From assembly GCF_014697615.1 (NCBI RefSeq), contig NZ_JACJSD010000008.1, positions 1 through 64,000 on the forward strand: a DNA stretch of 64,000 nucleotides. Direction: 5' to 3'. Made by a program: the position numbers and the translations under genes. How positions within the stretch are numbered: the first letter of the stretch is position 1; every line of letters starts with the position of its first letter. Shown here piece by piece: positions 1 through 64,000 of the stretch. Below the pieces are notes generated by a model, which worked only from the letters and a program-made list of their open reading frames with translations, searched no databases and had not been told where the DNA came from. This DNA is from Nostoc sp. FACHB-280. Lineage in GTDB: Bacteria; Cyanobacteriota; Cyanobacteriia; Cyanobacteriales; Nostocaceae.

Positions 1-3000
1 TGCTTGACTTTGTAAATCAGCTTATGGGGAATATCCTGACTGTCTTCAACCTGAAGGTTCTGCAATACTACTGGGTTTGTTCCCTGGGTAATTGAGCCTT
101 TAATTATCAGACGATCATCTCGCAACAGCATTAACACGCACTTATCAGCCCCAGCATTTTCAATGATGATGGAAAGTAACGATAAAAGTAGTTTGTCTAG
201 TTCGATTGCACCGGAGATAGCCTGAGATGCTTTGAGAATTGCTTTTAAATCTAGAGTATCTGAGACACTGCTGCTAGAACTTGAAGAACTGGTAGATGTG
301 ACAGTTCCCAAGCTGATGATAGTTTCATTAGTAGAAACAACCGAACGGCTAGGCTTTAATATTGGCGCAAGCAATTGAGGATAGCGGTGTTCTAAGTCGG
401 CGACTTTGGCTTTTGCTCCCCAACGGGCATAGCAGTAGTAAGCTTCTTGCATATAGCTGGCGGCGACTTTCTCTTTCCCCCAATCGAGATAGAATTTAGC
501 TGCAAGTTCATTTGCTAAGGCTTCTTCTTGAATGAAACCGTTGGCTTTAGCGCCCGCAATAGACTGCTCATAGCCATCAATTGCCTCCGAGATATTGCCC
601 AAAACTCGACATCTTTCTGCTGCCAAGAGAGCCACCTTGTGCTGATGATTCATAGGGGCATTCTCAGCCCAGGTTGATAGGTTAGCGTGATGCTGTTCCG
701 CTAAAGCAAGTAGTTGTAACTGCTCATCCTCAGACTTACCTGCTACCACCGCTAAATAGGTTAATCCCCCATAGAAATGCGCGGCGGGAATATGCACCAT
801 TCCGGCAATACCACCTAAATATTGGTTAGCTTCATTAGTATATTCAAGGGCGCGGTTATAATCACCAAACAAATAAGCCAAGATTAGCTTGTAGGTGTAA
901 GCAATGCCAAAGCCTGTTAGTTGCTTATTTTGAAGGTACTGTGGGAATATTTTCGTCTCGTCATAAGCATCTCCAATCAAGAGAGTTGGTTGATTGTTTT
1001 TTTCAAGCAAGCGCCCAAAGAATTCTTGGTTCATTGTTAAGTAGGCTAGGGCATTATCCTGCTTTAGTGAAGCAATGGCAGAACAAAACTGAGCGACTTC
1101 TGATTGAAGGGCAGATAATTCCTTGCCGGCATAGAAATAAGCATAAAAATAGTGAGCCAGACAATAGCCTAAATACAAAAAGTCACCGATTTCTATTCCT
1201 GATAAATATCCCTGCTTTAGCAAAGCAGCCATAGAAATCATAGATTCTTTTTGATGCTGGACACAGGCAGCGAAAAAAAGGATTGTCAGACACTTATACG
1301 CTTTTGTATTGAGCCGATCAATTAAATTTAAAGCCATTTTTCCCAAGCGATAGCCCCGATCGAGCTGACCCAAGCCCGTCGCTAAGACCAAGCCATAGAC
1401 AGAATAGCCAACACTCGAAACAGGAGCATTACCAAACTGGAGCGACAAGCTCACAATTTTTGCACTAACAAAGGGCAGAAATGTAGGTTGAGCTTGAAAT
1501 ACCATTGGCATGATTGTTCCCAGCAGTTCCATCGCAGCCATCATGGTCGGGTCAGTCATTGCAGGTAAGTTGACCAAATCCTCAATGACTTTCCCCTCTA
1601 GTGCGACTTCCACATTTTGTAAGGTTTGTTCGCTGAGGCTCGGTGTGATGTCTGAGGGAAATTCGATCCCCAATTGAGTGATGGCTTGGGCCGCAATGGC
1701 GATCGCATCCGCCAATTGATTCTGAGCCGTCAACACCCTAATTTGCACCTTGTAAACAGGCACTTTATCCAAGACCGTCTGAGCCTGATCCAAAACCTGT
1801 TGAACTTGGGCAATTGCTTCCTCAAAATCAGCCTTTAAACAGGCCACATCTGCGGCGATCTCATGGAGTTTTAAGCTCAACTCATACTGAGTTTGCCAAC
1901 TATCTTCCGAGAGTAATTCCAGTCCCACCGTCACCAAGTCTCTCGCCACGCCATAAGCGGTTGCCTTTTTCGCTTTTTCGATCGCAGCTATATTTAGTCG
2001 AATCAAAGACTCACGTTCGGCTTGATGACTTAGCAACCCACGACTTCGATTTAGATGACTGACAATATCAAATAACTTCTCCTCTCGCTCTGCTTTTGAC
2101 AAACGAGTTTGGAGTAACTGACCCATTTTGAGATGAGTGGCCTGTTTTTGGTCTTCAGGAATTAGTGAGTAGGCGGCCTGTTGCACGCGGTCATGGAAAA
2201 AGCGATAGTGAATTTGCTCAGAAATCTCTTCACTCAGGGATTGATGCCCCTGGGCTTGGTGATCATCCAAATAAAACTTATAGATTTTACCCTCCGGCAC
2301 AATCAGACCCTCTTGCAGCGCAGACCACAAAGCCGAGGCTACTTGAATTTCGTCTTGTTCTGAAACAATCGCCAAAGTCTTGAGGTCAAATTTTGCCCCA
2401 ATACAAGCGGCAAATTTAAGCTGTTCTTGGGTGGTAACGGGTAGTTTTCGTAACTGCAAAGCCATGAATTCCACCACATCATCGGTTAAGGTTGCATCCT
2501 GTATCTGCACTAGGTCACATTGCCAGTGACAAACCTCCCGGTCAAAAGTAATCAGAGTATCTTGGTGTAATGCCTTGAGAAATTGGGTCGCAAAAAACGG
2601 ATTGCCCTGGGTCTTTTGCATGATCAGGTTGGTTAAGGGCTGCACAGCACTTTGTGAGGCTTGAAAAGCATCAGCAACTAGCTGATTGAGGCTATCAGCA
2701 CTCAAGGGACTGAGGGTGAGAGTTTCAAGAGTAACATCGGCATTTTCTAGGGTCTTAACTGTCATCAAAAAGGGATGACCGGGAAATACTTCATTATCTC
2801 GATAAGCCCCTAAGACTAAGAGACATTGAGAGTGAGATTGGGCTTCCGTCAACAAACTTTGCATAAGATCCAAGGAGCTGGAGTCAGCCCATTGCAGGTC
2901 ATCGATAAAGATGACTAGGGGATGTTCTACCTTCGCAAAAACCTGAATAAAGTTTTGGAACAGGAGGTTAAAGCGATTTTGGGCTGCCTCACCGGAAAGT

Positions 3001-4289
3001 TCTGGAGTGGGAGGTTGTGACCCAATAATCCATTCGAGTTCAGGAATTAAATCGATGAGGACTTGACCGCTATCTCCTAGTGCTTTGAGCAACTTTTCTT
3101 TCCAAGTTTGTAACTGCTGATCGGATTCTGAGAGTAGTTGATTCATCAAATCTCGCAGTGCTTGGACAAAGGCTGACAGGGGAATGTTGCGGTTGAATTG
3201 GTCGAATTTGCCTTTGATGAAGTAGCCTTTTTGCTGGGTAATGGGTTTGTGAACTTCATTGACTACGGCGGTTTTACCAATCCCAGAGAATCCCGCCACT
3301 AGCATAAGTTCTGAACTGCCTTGGGAAACGCGATCAAAGGCTTTAAGTAATGCTTGAACCTCAGTTTCTCTGCCGTAGAGTTTTTCTGGGATAATGAAGC
3401 GATCGCACAACTTCCCCCTAGCAATATCAAAACTTTGAATCTCACCAGTTTCTTGTAGCTGAATTAAACATTTTTCTAAATCAACTTTCAATCCTAATGC
3501 ACTTTGATACCTATCTTCGGCATTTTTTGCCATCAATTTACTGACGATTTTTGAGATAACCAAGGGGATATCTGGATTAATTTCATGTACTAATGGTGCT
3601 GTTTTGGCAATATGAGAATGTACTAATTCCATCACATCCTGAGACTGGAATGGTAACTCATCTGTGAGTAATTCGTAGAAAGTTACACCTAAAGAATAAA
3701 AATCTGTGCGATAATCAATCCCGCGATTCATTCTCCCTGTTTGTTCTGGAGATATATAAGCAAGTGTTCCTTCTAATACTTTGGGATTAACTAGGGTTTG
3801 GGTTTCTCTGGGCAATAATGATGCAATACTAAAGTCAATTAATTTAATTTGTTTGGTTTCGGGATTAATTAATATATTGCTGGGTTTGATATCTTTATGA
3901 ATAATGCGCTCGTGGTAGAGTAAGTTGAGAATGTCGCACAAAGTGATCGCTATTACTAAGAATTCTTCTAAAGATTGTTGAGTTTCTCTAGTTCCCCACT
4001 TCTTGAGAGAAATCCCCCCAAAGTCTTCCATAACTAGTGCATAACCATTTTGACAAGGTTCTAGACTGTAGGTTTGGACTATTAGGGGGGAGTTGAGATT
4101 TTTGGCAATTGTGTACTGGTTGCGAAACAACAACAGTTCGTTAAAGCTGGGATAGGGATTTTTGAGTAATTTAATGACTACTGGTTGTTGATCAACTTCT
4201 CGATAACCGCGATAAACCAGTGTGCGAGAGCCATTATAGAGTTCTTCGCTGATCCTATATCCAGGAATTTTCACAAGAGTGCCAACCAT
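1..4289 (-). CDS. Giant hybrid Ser/Thr kinase / AAA ATPase / GAF (sensor histidine kinase) protein, 3' end beyond window
   Basis: The reading frame is open from an ATG at 4289 to base 1, about 1429 codons, with no stop at the points I checked. An N-terminal protein kinase domain (about residues 10-270, HKDIKPSN catalytic loop and DFS where DFG is usual) is followed by an AAA-type ATPase with a GFSGIGKT P-loop near residue 336. A long helical, TPR-like region follows, then the start of a GAF domain near 1346, where the window ends. Homologues in the window continue into a histidine kinase, so one is expected beyond the edge. The likely role is a cytosolic stress or nutrient signalling hub; its input is unknown. 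It is closest to the kinase at 10137-15926 and is the second gene of a pair with 4364-9733, 74 bp away, probably co-transcribed. Confidence 0.9.
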   Translation of the reverse strand, partial: MVGTLVKIPGYRISEELYNGSRTLVYRGYREVDQQPVVIKLLKNPYPSFNELLLFRNQYTIAKNLNSPLIVQTYSLEPCQNGYALVMEDFGGISLKKWGTRETQQSLEEFLVIAITLCDILNLLYHERIIHKDIKPSNILINPETKQIKLIDFSIASLLPRETQTLVNPKVLEGTLAYISPEQTGRMNRGIDYRTDFYSLGVTFYELLTDELPFQSQDVMELVHSHIAKTAPLVHEINPDIPLVISKIVSKLMAKNAEDRYQSALGLKVDLEKCLIQLQETGEIQSFDIARGKLCDRFIIPEKLYGRETEVQALLKAFDRVSQGSSELMLVAGFSGIGKTAVVNEVHKPITQQKGYFIKGKFDQFNRNIPLSAFVQALRDLMNQLLSESDQQLQTWKEKLLKALGDSGQVLIDLIPELEWIIGSQPPTPELSGEAAQNRFNLLFQNFIQVFAKVEHPLVIFIDDLQWADSSSLDLMQSLLTEAQSHSQCLLVLGAYRDNEVFPGHPFLMTVKTLENADVTLETLTLSPLSADSLNQLVADAFQASQSAVQPLTNLIMQKTQGNPFFATQFLKALHQDTLITFDREVCHWQCDLVQIQDATLTDDVVEFMALQLRKLPVTTQEQLKFAACIGAKFDLKTLAIVSEQDEIQVASALWSALQEGLIVPEGKIYKFYLDDHQAQGHQSLSEEISEQIHYRFFHDRVQQAAYSLIPEDQKQATHLKMGQLLQTRLSKAEREEKLFDIVSHLNRSRGLLSHQAERESLIRLNIAAIEKAKKATAYGVARDLVTVGLELLSEDSWQTQYELSLKLHEIAADVACLKADFEEAIAQVQQVLDQAQTVLDKVPVYKVQIRVLTAQNQLADAIAIAAQAITQLGIEFPSDITPSLSEQTLQNVEVALEGKVIEDLVNLPAMTDPTMMAAMELLGTIMPMVFQAQPTFLPFVSAKIVSLSLQFGNAPVSSVGYSVYGLVLATGLGQLDRGYRLGKMALNLIDRLNTKAYKCLTILFFAACVQHQKESMISMAALLKQGYLSGIEIGDFLYLGYCLAHYFYAYFYAGKELSALQSEVAQFCSAIASLKQDNALAYLTMNQEFFGRLLEKNNQPTLLIGDAYDETKIFPQYLQNKQLTGFGIAYTYKLILAYLFGDYNRALEYTNEANQYLGGIAGMVHIPAAHFYGGLTYLAVVAGKSEDEQLQLLALAEQHHANLSTWAENAPMNHQHKVALLAAERCRVLGNISEAIDGYEQSIAGAKANGFIQEEALANELAAKFYLDWGKEKVAASYMQEAYYCYARWGAKAKVADLEHRYPQLLAPILKPSRSVVSTNETIISLGTVTSTSSSSSSSSVSDTLDLKAILKASQAISGAIELDKLLLSLLSIIIENAGADKCVLMLLRDDRLIIKGSITQGTNPVVLQNLQVEDSQDIPHKLIYKVK

Positions 4290-4363
4290 AATACCTAAAT
4301 CTTCACAATGTCTTGATTTAGTATTCCCCAATGATCAACAGCACTCTATAATGACCTAAAAAT
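4290..4363 (-). repeat. 74-bp intergenic spacer, near-identical to 15927-16000
   Basis: The spacer between the first two kinase genes has the same length as the spacer between the third and fourth kinases. By eye the two differ at 5 of 74 bases with no gap. It precedes the ATG of the downstream kinase in both places, so it probably carries that gene's translation signals. It also marks the duplication unit as a gene pair rather than single genes. Confidence 0.85.
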
Positions 4364-7300
4364 TTACACTGGGAGTTGGATGATAAATTCGGTTCCTTCT
4401 CCCAGAGCAGAATTAACCGTGATTTGACCGCTGTGTTTTTCTTCGACAATTTGCTTTGCGATCGCTAATCCTAATCCCGTACCTTTACCGACTCCTTTGG
4501 TAGTAAATAAATGGTCAAAGATGCGATTTGTCACCTCTGCACTCATACCTTTGCCGTTATCTCGAATGTGGATATAAACTTGATTGGCAGTTACATAAGT
4601 CTGGATCGTAATTTCTTGGGGATGAGTTTGTAATTCGGCAAATGTGCGGGTTTGTGCCATTTCATCAAACATATCAATGGCATTAGCCAAGATATTCATA
4701 AAGACTTGGTTTAACTGCCCCGGAAAGCATTCAATTTCTGGGATGTGACCATATTCTTGCTGAATATTAATGGCGGGGCGCTGTTCATTGGCTTTCAGGC
4801 GATATTTTAAAATCATTAAAGTGCTATCAATACCATCATGGATGTTAGCCATGACTTTATTGATAGTATCCGCACGGGAGAAAGTACGCAGACTGTTGCT
4901 AATTGATTTGATGCGTTCAGTTGCTTCCGTCATCGAATGCAGCAACTTGGGTAAATCTTCGATTAAAAATTCCAAGTCAATATTTTGGGCATTCTTGTGA
5001 ATTGGGGCAGCAGGTTCAGAATAATATTGTTGATACAGTTCTAGATGCCCGATTAAATCTTGAGTGTATTCTTGGGCGTTGCGAATACTGCCATAAAGAA
5101 AGCCAATGGGGTTATTAACTTCATGGGCAACCCCAGCGACTAAGTTACCCAAAGATGCCATTTTTTCATTTTGTACTGTCTGGAGTTGGGATTGTTCTAA
5201 CTGTTGGGCATATTCTTGGGCTTGGTGATAGAGGCGGGCATTTTCTAAGGAAATGGCGGCTTGAGTACACAGAAAGTTAAGAATCAAGATGCGATCGCTC
5301 GTAAACACACCACTGCTAGACTGATTCTTTAAGTACAAAATTCCAATTAAATTGCCTTGATTGAGAATTGGTAAGCACAATACGCTTTTTGGTTGGTGCT
5401 GAGTTAAATAATTACCGATTACAGGCAAGTCAGTTTTGAGATTATCAAGCACCACGACTTCTTGGGTGTTTTTGACATACTGTATCAACTTGACTGGCAC
5501 ATCAGGATTATTCTCCAAAGGTTCAGCACAAAGTTCTGTAGTGTTGGTAGTGGCAATCGCTCTCACTTGCCAGATTCCCTCACGGTTGGGTAACATCAAG
5601 GCGCAGTGATCAGCACCAGAGTTTTGCAGAATAATTTGTGTTAATTGAGACAGCAAATCATCAAGTTGAATTGTGCTGGAGAGACTTTGAGAGGCTTTGA
5701 GAATGGCAGCAAAATCTAAAGCTAGATTGAGACTGGTGTTAGAAGAAGCTGTGGCAGTCTGAATCGAGACATTAGAGCTAGTAACAGCCGCCAGAGTTTC
5801 TAAGGGGTTGAGAATTGGTGTCGTCTGCTGGAAAATAGGACGCAGTAAATTAGAGTAGCGACTTTCTAAATCTTTGGTTTTGGCTTCTGCACCCCAATGA
5901 GCATAAAAGTAGTAAGCTTCCTGCATATAAGTCGCGGCGATTTTTTCTTTACCCCAAGCGAGGTAAAACTTCGCCGCCAGTTCATAGGCGAGGGCTTGTT
6001 CTTGTAGGTAGCCATTGGCTTGGGCGAGGGCGATCGCGCGATCGTACAAATCCCCAGCTTCATAATATTTGCCTAATACCCGATAAGTCTCAGCTTCGAC
6101 TAATTGATACTTATGTAGATAGTTTGTAGGAGCATGTTCAGCCCATATCTGCATAGATTGTTGATTTTTAGCAACCTTTTCTAAATCTACAGTTGTTGTA
6201 AGAATATCTGGGCTAGAATATTCTGACAATAAACTCAAAGATTGATAAAAGTTCTTCAATGGAGTAATTAATAAACCCGCCGCCCCTTGCTCATATTCTT
6301 CAAATTTGCTGGCGTATTCTCTTGCTGTGTCAATATCACCAAACAAATAACAGAGTAAGAGTTTAGCGAGATAAACATAGCAAATACCGTTGACATTGCG
6401 ACTTTGAATTAAAGCAGGCAGAGTTACAGTTTCATCAAAACTTGTACCAACTAATGTCATAACATTTTCGGCTTTGCCACGCAGATTGATGACTGTTTGC
6501 CGCCAGGTATTTGCCCAAATTAACGACGCTTCTTGCTTAATATCTTCAATGAGTAGACAATATTTATCAGCTTCAGATTCGGCAATTTCTAGATGTTCAC
6601 CTGTCCAAAATAAAAATTGGCAATAGCAATTGGCACAATAACCAACATATTCTAAATCACCATGTTCTAAACCACTGGTCAAACCAGATAAAAATACAGG
6701 TAATGTGGAACGTAAAGAATCTCGCCAATGTTTAATAAATAAAGCAAAAGTCAGATTAACTTTGCTAGTTAATTCTTTGGCTTGCAATCGCTCTAAAATA
6801 GTCGTTGCGAGTTGACCAAATTGATAGCCGCGCTCAATTTCTCCAGTCGCACATAAAAATAAGCCATATAAACTATAAGCGATCGCGGCTTGGGGAGAGT
6901 TACCAGATTGAATACAGATTTTCACCATTGTGAATATCTTTAAAGGTAGCAATTGCGGTTTGGCTAAATATACAGAAGCGAATAAACCTACCAAGATTCG
7001 CATTGCCGCCAATTGCTCAGGCGTTTGGAGAATTGGTAAATCTGCGAGAGTTTCGATGGGGCGATCGCCTAAAATAGTTTTGAGTTGTTGATGTTGGGCA
7101 ATCATTGTCTCAAAATCACAATCTTCTGGGAAATCAACACCCAGTAAATTCAAGGCTTCTCTACCTGTATTGATGGCTTCTAGCAGTTGATTTTGGGCGG
7201 TGTAAGCTAAAATTTGAATTTCATAAACTTTGATTTTATCGAGTGGTTGGCGTGCTGATAACAAAGTTTGATCAATGAAATATTTAGATTGGGCAAAATT

Positions 7301-9733
7301 AGTATTTAAATATTCTGATTCTGCCAAAGATTCATAAATTTGCAGAGTTAGTTCATACTGATTTTCCCAACAATTTTCTGTTAAAAGTGTTAAACCTGTG
7401 TTTAAATAACTCACAGCCGCCGAGTATGCAGTAGCCACTTTGGCTTTATGTCCTGCCCGCAAGTTTAACTCGGCTAATTGTTCTCTTTGGGATGGTTCAT
7501 CAATTAATTCAATCCCAATATTTAGCTGATTAACAATATCAAAAATGCGGTTATCTAAATCTTGCTCTAGGGTATTATTTAAAAGTAATTCCCCGATTTT
7601 GTGGTGAGTGGCTTGTTTTTGCCAGTCAGGAATTAAAGAGTAAGCCGCTTGTTGGACGCGATCGTGTAAAAATTTATAAGTTAAATTCTCAATTTTGTGC
7701 GTGTTTTGATTGGTTTGTTCAGGGCTGAGATAAAATTTATAAACTTCACTTTGGGGCAGAATTAATCCTTCTTGCAAAGCTTTCCACAAAGCTATTGCTG
7801 CTTCCATTTGTAATTGTTCGGAAACAATTGCTAAGGTAGCTAAATCAAATTGATTGCCAATACAAGCAGCTAACTTGAGAATATGTTGGGTTTCATCAGG
7901 CAACTTTTGTAATTGCTGCGCCATAAACTCAACCACATCATCGGTGAGAGATAAGGCATTAATTTGAGCAATATCACATTCCCAATAACCTTGTTCTCGG
8001 TTAAATTTAATTTCCCCATCTTCATGTAAGGCTTTGAGAAATTGAGTGATGAAAAAGGGATTGCCTTTAGTTTTACGAATAATTAACTCTGTCAGGGGTA
8101 GCGATCGCTCAGTTGTACAATGCAGTGTATCGGCAATTAACTGATTGGTATCGCTCAAAGTTAGAGGTGCAAGGGTAATAGTATTTACGGTTCTGCCAAC
8201 TTGCTGGAGTTCTGCAACTGTTAAGATTAACGGGTGGGTGGGTGACACTTCATTATCTCGATAAGCCCCCAACAATAACAGATAATTTTTATCTGCCATT
8301 AGCAGTTTAATTAATTGCAAAGATGCTGAATCTGCCCATTGCAAATCATCAATAAACATCACTAATGGATGTTCGGCGGTGGTAAAGACAGCAATAAATT
8401 TTTGGAATAATAAGTTAAATCTGTTTTGGGCGGCTGTTCCCGATAATTCTGGTGCAGGTGGTTGTTTACCAATGACTCTTTCAAGTTCTGGCATCACTTC
8501 AATTAAAACTTGTCCATTGTCACCCAACGCAGCTAGAATCTGAGTGCGCCATTGATGTAATTGGGTATCTGATTCGGATAATAATTGCCCAATCAAATCG
8601 CGCAAAGCTTGGACAAAGGCTAATAAGGGGATATTTCGGTTAAACTGGTCAAATTTACCTTTGATGAAGTAGCCTTGCTGGCGGGTGATGGGTTTATGTA
8701 CTTCGTTGACGACGGCGGTTTTCCCAATTCCCGAAAATCCCGCAACCAACATCATTTCAGATGTGCCGTTAGCGACACGTTCAAAGGCTTGCAAGAGGCT
8801 GATCACTTCGGCTTCTCGTCCGTAGAGTTTTTCGGGGATGAGAAAGCGATCGCAAATGTCCCGTTGTCCAATGGCAAAATTGGTAATTTTACCAGTATGT
8901 TGTAATTGCTGAGAGCAAGTTTCTAAATCATGCTTTAACCCCAAAGCACTTTGATATCTATCTTCGGCGTTTTTCGCCATCAATTTCATCACAATATCCG
9001 CAATTACCTGGGGAATATCTACGTTGTTACCCAAAATTAGTGTTCTGGCGATATGACAATGCACTAACTCCATTGGATCATCACAGATAAACGGTAAAGT
9101 TCCCGTCAACAGTTCATAAAAGGTCACACCCAAAGAATAAAAATCACTACGATAATCAATACCCCGGTTCATTCTCCCGGTTTGTTCTGGGGAAATATAA
9201 GCAAGTGTCCCTTCTAATACATGGGGACTTTTGATTTCTTGAGTTTCTCTCGGTAACAAAGAAGCAATACTAAAGTCTATGAGTTGTACCTGTTTGCTGT
9301 AGGGATGAATCAGGATATTCGCTGGTTTGATATCCTTATGGATTACACGGTGTTGATGTAAATTGTGGAGAATATTGCTGAGTTGAATCGCGATCGCTAA
9401 AAATTCCGCTAAAGAAAGAGTCGTGGTTTTAATATATTCCCGCAGAGCGATCGCGCCTGTATCCGGCATCACTAATATATAACCATGCCCATAGGTTTCT
9501 AATGACAAGGGACGAATAATACCCGGAATTTGCAGATTTTTACTAATCGTGTACTGGTTACGAAATTGCAATAACTCTTGAAAACTGGGATATTCTGCGG
9601 TGAGAAGTTTGATGACTACTGGCTGTTGATCAACTTGACTGATAGCACGATATACTGTCGTTCTAGAACCTGCATATAGTTGAGAGCTAATTTGATATCC
9701 GGGAATTACGGGTGTCTGAAACTCAGTAGCCAT
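4364..9733 (-). CDS. Giant hybrid Ser/Thr kinase / AAA ATPase / GAF / histidine kinase
   Basis: This 1789-residue protein contains four modules. A kinase domain (about 14-272) has VIKLL with the ATP lysine, HKDIKPAN near 131 and IDFS in place of the DFG motif. An AAA/NACHT-like ATPase has GFSGIGKT near 338 and a Walker-B-like MFIDDLQWAD. A TPR-like helical region spans about 600-1290. A GAF domain (about 1338-1480) leads directly into a histidine kinase with the phospho-acceptor in GVAHEVNNP near 1533 and HATPase boxes such as DNGKGM near 1729. No PAS domain separates GAF and kinase, unlike the copies at 10137 and 16001. The architecture matches cyanobacterial HstK-like proteins. It is the upstream member of a gene pair. 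Its partner response regulator is not in the window. Confidence 0.92.
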   Translation of the reverse strand: MATEFQTPVIPGYQISSQLYAGSRTTVYRAISQVDQQPVVIKLLTAEYPSFQELLQFRNQYTISKNLQIPGIIRPLSLETYGHGYILVMPDTGAIALREYIKTTTLSLAEFLAIAIQLSNILHNLHQHRVIHKDIKPANILIHPYSKQVQLIDFSIASLLPRETQEIKSPHVLEGTLAYISPEQTGRMNRGIDYRSDFYSLGVTFYELLTGTLPFICDDPMELVHCHIARTLILGNNVDIPQVIADIVMKLMAKNAEDRYQSALGLKHDLETCSQQLQHTGKITNFAIGQRDICDRFLIPEKLYGREAEVISLLQAFERVANGTSEMMLVAGFSGIGKTAVVNEVHKPITRQQGYFIKGKFDQFNRNIPLLAFVQALRDLIGQLLSESDTQLHQWRTQILAALGDNGQVLIEVMPELERVIGKQPPAPELSGTAAQNRFNLLFQKFIAVFTTAEHPLVMFIDDLQWADSASLQLIKLLMADKNYLLLLGAYRDNEVSPTHPLILTVAELQQVGRTVNTITLAPLTLSDTNQLIADTLHCTTERSLPLTELIIRKTKGNPFFITQFLKALHEDGEIKFNREQGYWECDIAQINALSLTDDVVEFMAQQLQKLPDETQHILKLAACIGNQFDLATLAIVSEQLQMEAAIALWKALQEGLILPQSEVYKFYLSPEQTNQNTHKIENLTYKFLHDRVQQAAYSLIPDWQKQATHHKIGELLLNNTLEQDLDNRIFDIVNQLNIGIELIDEPSQREQLAELNLRAGHKAKVATAYSAAVSYLNTGLTLLTENCWENQYELTLQIYESLAESEYLNTNFAQSKYFIDQTLLSARQPLDKIKVYEIQILAYTAQNQLLEAINTGREALNLLGVDFPEDCDFETMIAQHQQLKTILGDRPIETLADLPILQTPEQLAAMRILVGLFASVYLAKPQLLPLKIFTMVKICIQSGNSPQAAIAYSLYGLFLCATGEIERGYQFGQLATTILERLQAKELTSKVNLTFALFIKHWRDSLRSTLPVFLSGLTSGLEHGDLEYVGYCANCYCQFLFWTGEHLEIAESEADKYCLLIEDIKQEASLIWANTWRQTVINLRGKAENVMTLVGTSFDETVTLPALIQSRNVNGICYVYLAKLLLCYLFGDIDTAREYASKFEEYEQGAAGLLITPLKNFYQSLSLLSEYSSPDILTTTVDLEKVAKNQQSMQIWAEHAPTNYLHKYQLVEAETYRVLGKYYEAGDLYDRAIALAQANGYLQEQALAYELAAKFYLAWGKEKIAATYMQEAYYFYAHWGAEAKTKDLESRYSNLLRPIFQQTTPILNPLETLAAVTSSNVSIQTATASSNTSLNLALDFAAILKASQSLSSTIQLDDLLSQLTQIILQNSGADHCALMLPNREGIWQVRAIATTNTTELCAEPLENNPDVPVKLIQYVKNTQEVVVLDNLKTDLPVIGNYLTQHQPKSVLCLPILNQGNLIGILYLKNQSSSGVFTSDRILILNFLCTQAAISLENARLYHQAQEYAQQLEQSQLQTVQNEKMASLGNLVAGVAHEVNNPIGFLYGSIRNAQEYTQDLIGHLELYQQYYSEPAAPIHKNAQNIDLEFLIEDLPKLLHSMTEATERIKSISNSLRTFSRADTINKVMANIHDGIDSTLMILKYRLKANEQRPAINIQQEYGHIPEIECFPGQLNQVFMNILANAIDMFDEMAQTRTFAELQTHPQEITIQTYVTANQVYIHIRDNGKGMSAEVTNRIFDHLFTTKGVGKGTGLGLAIAKQIVEEKHSGQITVNSALGEGTEFIIQLPV

Positions 9734-9962
9734 TGATATATACCTCTAGTGTCTTTGGGTGGTTGCTTCTCTACATGGATGAAACCACGCGCAGCAAGTG
9801 TAGATAAGCTTAGTATTCCCATTTATTTGAGTTTGAATAACTAATACTTAGCCATAAGTATAATTGGCTACTACTGATATTATAGTAAGCCAACATTATA
9901 TGAACCTTGTCAGCTGATACAGCGTATTTAGAGTAAATGAGGTACAAGCGTAAAACCCAAAA

Positions 9963-10067
9963 CTATAGCAGTCCTATTTGAGAAATGAACAAAATAGACA
10001 AGGAAGACAAGGGAGATTAGGGAGACAAGGTAGAGAGATGTTTGTATATCATTTAGGATAGCTATAT
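9963..10067. repeat. MITE-like element with TATAGCA(G/A)TCCTA ends
   Basis: The left end reads CTATAGCAGTCCTATTTGAG. The right end, read on the opposite strand, begins TATAGCTATCCTAAA, giving imperfect terminal inverted repeats. The interior carries tandem GACAAGG-type heptamers. A related element lies at 37180-37266 with matching ends and a similar ATGAACAAAA interior. It has no coding capacity. Confidence 0.55.
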
Positions 10068-10068
10068 T

Positions 10069-10094
10069 TAGAGACGTTACATATAACGTCTCTA
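10069..10094. repeat. Short palindromic element (TAGAGACGTTA stem)
   Basis: An 11-bp perfect inverted repeat TAGAGACGTTA / TAACGTCTCTA is separated by CATA. The same core forms a 30-bp perfect palindrome at 43520-43549. It is typical of dispersed hairpin repeats in Nostoc-type genomes. Confidence 0.75.
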
Positions 10095-10136
10095 CAGTAT
10101 TCCACGAATATACAAACTGCTGTAATCTGTTACCTG

Positions 10137-13100
10137 CTAGATAATCGGCAGGGAAATTATGAACTCTGTTCCTTCTTTTAAAATCGAGTTAACCGTGATT
10201 TTACCGCCGTGTTTTTCTTCGACAATTTGACGGGCGATCGCTAATCCTAATCCCGTACCCTGACCAACAGCTTTAGTAGTAAATAAATGGTCAAAGATGC
10301 GATTTTTTACCTCTGCACTCATACCTTTGCCGTTATCAGCAATTGATATTGTTACGTATTGATGCTCTATGATTGATGTTGTGATTGTAATGCGGTTAGG
10401 ATGCGCTTTAATCTGGGCAAAACTCTTACCAATATTTGCTTCTTCTAACGCATCAACAGCATTGGCAAGAATATTCATAAACACCTGATTTAATTGCCCA
10501 GGAAAACAATTGACTAAAGGTAAATCACCATAGTTAGTAATTACTTCAATTGCTGGGCGTTGTTCATTAGCTTTCAGGCGATGCTTGAGAATTAAAATTG
10601 TGCTATCAATGCCTTCATGGAGATTAAACTGGACTTTGTAATCTTTGTCAGCGCGAGAAAATGTCCGCAGGCTAGTGCTAATATTTTTCAATCTGTCGCA
10701 GGCCATAACCATTGCATCGATTGTTTTAGGTAAGTCTGCCACAAGATACTCTAAGTCAATTTCTTCAGCATGGTCTTGAATCTCATCACCAGGATTTTCT
10801 AGAGATTCTTGATAGAGTTTGAGATGTTCGGTTAGGTCAGCTAAATTAGGTTTAGTTTGTTGGAGAGTAGCAGAAATAAAACCAAGAGGATTATTCATTT
10901 CATGGGCGACACCAGCGACTAAATTACCCAACGCAGACATTTTTTCACTTTGGATGATTTGTAATTGGGCTTGTTGTAGTTCTTGTTCTGCGCGTTTGTG
11001 ATCACTAATATCTAACAACAGTCCATCCCACACTAACGTGCCATCAACAAGTTTTTCTATTCGGGCTTCTCCATGAATCCACTTCATAATTCCAGAGGGT
11101 GTAATAATTCGTCCATCCCATCGCCAGGGAGTTAAGGTTTGAGCTGAATATGCAATGGACTGATAATAAGCTTCAACATCTTCTGGATGGGCCATATCTA
11201 AGAGGATCTGTACATTGGCGATCGCTTGATCGGCACTGATTTCATAGAGTTCATAACAGTGGTTACTAATGTACGACATTGACCCCGAACCATCGGTTGT
11301 CATCAGGAATTGATACACTACTCCAGGAACGTTATCTACTAGGTTATGGAAGCGGGATTGGGCAGTTTTTAACTCATCAAGCGATCGCTCTAGTTGTTGG
11401 GCATATTCCTGAGCAGATTCATAAAGTCGGGCATTTTCGAGCGAAATGGCAGCTTGAGCGCAAATTAAATTCAAGAGTTCGACGCGATCGCTTGTGAACG
11501 CTCCTGTAATTAAACTATTTTCCAGATATAAAATGCCCAACAACTTGCCTTGATATAAGATTGGGCTGCACAAAATACTTTTTGGTTGTTGATGAATAAT
11601 GTATGGGTCGTTGGCTAAGGTCGTATCTGCGGTTGCATCTAATAAGACAACAGTTTGTTGACTGTGCTTGACTTTGTAAATCAGCTTGTGGGGAATATCT
11701 TGGCTGTCTTCAACTCGAAGGTTCTGCAATACCTCTGGGTTTGTTCCCTGGGTAATTGAGCCTTTAATTACCAGGCGAGCATCTCGCAACAGCATTAACA
11801 CGCACTTATCAGCCCCAGCATTTTTGATGATGATGGAAAGTAACGATGAAAGCAGTTTGTCTAGTTCGATTTCACCAGAGATAGTTTGAGATGTTTTGAG
11901 AATAGCTTTTAAATCTAGAGTATCTGAAACACTGCTGTTAGAAGCCGAAGAACTACTGTTTGAGATAGTCCCCAAGGCGAAGATAGTTTCGTTAGTTGAA
12001 ACAACAGAACGGCTTTGCTGTAATATAGGCGCAAGTAATTGGGGATAGCGTTTTTCTAAGTCAGTGACTTTAGCTTTTGCTCCCCAACGCGCATAACCAT
12101 AATAAGCTTCAATCATGTACTCCCCGGCAATACGCTGTTTACCCCAATCTAGGTAAAACTTTGCTGCCAGTTCGTTAGCAAGTGCTTGTTCTTGGATATA
12201 TTCGTTGGCTTTAGCTCCAGATATTGCTTGATCATATAGTTCACTGGCTTCGCCTTTGTTTCCTAAGACTCGACATTTTTCCGCTGCGACCAAATCGAAC
12301 TTATGCTGATGATTCATCGGTGCATAGTGCGCCCAATGCTGTAACTTAGTTTGGTTTTCTGCCACCCGTTCTAATAGAGTTGATACTTGCGATGACTGTT
12401 GACTCAATAGTTCTAGAGCTACCAAGGAATCATAGAAATAAAATGCAGGTTCGGCAACTGTTCCTGCACCCGCTATGAAATAGTTTCTGCACTCAAGGGC
12501 ATTGTTATTAGCTGCCTCAATTTTTCCAAACAAAAAGCAAAGTTTCAACTTATATGAGTGGAAAACATATAATCCCATTATATCGTTTGCAGACTTCAAC
12601 CGAGGGAGAAAGTCTGATTCTTGGAAAGCCGATCCAGACAAAATGGTAGGATGCTCTGCCAAACCTAGTAAATTTGAAGTCACTTGCCAATAAATCAGAC
12701 AGTAATTAGCTGTTCCTAACTGCTTGAGTTGGACTAAAGCATGGTAGTAAGTGCGCGTATCATTCTCTAAGTTAGCAAGCGGTTGACCGCACCAAGAAGA
12801 AATTAAACAGAAATGATTAACCGCATATCCAGCGTATTCCAAGTTGCCAACTTCTAGCCCAAGGGTATAAATCTCACTCAAGAGGGGTAACATTTCTTTG
12901 AGGTGAGATTTGCGATGGAGAATATAACCTCCTAACAGGAAAAATACTTCTAGTTTAGTTGCTTTATCATCGAATTTTGCAGTCAAATTCAATGCCAACT
13001 TCCCAAATTGATCAGCTAAATCTATATTCTGCAAATTACAGAGAACTAAGCTGTAACAAGTATATTTACTAGCAGAAAGAGATATATTGCCATATCGCAA

Positions 13101-15926
13101 GGATAATTTGACTAACAAGGTAGCTAGTAATGGATACAAAAGAGATCCACAGGTGTAAGCTGCTGCCATGATGCTGCTGGCAATCTGGGTAATGGCGATT
13201 TTGTTGACATCTGTCATGACAGGTAAGTCGATAAAATCTGCTATTTGGCGATCGCCAATCAGTTCGCTAATTTCTTGGATAGACTGTTGAATATCTGCGG
13301 GTGTAGGTGATGCGGTTATATTTGCACCCAACTGTTGCAGGAGATTAATGCCGATCTCCAGCACTTCACTAAGTTGGCGCTGGGAAGTCTTGGCTTGAAT
13401 CCTAATGCGGTAAACATTGACTTGTTCTAGTAAGGAATGTGCTTGTTCGGTGACAATATTAATGAACTGTTCCATCGCCTCAAAGTCGCCATTTAGCATT
13501 GCCACTTCTGCTGCTAATTCATGTAAGGCGAGGCTCATTTCATACTGCTGTTGCCAAGCTTGTTCTCCCAATAAAGACAATCCCGCTGCGGCATATTCCT
13601 GTGCTGCTTGATAGGCGGTAGCAGTTCTAGCTTTGCGACAAGCAATGAGGTTAAGTTGTGCTAGTTCATCTCTTTGTGTTTGTTCGTTAATTAAAGAAGT
13701 TCCATAATTTAATTGATTAACGATTTCAAAAATACCTTCTTCTCTAGCTGCTGGCGAAATCTGTTGCAGTAGCAGTTGTCCAATGTGGTAATGAGTCGTC
13801 TGTTTTTGGTCATCGGGAATCAGAGAATAAGCGGCTTGCTGTACTCGGTCATGTAAAAATTTGTATGTGACAATTTCTTGATTTTCTAATGTATGTGCTG
13901 GGGTTTCTTGCCCAACATAAAACTTATAAACATCACCAATTGGTAAAATCAAACCTTCCTGTAATGCTTTCCACAGACAAGCTGCTGTTTCGATTTGAGA
14001 TTGTTGTGAAACAATTGCCAAAGTCGCTAAATCAAATTGATTGCCAATACAAGCAGCTAACTGCAAAACTTGTTGAGTTGATGGCGGTAGTTTTTGCAAT
14101 TGAAAACTCATAAAAGCCACAACATCATCTGTAACAGCTTGCGCCGTCACTTCTGCCATATCACATTGCCAACAACCTAACTTAAAGTCAAATTGAATCA
14201 GTTCATCTTGATGTAATGCTTTGAGAAACTGGGTAGCAAAGAATGGATTTCCCTGAGTTTTTTGATAGATTAATACAGAAAGTTTCCATACTAAATCTTC
14301 TGAAGATTTGAGTGTCTCAGCAACTAATTTATTGACTTGTAATTGACTTAGTGGTGCTAAAGTAATTGTATTCACTTTTGCTTGTGATTTAGCAACGTCA
14401 CTCAAAGTCAACATTAATGGATGTGCAGGGTTGACTTCGTTATCACGGTAGGCACCAATAATGAAAAGATGACCTGTATCAGCCATTAATAGCTGGATTA
14501 ATTTTAATGATGCGGAATCAGCCCATTGCAAATCATCTAAAAACATTACTAATGGATGTTCTTTAGTTGTAAAAACTTGGGTGAATTTTTGAAATAATAA
14601 ATTGAAGCGGTTTTGCGCAGCTGTTCCTGATAATTCTGAGGCTGGTGATTGTTTGCCAATAATGTTTTCTAATTCGGGGATAACTTCAATAATTACTTGT
14701 CCATTGTCGCCAACAGCATCTAATATTTTATTTCTCCATGTCTGAATTTGAACATCACTTTCCGTTAACAATTGCCCCATCAAATCACGAAATGCTTGGA
14801 CAAATGCACCGAAGGGGATATTTCGTTGGAATTGGTCATATTTACCTTTGATAAAATAACCACGTTGTCTAACAATTGGTTTATGCACTTCGTTAACTAC
14901 GGCCGTTTTCCCAATTCCAGAAAAACCCGCTACCAGCATCATTTCTGTTGCACCCTGGCTGACACGTTCAAATGCTTGCAACAGTTTTGAGACTTCTGCT
15001 TCTCTGCCATAGAGTTTATCAGGAATGATGAAGCGATCGCACAGATCCCGACTAGCAGTATCAAAGCTGTGAATTTTCCCAGTTTCTCTTAACTGACTTA
15101 AACATTTTTCTAAATCATATTTCAAACCAAACGCACTCTGATACCTATCTTCGGCATTTTTTGCCATCAATTTACTGACGATTTTTGAGATAACCAAGGG
15201 GATATCTGGATTAATTTCATGTACTAATGGTGCTGTTTTGGCAATATGAGAATGTACCAATTCCATTGCATCATTAGACTGGAATGGTAACTCACCTGTG
15301 AGTAATTCGTAGAAAGTTACACCTAAAGAATAAAAATCTGTGCGATAATCAATCCCGCGATTCATTCTCCCTGTTTGTTCTGGAGATATATAAGCAAGTG
15401 TTCCTTCTAATACTTTGGGATTAACTAGGGTTTGGGTTTCTCTGGGCAATAATGATGCAATACTAAAGTCAATTAATTTAATTTGTTTGGTTTCGGGATT
15501 AATTAATATATTGCTGGGTTTGATATCTTTATGAATAATGCGCTCGTGATAAAGTAAATCTAAGATGTTGCACAGAGCGATCGCTAGGATTAAAAATTCC
15601 TCCAAAGATGCAACATACTGATGTTTGCTGAAATAATCCTTGAGGGAAATTCCCCCAAAGTCTTCCATGACTAACATATAGCCATTATGCAAGTTTTCGA
15701 GGCTATAGGTTTGAATAATTAGAGGTGAGTTGAAATTTTTACCAATGGCGTATTGATTGCGAAATAACAACAATTCGCTAAAGCTGGGATAAGGATTTTT
15801 CAGTAGTTTGATCACTACTGGTAGTGAGTCCCTTTCTCTGACTGCGCGATAAACTTGGGTGCGGGAGCCATTATAGAGTTCTTCGCTGATGCTATAACCA
15901 GGAATCTTCACAAGAGAGTCAATCAT
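10137..15926 (-). CDS. Giant hybrid Ser/Thr kinase / AAA ATPase / GAF / PAS / histidine kinase
   Basis: This 1929-residue protein has the following order: protein kinase (about 10-270, HKDIKPSN, IDFS instead of DFG), AAA ATPase with GFSGIGKT near 340 and FLDDLQWAD, a long helical region, GAF (about 1342-1489), PAS with a PAC-like end (about 1527-1647, LLDISDHKRAEQ) and a histidine kinase with GVAHEMNNP near 1674 and DNGKGM near the C-terminus. The PAS domain is the main architectural difference from the copy at 4364-9733. It is closest to the partial gene at 1-4289 and shares a 408-bp near-identical stretch with it (15141-15548). It lies 74 bp downstream of the 16001-21832 gene and probably shares its transcript. 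Ligands of GAF and PAS are unknown. Confidence 0.92.
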   Translation of the reverse strand: MIDSLVKIPGYSISEELYNGSRTQVYRAVRERDSLPVVIKLLKNPYPSFSELLLFRNQYAIGKNFNSPLIIQTYSLENLHNGYMLVMEDFGGISLKDYFSKHQYVASLEEFLILAIALCNILDLLYHERIIHKDIKPSNILINPETKQIKLIDFSIASLLPRETQTLVNPKVLEGTLAYISPEQTGRMNRGIDYRTDFYSLGVTFYELLTGELPFQSNDAMELVHSHIAKTAPLVHEINPDIPLVISKIVSKLMAKNAEDRYQSAFGLKYDLEKCLSQLRETGKIHSFDTASRDLCDRFIIPDKLYGREAEVSKLLQAFERVSQGATEMMLVAGFSGIGKTAVVNEVHKPIVRQRGYFIKGKYDQFQRNIPFGAFVQAFRDLMGQLLTESDVQIQTWRNKILDAVGDNGQVIIEVIPELENIIGKQSPASELSGTAAQNRFNLLFQKFTQVFTTKEHPLVMFLDDLQWADSASLKLIQLLMADTGHLFIIGAYRDNEVNPAHPLMLTLSDVAKSQAKVNTITLAPLSQLQVNKLVAETLKSSEDLVWKLSVLIYQKTQGNPFFATQFLKALHQDELIQFDFKLGCWQCDMAEVTAQAVTDDVVAFMSFQLQKLPPSTQQVLQLAACIGNQFDLATLAIVSQQSQIETAACLWKALQEGLILPIGDVYKFYVGQETPAHTLENQEIVTYKFLHDRVQQAAYSLIPDDQKQTTHYHIGQLLLQQISPAAREEGIFEIVNQLNYGTSLINEQTQRDELAQLNLIACRKARTATAYQAAQEYAAAGLSLLGEQAWQQQYEMSLALHELAAEVAMLNGDFEAMEQFINIVTEQAHSLLEQVNVYRIRIQAKTSQRQLSEVLEIGINLLQQLGANITASPTPADIQQSIQEISELIGDRQIADFIDLPVMTDVNKIAITQIASSIMAAAYTCGSLLYPLLATLLVKLSLRYGNISLSASKYTCYSLVLCNLQNIDLADQFGKLALNLTAKFDDKATKLEVFFLLGGYILHRKSHLKEMLPLLSEIYTLGLEVGNLEYAGYAVNHFCLISSWCGQPLANLENDTRTYYHALVQLKQLGTANYCLIYWQVTSNLLGLAEHPTILSGSAFQESDFLPRLKSANDIMGLYVFHSYKLKLCFLFGKIEAANNNALECRNYFIAGAGTVAEPAFYFYDSLVALELLSQQSSQVSTLLERVAENQTKLQHWAHYAPMNHQHKFDLVAAEKCRVLGNKGEASELYDQAISGAKANEYIQEQALANELAAKFYLDWGKQRIAGEYMIEAYYGYARWGAKAKVTDLEKRYPQLLAPILQQSRSVVSTNETIFALGTISNSSSSASNSSVSDTLDLKAILKTSQTISGEIELDKLLSSLLSIIIKNAGADKCVLMLLRDARLVIKGSITQGTNPEVLQNLRVEDSQDIPHKLIYKVKHSQQTVVLLDATADTTLANDPYIIHQQPKSILCSPILYQGKLLGILYLENSLITGAFTSDRVELLNLICAQAAISLENARLYESAQEYAQQLERSLDELKTAQSRFHNLVDNVPGVVYQFLMTTDGSGSMSYISNHCYELYEISADQAIANVQILLDMAHPEDVEAYYQSIAYSAQTLTPWRWDGRIITPSGIMKWIHGEARIEKLVDGTLVWDGLLLDISDHKRAEQELQQAQLQIIQSEKMSALGNLVAGVAHEMNNPLGFISATLQQTKPNLADLTEHLKLYQESLENPGDEIQDHAEEIDLEYLVADLPKTIDAMVMACDRLKNISTSLRTFSRADKDYKVQFNLHEGIDSTILILKHRLKANEQRPAIEVITNYGDLPLVNCFPGQLNQVFMNILANAVDALEEANIGKSFAQIKAHPNRITITTSIIEHQYVTISIADNGKGMSAEVKNRIFDHLFTTKAVGQGTGLGLAIARQIVEEKHGGKITVNSILKEGTEFIISLPII

Positions 15927-16000
15927 AATACCTAAATCTTTATAATGTCTTGATTTAGTATTCCCAAAAGATCAACAGCACTCTATAATGACGTAAAAAT
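15927..16000 (-). repeat. 74-bp intergenic spacer, near-identical to 4290-4363
   Basis: This is the second copy of the spacer found within the other kinase pair: same length, 69 of 74 bases identical by eye, no gaps. It shows that the two-gene unit was duplicated together. Confidence 0.85.
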
Positions 16001-19000
16001 TTACACTGGCAGTTGGATGATAAATTCGGTTCCCTCTCCCAGAACAGAATAGACTGTGATTTGACCCCCGTGTTTTTCTTCAACAATTTGCTTTGCGATC
16101 GCCATTCCTAATCCCGTACCTTTACCGACTCCCTTAGTAGTAAATAGATGGTCAAAGATTTTTTCTTGTACTTCTGCACTCATACCTTTGCCGTTATCTT
16201 GAATATGAATATTAACTTGACTGCCAACAACTTGAGTGCGGATAGTAATTTGTTGGGGATGAGTTTGTAATTCTTCAAATGTTCGAGTTTGTGCCATCTC
16301 ATCAAACATATCAATAGCATTAGCCAAGATATTCATAAATACTTGGTTTAATTGACCGGGAAAACATTCAACCAAAGGAATATTGCCATACTCTGACTGA
16401 ATATTAATGGCAGGACGCTTTTCATTAGCTTTTAAACGGTATTTTAAAATCAGTAAGGTACTATCAAGACCATCGTGAATATTAGCCGTAACTTTGCTAT
16501 CGGTGTCAGCACGAGAAAAAGTCCGCAGACTAGTACTAATTGATTTAATACGCTGCGTTGCTTCCGTCATAGAATCTAGTAAATTAGGTAAATCTTCTAC
16601 TAAGAACTCCAAATCAATTTCTTCAGCGTTTTCTTGAATCTCCTCAACAGGTTGAGCATAAGATTGCTGATAAAGTTCTAAATGTCCAATTAAGTCTTGA
16701 ACATATTCTTGGGCATTGCTAATACTACCATTGAGAAACCCAATAGGATTATTAACTTCATGGGCTACACCTGCGACTAAATTACCCAAAGATGCCATTT
16801 TTTCGTTTTGGATCATCTGTAGTTGGGCTTGTTTTAGCTCTTGTAAAGCTGTTTCTAACTCTTGAGATTTTTTATGAATTGCGGCTTCTGCTTGTTGACG
16901 TTCACGAAGTGCAGCTTGCTGTTCGCTAATATCTAAACCGATTGAAATACCACCACAAACTTCTCCATTAACATCTAACATTGGGGCATTAAACCATTCA
17001 CAAATAATCCGTCTACCATCTTTAGTGACATTTTCATTAATCGCATGAGAGCCACCACTATCAGATAAAATAGAAGTAGCAACATCATCTACATAAGCGT
17101 GATATTCTTCAGGAATAATTGTCCGTAAATGCTTATCCATAATTTCAGTTTGTGTATAACCAAATAATTTTTCGGCGGCTGGGTTCCAATTCTGAAATTC
17201 AAACTTGGTATTCCACTCTAAGATGGCTACTGGTGTTTGTTGAATGATAATTTGCAATCTTTGTTGAGATTTTTCCAAACGCTCAGATTTTTCGCGTTCT
17301 TGGGCATGAAGGCGAGCATTTTCTAGAGATATTGCCGCTTGGGTGCAAAGAATTTCGAGAATCAGAACGCGATCGCGGGTAAATACCTCACTCGTATACT
17401 GATTTCTTAAATACACAATCCCAATCAAATTTCTTTGATTGAGAATTGGTAAACATAGCACACTTTTTGGTCGGTGGATATTGAGATATTCACTAATAAC
17501 TGGTAAATCAGTTTGCAGATTATCAAATGTAACAATTTCTTGAGTATTTTTGACGTAATTTATCAGCTTAATTGGTAAGTTATGATTGTTTTCTAGGGTT
17601 TCAAAACAAACTTGGATACTTTCAGGTGTACCAATGGCTTTGAGATGCCAATTACCATCGCTCTCAGGTAAGATTAAGGCACAGTAATCAGCACCAGAAT
17701 TTTGCAAAATAATCTCTGTGAGTTTTTGCAACAGTTCATCTAAATCAATGGTGCTAGATAATGCTTGCGAAGCTTTGATAATGGCAGTAAAATCTAGGGC
17801 AGTATTAATATTAGAGCTAGAAGCTTGATTGACTTGTGTAGAAGAGTGAATTGAGAGATTAGGCGCAACCAAATTTTCAAGATTTTCCCAGATGTTGAGA
17901 GTGGGATTAATCTGTTGAAGAATGGGACGCAACAAGTCAGGGTAACGATATTCTAAATCTTCGGTTTTGGCGATCGCACCCCAACTGGCATAGTAATAAT
18001 AAGCGGCTTGCATATAAACTGAAGCAATTTTTTCTTTACCCCAATCAAGATAGAATTTGGCGGCGAGTTCGTTACTGAGTGCGGCTTCTTGGAGATATTC
18101 ATTTTCGATTGCACCTGCGATGGCGCGATCGTAAAGGTCGATGGCTTCAGAGATATTACCAGAGAGCCGCGCTATTTCTGCCGCTAATAAATGATATTTA
18201 TGCAGAAAGTTTTCCGGACAATTATTTGCCCATGTTTTAATTAATTGCTGATGTTGAAGAATAATGTGCCAATAAGATTGTTTTTCTTCCGGTGTTGCAG
18301 TTGGGTAGAGGGCAATTAGACTCAGGGGATAATAAAAGTGATATTGAATAATTGGGAAACTGCTGCCATTAGCAACCAGAGTTTGTTGACTAGCGATCGC
18401 AGTTTCGACTGCATCAGCATAATTACCATAAATATAAGATAGCTGGATTCTCAAAAAACAGTACCAATTGATGCCAGATGGAAAATTATTTTTCCGCCAA
18501 ATGTGAATACAGTTAATCTCTTCACTATCCCAATTTGCTAGTAACTCCGTGTCGTATATCCTACCTTGCAAATGTAATAAAAATTGTTGCTGTTGGAGAA
18601 ACCCTTGTAATATGTTAATATCATTCACTTGCTGCATATAAGCTGAATATTTCTCCGTTTCAGCATAGATATCTGCTAAACATTTACCTTGGATGATCAG
18701 CGTCCAAATAATAAACAAAGCTGCCCAAACACCAAATACTAAATCTCCACATTCATGGCAAATATCAAATGAGCGTTGGTAGAGAGGTAAATTACTTTTT
18801 AGCGGTTTAATATAGGGATTAATTGTATGACAAAATATATTACTATTTTGGGCAAGGTATTGTGGATGATTAAACTTTTGGTCAAGTTCTAGGGCTTGTT
18901 TACCAAATTGATAGGCTGTTTGATATTCTCCTTGTTCTATGAGTGCCATTCCATAGAAGCAGTAACCAAAACCAGAGTTTTCGCAATTCCCGTATTCTAA

Positions 19001-21832
19001 GGAAGTATTGAGCATTAATAAACGAATTAATTGATTGATTTGATGGCTACCTGTGAGATAAGTGATCGAACATAAAACACTTAAAAGCTTCATACAAGCT
19101 TTTTTATTTGGATCAGTCATCACAGGCAAATTTAGCAGATTATAATAAATCTCAATTGCACGGAATGATTCTAATTTCTGCAATTCAATATCAATGGCAG
19201 GTTGAATTGCTTCAGCAATATTTGGTAGAGTCATCCCTAAAGTATCTAAAGCTTTTAGCCCAGCCTTAATAGCAGATGTAAAATCTTCGCCTTGGGTGAT
19301 TTTCAGCATCATTAAAGATTCATAAATATCGGCTTGATCAAAAATACTTTGTGAATGCTGTAAGGCAATATTAAATAATTCTTCTGCTCTTACAAAATCA
19401 CTAAGCAAATATTCACATTCTGCCTGTTCTTTATATAAAGAAAACTTCAGTTGAAAATTATTTTGCCAACTATGATCTGATAAAACGCTCAGTCCTATTT
19501 TAAAATATTTTATAGCTGCTTGATAGTCAGTAGAAATTTTAGCTTGTTTACCTGCTATTAAGTTCAATTTCGCAAATTCATCTTTCTCTAACTGCTGAGT
19601 GATAAAATTAATACCATGATGCAGATGATTGACAATATCAAAAATTTTATTTTCCTGTTGCTCTAGAGTAGTATGGCGTAATAATTGCTGTCCGATTTTA
19701 TAATGGGTGATCTGCTTTTGGTCATTAGGAATCAGAGAGTAGGCGGCTTTTTGAATGCGATCGTGGAGAAATTGATATGTGGGGTTAATGCTATTTTCTG
19801 TTTCAAAATCACCTAGTTCGTCAGACTGCAACAACTTATAAACTTGGCTTGTGGGTACAATTAAACCTTGTTGCAAAGCTTTCCACAATGCTGTTGCTGT
19901 CTCAAGTGGCGATAGTTCTGAGATAATCATTATGGTTGCTAAATCAAAAGTGTTACCAATACAGGCGGCTAACTTCAACACTTTTTGAGTTACATCTGGC
20001 AATTTTTGTAGTTGCAACGCCATGAACTGCACCATATCATCAGTAAGTGATAGTGTATTGACTTGGACAAGATCACATTCCCAAAAACGGCGATCGCGAT
20101 TAAAGGTAATATATTTTTCTTCATGTAATGCTTTAAGAAACTGAGTTGTAAAAAAAGGATTACCTTGAGTTTTGCGGTTAATTAATTCTGTTAGTGGTTT
20201 AGCTAATTCTAAAGAGCAATTTAATGTATCTGCCAGCAAATGATTAATATCATCAATTGTCAAAGGATTCAAGGTAATTGTATTAACAATTGCCTGGGTT
20301 TTTCTAAGTTCTTCTAGCAACAACATTAATGGGTGAGTTGGCGATACTTCACTATCCCGGTATGCACCTAATACCAACAGATAATGACTCTTTTGAATCA
20401 GTACTTTAATCAACTCCAAAGAAGCTAAATCTGCCCACTGTAAGTCATCTAAAAATATCACGCAAGGATGCTCGGCAGTGGTAAATAGATTAATAAACTT
20501 TTGAAATAACAAATTCAACCGATTTTGTGCTGCACTAGCCGCTAACTCAGCGACAGTCGCTTGTTGACCAATAATTAATTCTAATTCGGGTATTACGTCA
20601 ATCAAAACTTGGGCATTTTCCCCTAAGACTGCCAAAATCTTAGTTTGCCACTGCTGAAGTTTGATATCAGATTCTGATAGTAATTGTCCTATCAAGTCAC
20701 GGCAGGCTTGCACAAATCCTGAAAACGGAATATTGCGGCTAAATTGCTCAAATTTACCTTTAATAAAATAGCCCTGTTGTTGGAGAATTGGTTGATGCAC
20801 TTCATTAATCACGGCTGTTTTCCCAATCCCCGAAAAACCAGCCACTAGCATTAATTCTGATGTGCCTGCTGATACTCTTGCAAAAGAATTTAATAATGCT
20901 TTTACTTCAATTTCTCGTCCATAAAGTTTTTCGGGAATAAGGAAGCGATCGCAAATATCCCACTCACCAATTTTAAAATAATCAACTCTACCAGTTGATT
21001 GATATTGTGTCAGACATTTTTCTAAATCAAATTTTAAACCTACAGCAGTCTGATAGCGGTCTTCGGCATTTTTCGCCATCAATTTCATGACAATTTCGGC
21101 AATAACTTGAGGGACTCTTGCATTGTTCAATTCATCTGGTTGTTTAGCAATATGACAATGTACTAACTCCATTGGATCATCACAGATAAAAGGTAAATTT
21201 CCTGTGAGTAATTCATAAAATGTCACACCCAACGAGTAAAAATCACTGCGATAATCAATGCCTCGATTCATTCTGCCAGTTTGTTCTGGAGAAATATAAG
21301 CAAGTGTTCCTTCTAAAATATTGGGATTTTTAATTTCTTGGGTTTCTTTAGGCAGTAATGAAGCAATACTAAAATCAATAAGTTGAATTTGTTGTGTTTG
21401 GGGATGAATTAAAATATTAGCAGGTTTAATATCTTTGTGAATAACACGATTTTGGTGTAAATCGTGAATAATTTGAGTTAATTGGAGAGCGATCGCTAAA
21501 AATTCTTTGATGCTGAGAAACTTGGTTTTGATATACTCTCTTAAAGCAATGCCCCCAGTATCCGCCATTACCAAAATATAACTATTTTTGTAGGTTTCTA
21601 AGGCTAAGGGATGAATAATTCCCGGAATATCAAGATTTTTACTAATACTATATTGATGGCGAAATTGCAATAACTCCTGTAAAGTTGGATGTTCGGAAGT
21701 TAAAACTTTAATCACCACTGGCAGCCGATCAAATTGACGAATAGCTCGATATACTATGCTGCGAGAACCTGCATATAGTAATTCAATAATTTGATATCCA
21801 GAAATTAAAGGAATGCAATATTCAGTAGTCAT
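16001..21832 (-). CDS. Giant hybrid Ser/Thr kinase / AAA ATPase / GAF / PAS / histidine kinase
   Basis: This 1943-residue protein is the first gene of the kinase run. The kinase domain (about 14-272) has VIKVL, HKDIKPAN and IDFS. The AAA ATPase has GFSGIGKT near 337 and FLDDLQWAD. Then come a long TPR-like region, GAF (about 1347-1500), PAS (about 1524-1637, GLDISEQQAA at its end), a short coiled coil, and a histidine kinase with GVAHEVNNP near 1689 and DNGKGM. N-terminus, C-terminus and histidine kinase resemble 4364-9733 most, yet that copy lacks the PAS domain. PAS was therefore lost in one or gained in the other. It is a presumed cytosolic sensor. The 238 bp upstream must hold the promoter of this pair. 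Confidence 0.92.
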   Translation of the reverse strand: MTTEYCIPLISGYQIIELLYAGSRSIVYRAIRQFDRLPVVIKVLTSEHPTLQELLQFRHQYSISKNLDIPGIIHPLALETYKNSYILVMADTGGIALREYIKTKFLSIKEFLAIALQLTQIIHDLHQNRVIHKDIKPANILIHPQTQQIQLIDFSIASLLPKETQEIKNPNILEGTLAYISPEQTGRMNRGIDYRSDFYSLGVTFYELLTGNLPFICDDPMELVHCHIAKQPDELNNARVPQVIAEIVMKLMAKNAEDRYQTAVGLKFDLEKCLTQYQSTGRVDYFKIGEWDICDRFLIPEKLYGREIEVKALLNSFARVSAGTSELMLVAGFSGIGKTAVINEVHQPILQQQGYFIKGKFEQFSRNIPFSGFVQACRDLIGQLLSESDIKLQQWQTKILAVLGENAQVLIDVIPELELIIGQQATVAELAASAAQNRLNLLFQKFINLFTTAEHPCVIFLDDLQWADLASLELIKVLIQKSHYLLVLGAYRDSEVSPTHPLMLLLEELRKTQAIVNTITLNPLTIDDINHLLADTLNCSLELAKPLTELINRKTQGNPFFTTQFLKALHEEKYITFNRDRRFWECDLVQVNTLSLTDDMVQFMALQLQKLPDVTQKVLKLAACIGNTFDLATIMIISELSPLETATALWKALQQGLIVPTSQVYKLLQSDELGDFETENSINPTYQFLHDRIQKAAYSLIPNDQKQITHYKIGQQLLRHTTLEQQENKIFDIVNHLHHGINFITQQLEKDEFAKLNLIAGKQAKISTDYQAAIKYFKIGLSVLSDHSWQNNFQLKFSLYKEQAECEYLLSDFVRAEELFNIALQHSQSIFDQADIYESLMMLKITQGEDFTSAIKAGLKALDTLGMTLPNIAEAIQPAIDIELQKLESFRAIEIYYNLLNLPVMTDPNKKACMKLLSVLCSITYLTGSHQINQLIRLLMLNTSLEYGNCENSGFGYCFYGMALIEQGEYQTAYQFGKQALELDQKFNHPQYLAQNSNIFCHTINPYIKPLKSNLPLYQRSFDICHECGDLVFGVWAALFIIWTLIIQGKCLADIYAETEKYSAYMQQVNDINILQGFLQQQQFLLHLQGRIYDTELLANWDSEEINCIHIWRKNNFPSGINWYCFLRIQLSYIYGNYADAVETAIASQQTLVANGSSFPIIQYHFYYPLSLIALYPTATPEEKQSYWHIILQHQQLIKTWANNCPENFLHKYHLLAAEIARLSGNISEAIDLYDRAIAGAIENEYLQEAALSNELAAKFYLDWGKEKIASVYMQAAYYYYASWGAIAKTEDLEYRYPDLLRPILQQINPTLNIWENLENLVAPNLSIHSSTQVNQASSSNINTALDFTAIIKASQALSSTIDLDELLQKLTEIILQNSGADYCALILPESDGNWHLKAIGTPESIQVCFETLENNHNLPIKLINYVKNTQEIVTFDNLQTDLPVISEYLNIHRPKSVLCLPILNQRNLIGIVYLRNQYTSEVFTRDRVLILEILCTQAAISLENARLHAQEREKSERLEKSQQRLQIIIQQTPVAILEWNTKFEFQNWNPAAEKLFGYTQTEIMDKHLRTIIPEEYHAYVDDVATSILSDSGGSHAINENVTKDGRRIICEWFNAPMLDVNGEVCGGISIGLDISEQQAALRERQQAEAAIHKKSQELETALQELKQAQLQMIQNEKMASLGNLVAGVAHEVNNPIGFLNGSISNAQEYVQDLIGHLELYQQSYAQPVEEIQENAEEIDLEFLVEDLPNLLDSMTEATQRIKSISTSLRTFSRADTDSKVTANIHDGLDSTLLILKYRLKANEKRPAINIQSEYGNIPLVECFPGQLNQVFMNILANAIDMFDEMAQTRTFEELQTHPQQITIRTQVVGSQVNIHIQDNGKGMSAEVQEKIFDHLFTTKGVGKGTGLGMAIAKQIVEEKHGGQITVYSVLGEGTEFIIQLPV

Positions 21833-22070
21833 GTCTGTACGCCTTTGTGGTAGTTAGCGTTTGCCTATCTACATAGATAAAGCTGAAATATCAAAAGTTA
21901 TTATTCCCTTTCCTTCCGTATCAACTAACAAAAAGACTGAAAATGAGTATATTTTCAGACATGTTTACTTAGATTTTGTAGGGATTTTAAGAGCTATGCT
22001 AGTATGCCCTTAAAGAAGTGATAAACCAAGCATGATTTAATACTCTGCAAAACATGAGCGAAAATTTACC

Positions 22071-22709
22071 GTGAGCTTATATATTTACTTTCTCCGTCAC
22101 GGACAAACAGAATGCAGCCGTAATAATGCTTTTTGTGGTTCCATAGACTCCGAACTCACTCCCGAAGGCTTGGATATGGCTGAGGCTTTTGCTGCTGCTT
22201 ACCAGTCTCTGGCTTGGACAGCTATTTTTTGTAGTCCGATGCGACGCACCATAGCCACTGCGAAACCTTTGTTTACCGCTATTGGGATAGAACCGCAACT
22301 GCGTGAGGGTTTAAAAGAAATCAATTATGGTCAGTGGGAAGGTAAAACACCAAAGACTATTAACCAAGAATATCACGATGATTATATTCGCTGGTCAGCA
22401 GACCCAGCTTGGTATGCACCCACAGGCGGAGAAATGGCTATTACCATTGCTTCCCGTGCGATGGGAGTAATTGAAGAAATCAAGCATCTTTACAACAATG
22501 GCAATGTTTTAGTTGTGTCTCATAAAGCCACAATTAGAATTATGCTGTGCAGTTTGCTGGGAATTGATGTCGGCCGTTTTCGTTATCGTTTAGATTGCCC
22601 TGTTGGTTCTGTGAGTGTTGTAGAGTTTACTTCACATGGGCCATTCCTCCATACTTTAGCAAATCGCTCTCATTTACCTGAACAATTGCAAAGTTTACCT
22701 GGAACTTAG
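22071..22709 (+). CDS. Histidine phosphatase family (phosphoglycerate-mutase-like)
   Basis: This 212-residue protein belongs to the branch-1 histidine phosphatase fold. The phospho-accepting histidine lies in FLRHGQTE near residue 10, the second catalytic histidine in VVSHKATIR, and a conserved glutamate in LKEINYGQWEG. It starts with GTG at 22071; the ATG at 22054 is out of frame and cannot serve. The substrate could be a sugar phosphate or a nucleotide-loop compound and cannot be told from the sequence. The next gene begins 4 bp after the stop, so translational coupling in a three-gene run with the M14-like deacylase and the dehydrogenase is likely. Confidence 0.85.
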   Translation: MSLYIYFLRHGQTECSRNNAFCGSIDSELTPEGLDMAEAFAAAYQSLAWTAIFCSPMRRTIATAKPLFTAIGIEPQLREGLKEINYGQWEGKTPKTINQEYHDDYIRWSADPAWYAPTGGEMAITIASRAMGVIEEIKHLYNNGNVLVVSHKATIRIMLCSLLGIDVGRFRYRLDCPVGSVSVVEFTSHGPFLHTLANRSHLPEQLQSLPGT

Positions 22710-22713
22710 TGCC

Positions 22714-23844
22714 ATGATTCCGCAGATTGAAAATATATTTTTACGGCAAATGGCCTCTGGCGATCGCCTGTATTTACAAGTTTACAAATTTGTTGGCGCT
22801 CATCCAGGTAAAAAGGTTTACATTCAGGGTAACTTACACGGGGCAGAAATTTCTGGTAATGCCGTTATTCACCAACTCATAGAATTTTTACTGACTCTCA
22901 AAGATACCGATTTAGTCGGAGAAATTTGGCTAGTTCCAGTGTGCAATCCAATGGGAACCAATGAACGCGCACAACATTTTTCGCCTGGGAGACACTGTGC
23001 TTACGAAGCTAGGGATTGGAACCGGATTTTTTGGGATTATGAAAAAGTAGCTGAAGATTTAACAGAATTTGCTCAATCACAATTCCTACTTGAGCCAGAA
23101 ATCATTCGCCAAAATTATTTGCTAAAAATTAAACAGAAATTCGCCAAAATACTAGAGCAGATTAATTCAGCCAGTAGTTTGCCTTATACTGATCAATTTA
23201 GTTATCAACTACAAAGCCTCAGTTTAGATGCAGATTACTTGATTGACTTACACAGTTCCACAAATCAAGGTTTAGACTATATATATTATTTCCGCGATCG
23301 CCAAGATAGTGCCAAATATTTTCTCCTCGATTATGGCATTTTACTTGACAAATACGATGGCGATGCTTTTGATGAAGCCTTTATCAAACCCTGGTTAGCA
23401 TTAGAAACAATTTTTGCGAGTTTAGGCAGAAACATTCAATTTGACATTGCAGCTTGGACATTAGAATTAGGTGCAGGAATGCAGATAAATCCCCATTCAG
23501 TTAATAAAGGTGTGCAAGGAGTGAAAAATTATCTATTGCAGAAAGGTGTCCTCAAATCTGCTAACTTCAACTACGCAGCCGAAGTAAATCATGTCATGGC
23601 TGTTTTCCACAGCAGTAACAGAACGAAATATTATGCGATCGCAGGTGGAATGATTCAATCGAGAGTCCCATTAGGGAGTATCGTAAAAACCGGAGATAGA
23701 CTTTATCAAATTCTCAGTTTCAACAAAGAAAACCAATTGCCTAAACTGATTGATGTTTATGCTGAACAAGATGGATTAATTTATGATGTGGCGACAAATC
23801 AAGCTGTAAATCAAGGAGAATTTGTCTTAGGAATTATTTATTAA
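22714..23844 (+). CDS. M14-like zinc deacylase (succinylglutamate desuccinylase/aspartoacylase family)
   Basis: This 376-residue protein has the signature of the AstE/AspA branch of zinc carboxypeptidases. It shows GNLHGAE near residue 40 (zinc His and Glu), a third zinc ligand in IDLHSS, RDWNR for substrate carboxylate binding and a late catalytic-type glutamate in TLELGAG. Such enzymes remove acyl groups from N-acyl amino acids or related amides. About 110 residues are inserted between the first and second zinc motifs, making it longer than minimal AspA. It is four bases from the phosphatase and 20 bp before the dehydrogenase. The exact substrate is unknown. Confidence 0.8.
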   Translation: MIPQIENIFLRQMASGDRLYLQVYKFVGAHPGKKVYIQGNLHGAEISGNAVIHQLIEFLLTLKDTDLVGEIWLVPVCNPMGTNERAQHFSPGRHCAYEARDWNRIFWDYEKVAEDLTEFAQSQFLLEPEIIRQNYLLKIKQKFAKILEQINSASSLPYTDQFSYQLQSLSLDADYLIDLHSSTNQGLDYIYYFRDRQDSAKYFLLDYGILLDKYDGDAFDEAFIKPWLALETIFASLGRNIQFDIAAWTLELGAGMQINPHSVNKGVQGVKNYLLQKGVLKSANFNYAAEVNHVMAVFHSSNRTKYYAIAGGMIQSRVPLGSIVKTGDRLYQILSFNKENQLPKLIDVYAEQDGLIYDVATNQAVNQGEFVLGIIY

Positions 23845-23864
23845 TTCGATGATGATAGAAGTTT

Positions 23865-24872
23865 ATGAAAGCTTATGAAATCCAAAGTAATGCCGGTATT
23901 GATGCTTTAAAATTAGTTGATCGCCCCCAACCAAAACCCGCAGCCGGACAAGTCCTAATTCAAGTTAAAGCTACATCTTTAAATTACCGTGACTTGTTAG
24001 TAGCTGAGGGAAACTACGGTGCAAAATTGACATATCCACTAATTCCGATGTCTGATGGTGCGGGGGAAGTTGTCGCCGTGGGTGAAGGTGTGACAAGGGT
24101 AAAAAAAGGCGATCGCGTCGTCAGTATTTTCTTCCAAACTTGGATTGACGACTCCCCAACCAGACAGAAAATGAAGTCTGATTTAGGTGGTAGCATTGAC
24201 GGAATGCTGGCTGAATACGTTGTGCTAGACCAAAATGGGCTAGTACTACTACCCGATCACCTCTCATACACCCAAGCAGCCACCTTACCCTGCGCTGCTG
24301 TCACCGCTTGGCACGCCTTAGTTACAAAAGGTAATATTCACGCCAATCACACTATATTATTACTGGGTACTGGTGGAGTTTCGATATTTGCCCTTCAGTT
24401 TGCTAAACTCCACAATGCAAAAGTCATCATTACTTCTAGCAGCGATGAGAAATTAGCCCGCGCCAAACAATTAGGTGCTGATGAAATTATCAACTACAAA
24501 ACCACAGCAAATTGGCAACAGCAAGTTTATGAGTTAACAAATCGCATTGGTGTAGATCACGTCATCGAAGTCGGTGGTGCAGGGACTTTACCCCAATCAC
24601 TCCAAGCCACCAGAATTGGAGGGCGTGTGAGCTTAATCGGTGTGCTGACAAGAGGCGGCAACATTGATCCTATGCCCATATTAGGTAAAAGCCTCACCCT
24701 ACAGGGCATTTATGTCGGCAGTCGAGAAATGTTTGAAACTATGAATCAAGCAATATCTCACCATCAAATCTTCCCCATAATTGATTCTGTGTTTCCATTC
24801 ACCGCCGTCCCAGAAGCATATCGCTATCTCAAAACTGCCGCCCACTTTGGTAAAGTCGTGATTGAAATTTAA
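23865..24872 (+). CDS. Zinc-independent medium-chain dehydrogenase/reductase (quinone-oxidoreductase-like)
   Basis: This 335-residue protein has the GroES-like N-terminal half (SLNYRDLLVAEG, GAGEVVAVGEGV, KGDRVV) and a Rossmann nucleotide-binding half with LLLGTGGVS near residue 166 and a typical GGRVSLIGVL strand. The catalytic and structural zinc cysteine clusters of alcohol dehydrogenases are absent, which points to the NAD(P)H:quinone reductase/enoyl-reductase-like branch. It is the last gene of the run that starts with the histidine phosphatase, 20 bp after the M14-like gene. Its substrate cannot be assigned. Confidence 0.82.
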   Translation: MKAYEIQSNAGIDALKLVDRPQPKPAAGQVLIQVKATSLNYRDLLVAEGNYGAKLTYPLIPMSDGAGEVVAVGEGVTRVKKGDRVVSIFFQTWIDDSPTRQKMKSDLGGSIDGMLAEYVVLDQNGLVLLPDHLSYTQAATLPCAAVTAWHALVTKGNIHANHTILLLGTGGVSIFALQFAKLHNAKVIITSSSDEKLARAKQLGADEIINYKTTANWQQQVYELTNRIGVDHVIEVGGAGTLPQSLQATRIGGRVSLIGVLTRGGNIDPMPILGKSLTLQGIYVGSREMFETMNQAISHHQIFPIIDSVFPFTAVPEAYRYLKTAAHFGKVVIEI

Positions 24873-24982
24873 ATTCACATTTCATACTTTCTCTCTCAGG
24901 AGAAATTCATTTAGGCGATACTTGGTTATATTAGGATGCACAGAGTTGAGTATTCCCGAAAACACCTAATATCCAGACTGTC

Positions 24983-25951
24983 ATGACTTATTTAGAAACA
25001 GCAGCAGAATTTTACCGTGAAGTTGCAGAAACACCCGAAGTCGGACTTTGTTGTGTCCAAAGTTCACCCTTGCAATTCCCTGGCTTAAAAATTCCTTTGC
25101 CGATGCAAGAAATGAACTATGGTTGTGGTACAACGGTTCACCCAACAGAACTGATCAACCAACCAACTGTACTGTATGTTGGTGTGGGTGGTGGGTTAGA
25201 AGCGTTGCAATTCGCTTATTTTTCTCGCCGTGCTGGTGCGGTAATTGCTGTTGAACCCGTGGCTGCGATGCGAGAGGCTGCTACACGCAACCTCGAACTT
25301 GCTACCAGCGAAAACTCTTGGTTTAATCCTAATTTCGTCGAAATTCGCCCAGGTGATGCTTTTAATTTGCCTGTAGCTGATGCTTCGGTGGATATTGTCG
25401 CCCAGAATTGCCTGTTCAATATTTTTGAACCAGAAGATTTAACCAGAGCTTTAAAAGAAGCATATCGTGTGCTGAAACCTGGTGGACGTTTGCAAATGAG
25501 TGATCCCATTGCAACCCGTTCAATTCCTACCCATCTGCAACAAGATGAGCAATTACGCGCTATGTGTTTGTCAGGCGCACTTACCTACGAAGAGTATACC
25601 CAGCGCATAATTGATGCTGGCTTCGGTCAAATTGAAATTCGCGCCCGTCGTCCTTATCGCTTACTGGATGCTCAAACTTACAACTTAGAAGCAAACCTAC
25701 TACTAGAAAGTCTGGATTCGGTGGCTTTTAAAGTTGCAATTCCAGAAGATGGCGCTTGTATTTTTACTGGCAAAACAGCCATTTACTGTGGTGCAGCAGC
25801 TTTATTTGATGATGGCGCAGGACATCTGCTTCAGCGTGGGATTCCCGCCGCAGTCTGTGACAAAACGGCTGCTAAACTGGCGACTTTAGAGCCGCAGCAA
25901 ATCATAATTACTGATTCAACCTGGCACTATAACGGTGGTGGTTGCTGTTAA
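24983..25951 (+). CDS. arsM: Arsenosugar-type arsenite S-adenosylmethionine methyltransferase
   Basis: This 322-residue class I methyltransferase has the SAM-binding motif VLYVGVGGGLEALQ near residue 67, the acidic second motif AVEPVAAM and the post-motif region RVLKPGGRLQMSDP. Cysteines suited to As(III) binding are present: the CC pair near residue 23, the YGCG motif near 49, and the C-terminal GGGCC. The family methylates arsenite to methylated arsenicals and feeds arsenosugar synthesis with ArsS, whose gene lies 1 kb downstream. The intervening permease starts 14 bp after this stop, consistent with an operon. The 110-bp upstream spacer probably contains the promoter. I saw no ArsR-type operator. 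Confidence 0.88.
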   Translation: MTYLETAAEFYREVAETPEVGLCCVQSSPLQFPGLKIPLPMQEMNYGCGTTVHPTELINQPTVLYVGVGGGLEALQFAYFSRRAGAVIAVEPVAAMREAATRNLELATSENSWFNPNFVEIRPGDAFNLPVADASVDIVAQNCLFNIFEPEDLTRALKEAYRVLKPGGRLQMSDPIATRSIPTHLQQDEQLRAMCLSGALTYEEYTQRIIDAGFGQIEIRARRPYRLLDAQTYNLEANLLLESLDSVAFKVAIPEDGACIFTGKTAIYCGAAALFDDGAGHLLQRGIPAAVCDKTAAKLATLEPQQIIITDSTWHYNGGGCC

Positions 25952-25965
25952 AATATAAACCCAAA

Positions 25966-26925
25966 ATGTTAATTATTAGTTTATTTTTGGCTACGTTATT
26001 TCTGGCATACTCTCATGGAGCAAATGATAATTTTAAGGGTGTAGCAACACTGTTTGGTAGTGGCACAACTAGCTACCAAACGGCGATTGTCTGGGCAACT
26101 ATTATGACCTTTGCGGGTGCAGTTGCTTCGATATTTATGGCTGGTACATTAGTCCAAAACTTTTCGGGACAAGGCATTTTTCCTGATGAAATTGCTAATG
26201 TGCCAGAAATTCATTTAGCCGTGGCGATCGCATCTGGTGTTACAGTGTTAATGACTGCTTTGACAGGGTTTCCAATTTCGACAACTCACAGTTTAACAGG
26301 TGGGTTATTAGGTGCAGGATTAGTTGCGATCGGTCTCAAGGTTAATTTTAGTGTATTACTTAGATATTTTGTTTTACCTTTAGTATTGAGTCCTATAATT
26401 GCAATTTTATTAGCAGCAGGTATTTATAAATTATTAACCTATACTAACTCTCAATTTAACTGGTTGGCTAATCAAAAACTCGTAGATACTCTGCATTTTA
26501 TCAGTGCAGCAGTTGTCAGTTTTGCCAGAGGCTTCAGTCAAACTCCCAAGTTAGTTTCGATTATTCTGATTATTGAATATTTTTCCATTCAAGGTGGAAT
26601 GTTAACCATTGCAATGGCGATGGGATTAGGTGGGTTACTTAACTCTCAAAGAATTGCTGCCACCATGAGTACAAGACTTGCTACTATAGATTCTACTCAA
26701 GGTTTGTCTGCAAATTTAGTGACTGGATTTTTAGCGATCGCAGCGACTTGTTTTGGTTTACCCATTGCTACAACTCATGTTGCAGTTAGTTCCATTGTAG
26801 GCGCTGGCTTAACCGCTAAACAAGTAAATTTACGCGTTTTCTGGCAGATAATTATTGCTTGGATTTTCACTGTACCCGCCACAGCCATTATTAGTGGTAT
26901 AGCTTATAGATTACTACAAGGCTAA
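25966..26925 (+). CDS. PiT-like inorganic anion permease in the arsenosugar operon
   Basis: This very hydrophobic protein of about 319 residues has roughly 8-10 membrane segments. It resembles the PiT (phosphate transporter) family, with the signature SHGANDNFKG near residue 18 and a repeated-half structure with TGFPISTTH and later FGLPIATTH. I chose ATG 25966; an in-frame TTG at 25942 would overlap arsM by 10 bp and only add eight polar residues. The second half carries ARGFSQTPK where a second signature is expected, so substrate or coupling may differ from phosphate. Lying between arsM and arsS, it may move phosphate, arsenate or an arsenical intermediate; this is inferred from position only. 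Confidence 0.82.
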   Translation: MLIISLFLATLFLAYSHGANDNFKGVATLFGSGTTSYQTAIVWATIMTFAGAVASIFMAGTLVQNFSGQGIFPDEIANVPEIHLAVAIASGVTVLMTALTGFPISTTHSLTGGLLGAGLVAIGLKVNFSVLLRYFVLPLVLSPIIAILLAAGIYKLLTYTNSQFNWLANQKLVDTLHFISAAVVSFARGFSQTPKLVSIILIIEYFSIQGGMLTIAMAMGLGGLLNSQRIAATMSTRLATIDSTQGLSANLVTGFLAIAATCFGLPIATTHVAVSSIVGAGLTAKQVNLRVFWQIIIAWIFTVPATAIISGIAYRLLQG

Positions 26926-26963
26926 AAATTCATCTAAAAAATTTCAATGAGGCATATCAACTC

Positions 26964-27953
26964 ATGCAAACCACCTCAAAATTTACTAGCTTTAACCATA
27001 AATTAAATACACCATTAACTAAAAACCAAATTACTGTTTTGCAAATTAACCTGGGTAAACGTTGCAACCTTGCTTGCACCCATTGTCATGTTGAAGCCAG
27101 CCCAAAACGCACAGAAGAACTGTCTCCAGAAATCTGCACACAGTTAATTGAATTAATCCATAAATTTCCCGAAATTGAAATTGTTGATTTGACTGGTGGC
27201 GCACCAGAAATGAATTATGGATTTAAATTATTAGTAGAAGCCGCTAGAGCAACTAATAAACAAGTAATCGTCCGCTCTAACTTGACTATTTACTTTGTCG
27301 ATGGATTTGGTGATTTACCAGAATATTTTGCTCAAAATCAAGTGAGAATAGTTGCTTCTCTGCCTTGTTACTTAGCCGATAATGTTGATAAAATGCGCGG
27401 TGCTGGTGTTTTTGATGATTCTATCAAAGCTTTGCAGTGGCTGAACCGCGTTGGCTATGGTCACGAAGCTAATTTAATTTTAGATTTAGTTTATAATCCT
27501 CAGTTACCCACAGGTGAAAAATTTGCTTTAGCACCGGAACAAAAGCAGTTAGAGCAAGATTATAAAAGATTTTTAAAAGATAAGTTTAATATTAAATTTA
27601 ATAATCTATTTACCATCACCAATTTACCAGTCGGTAGAACAAAGCTGTATTTAGAGCGCAAAAAACTCTACATTCCCTATCTCCAATTTTTAGAATCCCA
27701 TTTTAACGCCAGTACTATTGAGCATTTAATGTGTCGGAATGAACTTTCGATTGATTATTTAGGAAATGTATATGACTGTGATTTTAACCAAATGATGAAT
27801 CTACCCGCCAAAAATACCAACGGGGAAAACTTAACAGTTGCTCAATTGTTAGCGGCTAGTAATTTAGACTTAATTTCTGAAGTCCAAACAGCCGCTTATT
27901 GCTACGGTTGTACAGCAGGGAGTGGCTCTAGCTGTGGTGGAGCTTTAGTTTAA
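26964..27953 (+). CDS. arsS: Arsenosugar biosynthesis radical SAM enzyme
   Basis: This 329-residue radical SAM protein has the 4Fe-4S motif CNLACTHC near residue 34 (CxxxCxxC), followed by HVEASPKR and the SAM-binding DLTGGAPEMN. The C-terminus is cysteine-rich (CDFNQM, CYGCTAGSGSSCGG), as in ArsS proteins that add a 5'-deoxyadenosyl group to dimethylarsenite. It lies 38 bp after the permease, with arsM upstream, so the three form one transcription unit. The product would be a dimethylarsinoyl-deoxyadenosine precursor of arsenosugars. The transcript is followed by a Yfr1-like RNA candidate whose 3' hairpin could also terminate it. Confidence 0.9.
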   Translation: MQTTSKFTSFNHKLNTPLTKNQITVLQINLGKRCNLACTHCHVEASPKRTEELSPEICTQLIELIHKFPEIEIVDLTGGAPEMNYGFKLLVEAARATNKQVIVRSNLTIYFVDGFGDLPEYFAQNQVRIVASLPCYLADNVDKMRGAGVFDDSIKALQWLNRVGYGHEANLILDLVYNPQLPTGEKFALAPEQKQLEQDYKRFLKDKFNIKFNNLFTITNLPVGRTKLYLERKKLYIPYLQFLESHFNASTIEHLMCRNELSIDYLGNVYDCDFNQMMNLPAKNTNGENLTVAQLLAASNLDLISEVQTAAYCYGCTAGSGSSCGGALV

Positions 27954-28069
27954 AATTAACTACAGAAAGAGCAAAAAACCTAATAATTTAGGTTTATGTC
28001 ATCAAACTATGAATCTTGCTGCAAATTTTATTAAGTATGGATCAATAATCTTCTTGTGAGCTATATGAT

Positions 28070-28138
28070 GAGATTAGTTAAGTCTCCTCACACCACACTA
28101 TAAAGCTGTAGAAATTATATTTTTCTACGGCTTTTATT
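28070..28138 (+). ncRNA. Yfr1-like small RNA candidate, copy 1
   Basis: A candidate 5' hairpin GAGATT-AGTTA-AGTCTC overlaps the start of an unpaired CTCCTCACACCACAC (28084-28098). A terminator-like hairpin AAAGCTGTAGAAA / TTTCTACGGCTTT and a T-rich tail follow. Yfr1, a conserved cyanobacterial RNA, carries an ultraconserved ACUCCUCACAC between two hairpins; here 10 of 11 bases match. A TATGAT (28064-28069) directly precedes GAGATT and could be a -10 box, in which case the 5' end might fall inside the first hairpin. The alternative is that it is only the arsS terminator. Confidence 0.55.
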
Positions 28139-28143
28139 TTGTC

Positions 28144-28311
28144 TCAAAAGAGTATATCCCACATTCCTACAGGTAAGAAATGATGGGGCAAATAATCAGT
28201 TTCATTTCCGTATACGATCGCCACATCTGCTTCTGGTTCACTGTGACTGGGTAAAGTAATCGGGTCTTGTACACGAATCACAGCGCGATTGAAAAGTGAT
28301 ATAATGCGCTT
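28144..28311 (-). pseudogene. C-terminal fragment of a Uma2-family (DUF820) nuclease gene
   Basis: On the minus strand, 55 codons between a TAG (28312-28314) and a TGA (28144-28146) encode a stretch with VIRVQDPITLPSHSEPEADV. This strongly resembles the Uma2/PD-(D/E)XK-like proteins common in cyanobacteria, whose core reads VQxPIxLxxxSEPEPDxA. No start codon, N-terminal half or remaining catalytic region is present, so it is a decayed remnant. The plus-strand RTX gene's leader overlaps its edge. Confidence 0.6.
28300..28305 (+). promoter_or_regulatory. Putative -10 box (TATAAT) of the RTX-type gene
   Basis: A perfect TATAAT lies 52 bp before the ATG at 28358, and an AGGAAA ribosome-binding site is at 28343-28348. 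No good -35 hexamer was found at normal spacing, so activation by a regulator or a chance match are both possible. Confidence 0.35.
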
Positions 28312-28357
28312 CTAATTACCCTTTTAATCACTCTCTAAGTTTAGGAAAAGCATACTA

Positions 28358-29041
28358 ATGGTCACTTATAACGGTACAAATGGCCCTGACACTTTGATTG
28401 ATCCCAATCGCTCTTTAACTTTCGGTTACTTTCGTGTAGTGACCATCAACGGATTGGATGGTGACGACTTTATCAGTGGACAAGATATTTTTACTTTGTA
28501 TCAACTCTTCGGGGGTAGTGGCAACGATTACATCTTTGGCGGTGCTAATGCTGATGCCATCGCAGGCGATGATCTCAATGGCGGCGGTGTTCCTGGTAAC
28601 GATTTTCTCGCTGGCTTGGATGGCGACGATCTCATCGCTGGCTTGGGTGGTAACGATACCCTCTATGGAGGTTTTGGCAACGATATCCTCATTGGAGGTT
28701 CTGGCAAAGATACTCTCTATGGGGATGCTGGTAACGATATTTTCCAGTACGATTTAGCTTCAGACAGTCAACCTGGTTCGTTACGAGATATTATCAAAGA
28801 CTTTGTGGGAAACGGTGACTTAGCCGGTGACAGAATCGATCTTTCTAGGATAGATGCTAACGTCTCCATAAGCGGCAACCAAGCTTTCACTTTCATTGGA
28901 ACTCGCGCATTCACCGCAGCAGGTCAAATCCGTTATTCTGGAGGTATTCTCCAAGGTAACACTGATAGTAATCTAGCGCCTAATTTCGAGATTCAGCTTG
29001 AAGGATCACCACAACTAGTGGCAAGCGACATTATTGCTTAA
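28358..29041 (+). CDS. RTX-type calcium-binding repeat protein
   Basis: This 227-residue protein carries glycine/aspartate nonapeptide repeats of the GGxGxDxUx type across about residues 30-130, for example LAGLDGDDL, IAGLGGNDT, LYGGFGNDI and LIGGSGKDT. A serralysin-like C-terminal region follows (IIKDF..GDRIDLSRID, FTFIGTRAFT). It has no N-terminal signal peptide, consistent with type I (ABC/MFP/TolC) secretion through a C-terminal signal, and it has no recognisable catalytic domain. It is a probable secreted or surface Ca2+-binding protein. It sits alone between two similar small-RNA/terminator elements, with a Uma2 remnant just upstream, so the spot has been rearranged. Confidence 0.85.
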   Translation: MVTYNGTNGPDTLIDPNRSLTFGYFRVVTINGLDGDDFISGQDIFTLYQLFGGSGNDYIFGGANADAIAGDDLNGGGVPGNDFLAGLDGDDLIAGLGGNDTLYGGFGNDILIGGSGKDTLYGDAGNDIFQYDLASDSQPGSLRDIIKDFVGNGDLAGDRIDLSRIDANVSISGNQAFTFIGTRAFTAAGQIRYSGGILQGNTDSNLAPNFEIQLEGSPQLVASDIIA

Positions 29042-29047
29042 TGGGAC

Positions 29048-29192
29048 TTATACCAATTCTATTTGAGGTTGCATTTAATCTTTATATCTCTTCTTTCTTT
29101 GTGTCCTACCCTTCGGGAAGCCACTTCGTGTCTATGCGCCCTTTGTGGTTCGTTCTTTAATTCAGTGCATCTTCATACAGAATTGGTATTAA
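29048..29192. repeat. MITE-like element with ATACCAATTCT ends
   Basis: The left end is TTATACCAATTCT and the right end is AGAATTGGTATTAA, an inverted repeat of about 11-13 bp. The 145-bp element begins six bases after the RTX stop codon. The interior (TTCGGGAAGCC, CTATGCGCCC, GTGGTTCG) is non-coding and of a type common in Nostoc spacers. Confidence 0.7.
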
Positions 29193-29319
29193 ACAACAAT
29201 TAAGCCAAATCTAGGCTATGCAGTTCAAAACGGCTACTTATCAGTCTGTAGTGTTCAAAAATTTCTGTTACCAAAATTGTTACGAGCGTACAGCAGAATA
29301 GTTAGTTACCGTATTATGA

Positions 29320-29387
29320 GATTTAGTTAAGCTCCTCATACCACACCGAAAGCCGTGCAACTTAGAATTGCAGCGGCTTTTTTCTTT
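29320..29387 (+). ncRNA. Yfr1-like small RNA candidate, copy 2
   Basis: It is built like copy 1: TATTAT (29312-29317) next to GAGATTTAGTTAAGCTCCTC, an unpaired CTCCTCATACCACAC (29332-29346), then a strong hairpin AAAGCCGTGCAA / TTGCAGCGGCTTT with a T-run. It differs from copy 1 at one position in the CTCCTCACAC core (CTCCTCATAC). Similarity to copy 1 ends just upstream of the -10-like box. The hairpin could terminate a transcript from the RTX gene. Confidence 0.45.
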
Positions 29388-29400
29388 TCGTTACACCCTC

Positions 29401-29520
29401 ATATCATGTCCGGTAAAAGACTTATCATAAAGACCGCAGGGGGCAGGGAGCAGGGGGAGAAAGAGTTTTGTCTTTCTGCAAGGATGTGTTGAATCATCAC
29501 TGATTTGCCGGAAATGATAT
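29401..29520. repeat. MITE-like element with ATATCAT(G/T)TCCGG ends
   Basis: The 120-bp element begins ATATCATGTCCGGTAAA and ends TTTGCCGGAAATGATAT, so its ends are inverted repeats with two mismatches. The interior segments AAGACCGCAG, GAGAGTTTT-like and AATCATCACTGATT recur at 31907-32046. Confidence 0.7.
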
Positions 29521-29541
29521 CACACCCTTACGTCAGTTTTG

Positions 29542-31758
29542 CTAACGACGAACACGAAACCCCTGTTGTCCGTTAATTGGGTCAAAAAGGACATCGTATC
29601 GATCAAAAAATCCAATACCACTATTCACAAATACAGGCTGTTCAGCTTGGGTAGAAATTGCAATATTCCACAAATTAAACCCCTCACGGTTGCCGGGAAC
29701 TAAACTGTAATCCAAAACTTGGGGGATAGCTATCTTCACAGTATTTTCTGGGCGTAACCTTCCGGGTTTAAGTTTCCCTGCAAGGTTTGGGGACTTCAAT
29801 TCAACAAAACTAGTTGTAGTTCTAGAGTCAGTAACCATTCTGCTATTACAGTTATTTTTCATCGCACTACCAGAGATAGTTAAACAGACAGCGTTAAGTC
29901 GAGAATCCCATCTATTGCCAGGTATACCATCAATTGCAGGTTGCGGCTTGAGAGAAACCATCTTAAAACCTGTGCGATTTTTTTCGGTCAAACCAAGGGT
30001 GAGACTACTGTTATTATTAGTACCACCATTCCCTGTCACAATCGCTCCGTTACTCAAATTTCCTGGTAATTTTCTCAACGGGTTATAAGGAAGTGACCGT
30101 TCAAAGTAATTGACACCGATAATACCGGAGAAGGCTGTACTACTTTTTGCCGAACAATTTGGTTTTTGGGTAGTACATTTGCGGCTAGTCACAACCTGTA
30201 CCGGAACAGGTTCTTCAGTGATAAGGAGACCAATTCGGAAACTGGTATAAACTAATTCACCTTCTAAGATTGTCCCATCACTCAATACTTCCTTGATAAC
30301 TTGACCTGTTTTGCGGATGGGCGCATTCCCGAAAAATTCTGGAGGTACTCTTAAACCTGCTGAACCTGTATCTAACAAAACACGTCTCGGCCGACCGTTG
30401 GCTACAGATATTTCTAAAAAATAGCCTCGACTTGCTTGGCTAACGGAACCCTTAGTATATAAAGGGACTGATATTGTATCAAAAGTAGGCTTGCGGCGGG
30501 TAATTTGTGAAGTATCCCGCAAAGCAGGGGTGGCAAAAACTTCTAAAAATCCAGCTTGTCGCTGCGCCACAGGTTCAGGTGCAATATCCCACAGACTTTC
30601 GTAGTAGAAAAACACAGCACCTAAACCGCGTTGTTGAGCCGCCCGGACTTGAGACTGAATTTGTTGTAGAGAAACTGGGCGATTTCGCAACCCTGCCATA
30701 ATACCTATGCCAGTAGGTATATATTGTTGTGTTTCGATAATTTCTGGGCGAGTAATTTGGCTGATAAAAGCTTCTAATTCGTTACGGTAAACTTGCATCA
30801 CCAGCTCGTCTACAATACCCAACCTCACCCAATTTAGCCAGTCTTGCAGTTGAAATTTATAAGCATAATCATAGTAATTCGGCGAAACAGAGACAATAGC
30901 ATTAGGCTTGATTTGTTTCACCGCTTGATGAAGTTGGAGCATGAAAGCTGTAATTTTATCTGCCCGCCATTGCACCCATGCTTGGGCTTGAGGATTTGGT
31001 GGAGGTGGGTTGCCCGTTTCTTCTGTATATAGTTTTATCGTGTAACTGTCGTAACCAAAATCCACAGGCAAACTCATGTGGTCATCAAATTGAATCCCAT
31101 CAGCGTTGTATTTGGTAATAATTTCAACTACAAGGTCAGTAATAAATTTTTGGACTTCGGGATGGAAAGGATTAAACCAAGCTACTTCACCCGCCGCAGT
31201 AATGGAAGTTTGAGTTCCATCTTGCTTTTGTGTCAGCCAATTTGGGTGAGCAGATGCTAATTCTGAGGTTAAGGGAACCATGAAACCAAATTCAAACCAA
31301 GGTATAGTCACTAATCCTTGGCGACGGCCTTGGTTAATAATGTCAGCAATGATATCTTGTCCTTCTGCACCTTTGAAGAAAAAGGGAATACCCTGCTGTT
31401 GTGCTACTGCACTGGGATATTTTGTATAACCATCATTCCAGACGACGGGATAGACTGTGTTAAAGTTCAACCGCCGCAATTGAGCCATTGTATCTTGCAC
31501 TTTGGCTTGATACTTCATAATATCGAAGTCGTTATTAGTCAGCCAAACCCCACGAATTTGCTGGCGGGGTGACTCAGATATTTGAGCAGTTGTCGGTGTC
31601 AGATTACCTAAAAATACTACGATGCTGAATGCGCCGATAAACAAAACTGGTAGAAGACGCTGAATTGACCGCCAGTTTAAAAATTGCCTAAATGTAGTCA
31701 ATAACTTAGCTACCCAAGCACAAATTTGTAAGCTTTGGTATTGGAAAAAATTCAACAT
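29542..31758 (-). CDS. Secreted GHL10 (glycoside-hydrolase-like) protein fused to an aspartic-protease-like domain
   Basis: This 738-residue protein has an N-terminal membrane/signal segment (LLPVLFIGAFSIVVFLG, about 34-50). A GHL10/DUF187 domain (about 66-400) follows, with IRGVWLTNNDFD, NTVYPVVWNDG, GIQFDDH and SVSPNYYDY. These are TIM-barrel enzymes thought to act on cell-wall or surface glycans. The second half (about 430-738) carries VLLDTGSAGLRV near residue 460, a pepsin/retropepsin-type DTGS motif, and ends NSGIGFFDRYDVLFDP, resembling a second lobe. The combination is unusual. It would act in the periplasm or at the outer surface. It is transcribed alone. The two halves are in one uninterrupted frame, so this is a true fusion unless the sequence has an error. 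Confidence 0.82.
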   Translation of the reverse strand: MLNFFQYQSLQICAWVAKLLTTFRQFLNWRSIQRLLPVLFIGAFSIVVFLGNLTPTTAQISESPRQQIRGVWLTNNDFDIMKYQAKVQDTMAQLRRLNFNTVYPVVWNDGYTKYPSAVAQQQGIPFFFKGAEGQDIIADIINQGRRQGLVTIPWFEFGFMVPLTSELASAHPNWLTQKQDGTQTSITAAGEVAWFNPFHPEVQKFITDLVVEIITKYNADGIQFDDHMSLPVDFGYDSYTIKLYTEETGNPPPPNPQAQAWVQWRADKITAFMLQLHQAVKQIKPNAIVSVSPNYYDYAYKFQLQDWLNWVRLGIVDELVMQVYRNELEAFISQITRPEIIETQQYIPTGIGIMAGLRNRPVSLQQIQSQVRAAQQRGLGAVFFYYESLWDIAPEPVAQRQAGFLEVFATPALRDTSQITRRKPTFDTISVPLYTKGSVSQASRGYFLEISVANGRPRRVLLDTGSAGLRVPPEFFGNAPIRKTGQVIKEVLSDGTILEGELVYTSFRIGLLITEEPVPVQVVTSRKCTTQKPNCSAKSSTAFSGIIGVNYFERSLPYNPLRKLPGNLSNGAIVTGNGGTNNNSSLTLGLTEKNRTGFKMVSLKPQPAIDGIPGNRWDSRLNAVCLTISGSAMKNNCNSRMVTDSRTTTSFVELKSPNLAGKLKPGRLRPENTVKIAIPQVLDYSLVPGNREGFNLWNIAISTQAEQPVFVNSGIGFFDRYDVLFDPINGQQGFRVRR

Positions 31759-32123
31759 TAGTCAGCAGTTGTACTTAAGTTATGAAAGTTATTTATAACA
31801 TTTAACTTTGATGCAAAAGTCAAATGACTGCACCAGTCAAACTAATGCACATTTGACGTAGTTAACAGTTTTTTGTTCACGGCTTATATTGTGTTCGATC
31901 AAATAATTATCATTAAGACCGCAGAGGGAGCAGCATCTAGACTTCTCCTGTCGGAGACGCTGCGCGAACGCTCGGCGACCGGAAGCGGAGGAGCAGAGGA
32001 GAGAGTTTTAACGTTTCTGTATAGATTTAGGGAATCATCACTGATTACCCAGATATGCTATAAAAAGCAAGTTGGGTTTAGCGATCGCCAAACCCAACAA
32101 TTTAACTATTATTCAAAATCGTG
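31759..32123. repeat. Intergenic region with a dispersed repeat related to 29401-29520
   Basis: Between two minus-strand genes, bases 31907-32046 contain AAGACCGCAGAGGGAGCAG, a GGAGACGCTGCGCGAACG block, GAGAGAGTTTT and AATCATCACTGATTA. The first and last of these match the element at 29401-29520. A longer insert makes this copy bigger and its ends are degenerate. It must also include the promoter for the GHL10 gene. No credible gene was seen. Confidence 0.5.
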
Positions 32124-33080
32124 CTACTTCTGTGCTTTTTTCTTTAAGTTCGATCTAATTAATTTCCCGGCGGTTCTGGGAACAGCATATAACTTGCTAA
32201 ATACCAGATTCCACAAATAACCATATTGAGGAAATTGTTTAATTAATAAAGCATCAGAAATTACATGGAATCTCGGTGGTTTTAAAGCTGGATCTTTATC
32301 TATATATCTAATCTGTTCTGCTGGCTTGGGCATCCAGTGTCCGATAATAGCATCTTTTTGGTAAAAGTTAGCTTGGACAAATAAGCCAGATAATCTATCA
32401 AACCCACTTGAGGGTATCCAAGTCACGGCTCCCATAACTTTTGTTGCTTGTGACAGTTCCGGGAGTGCTTGCTGAATCAAATCATTGCGCCAAACAACGT
32501 TATTAAAGTTTTCTAGATGATAACCTTCGTTGTCTCTTCTAGTTAAGAATGGCCAAACAAGATAACGCCAATCAAAGTTTTTATCTAAGGGAGCAATTGG
32601 AACTTCTAGTAAACCTTTGTAGTTACCTTTTTGGTAAGGATATGGATTTTCAGGAGTTTTTTTGCAGATTTCTAGTTGCTCAATATCAGGGATTTCTGCC
32701 CAAGGTTCTTGGATGCGTTTTTCATCATTCATATCAATATTCAATTTTTGTAAGCGTAGCATCCAACTTTCAGGAAATCTTTGAAAGTATTTAGCTAATA
32801 ATTCGCAAACTTGGGGATGCACATAATCATCATCATCTAAGGCTAAAATATAGTCTCCTTGGGCATTAAGTAAGCCGACAAACCTTTGTGGCATCTCGCC
32901 TTTATAGGGACTGATGATTTCTTTAATTCTGGGATCGTTAATTTGTTTGGGTTTGACTTTGGGTGGGTAAACTAAAATAAATTCTACAGAACCTTCCACC
33001 TTTAAAAGACTTTCTAGCCAATAGTCAGAAAATTTACCCAATGTAGGAGTAATGATAGTAAGTAGCGGTTTATTATTCAT
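32124..33080 (-). CDS. Family 2-type glycosyltransferase
   Basis: This 318-residue protein has a GT-A nucleotide-sugar fold: LLTIITPTLGKFSDYWLESLL at the N-terminus and an acidic metal-binding motif LALDDDDYVHP near residue 75. There is no clear transmembrane helix, so it is cytosolic or peripheral. The sugar donor and acceptor are not evident. It is divergent from the GT4-type enzyme at 33238, with a 157-bp shared promoter region. The neighbouring pair suggests a surface polysaccharide or glycolipid role. Confidence 0.8.
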   Translation of the reverse strand: MNNKPLLTIITPTLGKFSDYWLESLLKVEGSVEFILVYPPKVKPKQINDPRIKEIISPYKGEMPQRFVGLLNAQGDYILALDDDDYVHPQVCELLAKYFQRFPESWMLRLQKLNIDMNDEKRIQEPWAEIPDIEQLEICKKTPENPYPYQKGNYKGLLEVPIAPLDKNFDWRYLVWPFLTRRDNEGYHLENFNNVVWRNDLIQQALPELSQATKVMGAVTWIPSSGFDRLSGLFVQANFYQKDAIIGHWMPKPAEQIRYIDKDPALKPPRFHVISDALLIKQFPQYGYLWNLVFSKLYAVPRTAGKLIRSNLKKKAQK

Positions 33081-33237
33081 ATTTTTAGCTGATAAATTTA
33101 CCAGAGATAGACTGAAAAAATGATGATTATGACTAGAGTGAAATCAGCTTACATTTTACAAAATAAAAGTTAAAGTATTATCGATTAACAATTTAACTGC
33201 ATCACGATTTTTAATAAAAAAGGAGCAGCCAAATTAT

Positions 33238-34470
33238 ATGCGGATATTAATGCTATCGTCTACATTTCCATACCCGCCGAGTCGTGGAGGCACAGAAATT
33301 AGAACTTTTAATTTACTGCGATATCTTCAATATAACCACGACGTAACTTTAATTACACAGAGTAACAAGGAAACAACATCAGCCGAGATAGAGGAATTAC
33401 GGAAATATGTGAGTGAATTGATTGTTTTTCCTTTACCGTCGGAACCCCAAGAAAAAAATGCGATCGCTCGTTTATTCGGTAAAACAGTGCGCTTTTTAGA
33501 GTCGGTACTCAAAGCTACACCGCCAAATGTACTCCATCGCTATTCTCCAGAGATTCAAGCTTGGGTCGATGAATATGTCCGCGCTAAGAAGTGCGATGTG
33601 ATTACTTGTGAACATAGTGTCAATGAAATTTATATTCAGCCAGACTACCGTCATCTAGTAAATACGGTGGTTGATGTTCACAGTTCTGTTTACGGCTGGA
33701 TTCGTGATCATTTAGAAATGGGTGCGGCGCAAAATGCAACGCGCGATCGCCTTTATTTGTCTCTGGTTCTCAAACGCTACGAACAGCGTTACTGTAATAA
33801 GTTTTCTAACATTGTGGTGACAACCACAGACGATCGCCAAGAATTTCTCAAACTGCGTCCTGATCTGGAAATTAAAGTGATTCCCAACGGTGTGGATTTA
33901 GAATTGTTTCCCTGTCGTCAACAAGACCCAGGCGGACATAAATTAATTTTTGTGGGAGCGATGGATGCTTCACATAATATTGATGCAGCGCGTTTTTTTG
34001 CTGTGGAAGTTTTACCACAATTACAAAAACATTATCCAGACACCACCTTTAGTATTGTTGGTGCTAGACCAACTCCAGAAGTTTTAGAGTTGAAAAATCT
34101 TCCTGGTGTGATTGTGACTGGGCGCGTGGCTTCAATGGCAGAATATTTACACCAGTCTACAGTTTGTGTAGTGCCGCTCCGCACTGGCTTTGGCATTAAA
34201 AATAAAACTTTGGAAGCGATGGCCGCTGGTGTACCCGTTGTAGCAAGCGATCGCGGTTTGGAAGGATTAGCTGTAGATATTGCAGATCAACCACTACGCG
34301 CTTTGAGAGCTAACACGCCAGCAGAATATGTCACAGCTATTAGTCAATTATTTGCTAACCCTCAACTGCGTTTAGAATTATCTGAACAAGGTAGACAATT
34401 AGTAGAAACAGAATTCACCTGGGATATTGCTGGAAAACTTTATGAACAAGTTCTGCTACAGCAGTCCTAA
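33238..34470 (+). CDS. Family 4 (GT-B) glycosyltransferase
   Basis: This 410-residue protein begins MRILMLSSTFPYPPSRGGTE, the glycine-rich acceptor-side loop of GT4 enzymes. It has the donor-side features VIPNGVDLELF near 220, KLIFVGAMDASHN, and the C-terminal block GFGIKNKTLEAMAAGVPVVA with the E(x7)E-like motif region. It transfers a sugar from an activated donor to a glycan or lipid; specificity is unknown. A GGAGCA ribosome-binding site lies just upstream of the ATG. It is followed by a strong intrinsic terminator at 34488-34520. Confidence 0.88.
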   Translation: MRILMLSSTFPYPPSRGGTEIRTFNLLRYLQYNHDVTLITQSNKETTSAEIEELRKYVSELIVFPLPSEPQEKNAIARLFGKTVRFLESVLKATPPNVLHRYSPEIQAWVDEYVRAKKCDVITCEHSVNEIYIQPDYRHLVNTVVDVHSSVYGWIRDHLEMGAAQNATRDRLYLSLVLKRYEQRYCNKFSNIVVTTTDDRQEFLKLRPDLEIKVIPNGVDLELFPCRQQDPGGHKLIFVGAMDASHNIDAARFFAVEVLPQLQKHYPDTTFSIVGARPTPEVLELKNLPGVIVTGRVASMAEYLHQSTVCVVPLRTGFGIKNKTLEAMAAGVPVVASDRGLEGLAVDIADQPLRALRANTPAEYVTAISQLFANPQLRLELSEQGRQLVETEFTWDIAGKLYEQVLLQQS

Positions 34471-34487
34471 ATTATGTGTGCATAAAT

Positions 34488-34520
34488 AAATCCCCGGTTT
34501 TTTGGAAAATTCGGGGATTT
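34488..34520. terminator. Hairpin terminator between convergent genes
   Basis: A perfect 9-bp stem AAATCCCCG / CGGGGATTT with a 15-nt loop lies 17 bp after the stop of the GT4 gene. A-rich and T-rich flanks on both sides allow bidirectional use for the GT4 gene (+) and the small secreted-protein gene (-). Confidence 0.7.
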
Positions 34521-34550
34521 GATTTGAGTTAATTAAATTTCAGTGTGATT

Positions 34551-34874
34551 CTACTGCTGCATCGAAGGAGCTGCAAAAATTTTACTGTTGATGGGAACGC
34601 GAAATACTGATTGAGGCTTGGTGGGGTTATTAGTTACAGCAACTGTATTTTCAACACTTTCAGATATAGTTGTTGATTTAGCACTTGCAGAATTATCTGC
34701 ATTATTGACTAGCGATCGCTCATCATTCTTCAATGATGTATTTTCAGATGAAGTGTTGCTATCTAACTCAGTCGCCTTAGCTTCTGTAGTAACTTGAGCG
34801 CGACAAGGAATGCAAATAAAACTAGAGACTACACTTAAAAGTAGTGCTAGTAAAGGACAAGTATATTGGTTCAT
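34551..34874 (-). CDS. Small secreted hypothetical protein
   Basis: This 107-residue protein has an N-terminal signal sequence (CPLLALLLSVVSSFICIPCRAQ, about 5-26, cleavage near RAQ-V). A Ser/Thr/Asn-rich mature part follows, with little predicted structure and no recognised domain. I cannot assign a function. It faces the GT4 gene convergently across the hairpin at 34488-34520. Confidence 0.6.
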   Translation of the reverse strand: MNQYTCPLLALLLSVVSSFICIPCRAQVTTEAKATELDSNTSSENTSLKNDERSLVNNADNSASAKSTTISESVENTVAVTNNPTKPQSVFRVPINSKIFAAPSMQQ

Positions 34875-35490
34875 TGCAGTGGTGTAGTGTTGGAACTTTT
34901 GTTTAACGTTGCATTGTGCTATAAGTCTAAATTTCTGAGTTTTATCTTCCTGAAGAAAACATCATTAATGCTGCTATTTAAAAGCATTATTTGAAATAAA
35001 ACTCATCTAAAAAAACATTAAAAAATCAACTGATAGATGCACACTGATATAATAAATAAGGGCTTGATTCACAAATCGGAGCAACGCAACTATCAGCACT
35101 ATAAAAGAATAGTTCCTAATTTCTGAAGAGCAAAATTACGTATTTTACTACGTCCATTAATATTTATCAGGCTGCAATTTATTCGCATATTTCAGGATTG
35201 ACAGGGTATCAATATATAAAGTTTTTATCAATAATTATGTTGATTATGTTGTCTCCATCAAGTTTTTACTAACTCTTAATTAATAGATGTATATCAGCTT
35301 GATCACTTTTAATTCAATACAGAAACTTTAAAATTGCATATTAAGTCTTTATATGGAGTAACTACTGACTAAAATTTCCATTTGGCGATCGCACCTGTAG
35401 TTGAGTTATAAACATAAAATCTGAATCTGCTGATTTAGACCCACAAAATAGATGTCTTTACTACTGCAATTTCTATTTATCTAGGAATAT
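34875..35490. other. 616-bp AT-rich gene-free spacer
   Basis: This divergent region lies between two genes for exported proteins and must contain both promoters. It is AT-rich with one HIP1-like GCGATCGC near 35387. I found no ORF, stable hairpin, tRNA or repeat that I could support. Confidence 0.5.
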
Positions 35491-36768
35491 ATGACATTGA
35501 AAAACTTCACAAAAGCCTTTGTTTTGAGTTTGGTGATTGTAAATTTTTGGTCAACAGCGCAAGCACAAACGTCCACCGGTGAAACTGCTGCACTATCTCA
35601 AGAAGTGGCTGTGCTAAGAAAACAGGGAAATCAGGGATTGCAAAAATTCCTCAATACTCACAAAACTGAACTCAATACCTCTTCTTCAGGTGCAGTTTTG
35701 CCAAATCCGCAAATTCGCGCCGCCTTAGATGAACTTTGTCAACAGCGAGATTGTTACGCTTCGCGGTTGTATTGGTACACTGACTTAGAAGCCGCGAAAG
35801 CAGCAGCCAAAGTTAGCGGTAAACCTATTTTATCTCTGCGTTTATTAGGCAAACTAGATCAAGATTTAAGCTGTGCCAATAGTCGGTTTTTTCGCGTAGC
35901 ACTATATCCCAATGCGGCGATTTCTCAAGTTTTGCAAAATCGCTTTATTTTACACTGGCAATCTGTGAGACCTGTACCCAAAGTTACCATTGATTTTGGG
36001 GATGGTCGCAAATTAGAGCGAACCATTACAGGCAACAGCATTCACTATATATTAGATGCTTCTGGTCGTCCGATTGATGCTATTCCTGGACTTTACGGCC
36101 CCAAAGCTTTTTTACGCCAGTTGCAACAAGCTGAAGTTGCAACTAAAGAATACAGTAAACTTCCGGCTGCTCAACGTCAGGCTTTTTTAAAGAAATACCA
36201 TAGCGATCGCCTAAATGTCATCCAAACTCAATGGACTGCTGATTTATCCCGCTTGGGGATTCAATCTCCTCCAAGGTTGGTAGAAAACCCATCACCCACA
36301 GCCGAAATAGCAGGTTCTTTGGCGGTAACTAAAATGGCTGTCGAAACCCCGATGCTGAGTGCTTTAGGTTCTGGTGCAACAGCAAATCGTAATAACTTAG
36401 CAGCAATTACTGACCAACAAGCTTGGAATAAAATTGCTCAACTTTATGCCACTGATGCCAAACTAGATCAAAATAGCATCGCTTTGATCAGCGCCAAAAA
36501 ATTCTCATCGCCTAAAACTGGAGCTGAAAATTTACGAAAAATAGTCAATCAATTTGAAAATTTGATGGCGTTAGATTCCATCAGAAATGAATATATGTTG
36601 CATAGCCAAATTCATCAATGGTTTACTCAAGAAGCACAAACTACTGATATAGCGGAATTGAACGAGAAAGTTTACGCGCAACTTTTTTTGACTCCTAGTT
36701 CTGATCCCTGGTTGGGACTTTTAGCCAACGATAGCTATAGTGCTATTGATAATGATGGTTTACGGTAG
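35491..36768 (+). CDS. Exported protein with a thioredoxin-fold-like segment
   Basis: This 425-residue protein has a signal peptide (AFVLSLVIVNFWSTAQAQ, about 9-26). Residues about 105-200 look like the thioredoxin-like fold of DUF255/SoxW-type proteins: LEAAKAAAKVSGKPILSLRL, then CANSRFFRVALYPN where a CxxC would be expected, and later ASGRPIDAIPGLYGP. The redox CxxC pair is missing, so disulfide exchange is unlikely. The C-terminal half is helical and unassigned. The mature N-terminus contains LCQQRDC, possibly a structural disulfide. It is an apparently monocistronic periplasmic protein of unknown role. Confidence 0.65.
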   Translation: MTLKNFTKAFVLSLVIVNFWSTAQAQTSTGETAALSQEVAVLRKQGNQGLQKFLNTHKTELNTSSSGAVLPNPQIRAALDELCQQRDCYASRLYWYTDLEAAKAAAKVSGKPILSLRLLGKLDQDLSCANSRFFRVALYPNAAISQVLQNRFILHWQSVRPVPKVTIDFGDGRKLERTITGNSIHYILDASGRPIDAIPGLYGPKAFLRQLQQAEVATKEYSKLPAAQRQAFLKKYHSDRLNVIQTQWTADLSRLGIQSPPRLVENPSPTAEIAGSLAVTKMAVETPMLSALGSGATANRNNLAAITDQQAWNKIAQLYATDAKLDQNSIALISAKKFSSPKTGAENLRKIVNQFENLMALDSIRNEYMLHSQIHQWFTQEAQTTDIAELNEKVYAQLFLTPSSDPWLGLLANDSYSAIDNDGLR

Positions 36769-37494
36769 TAAAAATTCGGTAATTCCTCTGACTTGACTAT
36801 CGGTAAAGCTATACCTGCGGTAGTAGTGTGTTTATTCCTTTGATAGAAGTTAGCAATAAGATTCACACCTATCGTTAAGCTATAGCAGTTCTACACCACT
36901 TGTAAATAACAATATCCCCGATTTTTCCAAAGTTGGGGAGCTAAAATTCTCAATTTAGGGCTTTTCCAAAAATAAATTATTCCTGATACTGACAAATTAT
37001 CTCACCCATATTTGTGCGATCGCCATCTCAGTTCAGCCCTTTTATTACAGATTTTTGAGCAAACTCTAAACTTTTATCACAAAGGTAAAAGCAACATCTA
37101 CTAATAAGCTGTAAGATAGGTTTAGGCTGAATCTGTGTTCATAAATCCTTCTAAATCCTCAAGAATGCTCAAAATCACTATATAGCAATCCTATTTTATA
37201 TATGAACAAAAGCAATGAGGGAGACACAGAAGACAAATTTGGTAACTTATTTAGCATTGCTATATGTAAAATATGAGAATTTGCATAACATCATAAAATA
37301 GCAAAAGCTTAATAAGCCAACTTTCTATTATGCCTTGATGAGCCTAAATTATTAACAAAGTAATCAATTTCAATATTGCAAATGCTACTGATAAAAATCA
37401 TCATGATGCAGTTTATCAGACCAATAATTTTGTCTAATAAAATTTTTAAATGTTGATATTTCTTATATATGCAAGCAGATAGCAGGACGAGAAG
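36769..37494. other. 726-bp spacer with one MITE-like element
   Basis: The spacer separates two plus-strand genes. It contains a weak CCCC/GGGG hairpin near 36915-36939 that might end the upstream transcript, and the MITE-like element at 37180-37266. The 3' part must hold the promoter of the PAS-Crp regulator. No further gene was found. Confidence 0.45.
37180..37266. repeat. MITE-like element related to 9963-10067
   Basis: The left end is TATAGCAATCCTATTTTA and the right end on the opposite strand is ATATAGCAATGCTAAAT, giving a near-perfect inverted repeat of about 12 bp. It shares ATGAACAAAA and a GGGAGACA-type purine tract with the 9963-10067 copy. It is non-coding. Confidence 0.55.
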
Positions 37495-38658
37495 ATGAAT
37501 ATAAAATTATTTATCAAACGTTTAGAAGCTTTGCACAAACCTCTAGCAGATTTGTACCAAACTGCTAGTATTTTGCCTTGGATTCCTGCCGATATGCTAC
37601 CCCAAGCTTATCAAGAACTATATAGTACTTCCAAGATGTTACAGTTAGCGGCAGAAGAACTGTATCAGCAAAATGAAACACTGAAAGAAACACAAAATTT
37701 GTTAGAAACAGAACGCCAAAATTACCAGGATTTGTTTGAGTATGCACCAGATGCCTATTTAGTTACCAATAGAGAAGGGATTATTCAAAACGCCAACCTA
37801 GCCGCCGCAAAATTATTGAATATTACCAAACAATTTCTCATCGGCAAAGCCATGATTAACTTTGTTTGTTTAGAAGAACGGCAGCACTTTCGCCAAGAAC
37901 TCAATCAGCTAGATCAAATAGATAGAACCAAAGAGTTAATTATTCGTTTGCAACAACGTTATGGCGAATATTTTGACGCAGCTTTTACAGTCAGAGTCAT
38001 CCGTAACCCAGAAGGTAACACTGTTAATTTACTTTGGTTGCTGCGAAATATTGGCGATCGCCAACAAACAAAATCACAATCAACCGAAAATTACAGCGAG
38101 TTCATCCAAAATCGCCCTCAATACAAATATCCTAAAGGTGAAACAATTCCTCTGAATAACTCAGTTGTTTGGTATATTTCTCAAGGTTTAGTCAAACTCA
38201 GCACATTTTGTGAAACTGGCGAAGAAATCTTGTTAGGATTGGCAAAAACGCAAATGGTGTTTGGTTCTGGGATGACTTCTTTATCTATTTACCAAGCCAC
38301 TGCTTTATCTGATGTGGAGTTAGTACCAATTTATGCGTCAGAAATATTAATTACGCCTGCATTGAGTTATACTTTGTTACCCAAAATCAATCAACGGTTA
38401 CAACAAACAGAATCATTTTTAGTCATCTCCAAAAAGCAATTAGTCGAAGATAGGTTACAGCATTTATTAGAACTTCTCAAACAGGAAATTGGTGAACCAG
38501 TAGCAGAAGGGACTCGCTTAAGCGTCCGCTTGACTCATGAAGATATAGCCAGTGCTTGCGGTACTACCAGAGTCACCGTGACAAGATTGCTAGGCAAATT
38601 ACAACAACAAGGTTTAATTAGTATTGATGCTAAAAAACACATTATTTTAAAAGTGTAG
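37495..38658 (+). CDS. PAS-domain Crp/Fnr-family transcription regulator
   Basis: This 387-residue protein starts with a helical/coiled segment (about 40-75), then a PAS domain (about 72-185: FEYAPDAYLVTNREGIIQNA). A degenerate Crp-type beta-barrel effector domain follows (about 205-300: YPKGETIPLN, VWYISQGLVKLSTFCETGEE). The C-terminus has a Crp helix-turn-helix with HEDIASACGTTRVTVTRLLGKL near residue 350. The cyclic-nucleotide phosphate-binding RxS motif of Crp is not evident, so the barrel may sense something else or be structural. Placement of a PAS sensor in front of a Crp module is uncommon. It lies upstream of glpK with 312 bp between, and control of glycerol use is possible but unproven. 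Confidence 0.8.
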   Translation: MNIKLFIKRLEALHKPLADLYQTASILPWIPADMLPQAYQELYSTSKMLQLAAEELYQQNETLKETQNLLETERQNYQDLFEYAPDAYLVTNREGIIQNANLAAAKLLNITKQFLIGKAMINFVCLEERQHFRQELNQLDQIDRTKELIIRLQQRYGEYFDAAFTVRVIRNPEGNTVNLLWLLRNIGDRQQTKSQSTENYSEFIQNRPQYKYPKGETIPLNNSVVWYISQGLVKLSTFCETGEEILLGLAKTQMVFGSGMTSLSIYQATALSDVELVPIYASEILITPALSYTLLPKINQRLQQTESFLVISKKQLVEDRLQHLLELLKQEIGEPVAEGTRLSVRLTHEDIASACGTTRVTVTRLLGKLQQQGLISIDAKKHIILKV

Positions 38659-38791
38659 GGCGTGTACTTATTCAAAACCCTGATACCTTTCGGCTGATGC
38701 TCACGGCGAAACCCCATAACCCGAATTTCTCACGTATGGGTAGCGGGTGTGGAGAGAGAGGGGAGTGTGGGGAGAAAGATTTTTTCACCAT

Positions 38792-38831
38792 CCTCCCACA
38801 CTTCCCACACTTCCCACCCCTCCCACACCCC
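38792..38831. repeat. C-rich short tandem repeat (CTTCCCACA-type)
   Basis: A run of CTTCCCACA / CTCCCACACC units lies just before glpK, with a partner GTGTGGGGAGA-type tract upstream (38749-38775) of opposite sense. The same repeat family occurs at 52491-52532. These are typical low-complexity tandem repeats of heterocystous cyanobacteria and are unlikely to be translated. Confidence 0.7.
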
Positions 38832-38858
38832 TGGATTTCTCACAAGAGAGAAATCCAG
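38831..38858. repeat. Perfect 11-bp hairpin before glpK
   Basis: CTGGATTTCTC and GAGAAATCCAG form a perfect stem with a six-base loop, 112 bp upstream of the proposed glpK start. No T-run follows, so it is not an obvious terminator. It could be a leader hairpin or a simple dispersed repeat. Confidence 0.6.
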
Positions 38859-38970
38859 GATACCCCTTTCACCCCCACACCCATTCTTCATAAACAATCT
38901 TTGTGCAGAAGTCCTGTTTGTGATATCCTTACCCAAAAATGACTTCAGACTTCACACTTCATCAGTAACC

Positions 38971-40482
38971 TTGGACAGTAAATCTCCATCATCAGGCTAT
39001 ATTTTGGCTTTGGACTTGGGTACAACAGGCAACCGTGCTTTTGTGTTTAACAAAACGGGTCAAATTGTTGGACAAGCATATAAAGAACTTACTCAGTATT
39101 ATCCGCAACCAGGTTGGTTAGAACATGACCCAGAAGAAATTTGGCGAGATACCTGCTGGGTCATGCAAAATGCGATCGCCAATGCTGAAATTGCGCCATC
39201 AGAAATAGTCGCCTTGGGGTTAACTGTACAGCGAGAAACCTGCTTAATTTGGGATAAAACCACTGGTAAGCCGCTACATAAAGCTATTGTTTGGCAAGAC
39301 CGCCGCACAGCGCCCCTTTGCAATCAATTACAAGCCGAAGGTTACGCCGCAGAAATTTACGATCGCACTGGCTTGGTGATTGATGCTTATTTTTCAGCAA
39401 CTAAGTTGAGATGGTTATTAGAAAATGTTGCAGACCTTGACTTAAAAAATGTTTTGGCAGGAACAATTGATACTTGGGTATTGTGGAAATTAACAGGCGG
39501 AAAAGTCCACGCGACTGACCACAGCAACGCCAGCCGCACAATGTTAATGAACCTCAAAACTTGCGCTTGGGATGAAAAGTTACTTGAAATATTGCAAATT
39601 CCGGCTCAAATTTTGCCACAAATTCAACCCAGTTTAGGCAAATTTGGTGTGACTGATCAAACTTTGCTGGGTGTCGAAATTCCGATTACAGCGATTTTAG
39701 GCGACCAACAAGCAGCATTATTTGGTCATGGCTGCGATCGCCCTGGGTTAATGAAATGTACTTACGGCACTGGTAGCTTTTTGGTGGCTCATACAGGTGC
39801 AGAAATTGTGCGATCGCAAAATCAACTCATTTCCACCTTGGCTTGGACACAAACCCAAGACAACAGTAATTTAAAGATTGGTTATGCCTTAGAAGGCAGT
39901 ATGTTTACTAGTGGCGCTTGTATCCAATGGTTGCGGGATGGCATCAAATTGATTAAAACTGCCGCCGAAACCGAAGCAATGGCTAACCAAGTTTCAGATA
40001 ACGGCGGCGTGTATTTTGTCCCGGCCTTTAGTGGATTGGGTGCGCCGTACTGGGATATGAATGCTAGAGGAGCCTTTTTTGGCATTACCGCCAGCGTCCA
40101 ACCCCAACATTTAGTACGGGCTGTTTTAGAAGCGATCGCTTACCAAGTTGTGGAAGTTGTTCAAGCCATCAATGCTTGTTCTCCTACACCAATGAAGCGG
40201 TTAATCGTCGATGGCGGTGCTTGTGAAAATAACTTTTTGATGCAATTTCAAGCCGATGTTTTGGGCATCCCCATAGAACGCCCAAAAATGCGCGATACCA
40301 CCGTACAAGGAGTAGCATTTGCCGCCGGTTTAGCAGTTGGATTTTGGGACAGCTACACCACATTAGTTAATCAACGGCAAATAGACCACATCTTTGAGCC
40401 AGATCCGTCCAGGAATAACGCCTTAGCTAACTTTAGCATTTGGCAAAAAGCTGTTCAGCGTAGTTTAGCCTGGATAGATTAA
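38971..40482 (+). CDS. glpK: Glycerol kinase
   Basis: An FGGY-family kinase of about 503 residues that phosphorylates glycerol to glycerol-3-phosphate with ATP. The phosphate-1 motif is ILALDLGTTGNRAFVF at the N-terminus, followed by QYYPQPGWLEHDPEEIW, the substrate aspartate region AIVWQDRRT, the adenosine region CTYGTGSF, and the FGGY signature GLGAPYWDMNARGAFFGIT. I chose TTG 38971 because the conserved fold begins nine residues later. The frame stays open back to ATG 38749, but that 74-codon extension runs through tandem repeats and a hairpin. A GTG at 38920 is a second alternative. It would link glycerol to phospholipid or glycolytic metabolism. Confidence 0.88.
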   Translation: MDSKSPSSGYILALDLGTTGNRAFVFNKTGQIVGQAYKELTQYYPQPGWLEHDPEEIWRDTCWVMQNAIANAEIAPSEIVALGLTVQRETCLIWDKTTGKPLHKAIVWQDRRTAPLCNQLQAEGYAAEIYDRTGLVIDAYFSATKLRWLLENVADLDLKNVLAGTIDTWVLWKLTGGKVHATDHSNASRTMLMNLKTCAWDEKLLEILQIPAQILPQIQPSLGKFGVTDQTLLGVEIPITAILGDQQAALFGHGCDRPGLMKCTYGTGSFLVAHTGAEIVRSQNQLISTLAWTQTQDNSNLKIGYALEGSMFTSGACIQWLRDGIKLIKTAAETEAMANQVSDNGGVYFVPAFSGLGAPYWDMNARGAFFGITASVQPQHLVRAVLEAIAYQVVEVVQAINACSPTPMKRLIVDGGACENNFLMQFQADVLGIPIERPKMRDTTVQGVAFAAGLAVGFWDSYTTLVNQRQIDHIFEPDPSRNNALANFSIWQKAVQRSLAWID

Positions 40483-40491
40483 GTAAGTAGA

Positions 40492-40516
40492 GAGTGCTGA
40501 GTGCTGAGTGCTGAGT
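40492..40516. repeat. GAGTGCT tandem heptamer repeat
   Basis: Three consecutive GAGTGCT units follow the glpK stop. This is a short tandemly repeated heptamer of the kind dispersed in Nostoc-type spacers. Confidence 0.7.
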
Positions 40517-40547
40517 AGAAAAATTTTCCTCTACCCCCTAGCCTCTA

Positions 40548-40664
40548 ATACCATTTCACTTTAAAAATGATACGGATATGCAAGTAGCGCCTCGACTTCG
40601 CTCGGCGACCAGAAGCAGAGTTGCAGAGGAAGCGATTTCTATCAATAATTTCGTGAAATGGTAT
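40548..40664. repeat. MITE-like element with perfect 12-bp ends ATACCATTTCAC
   Basis: The 117-bp element has perfect terminal inverted repeats ATACCATTTCAC / GTGAAATGGTAT. The interior includes GCTCGGCGACCAGAAGCAGA, resembling the block inside the repeat at 31907-32046. Matching CCTCTA...CCCCTAGCC flanks occur on both sides. It is non-coding. Confidence 0.75.
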
Positions 40665-40687
40665 AACCTCTAGCCCCTAGCCTCTTC

Positions 40688-41689
40688 TCACTTACGAACT
40701 AACTTTGTATCCCAAGTGTAAAAGCCGACTGTATCCGGCATTCTAGAGAATCGTCCTATGCGATAACCGCGCGAGAGTTCATTTAGTACTTTGCTTTTTA
40801 CTTCTCGCACTTCTTCTGCATTCAGGTTGCCATAAATTCCCGTGATGACTTCAGCCACACTAAAAACTTTCCCTGGATGTTGTCTAAAGAAAATGGTTAA
40901 AGCATCAATCAAAAATTGTCCTTCATAGGCTTTGAGCATTGGAACAACTTTGACTTGTGGTACGACAACAGGCTTTTTCTTAGTTTTCCCTGTCTTAGAG
41001 TTAATGCTGGTTTGATTGGTGGTGACTAAACTCAAATCTAAGGTGTAACAACCTGGTTCATTAGGGATACCAAACCAAGCTTGTCGTTCTCTACCTTGGG
41101 TGAGTGAAGATTGAACTCTACCTTTGACCACTTTAAATACATGGGGTTCTAAGTCACCATAAAGCGATCGCACGATGAAATCTATGTGACAAACAGTACC
41201 CAAATGTTGTTCTAATAGCTGTTTGATAGCTTCCATCCGAGTTAAAGAGTTATACTCGCTCAACATTGGGATATCTACATTGTTCAGCGAGAAATCTTTG
41301 TTTGAGAAAGTTAGGTCTGGAACTGGGGACTCGTTGATGTTGGTTGTTGTTGCAGAACTATCTGTTTCTAATGCTTCTGTGTTTGCTTGTGGTGAATCTG
41401 AATGCGCTTCTAATTCGCCATTAGATTTCTGAGACGAAGGAGATAAAAGTAAATCTTCTTTAGAAGCAGAGAGCATTTCGTTCACAACTTCAACCGTCAG
41501 TAGCTTATTGTTAGCTTCTGAGACTGAAGACCAGCTAGATAACAAACCTTCAACATTATCGAGTTGCGATCGCGCCTGATTGTATAAGGTGCCATATTCT
41601 TCAACCAATCGCGCATAGTAGTCTCGTAACTCTAACAAAGGCGTGATTAATGATTGTGGGGGTGGTTCCAATTGCAATTGCGGTTTCAT
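40688..41689 (-). CDS. Hypothetical protein with two tandem winged-helix-like repeats
   Basis: This 333-residue protein has no clear enzyme motif. The N-terminal part (about 10-50) is helical, and a Ser/Asn-rich linker spans about 90-150. Two similar domains follow. The first (about 150-225) contains HIDFIVRSLYGDLEPHVFKV and ends GIPNEPGCYTLDLSLV. The second (about 250-333) contains SVAEVITGIYGNLNAEEVRE and ends RMPDTVGFYTWDTKLV. The alignment shows an internal duplication of a helical module ending in a beta-strand wing, suggesting nucleic-acid binding. It is followed by no other gene on the strand and lies 11 bp downstream of a zinc-ribbon gene, probably in one transcript. The function is unknown. 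Confidence 0.65.
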   Translation of the reverse strand: MKPQLQLEPPPQSLITPLLELRDYYARLVEEYGTLYNQARSQLDNVEGLLSSWSSVSEANNKLLTVEVVNEMLSASKEDLLLSPSSQKSNGELEAHSDSPQANTEALETDSSATTTNINESPVPDLTFSNKDFSLNNVDIPMLSEYNSLTRMEAIKQLLEQHLGTVCHIDFIVRSLYGDLEPHVFKVVKGRVQSSLTQGRERQAWFGIPNEPGCYTLDLSLVTTNQTSINSKTGKTKKKPVVVPQVKVVPMLKAYEGQFLIDALTIFFRQHPGKVFSVAEVITGIYGNLNAEEVREVKSKVLNELSRGYRIGRFSRMPDTVGFYTWDTKLVRK

Positions 41690-41700
41690 AAAGCGTTACA

Positions 41701-41946
41701 TCAACCCAAAGTGGTGTCACTTGTATAAGTCATTGGCCTTGGTTTGGCTTTTTGAGATGGCTGCGGAGATTTGCGTGGCGCTTGTGGAGGACGGCAGCTT
41801 TCGCAATATAAAGGACGAGGGCCATAAGTCTCGCGTTTAGTTGTCTGATTGCATTCTTTACAGACAAAGTGAAAGACCCTGGTGTGAATTAGTCTTTTAT
41901 GCGCTCTAACAGTGTATTCCTGCACGTCTATATATTTACTTGCCAT
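41701..41946 (-). CDS. Small zinc-ribbon protein
   Basis: This 81-residue basic protein has two CxxC knuckles, FVCKECNQ near residue 28 and LYCESCRPP near 47, forming a probable zinc ribbon. A Pro/Lys/Gln-rich tail follows. Such proteins bind nucleic acids or protein partners; no specific function is recognised. It is first in a two-gene unit with the winged-helix-like protein, 11 bp apart, which supports a joint nucleic-acid-related role. Confidence 0.65.
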
Positions 41947-42234
41947 AGTCCAGAAACATGAATTTCAATTCTATCAATATAGCTATTCAAGCAAATGAAA
42001 TTGAATCAGTGTGTGTTGATTTGTAAGTTTTATTCAAATCAATGATTAATTGTCAAAGCTGAAGTTGCAAATATTGCATCAAGCTAACTTGACACTCACC
42101 AATTTACTCTCTTCAGACAGAGACATCCGTATTCATCTAACTTCGATTTAAGTCTTCTGATAGTGTTTGATGTCCAGTTAGTCAGTTTAGGTTGGGAGTG
42201 TGAATCTAGAATATCACTGTGGAGAAAAATAGTT

Positions 42235-42441
42235 ATGCCTAGTGGTCATGCAAGTCATAAAGGCACTGGAGATAAACCCAATACTAATGCTGAAGGTCGT
42301 ATGGATATGGCTGCTGATAAAAATGTGAATCCAGAGGATGAGTTACTAGAAGGAGCAACCACAAATACTACAAGAACCCAAGAATTTGTGGATTATCCTC
42401 CAGCTATTCAACGTCCAGATGAGGAAACACAAAAGGAATAG
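42235..42441 (+). CDS. Small acidic hypothetical protein
   Basis: This protein of about 68 residues begins MPSGHASHKGTGDK and is hydrophilic, Asn/Thr/Glu-rich and without a hydrophobic core, so it is probably disordered. The ATG at 42235 is preceded by GGAG at 42221-42224 at good spacing, which is why I prefer it to an ATG 24 codons upstream. No family was recognised. Confidence 0.55.
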   Translation: MPSGHASHKGTGDKPNTNAEGRMDMAADKNVNPEDELLEGATTNTTRTQEFVDYPPAIQRPDEETQKE

Positions 42442-42570
42442 AAGTTACATCTGTTAAGACTGGCGGTAGAGGTGTAAATGTCAGGACTTCTGCACAAAGC
42501 TGATCTATTAAAAATGAGTGTATGGGTGTAAATACAACACTTACACCCTCCTATATATCTCTACTACCTT

Positions 42571-42620
42571 GTCCCCCTTGTCTTCCTTGTCTCCCTTATC
42601 CCCCTTGCCTTATCTCCAGC
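42571..42620. repeat. Pyrimidine-rich tandem repeat (CCTTGTC units)
   Basis: Repeated CCTTGTCC/CTTGTCTTC-type units lie beyond the 3' end of the transaldolase gene. The reverse complement matches the purine tract inside the element at 9963-10067, so both belong to one dispersed family. Confidence 0.6.
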
Positions 42621-42640
42621 AAGTTCGTAAAACACCACTC

Positions 42641-43282
42641 TTACGTCTGTAAAATCCCGCGTCCATTTTCGGCAAATTCATCAATAGTTTGCACTGACAG
42701 TTCGTGGTTGGTCATCGACTGCAACATTGCTAAGGGTAAAGTGAGATGGTGAGCGCCAGCTTGTAGGGATGCAACGGCTTCTTGGGGAGATTTGATACTG
42801 GCTGCCATAATTTCCGTGTTGCTTCCCTTTAAAACACTGGCCATTTCCTGGACTAATGCCACCCCATCACCTAATAGTCTAGTGGCTCGATTGACGTAGG
42901 CGATCGCATATTTTGCCCCAGCTTCTTGAGAGACTGCGGCTTGCGCTGCACTGTATATAGCTGTAACTGCACAGGGAATTTCTGGTGCTAGTTCAGCCAC
43001 GACCTGAAAACCAACTAACGATGCGGGAATTTTTAAGACTGTTTGCTGTCCAATTAACTCAAAGGCGGCTCTGCCTTCTGCTACCATTTCTTCAAATTCA
43101 GCAGCCATCAATTGATAAAATACTGGCCCTGTAGTTAATTTTGCCAGTTGTTTTAACGTCGTCTCAACAGGTAACGGGCTTTTGGCTAATAATGTTGGGT
43201 TAGTAGTGATGCCTTTTACCCAACCTAACTTTTTAGCAGCTTCTGCTTCTGCTGCGATCGCTGAGTCTAAAAATAAGGTCAC
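42641..43282 (-). CDS. Transaldolase / fructose-6-phosphate-aldolase-like protein
   Basis: This 213-residue TIM-barrel enzyme of the short TalC/MipB class begins MTLFLDSAIAAEAEAAKKLG, with the conserved ITTNPTLLAKS near residue 26 and the Schiff-base lysine in TVLKIPAS near 85. AVTAIYSAAQA near 115 and a final strand follow. At 213 residues it matches the short decameric class rather than classical 330-residue transaldolase. It would cleave or transfer a dihydroxyacetone unit in the pentose-phosphate pathway. It is monocistronic. The preference between transaldolase and F6P aldolase is not decided here. Confidence 0.85.
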   Translation of the reverse strand: MTLFLDSAIAAEAEAAKKLGWVKGITTNPTLLAKSPLPVETTLKQLAKLTTGPVFYQLMAAEFEEMVAEGRAAFELIGQQTVLKIPASLVGFQVVAELAPEIPCAVTAIYSAAQAAVSQEAGAKYAIAYVNRATRLLGDGVALVQEMASVLKGSNTEIMAASIKSPQEAVASLQAGAHHLTLPLAMLQSMTNHELSVQTIDEFAENGRGILQT

Positions 43283-43519
43283 TGAGTTTATTTTCCTTAA
43301 AGTCCCATCGCTGGCATCATACCAATTTTAGCTTTATAATTTCAGTCTTTTTTGGATGATCAGAATTTCAGAGTCAGAATCCTGGCTACATAATTCTGGA
43401 CAAATCAGCCTAAATTAACTGATTTATGATTGCTAACTATGGTACATCTGTTCATTAGCTTTAACGGGAATTTGAATGGAACAGGTCTGACGACAGCAGT
43501 TTTGATGTTCGTGAAATAC

Positions 43520-43549
43520 TGTAGAGACGTTACATGTAACGTCTCTACA
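43520..43549. repeat. 30-bp perfect palindrome
   Basis: TGTAGAGACGTTACA is followed directly by TGTAACGTCTCTACA, a perfect 30-bp palindrome. The core is shared with 10069-10094. It lies just after the WD40 gene's stop, but no T-run follows, so a repeat is more likely than a terminator. Confidence 0.85.
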
Positions 43550-43573
43550 TAGTTTTGGTAAGACTTTGATAGA

Positions 43574-44653
43574 TTAAGGTTTGATTTGCCAAACTTTAAC
43601 AGATTTATCACCACTACCACTATATAAAGTCTGACCATCACTACTCAAGGCAAGTCCATAAATGCCACCGCCATGTCCAAGCAACTCCAAGACTGATTTT
43701 CCAGTGATGATGTCACGCACTATAATTGATCTACCTAAACCGCCAGTAATAAATGTCTTGCTATCGGGACTGATAACTAACGCATCAATACTTGAACCCA
43801 ACGAAAAATTATGAATTAACTTTCCTGTGTTCAAGTTCCAAGCTTTGAAACTTTTGCCATCTGTAGTCCTAACCCCAGCAGATTGAAAACTATCGTCATA
43901 GCCACCACTCAACAGCATTTTTCCATCATTACTAACAGCAAGAGTAATTGGAGATGATGCTTTTTCCGTACCAGTAATTAGGTCTTCTTTTTTTGGTAGA
44001 GGTGGGGTAAAACTGCGTATTTCTTTACCTGTTAGCATATTCCAAACTCTAATTTTGCCGCCATTTTCACCGCCACTATAAAGAGTTTTACCGTCACGAC
44101 TAATCGCAAGTGCTGTTGCTTCTACTTTCAAGATGCGATCAATTTTGCGAGTTTTGAGATTGCGAAATTTGATGGTTGTATCACCACTACCACTAATTAA
44201 AGTTTGTCCATCTGGGGTCAATAACATGGCTCTCACCCCTGTTTTTTCGCCAATTGTGCGAATTTGCTCGCCTGTTTGCGTATTCCAAAATTTGATAGTG
44301 TTATCGAAACTAGTACTAATCAAAGTTTGAGCGTCTGGAGTAATTACTATTGATTTAATTTGCTCTTTATGTCCAGTTAAAGTCCGCAGCAACGCACCTG
44401 TATTTGGATTCCAAAGCTTGATTGTTTTATCATCGCTACCACTAGCAAGAAGTTGACTATTGGGTGCAAGAGCTAATGCACGAACAGGTTCAGTATGTCC
44501 TGATAAAGTTAATTTCAAACGCTGTGGTTTATCAGCCTTTGTAGCAACAGAAGGTGTATCTGCTATAACTTGCAGGCTTGGAAGCATACTTAAAGGTATA
44601 AGTAAGTAAAAGCCAATTAATGTTAAATTTTTAAATACAAAAGGCAGTTGCAT
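43574..44653 (-). CDS. Secreted or membrane-anchored WD40 beta-propeller
   Basis: This 359-residue protein has an N-terminal signal or anchor (FKNLTLIGFYLLIPLSMLPSL, about 7-27). About seven WD40 blades follow, each with GH...DGKxLxSGSxDxTIKxW patterns, for example LLASGSDDKTIKLW, LISTSFDNTIKFW and LYSGSGDKSVKVW. WD40 propellers are protein-interaction platforms; the partner is not apparent. The signal suggests the periplasm or thylakoid lumen side. Blade five carries a longer insert (KEDLITGTEKASSPI). It is monocistronic. Confidence 0.82.
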   Translation of the reverse strand: MQLPFVFKNLTLIGFYLLIPLSMLPSLQVIADTPSVATKADKPQRLKLTLSGHTEPVRALALAPNSQLLASGSDDKTIKLWNPNTGALLRTLTGHKEQIKSIVITPDAQTLISTSFDNTIKFWNTQTGEQIRTIGEKTGVRAMLLTPDGQTLISGSGDTTIKFRNLKTRKIDRILKVEATALAISRDGKTLYSGGENGGKIRVWNMLTGKEIRSFTPPLPKKEDLITGTEKASSPITLAVSNDGKMLLSGGYDDSFQSAGVRTTDGKSFKAWNLNTGKLIHNFSLGSSIDALVISPDSKTFITGGLGRSIIVRDIITGKSVLELLGHGGGIYGLALSSDGQTLYSGSGDKSVKVWQIKP

Positions 44654-44740
44654 AGTGATACAGTAATCCTATTCGATTATTCCTTTAATATTTAAAGTAT
44701 AGGAAAATACCTGTATTTGTATGACTCATTTCATATTTAT

Positions 44741-44950
44741 GTAACACTTATGGCTCTCCTAGACTAGCTATAGCAAATTAATACTTAATATCAGGTTAAA
44801 TCCTTACATAGTCTGGGATTCAGGAGTAATAAAGTAAATTTTTATTAAATCATTGTTTTTATATTAGCGAAACCTTGTTATATCAATCATTTGAGCCATT
44901 TTTTAGTGTTAATTTATCAACCCAAGTCTGGGAGAGCCACACTTATTTTT
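44741..44950. repeat. Element with GGCTCTCC(T/C)AGACT inverted ends
   Basis: GGCTCTCCTAGACT (44752-44765) and AGTCTGGGAGAGCC (44925-44938) are an inverted pair of 14 bp with one mismatch, and ACACTTA-like sequence extends both ends outward. The enclosed 159 bp are AT-rich and non-coding. It fills most of the divergent spacer between the WD40 gene and the hypothetical gene at 44978. Confidence 0.55.
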
Positions 44951-44977
44951 AACAGTACTGTCTTTAATAGCTATACT

Positions 44978-45388
44978 ATGAAAAACGATCAATGGCAGAT
45001 ACTCAAACAAAAACTGACAGATGAAGCAGACTTATCCAATATCTGGGGATTTTATATGGATAATTTTGCAGATCATCCAGAATTTACTGACTTGGGTGAG
45101 CCTGCTTATAATCAATACCTCGATAATGTTATTCGCAAAACTTGTCAGCAAATGTTTGGCAGAGAAATCAAGATTAGTGACTTTTTCTTAATTTATATTG
45201 CCAAACATCATTTATTTCATGGAGCTTTCTTTGTTGAACGGCGAATTGGAGGTGTGATTTATTTCGAGGATATCAAAGTAGGGTTAATTGCAGTCTCGGC
45301 AGATTATCCGCCTACTGATATGGTTAAATATTCTCGTTTTTCTGAGGTACTGCAATTGCCGAAACCTAATCGTAATGATCTCAATTAA
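44978..45388 (+). CDS. Hypothetical protein
   Basis: A soluble protein of about 136 residues beginning MKNDQWQILKQKLTDEAD. It is mixed alpha/beta by eye, with no signal or membrane segment and no recognised motif. I chose ATG 44978 because an upstream in-frame ATG at 44891 would run through the right end of the inverted-repeat element. It is convergent with flv2 and shares a hairpin-rich spacer with it. The function is unknown. Confidence 0.6.
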   Translation: MKNDQWQILKQKLTDEADLSNIWGFYMDNFADHPEFTDLGEPAYNQYLDNVIRKTCQQMFGREIKISDFFLIYIAKHHLFHGAFFVERRIGGVIYFEDIKVGLIAVSADYPPTDMVKYSRFSEVLQLPKPNRNDLN

Positions 45389-45392
45389 ATAG

Positions 45393-45487
45393 AAACCTCA
45401 GACTGGAAGTCTGGGGCTAGACAAACAAAGCCTGCACTTCGACCCTTTGACAAGCTCAGTGAGCATCTTTGCAGGCTAATTAGGTTT
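45393..45487. terminator. Nested hairpins between convergent genes
   Basis: Nested inverted repeats occupy the spacer: AAACCT/AGGTTT at the ends, CAGACT-GGA(A)-AGTCTG (45399-45413), AGCCTGCA/TGCAGGCT (45429-45436, 45470-45477) and GCTCA-G-TGAGC. The block can serve as a bidirectional terminator for the genes at 44978 and flv2, and it also looks like a repeat insertion. Confidence 0.6.
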
Positions 45488-45490
45488 TGA

Positions 45491-47227
45491 TTAATAAAAA
45501 CTACCAGATTTGCGATGTTCAATTGCGGTCATGCCGTCATTGGTTAACATTTCGCCTTTATCTACAACAGCATAAATCAACCATCGATCGCCACATTCTA
45601 GTTGATTTTGGACTGTACATTCTAAATAGGCTAATGCGTCATCAAGAATTAAGCAACCATTAGTAGCAGTTTGGGTAGCAAGATTAGCAAATGGGTTATC
45701 GCCGGAAGTACTTTGGCGGGAAAAATAACGGCGCACATTTCTGCCTTCTTTGAGAATATTCAACACAAATTTATCGCCGGGATGACGCATTAAATCAGCA
45801 TTTTGTTCTGGAGAAATGGCAATCATAATTCCGGGTGGGTTAAAAGTGGCTTGTGATACCCAAGAAGTTAAAATTCCTTTGTGACTGTTTTGGTCACGAG
45901 TTGTCACAACACACAAGGAACCAACTATTCTGCCGACTGCTTGTTCTGTGCGGTCTACTTGTGCTTCTGTAACGGCTTGGCGAGGAACACGGAGTTTTTT
46001 GGTTTTTTTCAAGGTTTGAGCAAATGTCGCACCTGCATCTTTACACTGTTGCAAAGTCTCGGCTGTAGGGCTAAAGCGCACACGTATGGTTTCAAAACCC
46101 AAGCGATAATTTGCATCTGTAAGTTTGCTTTCTAATAAATCAATGGCTTCACCACTCCAGCCGTAGGAACCAAAGACACCTGCTAATTTGGTTTTGGTAG
46201 CTGTTGATAAAACTATTCCTAAAGCTGTTTGAATTTGGGTGGGTGCATGACCGCCTAAAGTGGGGGAACCGATAATAAAGCCGTCGCAAGCTTCGATAAT
46301 ACGTGTAATTTCGGCTGTTTCTGCTAGTTCGCAGTCAATTGATTCTACATTAATGCCGTTTTGAATTAATCCTTGGGCGATCGCATTCGCTACAATTGCC
46401 GTATTCCCATAAGCGGAAGCATATAATAAGGCGACGCTAAATTCCTGAGCTTTCTGCCCTTGGCACCATTGGCGGTAATCATAAGTAAAGCGACTCAAAC
46501 TGTAACGCACAACCGGGCCATGTGCTGGTGCATAATATCTTGCGCCTAATGTTGCCAATTTATCTAAAGCAACTTCGACTTGTTTGGCTTGGGGTGCATG
46601 AAGACATTCAAAATAATAACGGCGTTCTGCGTCTAATTTTTTCCAGTCTTCGTCAAAAAGCTTATCTTCGCAGATATGTGCGCCAAAAAATTTGTCTGTA
46701 TATAGAATTTTACTGGCAGAATCATAAGTACAGAGTCCATCTGCCCAACGGGGAGTCGGTACAGTCACAAATGACAACAAATGGCCTTGTCCCAAATCTA
46801 AAGTATCTTCCGAACGTACCGCTTGAATGTGTGACTCTAATTCGGGAAAAGTGGACTTTAACGCATTAACCGCCGGACGCGAACAAATTATGGTTGCTTG
46901 TGGTGCATGAGACAGTAAGACTTTCAGTGTGGCGCGGCGGTTGGGGTTGACGTGGTTGAGAATGATGTAATCTAGGGTTGCTAAATCTAGATGTTGTTTT
47001 AATTCGTGAATGTAGATTTCGGTAAACGATTCACCCGGTGGGTCAATTACAGCTTTTTTATCAGCTTGAATTAAATAAGAGTTGGCTGTGGTGCCTTTTT
47101 GGCGGGAATATTCAACCTCAAATTTTAGCCTGTCCCAAGTGCGCGATCGCAAAATAATTGTATTTTGTCCAATTTCAGCAACCTGGACATCTCTAGGACG
47201 GCTGGGTGTGATAGTAGCAATAGACAT
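45491..47227 (-). CDS. flv2: Flavodiiron protein Flv2 (diflavin flavoprotein, degenerate di-iron site)
   Basis: This 578-residue protein has a metallo-beta-lactamase-like domain (about 30-245), flavodoxin (about 260-400) and a C-terminal flavin-reductase domain (about 425-578), the cyanobacterial class C layout. The canonical di-iron ligands are altered: N94 for Glu, N96 for Asp, R160 for His and K179 for Asp. H92 and the His of PAHGPV remain. This is the known state of Flv1/Flv2-type partners. With Flv4 it forms a complex accepting electrons on the acceptor side of photosystem II under low CO2 or high light. The AGAGG ribosome-binding site precedes ATG 47227. It is the last gene of flv4-(PsiE-like)-flv2. 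Confidence 0.85.
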   Translation of the reverse strand: MSIATITPSRPRDVQVAEIGQNTIILRSRTWDRLKFEVEYSRQKGTTANSYLIQADKKAVIDPPGESFTEIYIHELKQHLDLATLDYIILNHVNPNRRATLKVLLSHAPQATIICSRPAVNALKSTFPELESHIQAVRSEDTLDLGQGHLLSFVTVPTPRWADGLCTYDSASKILYTDKFFGAHICEDKLFDEDWKKLDAERRYYFECLHAPQAKQVEVALDKLATLGARYYAPAHGPVVRYSLSRFTYDYRQWCQGQKAQEFSVALLYASAYGNTAIVANAIAQGLIQNGINVESIDCELAETAEITRIIEACDGFIIGSPTLGGHAPTQIQTALGIVLSTATKTKLAGVFGSYGWSGEAIDLLESKLTDANYRLGFETIRVRFSPTAETLQQCKDAGATFAQTLKKTKKLRVPRQAVTEAQVDRTEQAVGRIVGSLCVVTTRDQNSHKGILTSWVSQATFNPPGIMIAISPEQNADLMRHPGDKFVLNILKEGRNVRRYFSRQSTSGDNPFANLATQTATNGCLILDDALAYLECTVQNQLECGDRWLIYAVVDKGEMLTNDGMTAIEHRKSGSFY

Positions 47228-47342
47228 ATTAACCTCTTAAAATAAGTCTGAAGTGTGAAATTTTAAAAGTATAAAGTTTGAGGTATGAAGCAAAAATTTT
47301 TATGGTTTAGTTTTTATTTCATACTTCATACTTCCTAATTCA

Positions 47343-47834
47343 TTATTGATTTTGACGAGTTTTTCTGTAGCGTTGCGATATTTGTTGTTCTGGGTCAATA
47401 CCTTCAAAAGTTGGTGGTAGCCAAACTCGTAAAATCAAGAGAATGCCGAGAACTAATAAAAAGGCGCAAGCTGCTAAAACCTGAGTCCAATTAGTTTCCA
47501 GCACACCTTTAACAATTACTTCGCGCAACGCAGAAACAATCGAAACTTCTACCGCTACACCAATAGATATCCGTTGTTCTTGTAAGTAAATAATCAGCAG
47601 TCGGAACAACTCAACTAAAATCAACAGAAATAGAATATCAGCAGTCACAACTTGGAAATTTAGCGGAGGAAGTAGGGAGAGGAACATATCTCTCACCTGA
47701 ATCGCCATGAAGCTAAATAAGCCAATACATAAAGAAATCACAATCACATCTTGAATCATTTCCAAGCTGCGAACAACACGAACTCTATTAACTTCGTAGG
47801 CGGTAATTGGGCTATCATCAACAGGCTTATACAT
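47343..47834 (-). CDS. PsiE-like membrane protein of the flv4-2 operon (Sll0218-type)
   Basis: This 163-residue integral membrane protein has about four hydrophobic segments (DVIVISLCIGLFSFMAI, VVTADILFLLILVELFRLLI, a central SIVSALREVIVKGVL and ACAFLLVLGILLILRV). It resembles the phosphate-starvation PsiE family. Its position between flv4 and flv2 matches the middle gene of the Synechocystis operon (Sll0218), which supports photosystem II assembly or stability. The spacers to both neighbours are about 115 bp. Confidence 0.75.
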   Translation of the reverse strand: MYKPVDDSPITAYEVNRVRVVRSLEMIQDVIVISLCIGLFSFMAIQVRDMFLSLLPPLNFQVVTADILFLLILVELFRLLIIYLQEQRISIGVAVEVSIVSALREVIVKGVLETNWTQVLAACAFLLVLGILLILRVWLPPTFEGIDPEQQISQRYRKTRQNQ

Positions 47835-47951
47835 GGCTTTTTATGTGAATAGAGACTGCGTAATTAATTAAGTAAAAAGGTAAAATTAAGTCTTATATTT
47901 TGACTTATTACTATTCGCTTTTGACTTTTACCTTTTTACTTTTGACTTGAT

Positions 47952-49682
47952 TTAGTAGTGATTACCAATTTTGCGGTGATGAACGGCGGTGAGTCCGTTG
48001 ATGTTTGCGACTCTTCCAGTTTGCACGGTGCTATAAATCACCCAATGATCGCCACAATCCATCCGGCTGGTGATTTCACATTCCATGTAAGCTAAAGCGT
48101 CAGCCAGAATTGGACAACCATTAGCAGCAGGATAGGTTTTCACACCAGCAAAGCGATCGCTACCAGGAGGAAAACGCTTGAGGAAGTGTTTCATATAGCC
48201 TTGGTACTTCCCTTCTTCCAGGACGTTTAACACAAAGCGATCGCCTACGTGCATTAAGGATTCAATGGCGCGTTCTTTCGCCACAGCAATGGCTACACCT
48301 AAAGGATTACCACTGGCTTGTGTCACCCAAGACGCAAACATGGCGCTTTGAATTTCTTCTTTCTTTGCAGTGATGATGTATAAGCCTGTGCTAATGCGTC
48401 CAAGAGCTTTTTCTAAATCAGTGTTGATGGATTTGATTTGTTTAATGGCGCGATCGCGGTTTAACCAGAGTCCGATATCGGTTCCCGCTTCATCACACAA
48501 TTGTTCTGTCACTCTGCTAGGAGTTTCTTTAATTAAAATTGGTGGAAAAGCTTCAGTTAAGCCAATTTCTTGAAACTTGTTACGCAATGGATAAACTGGT
48601 TCATCTTCTCCACCACCCGACTCAAATAAACCAATTGCTTGTTTATAGTGAGCCGCAGCTAATATTGTACTTAATGCTGTTTGGGCAACTATAGCAGATT
48701 GGGGTGGCATTCCGATCACTAAACCCGCAGCTTGTGAGACTAATTCCCGAATTTCTTGCGGTTCAGTACTATTTAGGGGAACTAATTCTACGACTACTCC
48801 AGTTCTGGTAATGCCATGTGCAGTATAACGGGCGATCGTCTCACTATAACCGTAATCTTCTGTGTAGAAAATAGCTACAAATTGCTCAGTTTTAGTTTGT
48901 TCTAAACTCCAAGTTTGATAGCGGTCTAGCCATTCGGAAATATGATGCTTTAATAATGGGCCGTGTCCAGTAGCAACTGTTGCTATTTCCAATTTTTCAA
49001 TGCGTTTTAATGCTGCCAAAACTGAGCGGGCATTTGGCCCCATTAAACAATCATAGTAATAATGAAAATCTTCTTCAATGATGGCTAAATTTTCATCAAA
49101 GGTATGGTCATCACAGTAGTGCATTCCAAACACATCACAGGTAAAGAGAGTGCCTGTTTTGTGGTCGTAAGTAAAGATGGTGTCTGGCCAGTGTAGGTTA
49201 GGCGCTGAGATAAATTCTAACTCATGACCATTACCTAAATCTAAGCGATCGCCACTTTTTACCGTAATCGATTTAAATGGCTGGTGAACCATATTTTCTA
49301 AAAATTGAATCGCCACCTTGGCACCCACAACAGTAATATCTGGTGCTAATTGCAAGATATCTTTAACTAGTCCACTATGGTCTGGTTCTGTATGACTGAT
49401 AACTAAATAATCTATTTTTGTTGGCTCAATTAATCCTATTAATATTTCCAGGTACAATTGCTCAAATTTACGGTGGGAAGTGTCAATTAAAGCAATTTTT
49501 TCACCTTGAATTAAAAAAGAATTATATGTTGTCCCGTTGCGTAAACCAAATTCAACATCAAAACGCTCTCTGTCCCAATCAAGGCAACGAATTGCAGTAG
49601 TTTGAGTAGCAATTTTAATAGTTTGGATAGTTAAACGTGATGGATTAGAAAGAATTGAATTATTTTCTGTAAGTGCAACCAT
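47952..49682 (-). CDS. flv4: Flavodiiron protein Flv4 (diflavin flavoprotein, canonical di-iron site)
   Basis: This 576-residue class C flavodiiron protein has a beta-lactamase-like domain (about 30-250), flavodoxin (about 265-400) and flavin reductase (about 425-576). The canonical di-iron set is visible: H97, E99, D101, H164, D183 and H240 (motifs SHTEPDH, NLHWPD, TCDVFG, GHGPLL). This separates it from the degenerate Flv2 downstream. It is the first gene of the operon and has a GGAGAAACCCA ribosome-binding site before ATG 49682. In Synechocystis an antisense RNA controls this gene; I cannot judge that here. The 240-bp divergent spacer to the PLP-enzyme gene holds its promoter. Confidence 0.87.
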   Translation of the reverse strand: MVALTENNSILSNPSRLTIQTIKIATQTTAIRCLDWDRERFDVEFGLRNGTTYNSFLIQGEKIALIDTSHRKFEQLYLEILIGLIEPTKIDYLVISHTEPDHSGLVKDILQLAPDITVVGAKVAIQFLENMVHQPFKSITVKSGDRLDLGNGHELEFISAPNLHWPDTIFTYDHKTGTLFTCDVFGMHYCDDHTFDENLAIIEEDFHYYYDCLMGPNARSVLAALKRIEKLEIATVATGHGPLLKHHISEWLDRYQTWSLEQTKTEQFVAIFYTEDYGYSETIARYTAHGITRTGVVVELVPLNSTEPQEIRELVSQAAGLVIGMPPQSAIVAQTALSTILAAAHYKQAIGLFESGGGEDEPVYPLRNKFQEIGLTEAFPPILIKETPSRVTEQLCDEAGTDIGLWLNRDRAIKQIKSINTDLEKALGRISTGLYIITAKKEEIQSAMFASWVTQASGNPLGVAIAVAKERAIESLMHVGDRFVLNVLEEGKYQGYMKHFLKRFPPGSDRFAGVKTYPAANGCPILADALAYMECEITSRMDCGDHWVIYSTVQTGRVANINGLTAVHHRKIGNHY

Positions 49683-49922
49683 TGGGTTTCTCCAAAAATC
49701 AATTTATCTGGAGTGAATCTGCTTACTCTTATGTTGGACTGTTATCTTCAATTAGTAAAATGCCAATTTCTAAAGACACTCATTAGTAAGTTTTATTCAT
49801 GACCCAATTTTGTTTACCATTGATTTATATCAATGTGTACCATTAGTTTTGAATGATAAAATACCCGACTTCTTCAAGAAGTCAGTTATCTAAATCTCAC
49901 TAAAATTGCAATTTAAGTCTTC

Positions 49923-50861
49923 ATGTCCTCAATGTTTCTTCCTCCACCGACACAACAAATTCATAGCGACATCATCGAAAGTGCTGGTGTGGAAATGTCG
50001 GTACTGCGTCTCGACTTGATGCACTCTTGGGTTAACGGTAATAAGTGGTATAAGCTGAAATACAACTTATTAGAGGCAAAAGAAAGAAATTTCACCACAT
50101 TGTTAACATTTGGTGGTGCTTATTCTAATCACATTTTTGCCACCGCCGCCGCAGGTAAGTTATTTGGTTTGCAGACAATTGGTGTCATTCGCGGTGAAGA
50201 AAGGCTACCACTAAATCCGACGTTGAGTTTTGCGCTAGAACAAGGGATGCAGCTTGTCTATATGAGTCGCACTATTTACAAACAACGCAATTCTCCAGAA
50301 TTACAAGCAGAACTCCAAGAACGTTACGGTGAAGTGTTTATTATTCCTGAAGGTGGATGTAATTTAAATGGTGTGCTTGGCTGTACAGAAATCCTCAAAC
50401 AAGCAGAAAATTTTGATATTGTTTGCGTTGCTTGTGGGACGGGTACTACTTTTGTCGGGATTTTACTTTCTCTCACTCCACAGCAAAAAGCAATTGCTTT
50501 TCCGGTTCTCAAAAATGGTGGATTTCTGCAACAAGAAATCGAAATGCTATTGCAGAATTATCTAGCGGCTGATTTACCGATATCAAATAAATCTTTGTGT
50601 GCGTGGGAATTAATTTGTCATTATCACTTCGGCGGTTATGCCAAAGTTAACGATGAATTACTAAAGTTTAGCCAGCACTTTCAGCAAATCTACGGTATAC
50701 CTTTAGATTATGTATACACCGCCAAGATGTTTTATGGTGTGATGGATTTATTACAGCAGGGTTTTTTTAGTAAAGGCGATCGCATTTTACTAATTCACAC
50801 TGGTGGTTTACAAGGTAATTTAGGTATACAGAATAGCTATTCGGGATACTCGATTTCTTGA
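49923..50861 (+). CDS. PLP-dependent enzyme of the ACC-deaminase/D-cysteine desulfhydrase family
   Basis: This 312-residue fold-type II PLP enzyme has the PLP-lysine region WVNGNKWYKLKYNLLEA near residue 40 (family GNKxRKL), LLTFGGAYSNHIFATAAAG for cofactor phosphate binding and VACGTGTTFVG later. Family members open ACC or desulfhydrate D-cysteine; substrate residues cannot be settled here. Flv4 is divergent. Its 3' end overlaps the convergent small gene at 50837 by 25 bp. Confidence 0.82.
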   Translation: MSSMFLPPPTQQIHSDIIESAGVEMSVLRLDLMHSWVNGNKWYKLKYNLLEAKERNFTTLLTFGGAYSNHIFATAAAGKLFGLQTIGVIRGEERLPLNPTLSFALEQGMQLVYMSRTIYKQRNSPELQAELQERYGEVFIIPEGGCNLNGVLGCTEILKQAENFDIVCVACGTGTTFVGILLSLTPQQKAIAFPVLKNGGFLQQEIEMLLQNYLAADLPISNKSLCAWELICHYHFGGYAKVNDELLKFSQHFQQIYGIPLDYVYTAKMFYGVMDLLQQGFFSKGDRILLIHTGGLQGNLGIQNSYSGYSIS

Positions 50862-51187
50862 AGGGTATGAGAAGAATTTACGTAGCTCACTGAAACAACT
50901 CCTACAAAAGAAACTCTCAGTTTACAGTGATAAGAAGAATTTTCCCAATCATCACGGTAAGATAAATCACAAAGTTCTTGTTCTCCATCAGGATGAAGAT
51001 TATGCCCCATAGAGTTCAGTTTTTCAACTATACTTTGAAATTTATGTAAGACCACTTGATGGATTTCTTGTTTAATTTTAGTAGCTAATTCTTCCCTAAT
51101 TGCATCTTTACTTTCATTATTCAATGTATTTTCATCAAAAGCATTGATAGAAAAATTTTGATATTTTTTGTTCACAGTAAACAACAC
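50837..51187 (-). CDS. Small hypothetical protein, paralogue of 51258-51575
   Basis: This 116-residue soluble protein has a helical region DAIREELATKIKQEIHQVV, then VEKLNSMGHNLHPDGEQE and a beta-rich C-terminus with WENSSYHCKLRVSF. It shares the pattern helix-[L/I]N..GHN.....E-strand with the neighbouring 105-residue protein, so the two are tandem paralogues. No known family was recognised. It overlaps the convergent PLP gene by 25 bp at the 3' end, so they may interfere with each other's termination. Confidence 0.6.
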   Translation of the reverse strand: MLFTVNKKYQNFSINAFDENTLNNESKDAIREELATKIKQEIHQVVLHKFQSIVEKLNSMGHNLHPDGEQELCDLSYRDDWENSSYHCKLRVSFVGVVSVSYVNSSHTLQEIEYPE

Positions 51188-51257
51188 CCAAGATGGAAAA
51201 ATTTGTATAAATAAGCTATTTATTTGTTAAATAAATCTTTTCTCTCTATTTAAATAT

Positions 51258-51575
51258 TCAATCATCAGCTTCATTGGAAATAAGATGAGCATATCCAGTT
51301 GCTACAATCATATCAAAGTCAATTTTCAGTTTATAGTAATTATCTGGCTCTAAGCAATGATCACAAAAGGCAATATAATCTTTTGTCTCTTCAGATAAAC
51401 TTATATTATGGCCTTCATTATTTAGATGATTGATTATCTGCAAAAGCTGAGGCTTAATTATAAGTTTAAGTTCATTTAATATTTCATCTGCTAATAAATT
51501 AGCTAACTCCCTAGCTTCATCTGTGTCTAAGCCGCATTCAGCAAATGATTGGGCTGAAAATCTTTCATCTATCAT
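51258..51575 (-). CDS. Small hypothetical protein, paralogue of 50837-51187
   Basis: This 105-residue acidic protein begins MIDERFSAQSFAECGLDTDE, with a long helix and then INHLNNEGHNISLSEETKDY and YYKLKIDFDMIVATGYAH, matching the next gene in order and spacing. FCDHC near the middle could bind a metal, but the paralogue lacks the pair. It is probably co-transcribed with the paralogue, 70 bp apart. The function is unknown. Confidence 0.6.
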   Translation of the reverse strand: MIDERFSAQSFAECGLDTDEARELANLLADEILNELKLIIKPQLLQIINHLNNEGHNISLSEETKDYIAFCDHCLEPDNYYKLKIDFDMIVATGYAHLISNEADD

Positions 51576-51642
51576 GATATGTTGAATAGTTTTTTATCGG
51601 CTAAAAGTAGTAGGGTAGGCAAAATTTGCCCACCCGACAAAT

Positions 51643-52188
51643 TTAATTTATGCCTTTGAGTTTGCGAGTGCTATCAACTAAACTTTGAGCAAAATCATCA
51701 AATCTTTGGGAAAGTTTTTCGTCTAATAACTTACCTTCTGGGTTAAAAGCACCCCAGGCTTGGCCGATCGCGATTTGTTCTGGAATCACCCAACCATGTA
51801 CCCAGCGCACAATTAAGCGTAAATCATTCAGGGCGTTGCTATTAGATTGACCTCCCAAAACGCTAATAAGTCCTGTGACTTTCCCTGATAGTTCTTCAAA
51901 ACTCATTAAATCGAGGGCGTTTTTTAATACGCCACTCACGCCGCCGTGATACTCTGGTGTTGCCAAAATCAATCCATCTGCACCACTGACAGTATCACGC
52001 AGGCGTTTAACATCAGGATATTCGGGATATTCTTTTTCACCGTTGCAAAATGGTAGCTGGAGTTGCCGTACATCCAAAATTTCTACATCTGCACCTATGG
52101 CTTGTAATCTTTGGGCTGCTACTTGTAAAGCCAACTGTGTGTAAGAGTTAGGTCTTAAACTACCACCAATGCCAACAATTTTTACCAT
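51643..52188 (-). CDS. NAD(P)H-dependent FMN reductase
   Basis: This 181-residue flavodoxin-like reductase has the FMN phosphate loop VGIGGSLRPNSYTQLAL at the N-terminus and the isoalloxazine-binding ATPEYHGGVSGVLKNALD near residue 75. This is the SsuE/ArsH-like NADPH-dependent FMN reductase family. It reduces free or bound FMN. A functional link to the flavin-dependent monooxygenases near 61-64 kb (which need FMNH2) or to other flavin enzymes is possible but not shown by position. It is monocistronic. Confidence 0.85.
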   Translation of the reverse strand: MVKIVGIGGSLRPNSYTQLALQVAAQRLQAIGADVEILDVRQLQLPFCNGEKEYPEYPDVKRLRDTVSGADGLILATPEYHGGVSGVLKNALDLMSFEELSGKVTGLISVLGGQSNSNALNDLRLIVRWVHGWVIPEQIAIGQAWGAFNPEGKLLDEKLSQRFDDFAQSLVDSTRKLKGIN

Positions 52189-52273
52189 AATTTCCTCATC
52201 TATTACAAATAAGAAGTCTGAAGTCTGAAATGAAGCAAGAGTTATAGGCTTTTAGCAATTTATATAGGCTGCT

Positions 52274-52306
52274 AGACCCCCGACTTCTTCAAGAAGTCGG
52301 GGGTCT
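52274..52306. repeat. 33-bp perfect hairpin repeat
   Basis: AGACCCCCGACTTCTT and AAGAAGTCGGGGGTCT are perfect inverted arms of 16 bp around one base. Part of the same sequence recurs near 49863 (CCCGACTTCTTCAAGAAGTC). It is a dispersed palindrome. Confidence 0.85.
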
Positions 52307-52691
52307 GACCATTCCCACTTCTTTCAATTAATGAGATGAACTACTTGTACAGAATTACGATTGCAAGTCATAATCATTACGACTATGTTTATCTTAGCGA
52401 GTTATGGTTTTGTAGTCAAATTTGTCGCAGCAGTAGATATGAAAAGTCACGAAAAACTGTACTAAAGCAAATAGTCAGTCAAGCTTGGTTCACTTCCCAC
52501 ACCTCCCACACTTCCCACACTCCCCACACCCCAGGAGTATAATTTATCCCACTAAAATAAAATTCCTTGAGTAGCATAGGTAAAGAGAGTAGGGAATAGT
52601 TTGGTGTAGAAGTTAGACTAGATAAAAAACCGTGATTTCCAGTTATTACAATTTTTGCTAGAAAAAGAGGCATAAAATCAGCGCGAAGCTC
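52307..52691. other. Spacer upstream of the ftsH-like gene
   Basis: It contains the C-rich tandem repeat at 52491-52532 and otherwise no gene. The promoter of the ftsH-like gene must lie here; none could be assigned confidently. Confidence 0.4.
52491..52532. repeat. C-rich tandem repeat (CTTCCCACA-type)
   Basis: Units CTTCCCACA / CCTCCCACA / CTCCCCACA repeat about five times upstream of the FtsH-like gene. It is the same family as 38792-38831. Confidence 0.7.
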
Positions 52692-54680
52692 ATGCCAGCA
52701 AAAAAAGGGTTAAATGATATGAAAAATTTTAGGAGACAGGCATTGATGCAACAGCGATCGCCCATAATCAAACCAACTAAGGCCAAACCAGAGTTAGACA
52801 AAACCCGCCAAAAGCGAACAAAAAAATCTGTGGCTTGGTCTGGGGCGTTAATCGCCAGTTTAATGATGTTGCCAAATATGGTGGGCGGTACGCCAGCCCT
52901 GGCACAAAGAGCTGATCGCGAAATTAGTTATGGCGAGTTGATTAGAAGAACCGAAAAAGGCGAAGTTAGAAAAGTTGAGTTAGACGAAACTGAACAAACC
53001 GCCAAAGTATATTTACAAGGGCAGAAGCCAGATACACCACCGCTACAAGTCAGACTGTTAAATCAAAATACAGAGTTAATTAATAAGCTCAAAGCCAAAA
53101 ACGTCGAGTTTGGGGAAGTTTCTTCTGCTAACAGTCGGGCGGCTGTTGGCTTGTTAATCAACTTGATGTGGATTTTGCCACTGGTAGCATTAATGTTACT
53201 GTTTTTGCGCCGCTCCACCAATGCTTCTAACCAAGCGATGAACTTTGGCAAATCCAGAGCGCGTTTTCAAATGGAAGCCAAAACAGGGGTAAAATTTGAC
53301 GATGTGGCAGGTGTAGAAGAAGCCAAAGAAGAACTCCAAGAAGTTGTCACCTTTTTGAAGCAGCCAGAAAGATTTACGGCTGTTGGCGCACGGATTCCCA
53401 AAGGTGTGTTGTTAGTCGGGCCGCCAGGTACAGGTAAAACATTACTGGCAAAAGCGATCGCAGGGGAAGCTGGTGTACCATTTTTTAGCATTTCCGGTTC
53501 GGAATTTGTGGAAATGTTTGTTGGTGTGGGTGCTTCTCGTGTGCGCGACTTGTTTAAAAAAGCCAAAGAAAATGCGCCTTGTTTAATATTTATTGATGAA
53601 ATCGACGCGGTAGGTAGACAACGGGGTGCAGGTATCGGCGGTGGTAACGATGAGAGGGAACAAACTCTCAACCAATTGCTGACCGAAATGGATGGTTTTG
53701 AAGGTAACACAGGCATTATTATTATTGCTGCTACCAACCGTCCCGATGTTTTAGACGCAGCCTTATTACGTCCTGGACGCTTTGACAGACAAGTCATTGT
53801 GGATGCGCCAGATTTAAAAGGGCGATTAGAAATCTTGCAAGTTCATGCCCGAAATAAGAAAATTGATGAGAGTGTATCATTAGAAGCGATCGCCCGGCGG
53901 ACACCGGGTTTTACAGGTGCAGATTTAGCCAACTTACTCAACGAAGCCGCCATTCTCACCGCCAGAAGGCGCAAAGATGCCATCACCATCTTAGAAATTA
54001 ATGATGCAGTTGACCGCGTAGTAGCGGGGATGGAAGGTACACCTTTAGTAGATAGCAAAGTCAAACGCTTAATTGCTTATCACGAAATTGGTTACGCCAT
54101 CGTCGGAACCTTGCTTAAAGACCATGACCCAGTGCAAAAAGTCTCTTTGATTCCGCGCGGACAGTCACGGGGTTTAACTTGGTTTACCCCCGATGAAGAA
54201 CATTTTCTCATGTCGCGATCGCAGCTATTAGCCAGAATTACCGCCAGATTAGCTGGAAGAGCCGCCGAAGAAGTAATTTTTGGTTTACCAGAAGTCACTG
54301 GTGGAATGCGCGAAAATCGCAAATTAGAATTAGCGACAGCCATAGCCCGACAAATGGTCACACAGTATGGTATGTCCGAAATTGGGCAATTTTGCTTAGA
54401 AGCCCCCAATAGCGAGGTATTTTTAGGGCGTGACTGGATGAACAAATCCGAATATTCCGAAGAAATTGCCTCCCAAATTGATCGCAAAGTGCGGGAAATT
54501 GTCAATCAATCCTATGACACCGCAAAACGTCTGATTCAAGAAAACCGCACATTAGTTGACCATTTAGTAGAGATTTTGATTGAACAAGAGACCATTGAAG
54601 GAGAACAATTCCGTCAAATTGTCGCTGAATATCAAAGTCAACCGATAGCTGATGGAGCGACAGTAGCTGTACCTAATTAA
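52692..54680 (+). CDS. FtsH-like AAA membrane protein with an apparently lost zinc site
   Basis: This 662-residue protein has two N-terminal hydrophobic segments ([16 protein letters not shown], about 49-64; and [21 protein letters not shown]) flanking a periplasmic/lumenal domain. The AAA module is intact: GPPGTGKT at 243-250, [11 protein letters not shown], and the second region of homology with [20 protein letters not shown]. The protease domain has HEIGY (H464, E465, Y468) where HEXGH is required, and K544 (or N542, depending on alignment) where the third zinc ligand, Asp, is expected; two extra residues sit there. Proteolysis is therefore unlikely, while unfolding or partner-scaffold function remains. 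ATG 52692 is taken; M19 (ATG 52746), with GGAG upstream, is an alternative. Confidence 0.85.
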
Positions 54681-54860
54681 AATTACGCACCAAGATTCTC
54701 TGTTGAGAAGGGTGTAGGGGCAAAATTAAGTCAAAAGTTAAAAGTTCTTTTACTTTTGAATTTTGACTTATTTGTAGGGATATAGGTATTCAAAACCCTT
54801 ATACCCTCACACCCTTTTTCATCACCTGTAACCTGTAACCTATCAACTGTCACCCGCTAT

Positions 54861-54897
54861 AAAAAATCCCCTGGTTTTACGGTTGTCACCAGAGGAA
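54861..54897 (-). terminator. Hairpin terminator downstream of the VOC-family gene
   Basis: On the minus strand CCTCTGGT and ACCAGGGG form an 8-bp stem (one G-U pair) followed by ATTTTTTA. It lies 229 bp past the stop of the 55126-56154 gene. It may also end the ftsH-like transcript on the plus strand, though without a T-run. Confidence 0.5.
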
Positions 54898-55125
54898 AAA
54901 TTAATATTGCTCTAATTTAGGATGTTTTTCTTGTTATTAGCATAGCAATATTGACTAGTTTTAAGGTGCCAAAATGGCAGAAAAAAACAATTTTTTTACA
55001 AAGTGAAATTCAGAATTCATCGTAATTTTAAAATTCATATAAAACTCATATTTGATTTATTAAAAAAATCAGTACACTTAGATAAGACTTTTTCCTACTC
55101 CAGCCTACACAAGTAGATTCAGAAA

Positions 55126-56154
55126 TCAACTCTCTACTAAATTCCAGAAATAGCCATCTGGTGCAGTGAAAGAAAAACTTCTTTCTCGAAACTCATTTTC
55201 GATGAGGTTCGTAAAGTTTAGCACCTGACTGGACTTGATGCGATCGCAATATTCATCGATGTGCTGCACACGGTAAGTATACAACGACATTCCTAAACTT
55301 CCTGGTTGGGCGGCTTCAAACCGTGATTCTAAGTTCATAGCTTCGGGAAAACGAACTACGTAAAGTCTCCCACTCCGCGCCGCCATTAAGTCAGTTTGGG
55401 AAGAACGGGGATCATCAAAAGTTGTGACGATAAATTTTTCCCCTGGCTTGAGGTCAAATAAATCTCGACCTGCGGCTGAAGATTCATAGCTAGTTTCGAC
55501 ATCATCGCGCACACGCAACAAACCTAAAACTTCCTCATAAAACTTCAGGCTAGTTTTGCTATCGTCTTGAACAATAATCCCTATATGGGTAAACTGGCTG
55601 GTTTTAAATACCGATGCTTCGTTGATATGTCCGTAATTTGGGATGGTGTAACCAAATCTTTGAAATAAAACTTGTCGAGTTAAGGGTTGCAGCAGTAACA
55701 TTTCTCGCACCCCGACAGTTTGGTCAATAAAAGGGCGGCTTTTGCGTTCTTTGTTGTAAATTACTTCCCAGTAGGGAATGCTATAGCGCACTGAAAAACC
55801 AGCAGCTTTGGCTTCTTCCGCATGATTTAAAATTGTTAAAATATCAGAGGTGAGGGTAGTTGCCCAACGACTTCCCTTGGTTTTCATGGATGCTAACCCC
55901 AAACCTTGATTAGTGGGGTTTTGCCAAACCATCAACCGAATCAACCCATGATCTGTATTTTGATGATATAGGCGAATGGAACGCAAAGCAGAATTTACAC
56001 CATATAATTGATAGGCTGTGTCCGCAGGTAATTGACCAACTTGTCCAATCCGATAACCAAATTGTTCCCAATATTGAATGCCAAAAATTGGGTCGGGAAC
56101 ACCAATACATACTTCATAAATACCTGTTATTTTAGGTTCTTTTTCTAGAGTCAT
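55126..56154 (-). CDS. VOC (glyoxalase/dioxygenase-fold) family protein
   Basis: This 342-residue protein is made of two vicinal-oxygen-chelate modules. The first begins IYEVCIGVPDPIFGIQYWEQ and the second FTHIGIIVQDDSKTSLKFYEEVLGLL near residue 185. Its C-terminus (ERSFSFTAPDGYFWNLVES) is typical of VOC enzymes with a final metal-ligand glutamate. The activity could be lyase, dioxygenase or resistance-type and cannot be chosen. It is downstream of and co-oriented with the CHASE2 kinase, 119 bp away. Confidence 0.75.
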   Translation of the reverse strand: MTLEKEPKITGIYEVCIGVPDPIFGIQYWEQFGYRIGQVGQLPADTAYQLYGVNSALRSIRLYHQNTDHGLIRLMVWQNPTNQGLGLASMKTKGSRWATTLTSDILTILNHAEEAKAAGFSVRYSIPYWEVIYNKERKSRPFIDQTVGVREMLLLQPLTRQVLFQRFGYTIPNYGHINEASVFKTSQFTHIGIIVQDDSKTSLKFYEEVLGLLRVRDDVETSYESSAAGRDLFDLKPGEKFIVTTFDDPRSSQTDLMAARSGRLYVVRFPEAMNLESRFEAAQPGSLGMSLYTYRVQHIDEYCDRIKSSQVLNFTNLIENEFRERSFSFTAPDGYFWNLVES

Positions 56155-56273
56155 ACTGAATTTAATTTAGATATAACCAAATAATATTAATTCAAAAATA
56201 AGGTGGAGGAACAGGATTTTTTTGTCTCACGCAGAGACGCAGAGGCGCAGAGGTACAGAGAGGTACAGAGAGT

Positions 56274-58496
56274 TTATTTGTCTGTGATTTGGTTTAAATC
56301 TTGGAGGACGGCTGCGGCTGATTGATAGCGATCGCTAAAATGATAGCGTACCATTTTATCTAAAATTATTCTGAGTTCGGCACTGATTTGGGCTGTGGGT
56401 TGCCACATAATATTGCCTGTGTCTGGGTCTGGTTGTAATTCTTGGGGTAAGATACCAGTAATCGCTTGAATGCCCATCATCCCCAAAGCATAAATATCAC
56501 TCGATAAGCGCGGATGTCCTGCAAATTGTTCTGGTGGTGCATAGCCCCTTGTGCCAATAGCAACTGTGGGTAATTCTGTTTGTTCACTAGTTGGTGGCTG
56601 CATTAATTTCACTGCACCAAAATCAATTAAAACTAAGCGGTTATCTTGATTACTTCTAATAATATTGTGGGGTTTAATATCTCGGTGAATTACTCGATGT
56701 TCATGGACAAATGCTAAAACTTCTAATACACCTTTGAGCATTTCAATCACAAAAGTTTCAGTTTTTGCGCTATGTACAGGTGCTAATTCTTCGTGGAGTG
56801 TATGTCCAGCAATGTACTCTTCGACTAAATAAAATTCCTGTTGGTCTTCAAAATAAGCCAGCAAGGCAGGGATTTGGGGATGTTTCCCTAAAGCTTCTAA
56901 GATTTCGGCTTCAGTATTAAATAATCTGCGGGCGACTTCTAAAAATTTTGGGTCTCGACGTGCCGGCATTAATTGTTTGACAACACAAGTAGGACTCCCC
57001 GGACGTTGAGTATCTTTGGCTAAATAAGTACGACCAAATCCCCCTGCGCCCAAAACTCTAGAAATTTGGTAGCGTCCACCCAACAGTAAATCTCCAGTTC
57101 TTTTTTCGGGTTGTGTAACTATGGCTGCGGTGTGGGTATGTTGGTCAATAATTTTAGTCGCTTCTGTGGCGGAGGTAGTTTCTTGTAAGAGAATATTTAA
57201 TTGAGCGATCGCTTCTTGTTGTTGTTCAACTTGCTGAATAATTAATTTAGTTTGCTTTTGGGTGTTATAGGCTGTATAAACTAACATCCCCACACTACTA
57301 AATACAAAAGCCGTCGCTGGGGGAATCAAGGGTATCCAAGCCGCAAGTAAAAATAAAACCCCGCAAATTCCCACCAAAATAGCAAGGACTAAACCTCCCA
57401 CAACCAACAGCATTAAGGGATGTCCCCACCGCCAGCCTAAAAAGCTACCTAGCAAAGACCAAGCCAACACCCAGATTATTTCTAGCCACTCAGGCCAATA
57501 CCAAATTAATGGTCTACCATCTAACACTGTACTGAGAATTTGGCTGGTTATCTGGGCATGAATGAATAAATTTGATGTTCTAGTGGGATGGTTTGGTGAA
57601 GCACTGTAGGGAGTATATACCCCCGGATGAATACTAGTAGCAGTAGTGCCAATAATTACTAACTTATCTTTGATCCAGTTGGGATTAACTTGATTGTTGA
57701 AAACTTGAGAAAGAGTAACTGTTTGGGCTAGGTGATCAGGGTGGCGATAATTTAGTAATGTTTGATAACCAGCCGCATCTGTCCCAATATAACTACCAGA
57801 ATTAGCTGAGAGGATGGGGAAAGTGGTTTTACCAAGATGGAAATATTTTTCTGCAAAATCTACATTGATTCCTTGTTTCTCTAAATAAATAATCGCCATT
57901 AAACCAGCAAAGGAAAATTGCGTTGCACATTTATTGCTATTAGTCGGTTCGGCAAATATTAAACTCCGGCGAACAATTTGGTCTTCCTCATTATCAGAAA
58001 GTAAATCGCTATAACCAACATTATCGAGAGGGAAATTGGGCGGTGGCGGAGTTTCTGATCTACCTTTACTGCTTAACAAACAAGTAGCAACAATGTTCTT
58101 TTGATTAGCAATTCCAGCCGCCAGATTTTTTTGATCTGGGCGATAAATATTTAGACCAATAACACGGGGTTGATAAGATTCAAGTTTAGTTAATAACTGA
58201 TTGATTGTGGCATCAGATAATGGCCATTTGAATTGTGCCAAATCTTCTTCAGTAATTGTAACTAGTAATAGTCGCGGATCTGGTGGTTCTGAAGGACGCG
58301 ATCGCAACATTTGGTCATAAGCTTTTAACTCCCAAGGTTGCAACCACTTCAGTTCCCGCATTCCCCACACCAAAGCAGTAACTCCCACACCAGTGACGAC
58401 AACCATTCGCCACCAGTGAATCTTTGTCAAGGTGTCACGATAATCTTGATTTTGGTTTAAGGCAGTTCGCAGGTATTGTAATATTCCACTAATCAC
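56274..58496 (-). CDS. CHASE2-domain receptor Ser/Thr protein kinase
   Basis: This 740-residue membrane receptor has an N-terminal transmembrane segment (WWRMVVVTGVGVTALVWGM, about 28-46) and an extracytoplasmic CHASE2 domain (about 50-330: LLLVTITEEDLAQFKWPLSD, LVIIGTTATSIHPGVYTPYS). Three further membrane helices (about 335-415) and a coiled linker follow. The C-terminal kinase (about 470-740) has the glycine loop LGAGGFGRTYLA, the VVKQL lysine, HRDIKPHN and a normal LIDFGAVK. It senses an unknown periplasmic signal. Unlike the giant kinases at 1-21.8 kb, its catalytic motifs are canonical. The VOC gene follows it. Confidence 0.87.
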   Translation of the reverse strand: MISGILQYLRTALNQNQDYRDTLTKIHWWRMVVVTGVGVTALVWGMRELKWLQPWELKAYDQMLRSRPSEPPDPRLLLVTITEEDLAQFKWPLSDATINQLLTKLESYQPRVIGLNIYRPDQKNLAAGIANQKNIVATCLLSSKGRSETPPPPNFPLDNVGYSDLLSDNEEDQIVRRSLIFAEPTNSNKCATQFSFAGLMAIIYLEKQGINVDFAEKYFHLGKTTFPILSANSGSYIGTDAAGYQTLLNYRHPDHLAQTVTLSQVFNNQVNPNWIKDKLVIIGTTATSIHPGVYTPYSASPNHPTRTSNLFIHAQITSQILSTVLDGRPLIWYWPEWLEIIWVLAWSLLGSFLGWRWGHPLMLLVVGGLVLAILVGICGVLFLLAAWIPLIPPATAFVFSSVGMLVYTAYNTQKQTKLIIQQVEQQQEAIAQLNILLQETTSATEATKIIDQHTHTAAIVTQPEKRTGDLLLGGRYQISRVLGAGGFGRTYLAKDTQRPGSPTCVVKQLMPARRDPKFLEVARRLFNTEAEILEALGKHPQIPALLAYFEDQQEFYLVEEYIAGHTLHEELAPVHSAKTETFVIEMLKGVLEVLAFVHEHRVIHRDIKPHNIIRSNQDNRLVLIDFGAVKLMQPPTSEQTELPTVAIGTRGYAPPEQFAGHPRLSSDIYALGMMGIQAITGILPQELQPDPDTGNIMWQPTAQISAELRIILDKMVRYHFSDRYQSAAAVLQDLNQITDK

Positions 58497-58700
58497 AGAG
58501 TTGTAGTAGAAGGCAGGAGGTAGGAGAATTTTAGATTTTAGATTTTGAATTGAATAGCAGAAGAATGCAGTTTTACATTTCAGACTTCATACTTTAATTT
58601 AGCAACTTACGTACCTCAAGGTTACTGTTTAATTTCTCTCTAAAAATGATAGCTTGTATAAGCTATATTAATTTTCTCCTTCCAATCAGCAAACTCAGTC

Positions 58701-59084
58701 ATGTCAAGCACTACCATTGAAACCATAATTGCAGCCTACTTTAGTAACATTACCGCCATGAATCCAGAAGGCTGGATAGAGAACTTTGCTGAAGATGCAG
58801 TGAGTTATGACCCAGTCGGTGAACCCCCAGTCAAGATTCGGGATGATTATCACCGATTTATCGGGCAATTGCAAGCTGTCTTTGACAAACTAGCCGCAAC
58901 AACTGAACATATTTTTGTCGCTGCTAATGAAGCAGCAGTCAAGTGGACAATGCAAGGAGTCAGTAAAACTGGTAAATCAGTCAGCTTTGAAGGAATCACC
59001 ATTTTTGAGATTAACCAATATGGCAAAATTCAAACAACCCGCGCCTACTGGAACCCCAAACAATTGGTAGCACAGTTGCGGTAG
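58701..59084 (+). CDS. NTF2-like (SnoaL-type) protein
   Basis: This 127-residue protein has the cone-shaped NTF2/SnoaL fold signature: IIAAYFSNITAMNPEGWIENF followed by AEDAVSYDP, then a beta-rich second half ending RAYWNPKQLVAQL. The fold covers isomerases, hydrolases and ligand-binding proteins, so activity is not assigned. A TCTCCTTCC-rich leader precedes it. It lies alone, divergent from the CHASE2 kinase. Confidence 0.75.
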   Translation: MSSTTIETIIAAYFSNITAMNPEGWIENFAEDAVSYDPVGEPPVKIRDDYHRFIGQLQAVFDKLAATTEHIFVAANEAAVKWTMQGVSKTGKSVSFEGITIFEINQYGKIQTTRAYWNPKQLVAQLR

Positions 59085-59276
59085 GAGATGAGGTTGCAGT
59101 CAGTAAATCAGTTCAACAGATTTATGGTTTAGATAAGTTCTTATCTAGCCTCGCCAGCAAACCGATATCGGGAGCATTAAATTTTTTATTTAGCGAGCAA
59201 AGATTAATCCTTTGAGATAGGCACAATGATGAGCTAAGAAGTGAGGAATATTCTATATAAACTTTTGTATTAGCTT

Positions 59277-61328
59277 TCAACATTTCTGTGGTAAATCATA
59301 ATTATCATAGAGAACTTTCATGTGTCGGCTAAACTGTTCTTCTAAAAAATAGCTACTTGAAAATTCACTTGCAAAAGAAACCTGATGAAAATGATAATCT
59401 AAATTCAGTAGGTTGTAGACAAGTCTCAAGAAATAATCATCTATCCAAAAATCTACATCAAACAGGGAAATGCCATATTTTCCTTCTAACCTGCGATTTA
59501 AAGTTTTTAACAACCAAGACCATTGAGGTTTGAGGGTCGGATCGATGCGATTGCCAAATAAAGGATTAAAAAACTGATTGACTTGAGTTTTTCTCATTTC
59601 AATAACTTTAGTTAATAAATCTGTTGCCTGAATTGGGGATGAATTAAACCAATAGTTAGCAACTAGTAAATCATGTAAATAAGCTACAACAATTTTAGGG
59701 TTTTCTTTAATGAACTGCGAACGACAAACAATGCCTCTAATTGATGGAATTCTTAAACTATCTGTTTGAGATAGAGGCAGCTTTCTAACAAAAGCATATC
59801 CTTCTAAAATTGACGCAAAAGTGTGACAACACACATAGGCATCTATAGTTTTGTTAGCGAGACTCCTACTAGCCCTTTGTGGATCTTCATTTACTAATCT
59901 GCAATCTTTACTGACATCCATATTATAGAGATCAAACAGAGTAATGATGAACCGATGAGCATTTGAACCAAATAAAGTAGAAATTCGCTTTCCTTTAAGT
60001 TCCTGGACAGTATTTATGGCAGAATCTTTATGGATAACGATATTCACATCCTGACCCAAAAGATTATACGAAGCAATTCCAATTAATTTAGAACCGAAAC
60101 TTAAATCATCAAAAAATTGACTACCATTATTCAAGAGAGAAATATCATCTAAAATACAAATATCTAGTTCTTTGCGCTTCATCTGCCGATTCATTTCTTC
60201 TCCAGAAGAAAAGGGCAGAATTTGTAGCTCGAAATCTCGATTAATTTCAATATTTTTGAAAATAGGCTGTTCAATTAATGAGGATGATCTTTGTAAATCA
60301 GAAATATACTTAGTTCCATAGCCTGCAATAAATTGTCCTATGGAATCACGCTGAATCCCTATTCTTAGAACATTTTCTTCCTTAGCAGAAGAGCCACCTA
60401 AAATTAAATTTACATTAGGCACACTTTCCAAGTTATTTTGTTCGAGTCTAAAACTTCTGACTAAACCTTCTGCGGAGATTAACAATTCACTAAAGCGGGG
60501 AACATGAATATAAATTCCATATTCATTAACATCTTGTATACTCAGGGTTAAAACTTGGTATTGAGATATAATATCAGCCTCACAAAAGTCTGGTAAGATA
60601 GTTGATTTCTGATTTTCTGAAGCAGATTTTAGGACATCTTGATAACTAGTTAGTAGGTTAACTCCACTTAATTTATTCAATAAAAATCCATTTTTAGATA
60701 GTTCTCGATGAACTTCATCTAAAAGTACGACTTCATCCCAATCAACCTCATGTGTTTTAATCAAGCTATAATCATCGAGATATTTATTTTTCCCAAAAGA
60801 GAACAACACCATTTTATGAGTTGTTAATCTAGTACAGTGGTGTTCTTCCTTATATCCAGGGCAACTGTTGAGTAGTAAATCTATATCTAAAAGTTGAGAA
60901 TTTGAGAAAAAACTACTACTTTGAGCCTCAATTTCTTTGATATTTCTACCGGGAAAACAAAGCTGAAATCGCTGCAAATATTGTTTTAACCAGACTTCTA
61001 AAATTAAACTAGTCGCCCCCAATATTAAATCTTCACCCTCGGCGCTAAATGTTGCGTGAAATTCTTCTCGCAGATTTTCTACCGTTTCAACGACATTAAG
61101 TGTTTGAGAAATCAATTTCTTGCCTTTATTAGTTAAGCATATAGAGCCAGGAGAGCGATTCAGCAGAATTACTCCAAAATAATCCTCTGCTTGCTTTACT
61201 TTTTTACTAATTAGTGCTTGACTATATCCTAGTTTTTGGGCTGCTTTCGAGAAGCTACCACAATCATCTACTGCTTTTAAAATTTTGAGGTGATTGAGGG
61301 TAATATCTTCGAGTTTAATCTTATTCAT
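59277..61328 (-). CDS. LysR-type regulator fused to an SsuA/NMT1-like substrate-binding domain
   Basis: This 683-residue protein is more than twice the size of a normal LysR regulator. Residues about 8-66 form the LysR helix-turn-helix (LKILKAVDDCGSFSKAAQKL, ISKKVKQAEDYFG). About 90-310 are a LysR-like co-inducer domain, diverged. About 318-600 resemble a periplasmic ligand-binding domain of the SsuA/NMT1 sulfonate/thiamine type (VLRIGIQRD, TVQELKGKRISTLFGSNAHR, then a helical lobe). There is no signal peptide, so it acts in the cytosol. It follows the SsuD-like gene by 23 bp in one unit, which suggests it regulates the sulfur genes around it. Confidence 0.82.
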   Translation of the reverse strand: MNKIKLEDITLNHLKILKAVDDCGSFSKAAQKLGYSQALISKKVKQAEDYFGVILLNRSPGSICLTNKGKKLISQTLNVVETVENLREEFHATFSAEGEDLILGATSLILEVWLKQYLQRFQLCFPGRNIKEIEAQSSSFFSNSQLLDIDLLLNSCPGYKEEHHCTRLTTHKMVLFSFGKNKYLDDYSLIKTHEVDWDEVVLLDEVHRELSKNGFLLNKLSGVNLLTSYQDVLKSASENQKSTILPDFCEADIISQYQVLTLSIQDVNEYGIYIHVPRFSELLISAEGLVRSFRLEQNNLESVPNVNLILGGSSAKEENVLRIGIQRDSIGQFIAGYGTKYISDLQRSSSLIEQPIFKNIEINRDFELQILPFSSGEEMNRQMKRKELDICILDDISLLNNGSQFFDDLSFGSKLIGIASYNLLGQDVNIVIHKDSAINTVQELKGKRISTLFGSNAHRFIITLFDLYNMDVSKDCRLVNEDPQRASRSLANKTIDAYVCCHTFASILEGYAFVRKLPLSQTDSLRIPSIRGIVCRSQFIKENPKIVVAYLHDLLVANYWFNSSPIQATDLLTKVIEMRKTQVNQFFNPLFGNRIDPTLKPQWSWLLKTLNRRLEGKYGISLFDVDFWIDDYFLRLVYNLLNLDYHFHQVSFASEFSSSYFLEEQFSRHMKVLYDNYDLPQKC

Positions 61329-61351
61329 GCAATGCAGGTCAAGATTTTGAA

Positions 61352-62401
61352 TTATAAGCTAACTAAGTTATTTTGTTGTGTGTATTCGGAAATAACTAGT
61401 TTGTGAAAGCGAATAGTATCTTCTAACATCGATTCAAATTTGAGTATGATTAAATCAACGCCAACAGTTTCGTATTCTTTCAGCCGTTGAATAATAGTAT
61501 AGCGATCGCCTACCAGTTGAGCAGATAAACCAAGATTAGCTTCAATGGTTTGACTGATATCTAGTTTGTTGTGAGCAACTACGTTAGGATCGATTTGCTC
61601 TTGAAAATATTTAATCTGCTGTTGATCCGCAGAACGATAAATTGCGGCTAGTCTAGCTTCAGCTTCGGCTGTATGTTCCCCAACGATCGCAAACGCACTC
61701 ATAGCTACTTTAATATTACGACCGTAGCGATCGCTCGCCAATTTTTTCACCTTCTGCACCAATGCGGCTGTTTTTTCTGGTTCATCAGCATTGATAAATA
61801 AATAATCTCCGTGACGGGCTGCTAAATTAATGGCTCTATCAGATTCGCCAGCAATGAAAATTGGTGGTGTTGGTGTTGGTTTATCAGTGATAATACCACC
61901 TTTAATAGTGTAGTATTTGCCAACATAATTAAAGTCATCGATTGTCCACAGCCCCTTGATGACATCAATATACTCTTCCAATCGAGCGTATCTCTCACTA
62001 TGAGGTAGCCAAACATCTCCATAACTTTCTACTTCTAACTTCCACCATCCAGCAATTCCACTCAGGGCAAATCTGCTGTTACTTAATTGATTTTGAATGT
62101 TTGCACTCACATTGGCAACCACCGCAGGTAGTTTAAAACCAGGTTGTACAGCTGCCACAATCTTGATGTTCTTGGTGTTCAAACTGGCTAAAGCTGCCGT
62201 AATCCATGCGTCAGCGACATTATAGTCAGGCCCATGAACTGCATTCAAGTAATGTTCAGGAATGTAATAGAAGTCATAGCCTAACTTGTCTGCTTCAATT
62301 GCCAACTTTACCAAATCTTGTGTAGATACATTAGCCTCGTGATTCACAACCCGCAACCATCCACCACAGACAGGCGACCAAATTCCAAACTGAAGTGGCA
62401 T
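61352..62401 (-). CDS. Flavin-dependent alkanesulfonate-monooxygenase-like (LLM class) enzyme
   Basis: A bacterial-luciferase-like TIM barrel of about 349 residues: FGIWSPVCGGWLRV, YDFYYIPEHYLNAVHGPDYN, ALSGIAGWWKLEVESYGDVW and PPIFIAGESDRAINLAARHG. It resembles SsuD/MsuD-type enzymes that use FMNH2 and O2 to desulfonate organosulfonates. The true start is ATG 62401, with GGAGAAATATTT just upstream; an in-frame ATG 33 bp further up adds 11 non-conserved residues. A 35-nt inverted repeat lies 38 nt upstream. It is divergent from the SfnG-like gene. Confidence 0.82.
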   Translation of the reverse strand: MPLQFGIWSPVCGGWLRVVNHEANVSTQDLVKLAIEADKLGYDFYYIPEHYLNAVHGPDYNVADAWITAALASLNTKNIKIVAAVQPGFKLPAVVANVSANIQNQLSNSRFALSGIAGWWKLEVESYGDVWLPHSERYARLEEYIDVIKGLWTIDDFNYVGKYYTIKGGIITDKPTPTPPIFIAGESDRAINLAARHGDYLFINADEPEKTAALVQKVKKLASDRYGRNIKVAMSAFAIVGEHTAEAEARLAAIYRSADQQQIKYFQEQIDPNVVAHNKLDISQTIEANLGLSAQLVGDRYTIIQRLKEYETVGVDLIILKFESMLEDTIRFHKLVISEYTQQNNLVSL

Positions 62402-62438
62402 AAATATTTCTCCTATGCTTTTTCTCCAAGGCATTAAT

Positions 62439-62474
62439 TAAACTACGGTATTTTTATCTTGCCACCGTAGTTTA
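62439..62474 (-). promoter_or_regulatory. 11-bp inverted repeat upstream of the SsuD-like gene
   Basis: TAAACTACGGT and ACCGTAGTTTA form a perfect inverted repeat with 14 bp between, 38 nt before ATG 62401. It could be an operator or a leader hairpin. A related TACGGTA is seen at 62740-62746. Confidence 0.55.
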
Positions 62475-62649
62475 GTAGTTCACACTACCATATTTATTTC
62501 TGCTGTGTATAGTTGAAAAGCATTCACTTATCACGATCTGGAATAGTAGCCATCTTTTGTTGAGTCCTGTATTTCGGGCTTCTTTGACATAATCAGGATG
62601 ATAACTAGCAAATATAAAATAATAATTAAATATTCAGCAAAAGTAGGCA

Positions 62650-62668
62650 GTATTCCAAAATGGAATAC
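62650..62668. promoter_or_regulatory. Candidate LysR operator in the divergent promoter
   Basis: GTATTCCA-AAA-TGGAATAC is a perfect 8-bp inverted repeat containing the T-N11-A pattern favoured by LysR regulators. It lies about midway between the two divergent monooxygenase genes, one of which is co-oriented with the LysR-fusion gene. Confidence 0.6.
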
Positions 62669-62855
62669 AGAAATAGAATTTAAGTATATGCAGTCACGAC
62701 ATCGGAAAAATTGTCGTGATAAAGTCTGATCCAAAGAAAATACGGTAGCCCAATCGGTTTATGATATATTGCCAATATCAAATCCTGAGATTGTCTACTT
62801 GTAAACTCAGAGGACTTTGCAGCCGCTATCAAGCTTTAGATTTTTTGGATAAGTG

Positions 62856-62876
62856 ATTTGCCTAGTGATGGCAAAT
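62856..62876. promoter_or_regulatory. ATTTGCC / GGCAAAT inverted repeat
   Basis: A perfect 7-bp inverted repeat with a 7-bp spacer lies 69 bp before the SfnG-like start, in the position of a promoter-proximal operator. It could be a second site for the same or another regulator. Confidence 0.45.
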
Positions 62877-62944
62877 TCGGACTTGTTGCATCACAAGCAA
62901 ACTTCCACAAATAACCAAGCTGTCTCATTCTCAAACACACAATT

Positions 62945-64000
62945 ATGGTAGATATTAAGTTCGCATACTGGATTCCCAACGTCAGTGGTGGGTTAGTAGT
63001 TAGTAAAATTCCCCAACGGACGAACTGGACTTACGACTATAATGCTCAACTAGCGCAAACTGCTGAAGAGGTTGGGTTTGAATATGCGTTAGCCCAAGCT
63101 AGATTTATCGCCAGCTATGGGGCTGAGTACCAGCTAGAAGCATTTACAACCGTATCAGCCCTCGCTCCAGTCACCAAAAAATTGAAGTTGATTGCGGCGG
63201 TTCATCCTGGATTATGGCATCCCGGAGTAGTTGCCAAAATCGGAGCTAGTATTGATTTTCTCTCTAACGGACGATTTGCTTTGAATATAGTTAGCGGCTG
63301 GTTCAAAGATGAATTCACTATCTATGGTGAACATTGGTTAGACCATGACGAACGCTATCGCCGTTCCGAAGAATTTATCCGCGTCCTCAAAGGCTTATGG
63401 ACTGAGGATGAGTTTCACTTTAAAGGCGACTTTTACCGGATTAACGGTGGTTGGGTCAAACCTAGACCAGTCAATCAGAATCCCCATCCAGAGATTTTCC
63501 AAGGTGGTAACTCCAAAGCAGCTCGACGGATGGCTGGCCGCGTCTCTGATTGGTATTTCATGAATGGTAATACCCTAGAAGGTGTGAAAGAGCAGATTGC
63601 CGAAGTGTCGGAATTAGCTCGTCGAGAAGGACGCACAATTAAGTTTGGGCTAAATTCCTTTATCATTGTGCGAGATACGGAAGCAGAAGCCCATGAAGTA
63701 TTGCGCGAGATTATTGCTCAAGCTGATGTGGAAGCAGTGAAAGGATTTGGCGAAGCCGTCAAACAAGCTGGCGCTGCAACTCGTGAACGTGAGGGAATGT
63801 GGGCAAATTCCAATTTTGAAGATTTAGTACAGTACAACGATGGCTTCAAGTCAGGTTTGATTGGTACTGCTGAACAAGTAGCAGAGAAGATTCGCCAATT
63901 CCATGAAGCGGGAGTTGATTTAATTCTCGGTGGCTTCTTACACTACACAGATGATTTGCCAGCATTTGGTAAGAACGTCATCCCCATTGTGCGCGAACTG
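62945..64000 (+). CDS. sfnG: Dimethyl-sulfone monooxygenase (SfnG-like), 3' end beyond window
   Basis: The frame is open from ATG 62945 to the window end, 352 codons. The FMNH2-dependent luciferase-fold signature of SfnG is clear: FAYWIPNVSGGLVVSKIPQR at the N-terminus, AVHPGLWHPG, LNIVSGWFKDEF, HDERYRRSEEFIRVLKGLW and EIFQGGNSKAARRMA. SfnG converts dimethyl sulfone to methanesulfinate in sulfur scavenging, and full-length proteins have about 363 residues, so only some ten codons are missing. It is divergent from the SsuD-like enzyme, sharing a 543-bp promoter region with three inverted repeats. It needs reduced FMN from a reductase. Confidence 0.87.
   Translation, partial: MVDIKFAYWIPNVSGGLVVSKIPQRTNWTYDYNAQLAQTAEEVGFEYALAQARFIASYGAEYQLEAFTTVSALAPVTKKLKLIAAVHPGLWHPGVVAKIGASIDFLSNGRFALNIVSGWFKDEFTIYGEHWLDHDERYRRSEEFIRVLKGLWTEDEFHFKGDFYRINGGWVKPRPVNQNPHPEIFQGGNSKAARRMAGRVSDWYFMNGNTLEGVKEQIAEVSELARREGRTIKFGLNSFIIVRDTEAEAHEVLREIIAQADVEAVKGFGEAVKQAGAATREREGMWANSNFEDLVQYNDGFKSGLIGTAEQVAEKIRQFHEAGVDLILGGFLHYTDDLPAFGKNVIPIVREL

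Follow-up and report, generated by a model that had tools for sequence, protein, structure and literature searches.

The DNA analyzed here, a stretch of 64,000 nucleotides from Nostoc sp. FACHB-280 (the window), encodes an FtsH1 protein whose M41 protease domain has lost two zinc ligands while its ATPase motifs have stayed intact. I use here the term FtsH1i for this protein and for its counterparts in the other species of the genus that share this condition, nine species in all. Probably, the M41 domain was changed in the ancestor of these nine species, likely via recombination, and FtsH1i now serves as an ATP-driven but non-cutting partner of FtsH3.

A Degenerate Zinc Site and an Intact ATPase

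With FtsH proteins, an AAA ring threads substrate and an M41 ring then cuts it. The window protein carries both domains on one chain, i.e., it has the FtsH architecture, and its Pfam scores for both are far over cut-offs (Table 1). NCBIfam model TIGR01241, the label of which is ATP-dependent zinc metalloprotease, matches at 770 bits, where the cut-off is 600. The AAA motifs are indeed intact, as the initial annotation of this DNA had judged them to look: Walker A (GPPGTGKT), Walker B (LIFIDEID), and the second region of homology all are present, with K249, D302-E303, R360, and R363 retained. Residue numbers here, as in that annotation, are counted from the ATG at 52692. Met10 is the probable start, since the N-terminus of the A. 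subtropica orthologue is MKNF.

The claim that HEIGY stands in place of HEXGH was confirmed upon rereading of codons and residues. The stretch in question is YHEIGYA (codons tat cac gaa att ggt tac), with H464 and E465 kept and with Y468 at the second histidine, and the HEXXH zinc motif thus is absent. Crystal structures have an aspartate as the third zinc ligand of FtsH. This residue too is gone, with N542 occupying the Asp column of the alignment and with a loop two residues longer than that of the canonical TTGAGDDLQ type. The initial annotation had offered either K544 or N542 for this position; the loss of Asp and the two extra residues are borne out, and it is N542 that aligns. For E. coli, the third ligand is given as Glu479 in an excerpt of PMC8197885. 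By my own mapping, the equivalent probably is E526, a glutamate that the window protein retains.

If an FtsHi is an FtsH relative that possesses an AAA domain but not HEXXH, as it is defined in an excerpt of PMC6460958, then the window protein is an FtsHi. It is from the ligands that I infer a probable loss of proteolysis. An AF2 model, of mediocre quality (mean pLDDT of 67.7, pTM of 0.41), served only to see that two M41 helices are predicted.

Table 1. Features of ftsH1i and its surroundings, in window coordinates.
Feature	Position	Strand	Remarks
ftsH1i gene	52692..54680	+	662 aa from first ATG; TIGR01241 match
Probable true start of ftsH1i	Met10, 52719	+	gives 653 aa
Second hydrophobic (membrane) segment	53148..53207	+	approximately residues 153-172, by eye; AF2 helix 148-177
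AAA ATPase domain	53406..53801	+	residues 239-370; Pfam PF00004, 160.9 bits; motifs intact
Likely recombination boundary region	53970..54095	+	residues ~427-468; amino-acid and silent change points
Peptidase_M41 domain	54048..54620	+	residues 453-643; Pfam PF01434, 208.2 bits; active site degenerate
HEIGY for HEXGH	54081..54095	+	H464 to Y468
EEHFLMSR segment	54195..54217	+	diagnostic of the pseudo-M41 domain; common to G115
Third-ligand loop	54297..54329	+	residues 536-546; Asp lost, two residues inserted
NADPH-dependent FMN reductase-like gene (named by eye)	51643..52188	-	divergent, beside ftsH1

Identity as FtsH1 and Replacement of the Canonical Form

The initial annotation left the paralogue unnamed. 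A tree of 114 proteins keeps two type-B clades apart (SH-aLRT of 99 and 97) and has the nine as a clade (100) within FtsH1. By tree, the window gene thus is FtsH1, a type-B subunit, and it is this same subunit that lacks its site among the Prochlorococcus loci considered below. That it might instead be an FtsH2 copy is ruled out by this tree. Gene conversion from the genome's own FtsH2 is ruled out as well, with the M41 domain being 67% identical to that of FtsH2 versus 69-70% to those of congeners.

Class names in these trees, which took in no Synechocystis PCC 6803 sequence, are anchored by primers printed for strain MED4. The primers for MED4 FtsH 1, 2, 3, and 4 best fit loci of the FtsH2, FtsH3, FtsH4, and FtsH1 clades, respectively, with both primers of a pair together giving 3, 3, 11, and 0 mismatches. 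MED4 FtsH 1-4 are, in the same order, equated with PCC 6803 FtsH2, FtsH3, FtsH4, and FtsH1 (PMC6300248 and PMC11262661, in excerpt), with the homology of FtsH 4 to PCC 6803 FtsH1 described as less obvious than that of the other pairs (PMC6300248, in excerpt). FtsH1 and FtsH2 are of type B, and FtsH3 resembles type A, according to an excerpted review (PMC11287208). There, Synechocystis FtsH1/3 is an essential heterocomplex, found mainly in the plasma membrane, which degrades Fur and controls Fur along with other repressors.

M41 genes number four in 10 of the 11 genomes of the window genus and five in G010, the extra gene of which is of FtsH4 type by score. Each genome also has FtsH2, FtsH3, and FtsH4, and by this count no second FtsH1 is found among the 11. 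The pseudo form therefore has replaced FtsH1 rather than being an addition to it. FtsH3 displays HEAGH plus Asp, and FtsH2 displays HEXGH plus Asp, in all 11.

The FMN-reductase-like gene (cluster c1) occurs in 11 of 14 neighborhoods, including those of G003, G007, and A. subtropica, and is missing from those of G002, G115, and Rhizonema. Found upstream, it marks the same ftsH1 locus in pseudo and in canonical congeners. No single accessory gene recurs across all 14 of the neighborhoods examined. At two loci (L124 in G004, L141 in G009), ftsH2 and ftsH1i are divergent and lie approximately 1.5 kb apart, with the FMN-reductase-like gene between them. The two genes are on separate contigs in G000 and approximately 287 kb apart in G006. 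The G006 match to the window protein begins at residue 26 and has one in-frame TAA inside of the matched stretch.

Conservation and Constraint

Sixty relatives were searched, 10 of them in the window genus, and in 8 of those 10 the best match has HE[IV]GY along with the two-residue insertion, i.e., 9 of 11 genomes of the genus with the window included. The remaining two congeners, G003 and G007, retain HEVGH and Asp, and the other three M41 proteins of the window genome have HEAGH, HEIGH, and HEVGH. A pattern for YHE[LIVMF]GYA is matched in 9 of 217 family genomes, all of the window genus, and in none of the 206 others. The initial annotation had proposed a candidate pseudo-protease of FtsHi kind, and had suggested checking orthologues for conservation of the Tyr and the insertion. 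Both are kept in nine species, and this shared loss of ligands supports the proposal of a conserved candidate. HEXGH in orthologues, which that annotation had named as evidence against its reading, is what G003, G007, and, with the exception of G115, the other family orthologues that were read possess, but it is not what is found in the nine.

Open frames within the nine run to 627-672 aa. Nei-Gojobori omega among them stands at 0.013 (AAA) and 0.062 (M41b, the second part of M41), compared with 0.011 and 0.045 between G003 and G007, both of which are canonical. As omega is low across this range (0.013-0.062), both halves of ftsH1i are under purifying selection, and the constraint on the dead M41 domain is not far short of that on a working one. 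That the lesion reflects sequencing error, or a pseudogene in decay, is refuted by these observations and hence of negligible probability: the same Tyr and insertion are fixed in nine genomes, which is not what sequencing error does, frames are open, and omega is low.

Origin of the M41 Domain

Over residues 60-445, window FtsH1i is 96-97% identical to the FtsH1 of G003 and G007, versus 69-70% over the M41 part. Silent divergence, as scored at codons with the same amino acid, follows a similar division. Between the nine and G003/G007 it is 0.304 for AAA and 0.512 for M41b with FtsH1, versus 0.252 and 0.299 with FtsH3 and 0.270 and 0.320 with FtsH2. Between G003 and G007 themselves, FtsH1 values are 0.313 and 0.281. 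Among FtsH1, FtsH2, and FtsH3, raised silent divergence thus is limited to the M41 of FtsH1. This favors replacement of M41 by recombination, as fast evolution in place would leave silent sites at the level seen among congeners rather than at 0.51. A lone CAC-to-TAC change at Y468, where the initial annotation had noted TAC against the CAC that would give His, likewise is unlikely given that M41 differs by approximately 30% from that of congeners, with silent divergence raised too.

Amino-acid change points fall at residues 457-468 in all 18 pairs compared, and silent change points at 426-439 in 14 of the 18, with the other four at 466, 467, 481, and 617. In 14 of the 18 silent tests, no more than 19 of 300 shuffles reached the observed score, and in the remaining four 39 to 61 did so. 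As shuffle support varies in this manner, single pairs are weak and it is the FtsH2/FtsH3 control that carries the argument.

A further FtsH1 without a canonical motif is that of G115, a genome of another Nostocaceae genus, which has HEVGK and the loop TSGGGKPEGREIEY. The window protein and G115 share HFLM, IGQF, and LVDHLVE, where G003 has QGLI, LGPL, and ALENLVD; G002, one of three pseudo rows compared, has VVDRLVE in place of LVDHLVE. With a tree of the N-terminal part plus AAA, the nine are found with G003/G007 (99.9), whereas with an M41 tree lacking the lesion columns they are found with G115 (98). When each part is constrained to the alternative arrangement, M41 loses 33 log units (p-AU of 0.054) and N+AAA loses 22 (p-AU of 0.084), so that AU tests of a mosaic are borderline. 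A careful, all-column tree has the nine with G115 (100/96), away from G003/G007, and the quick 114-protein tree, which was without G115, has them joined to G003/G007 at 99, a conflict which the domain trees reconcile if the gene is a mosaic. With G115 included in the M41 tree, the nine plus G115 have as their closest neighbors canonical sequences from other genera (L031/L036 type, 100); once G115 is removed, the nine are placed, with weak support (73), inside a larger canonical group to which G003/G007 belong. As this placement shifts depending on whether G115 is in or out, long-branch pull is possible.

A different account, one that concerns origin only, is that M41 diverged in place following the loss of catalysis, with the likeness to G115 being convergence and with no recombination involved. 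This strikes me as somewhat doubtful, even if AU tests fail to reject it firmly, the M41 tree without G115 leaves the nine, at a support of 73, unseparated from the canonical group that holds G003/G007, and both the second-His change (Tyr in the nine versus Lys in G115) and the length of the insertion (two versus four residues) differ. That is, divergence in place sits poorly with the silent rise of FtsH1 (0.30 to 0.51, as compared with only 0.25 to 0.30 for FtsH3 and 0.27 to 0.32 for FtsH2), with the three segments that the window protein has in common with G115, and with rates inside the nine being slow again. Most likely, to judge from these sequence comparisons, M41 was replaced by recombination with a diverged source, an event too old for the direct source to be seen.

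FtsH1i as a Probable Non-Cutting Partner of FtsH3

The proposed series of events is as follows. In the ancestor of the nine species, the M41 of FtsH1 would have recombined with a pseudo-M41 of the kind also found in G115, and this change would have cost the protein two ligands, the second His and Asp. The membrane anchor and the full AAA motor of FtsH1i have been retained. By analogy with Synechocystis, FtsH1i would then assemble with FtsH3 in a mixed ring, within which FtsH1i would hydrolyze ATP as well as grip and thread substrates, and FtsH3 alone would cut. Not all catalytic sites are required for thylakoid development in Arabidopsis, and a cyanobacterial FtsH heterocomplex is reported as 1:1 (both from an excerpt of PMC6019477, the former citing Zhang 2010). 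A mixed ring, that is, may tolerate the loss of cutting by one subunit type if the other cuts, which is the reason for proposing FtsH1i as a non-cutting partner of FtsH3.

Were FtsH1i to function without FtsH3, it might be a non-proteolytic, ATP-driven unfoldase or membrane-protein motor, in the manner proposed for the plant FtsH12-FtsHi-Ycf2 import complex. Intact AAA motifs next to a degenerate protease domain would suit such a role, and plant FtsHi 1, 2, 4, and 5 do form complexes with Ycf2 and FtsH12 and are thought to be involved in substrate transport (PMC9020784, in excerpt). All 11 genomes, however, encode the known partner, FtsH3, in intact form, the neighborhoods examined share no accessory gene, and M41 is under constraint (though a motor might need M41 as a scaffold), and I consider this role to be unlikely. 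Quite unlikely is that FtsH1i is a regulator or decoy, holding FtsH3 in dead or weak rings and thereby lessening proteolysis of, for example, Fur. Such a role would be in line with the control that Synechocystis FtsH1/3 exerts over Fur and other repressors (PMC11287208, in excerpt), and with canonical FtsH1 having been replaced rather than duplicated. As FtsH1i is the sole FtsH1, however, and as FtsH1/3 is essential in Synechocystis, a pure inhibitor presumably would not be tolerated.

Lastly, FtsH1i might still cut, with Tyr or some other residue substituting for the lost ligands. While H464 and E465 are retained and M41 is under purifying selection, two ligands are gone together, and other FtsH1 lineages have Lys or Arg at the second His and some have Asn, Gln, or Arg at the first. 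Continued cutting thus is very improbable, and a non-cutting partnership with FtsH3 is the reading that I prefer.

Loss of FtsH1 Sites in Other Nostocaceae and in Picocyanobacteria

A phylum-wide DNA pattern was matched in 7 of 386 genomes, i.e., G000, G009, G115, G542, G161, G054, and G383. The frames in the last four, as far as read, are other than FtsH, with one of three identical matches read in G383. As this pattern demands HE along with A, G, or T as the first base of the last codon, it is blind to lesions of NEVGR type, and its low yield therefore is no proof of rarity. Of 217 family genomes, 11 contain a DNA match to the EHFLMSR segment, namely those of the nine species, G115, and G029. 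The G029 matches, five near-identical ones of 23 bases on C90, C120, C135, C380, and C796 (L221, L232-L235), suggest a repeated element.

For reading of FtsH1, 34 family genomes were taken, chiefly ones in which no more than two canonical motifs had been counted, although not G126 and G150 (54% and 72% complete, two motifs each). FtsH1 could be read in 31, and only that of G115 is without a canonical motif. Low canonical-motif counts as indicators of further losses within other Nostocaceae thus are ruled out, as 30 of the 31 keep the motif. Three genomes (G124, G176, G184) have an FtsH2-type match only, which is either FtsH1 loss or an assembly gap, and G234 has an FtsH1-like match without FtsH2, again either real loss or an assembly gap. 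For the remaining family genomes the evidence is motif count alone, apart from loci among the relatives read.

The initial annotation knew of no described cyanobacterial example. One FtsHi has in fact been printed for Prochlorococcus marinus SS120 (Mishra and co-workers; PMC6460958 and PMC8197885, in excerpt), with the same excerpts giving none for chlorophyll-a cyanobacteria and naming Synechocystis and Anabaena cylindrica. Further such FtsH were found in five of eight Prochlorococcus genomes other than SS120, all eight being, by title and size, apparently single-cell or partial assemblies, with NEVGR in four and QIIGR in one (L258). With an AAA-only tree, the Prochlorococcus pseudo-FtsH joins Synechococcus L104 (99/99) within a picocyanobacterial clade (100/100) that stands apart from FtsH2, FtsH3, and FtsH4, its deeper attachment being weak (44/90). 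Canonical members of this picocyanobacterial group (L089, L095, L096, L104) are inside of the FtsH1 clade of the 114-protein tree (99). One NEVGR locus (L279) fits both of the printed MED4 FtsH 4 primers with 0 mismatches, for a product of 203 bp, as printed.

Fifty picocyanobacterial FtsH1 loci were read, consisting of the 30 best matches plus 20 hand-picked ones from a search of 251 genomes, and a ligand is lost in 21 of the 50, which, since these loci were selected, is no frequency. These have NEVGR in 16 of 16 from one genus, plus one each of NEVGK, QQVGR, HEIGK, HEAGR, and RESAR (L291 and L304-L307). Such variety suggests either several losses or drift following one. Basic residues are seen repeatedly at the second His, as also in G115. 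L306 (G374:C1:286921-288615, HEAGR) has one in-frame TAA outside of the 581-aa frame that contains the motif, which may be a matter of start site or of decay. Walker A variants of FtsH1 are seen as well, with SPGTGKT, LPGTGKT, and APGTGKT for PPGTGKT in L307 (G599), L298 (G474), and L311 (G462), and L259 in G574 is a partial M41 match without a readable frame.

Across 236 distinct cyanobacterial sequences, a set biased by deliberate sampling of FtsH1 and of picocyanobacteria and still containing near-identical rows, a zinc-site or catalytic residue is lost in 36 of 132 FtsH1, 0 of 44 FtsH2, 0 of 47 FtsH3, and 0 of 13 FtsH4. Class assignment relied on BLAST against reference sequences, of which L005 and L237 are missing from the set. 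The count omits duplicates, rows that lack a P-loop or do not exceed 400 aa, and 14 loci from outside the cyanobacteria. All 36 pseudo-FtsH1 retain the Walker A Lys, the Walker B Asp-Glu, and the SRH arginines. With the AAA tree there are four losses, i.e., two picocyanobacterial, one in the window genus, and one in G115. The two picocyanobacterial losses are parted by a single canonical row (L297) with support of 51, and may be one event; and if the Nostocaceae domain was exchanged, then the origins of FtsH1 site loss may number two.

There is, in my estimation, about an even chance that the following broader picture holds in full: FtsH1 is a recurrent natural pseudo-protease, with at least two losses, with FtsH2, FtsH3, and FtsH4 staying intact, and with FtsH1/3 then cutting via FtsH3 only, and a dead M41 domain has in addition been exchanged between Nostocaceae genera, grafted onto a native motor.

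Known Systems and Implications

FtsH1i has the same clade, domain order, and AAA motifs as Synechocystis PCC 6803 FtsH1 (slr1390) and canonical orthologues, and differs from them in its lost second His and Asp, with identities as measured against congeners G003/G007. The FtsHi, or FtsH 4, of Prochlorococcus likewise groups with FtsH1, has lost its zinc site, and keeps its AAA motifs, but its lesion is different (NEVGR), its origin on the AAA tree is separate, and its lineage is one of reduced genomes, with the genomes read excluding SS120. Plant plastid FtsHi 1, 2, 4, and 5 are by description similar to FtsH1i in combining a mutated HEXXH with an AAA domain, but are of mixed ancestry (PMC9020784, in excerpt) and form a set with FtsH12. 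Given this mixed ancestry along with the FtsH1 placement of the window protein, a common ancestry with the plant FtsHi lineage is unlikely.

Tyrosine is found at the first His in PDB 7tdo_A, with its YEAGH aligned to HEAGH of 2ce7, whereas with FtsH1i it is at the second. The E. coli FtsH mutant H421Y is reportedly protease-dead. In comparison with such laboratory His-to-Tyr changes, FtsH1i is natural, and involves the loss of Asp and a change of the whole domain as well.

Pseudo-protease FtsH already was known from plants and from one Prochlorococcus strain. A non-exhaustive search of the open-license literature found no Nostocaceae pseudo-FtsH, no linking of cyanobacterial cases to FtsH1, and no domain exchange. 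Engineered plant mutants have been used to ask if a mixed FtsH ring needs all of its subunits to cut. Nature seems to have run this same experiment in more than one lineage, and with a complex that Synechocystis cannot do without. The printed Prochlorococcus FtsHi would become part of an FtsH1 pattern, and annotation by family model (TIGR01241) gives the name zinc metalloprotease to what likely is not a protease. If the exchange is true, then a dead protease domain has been moved by recombination.
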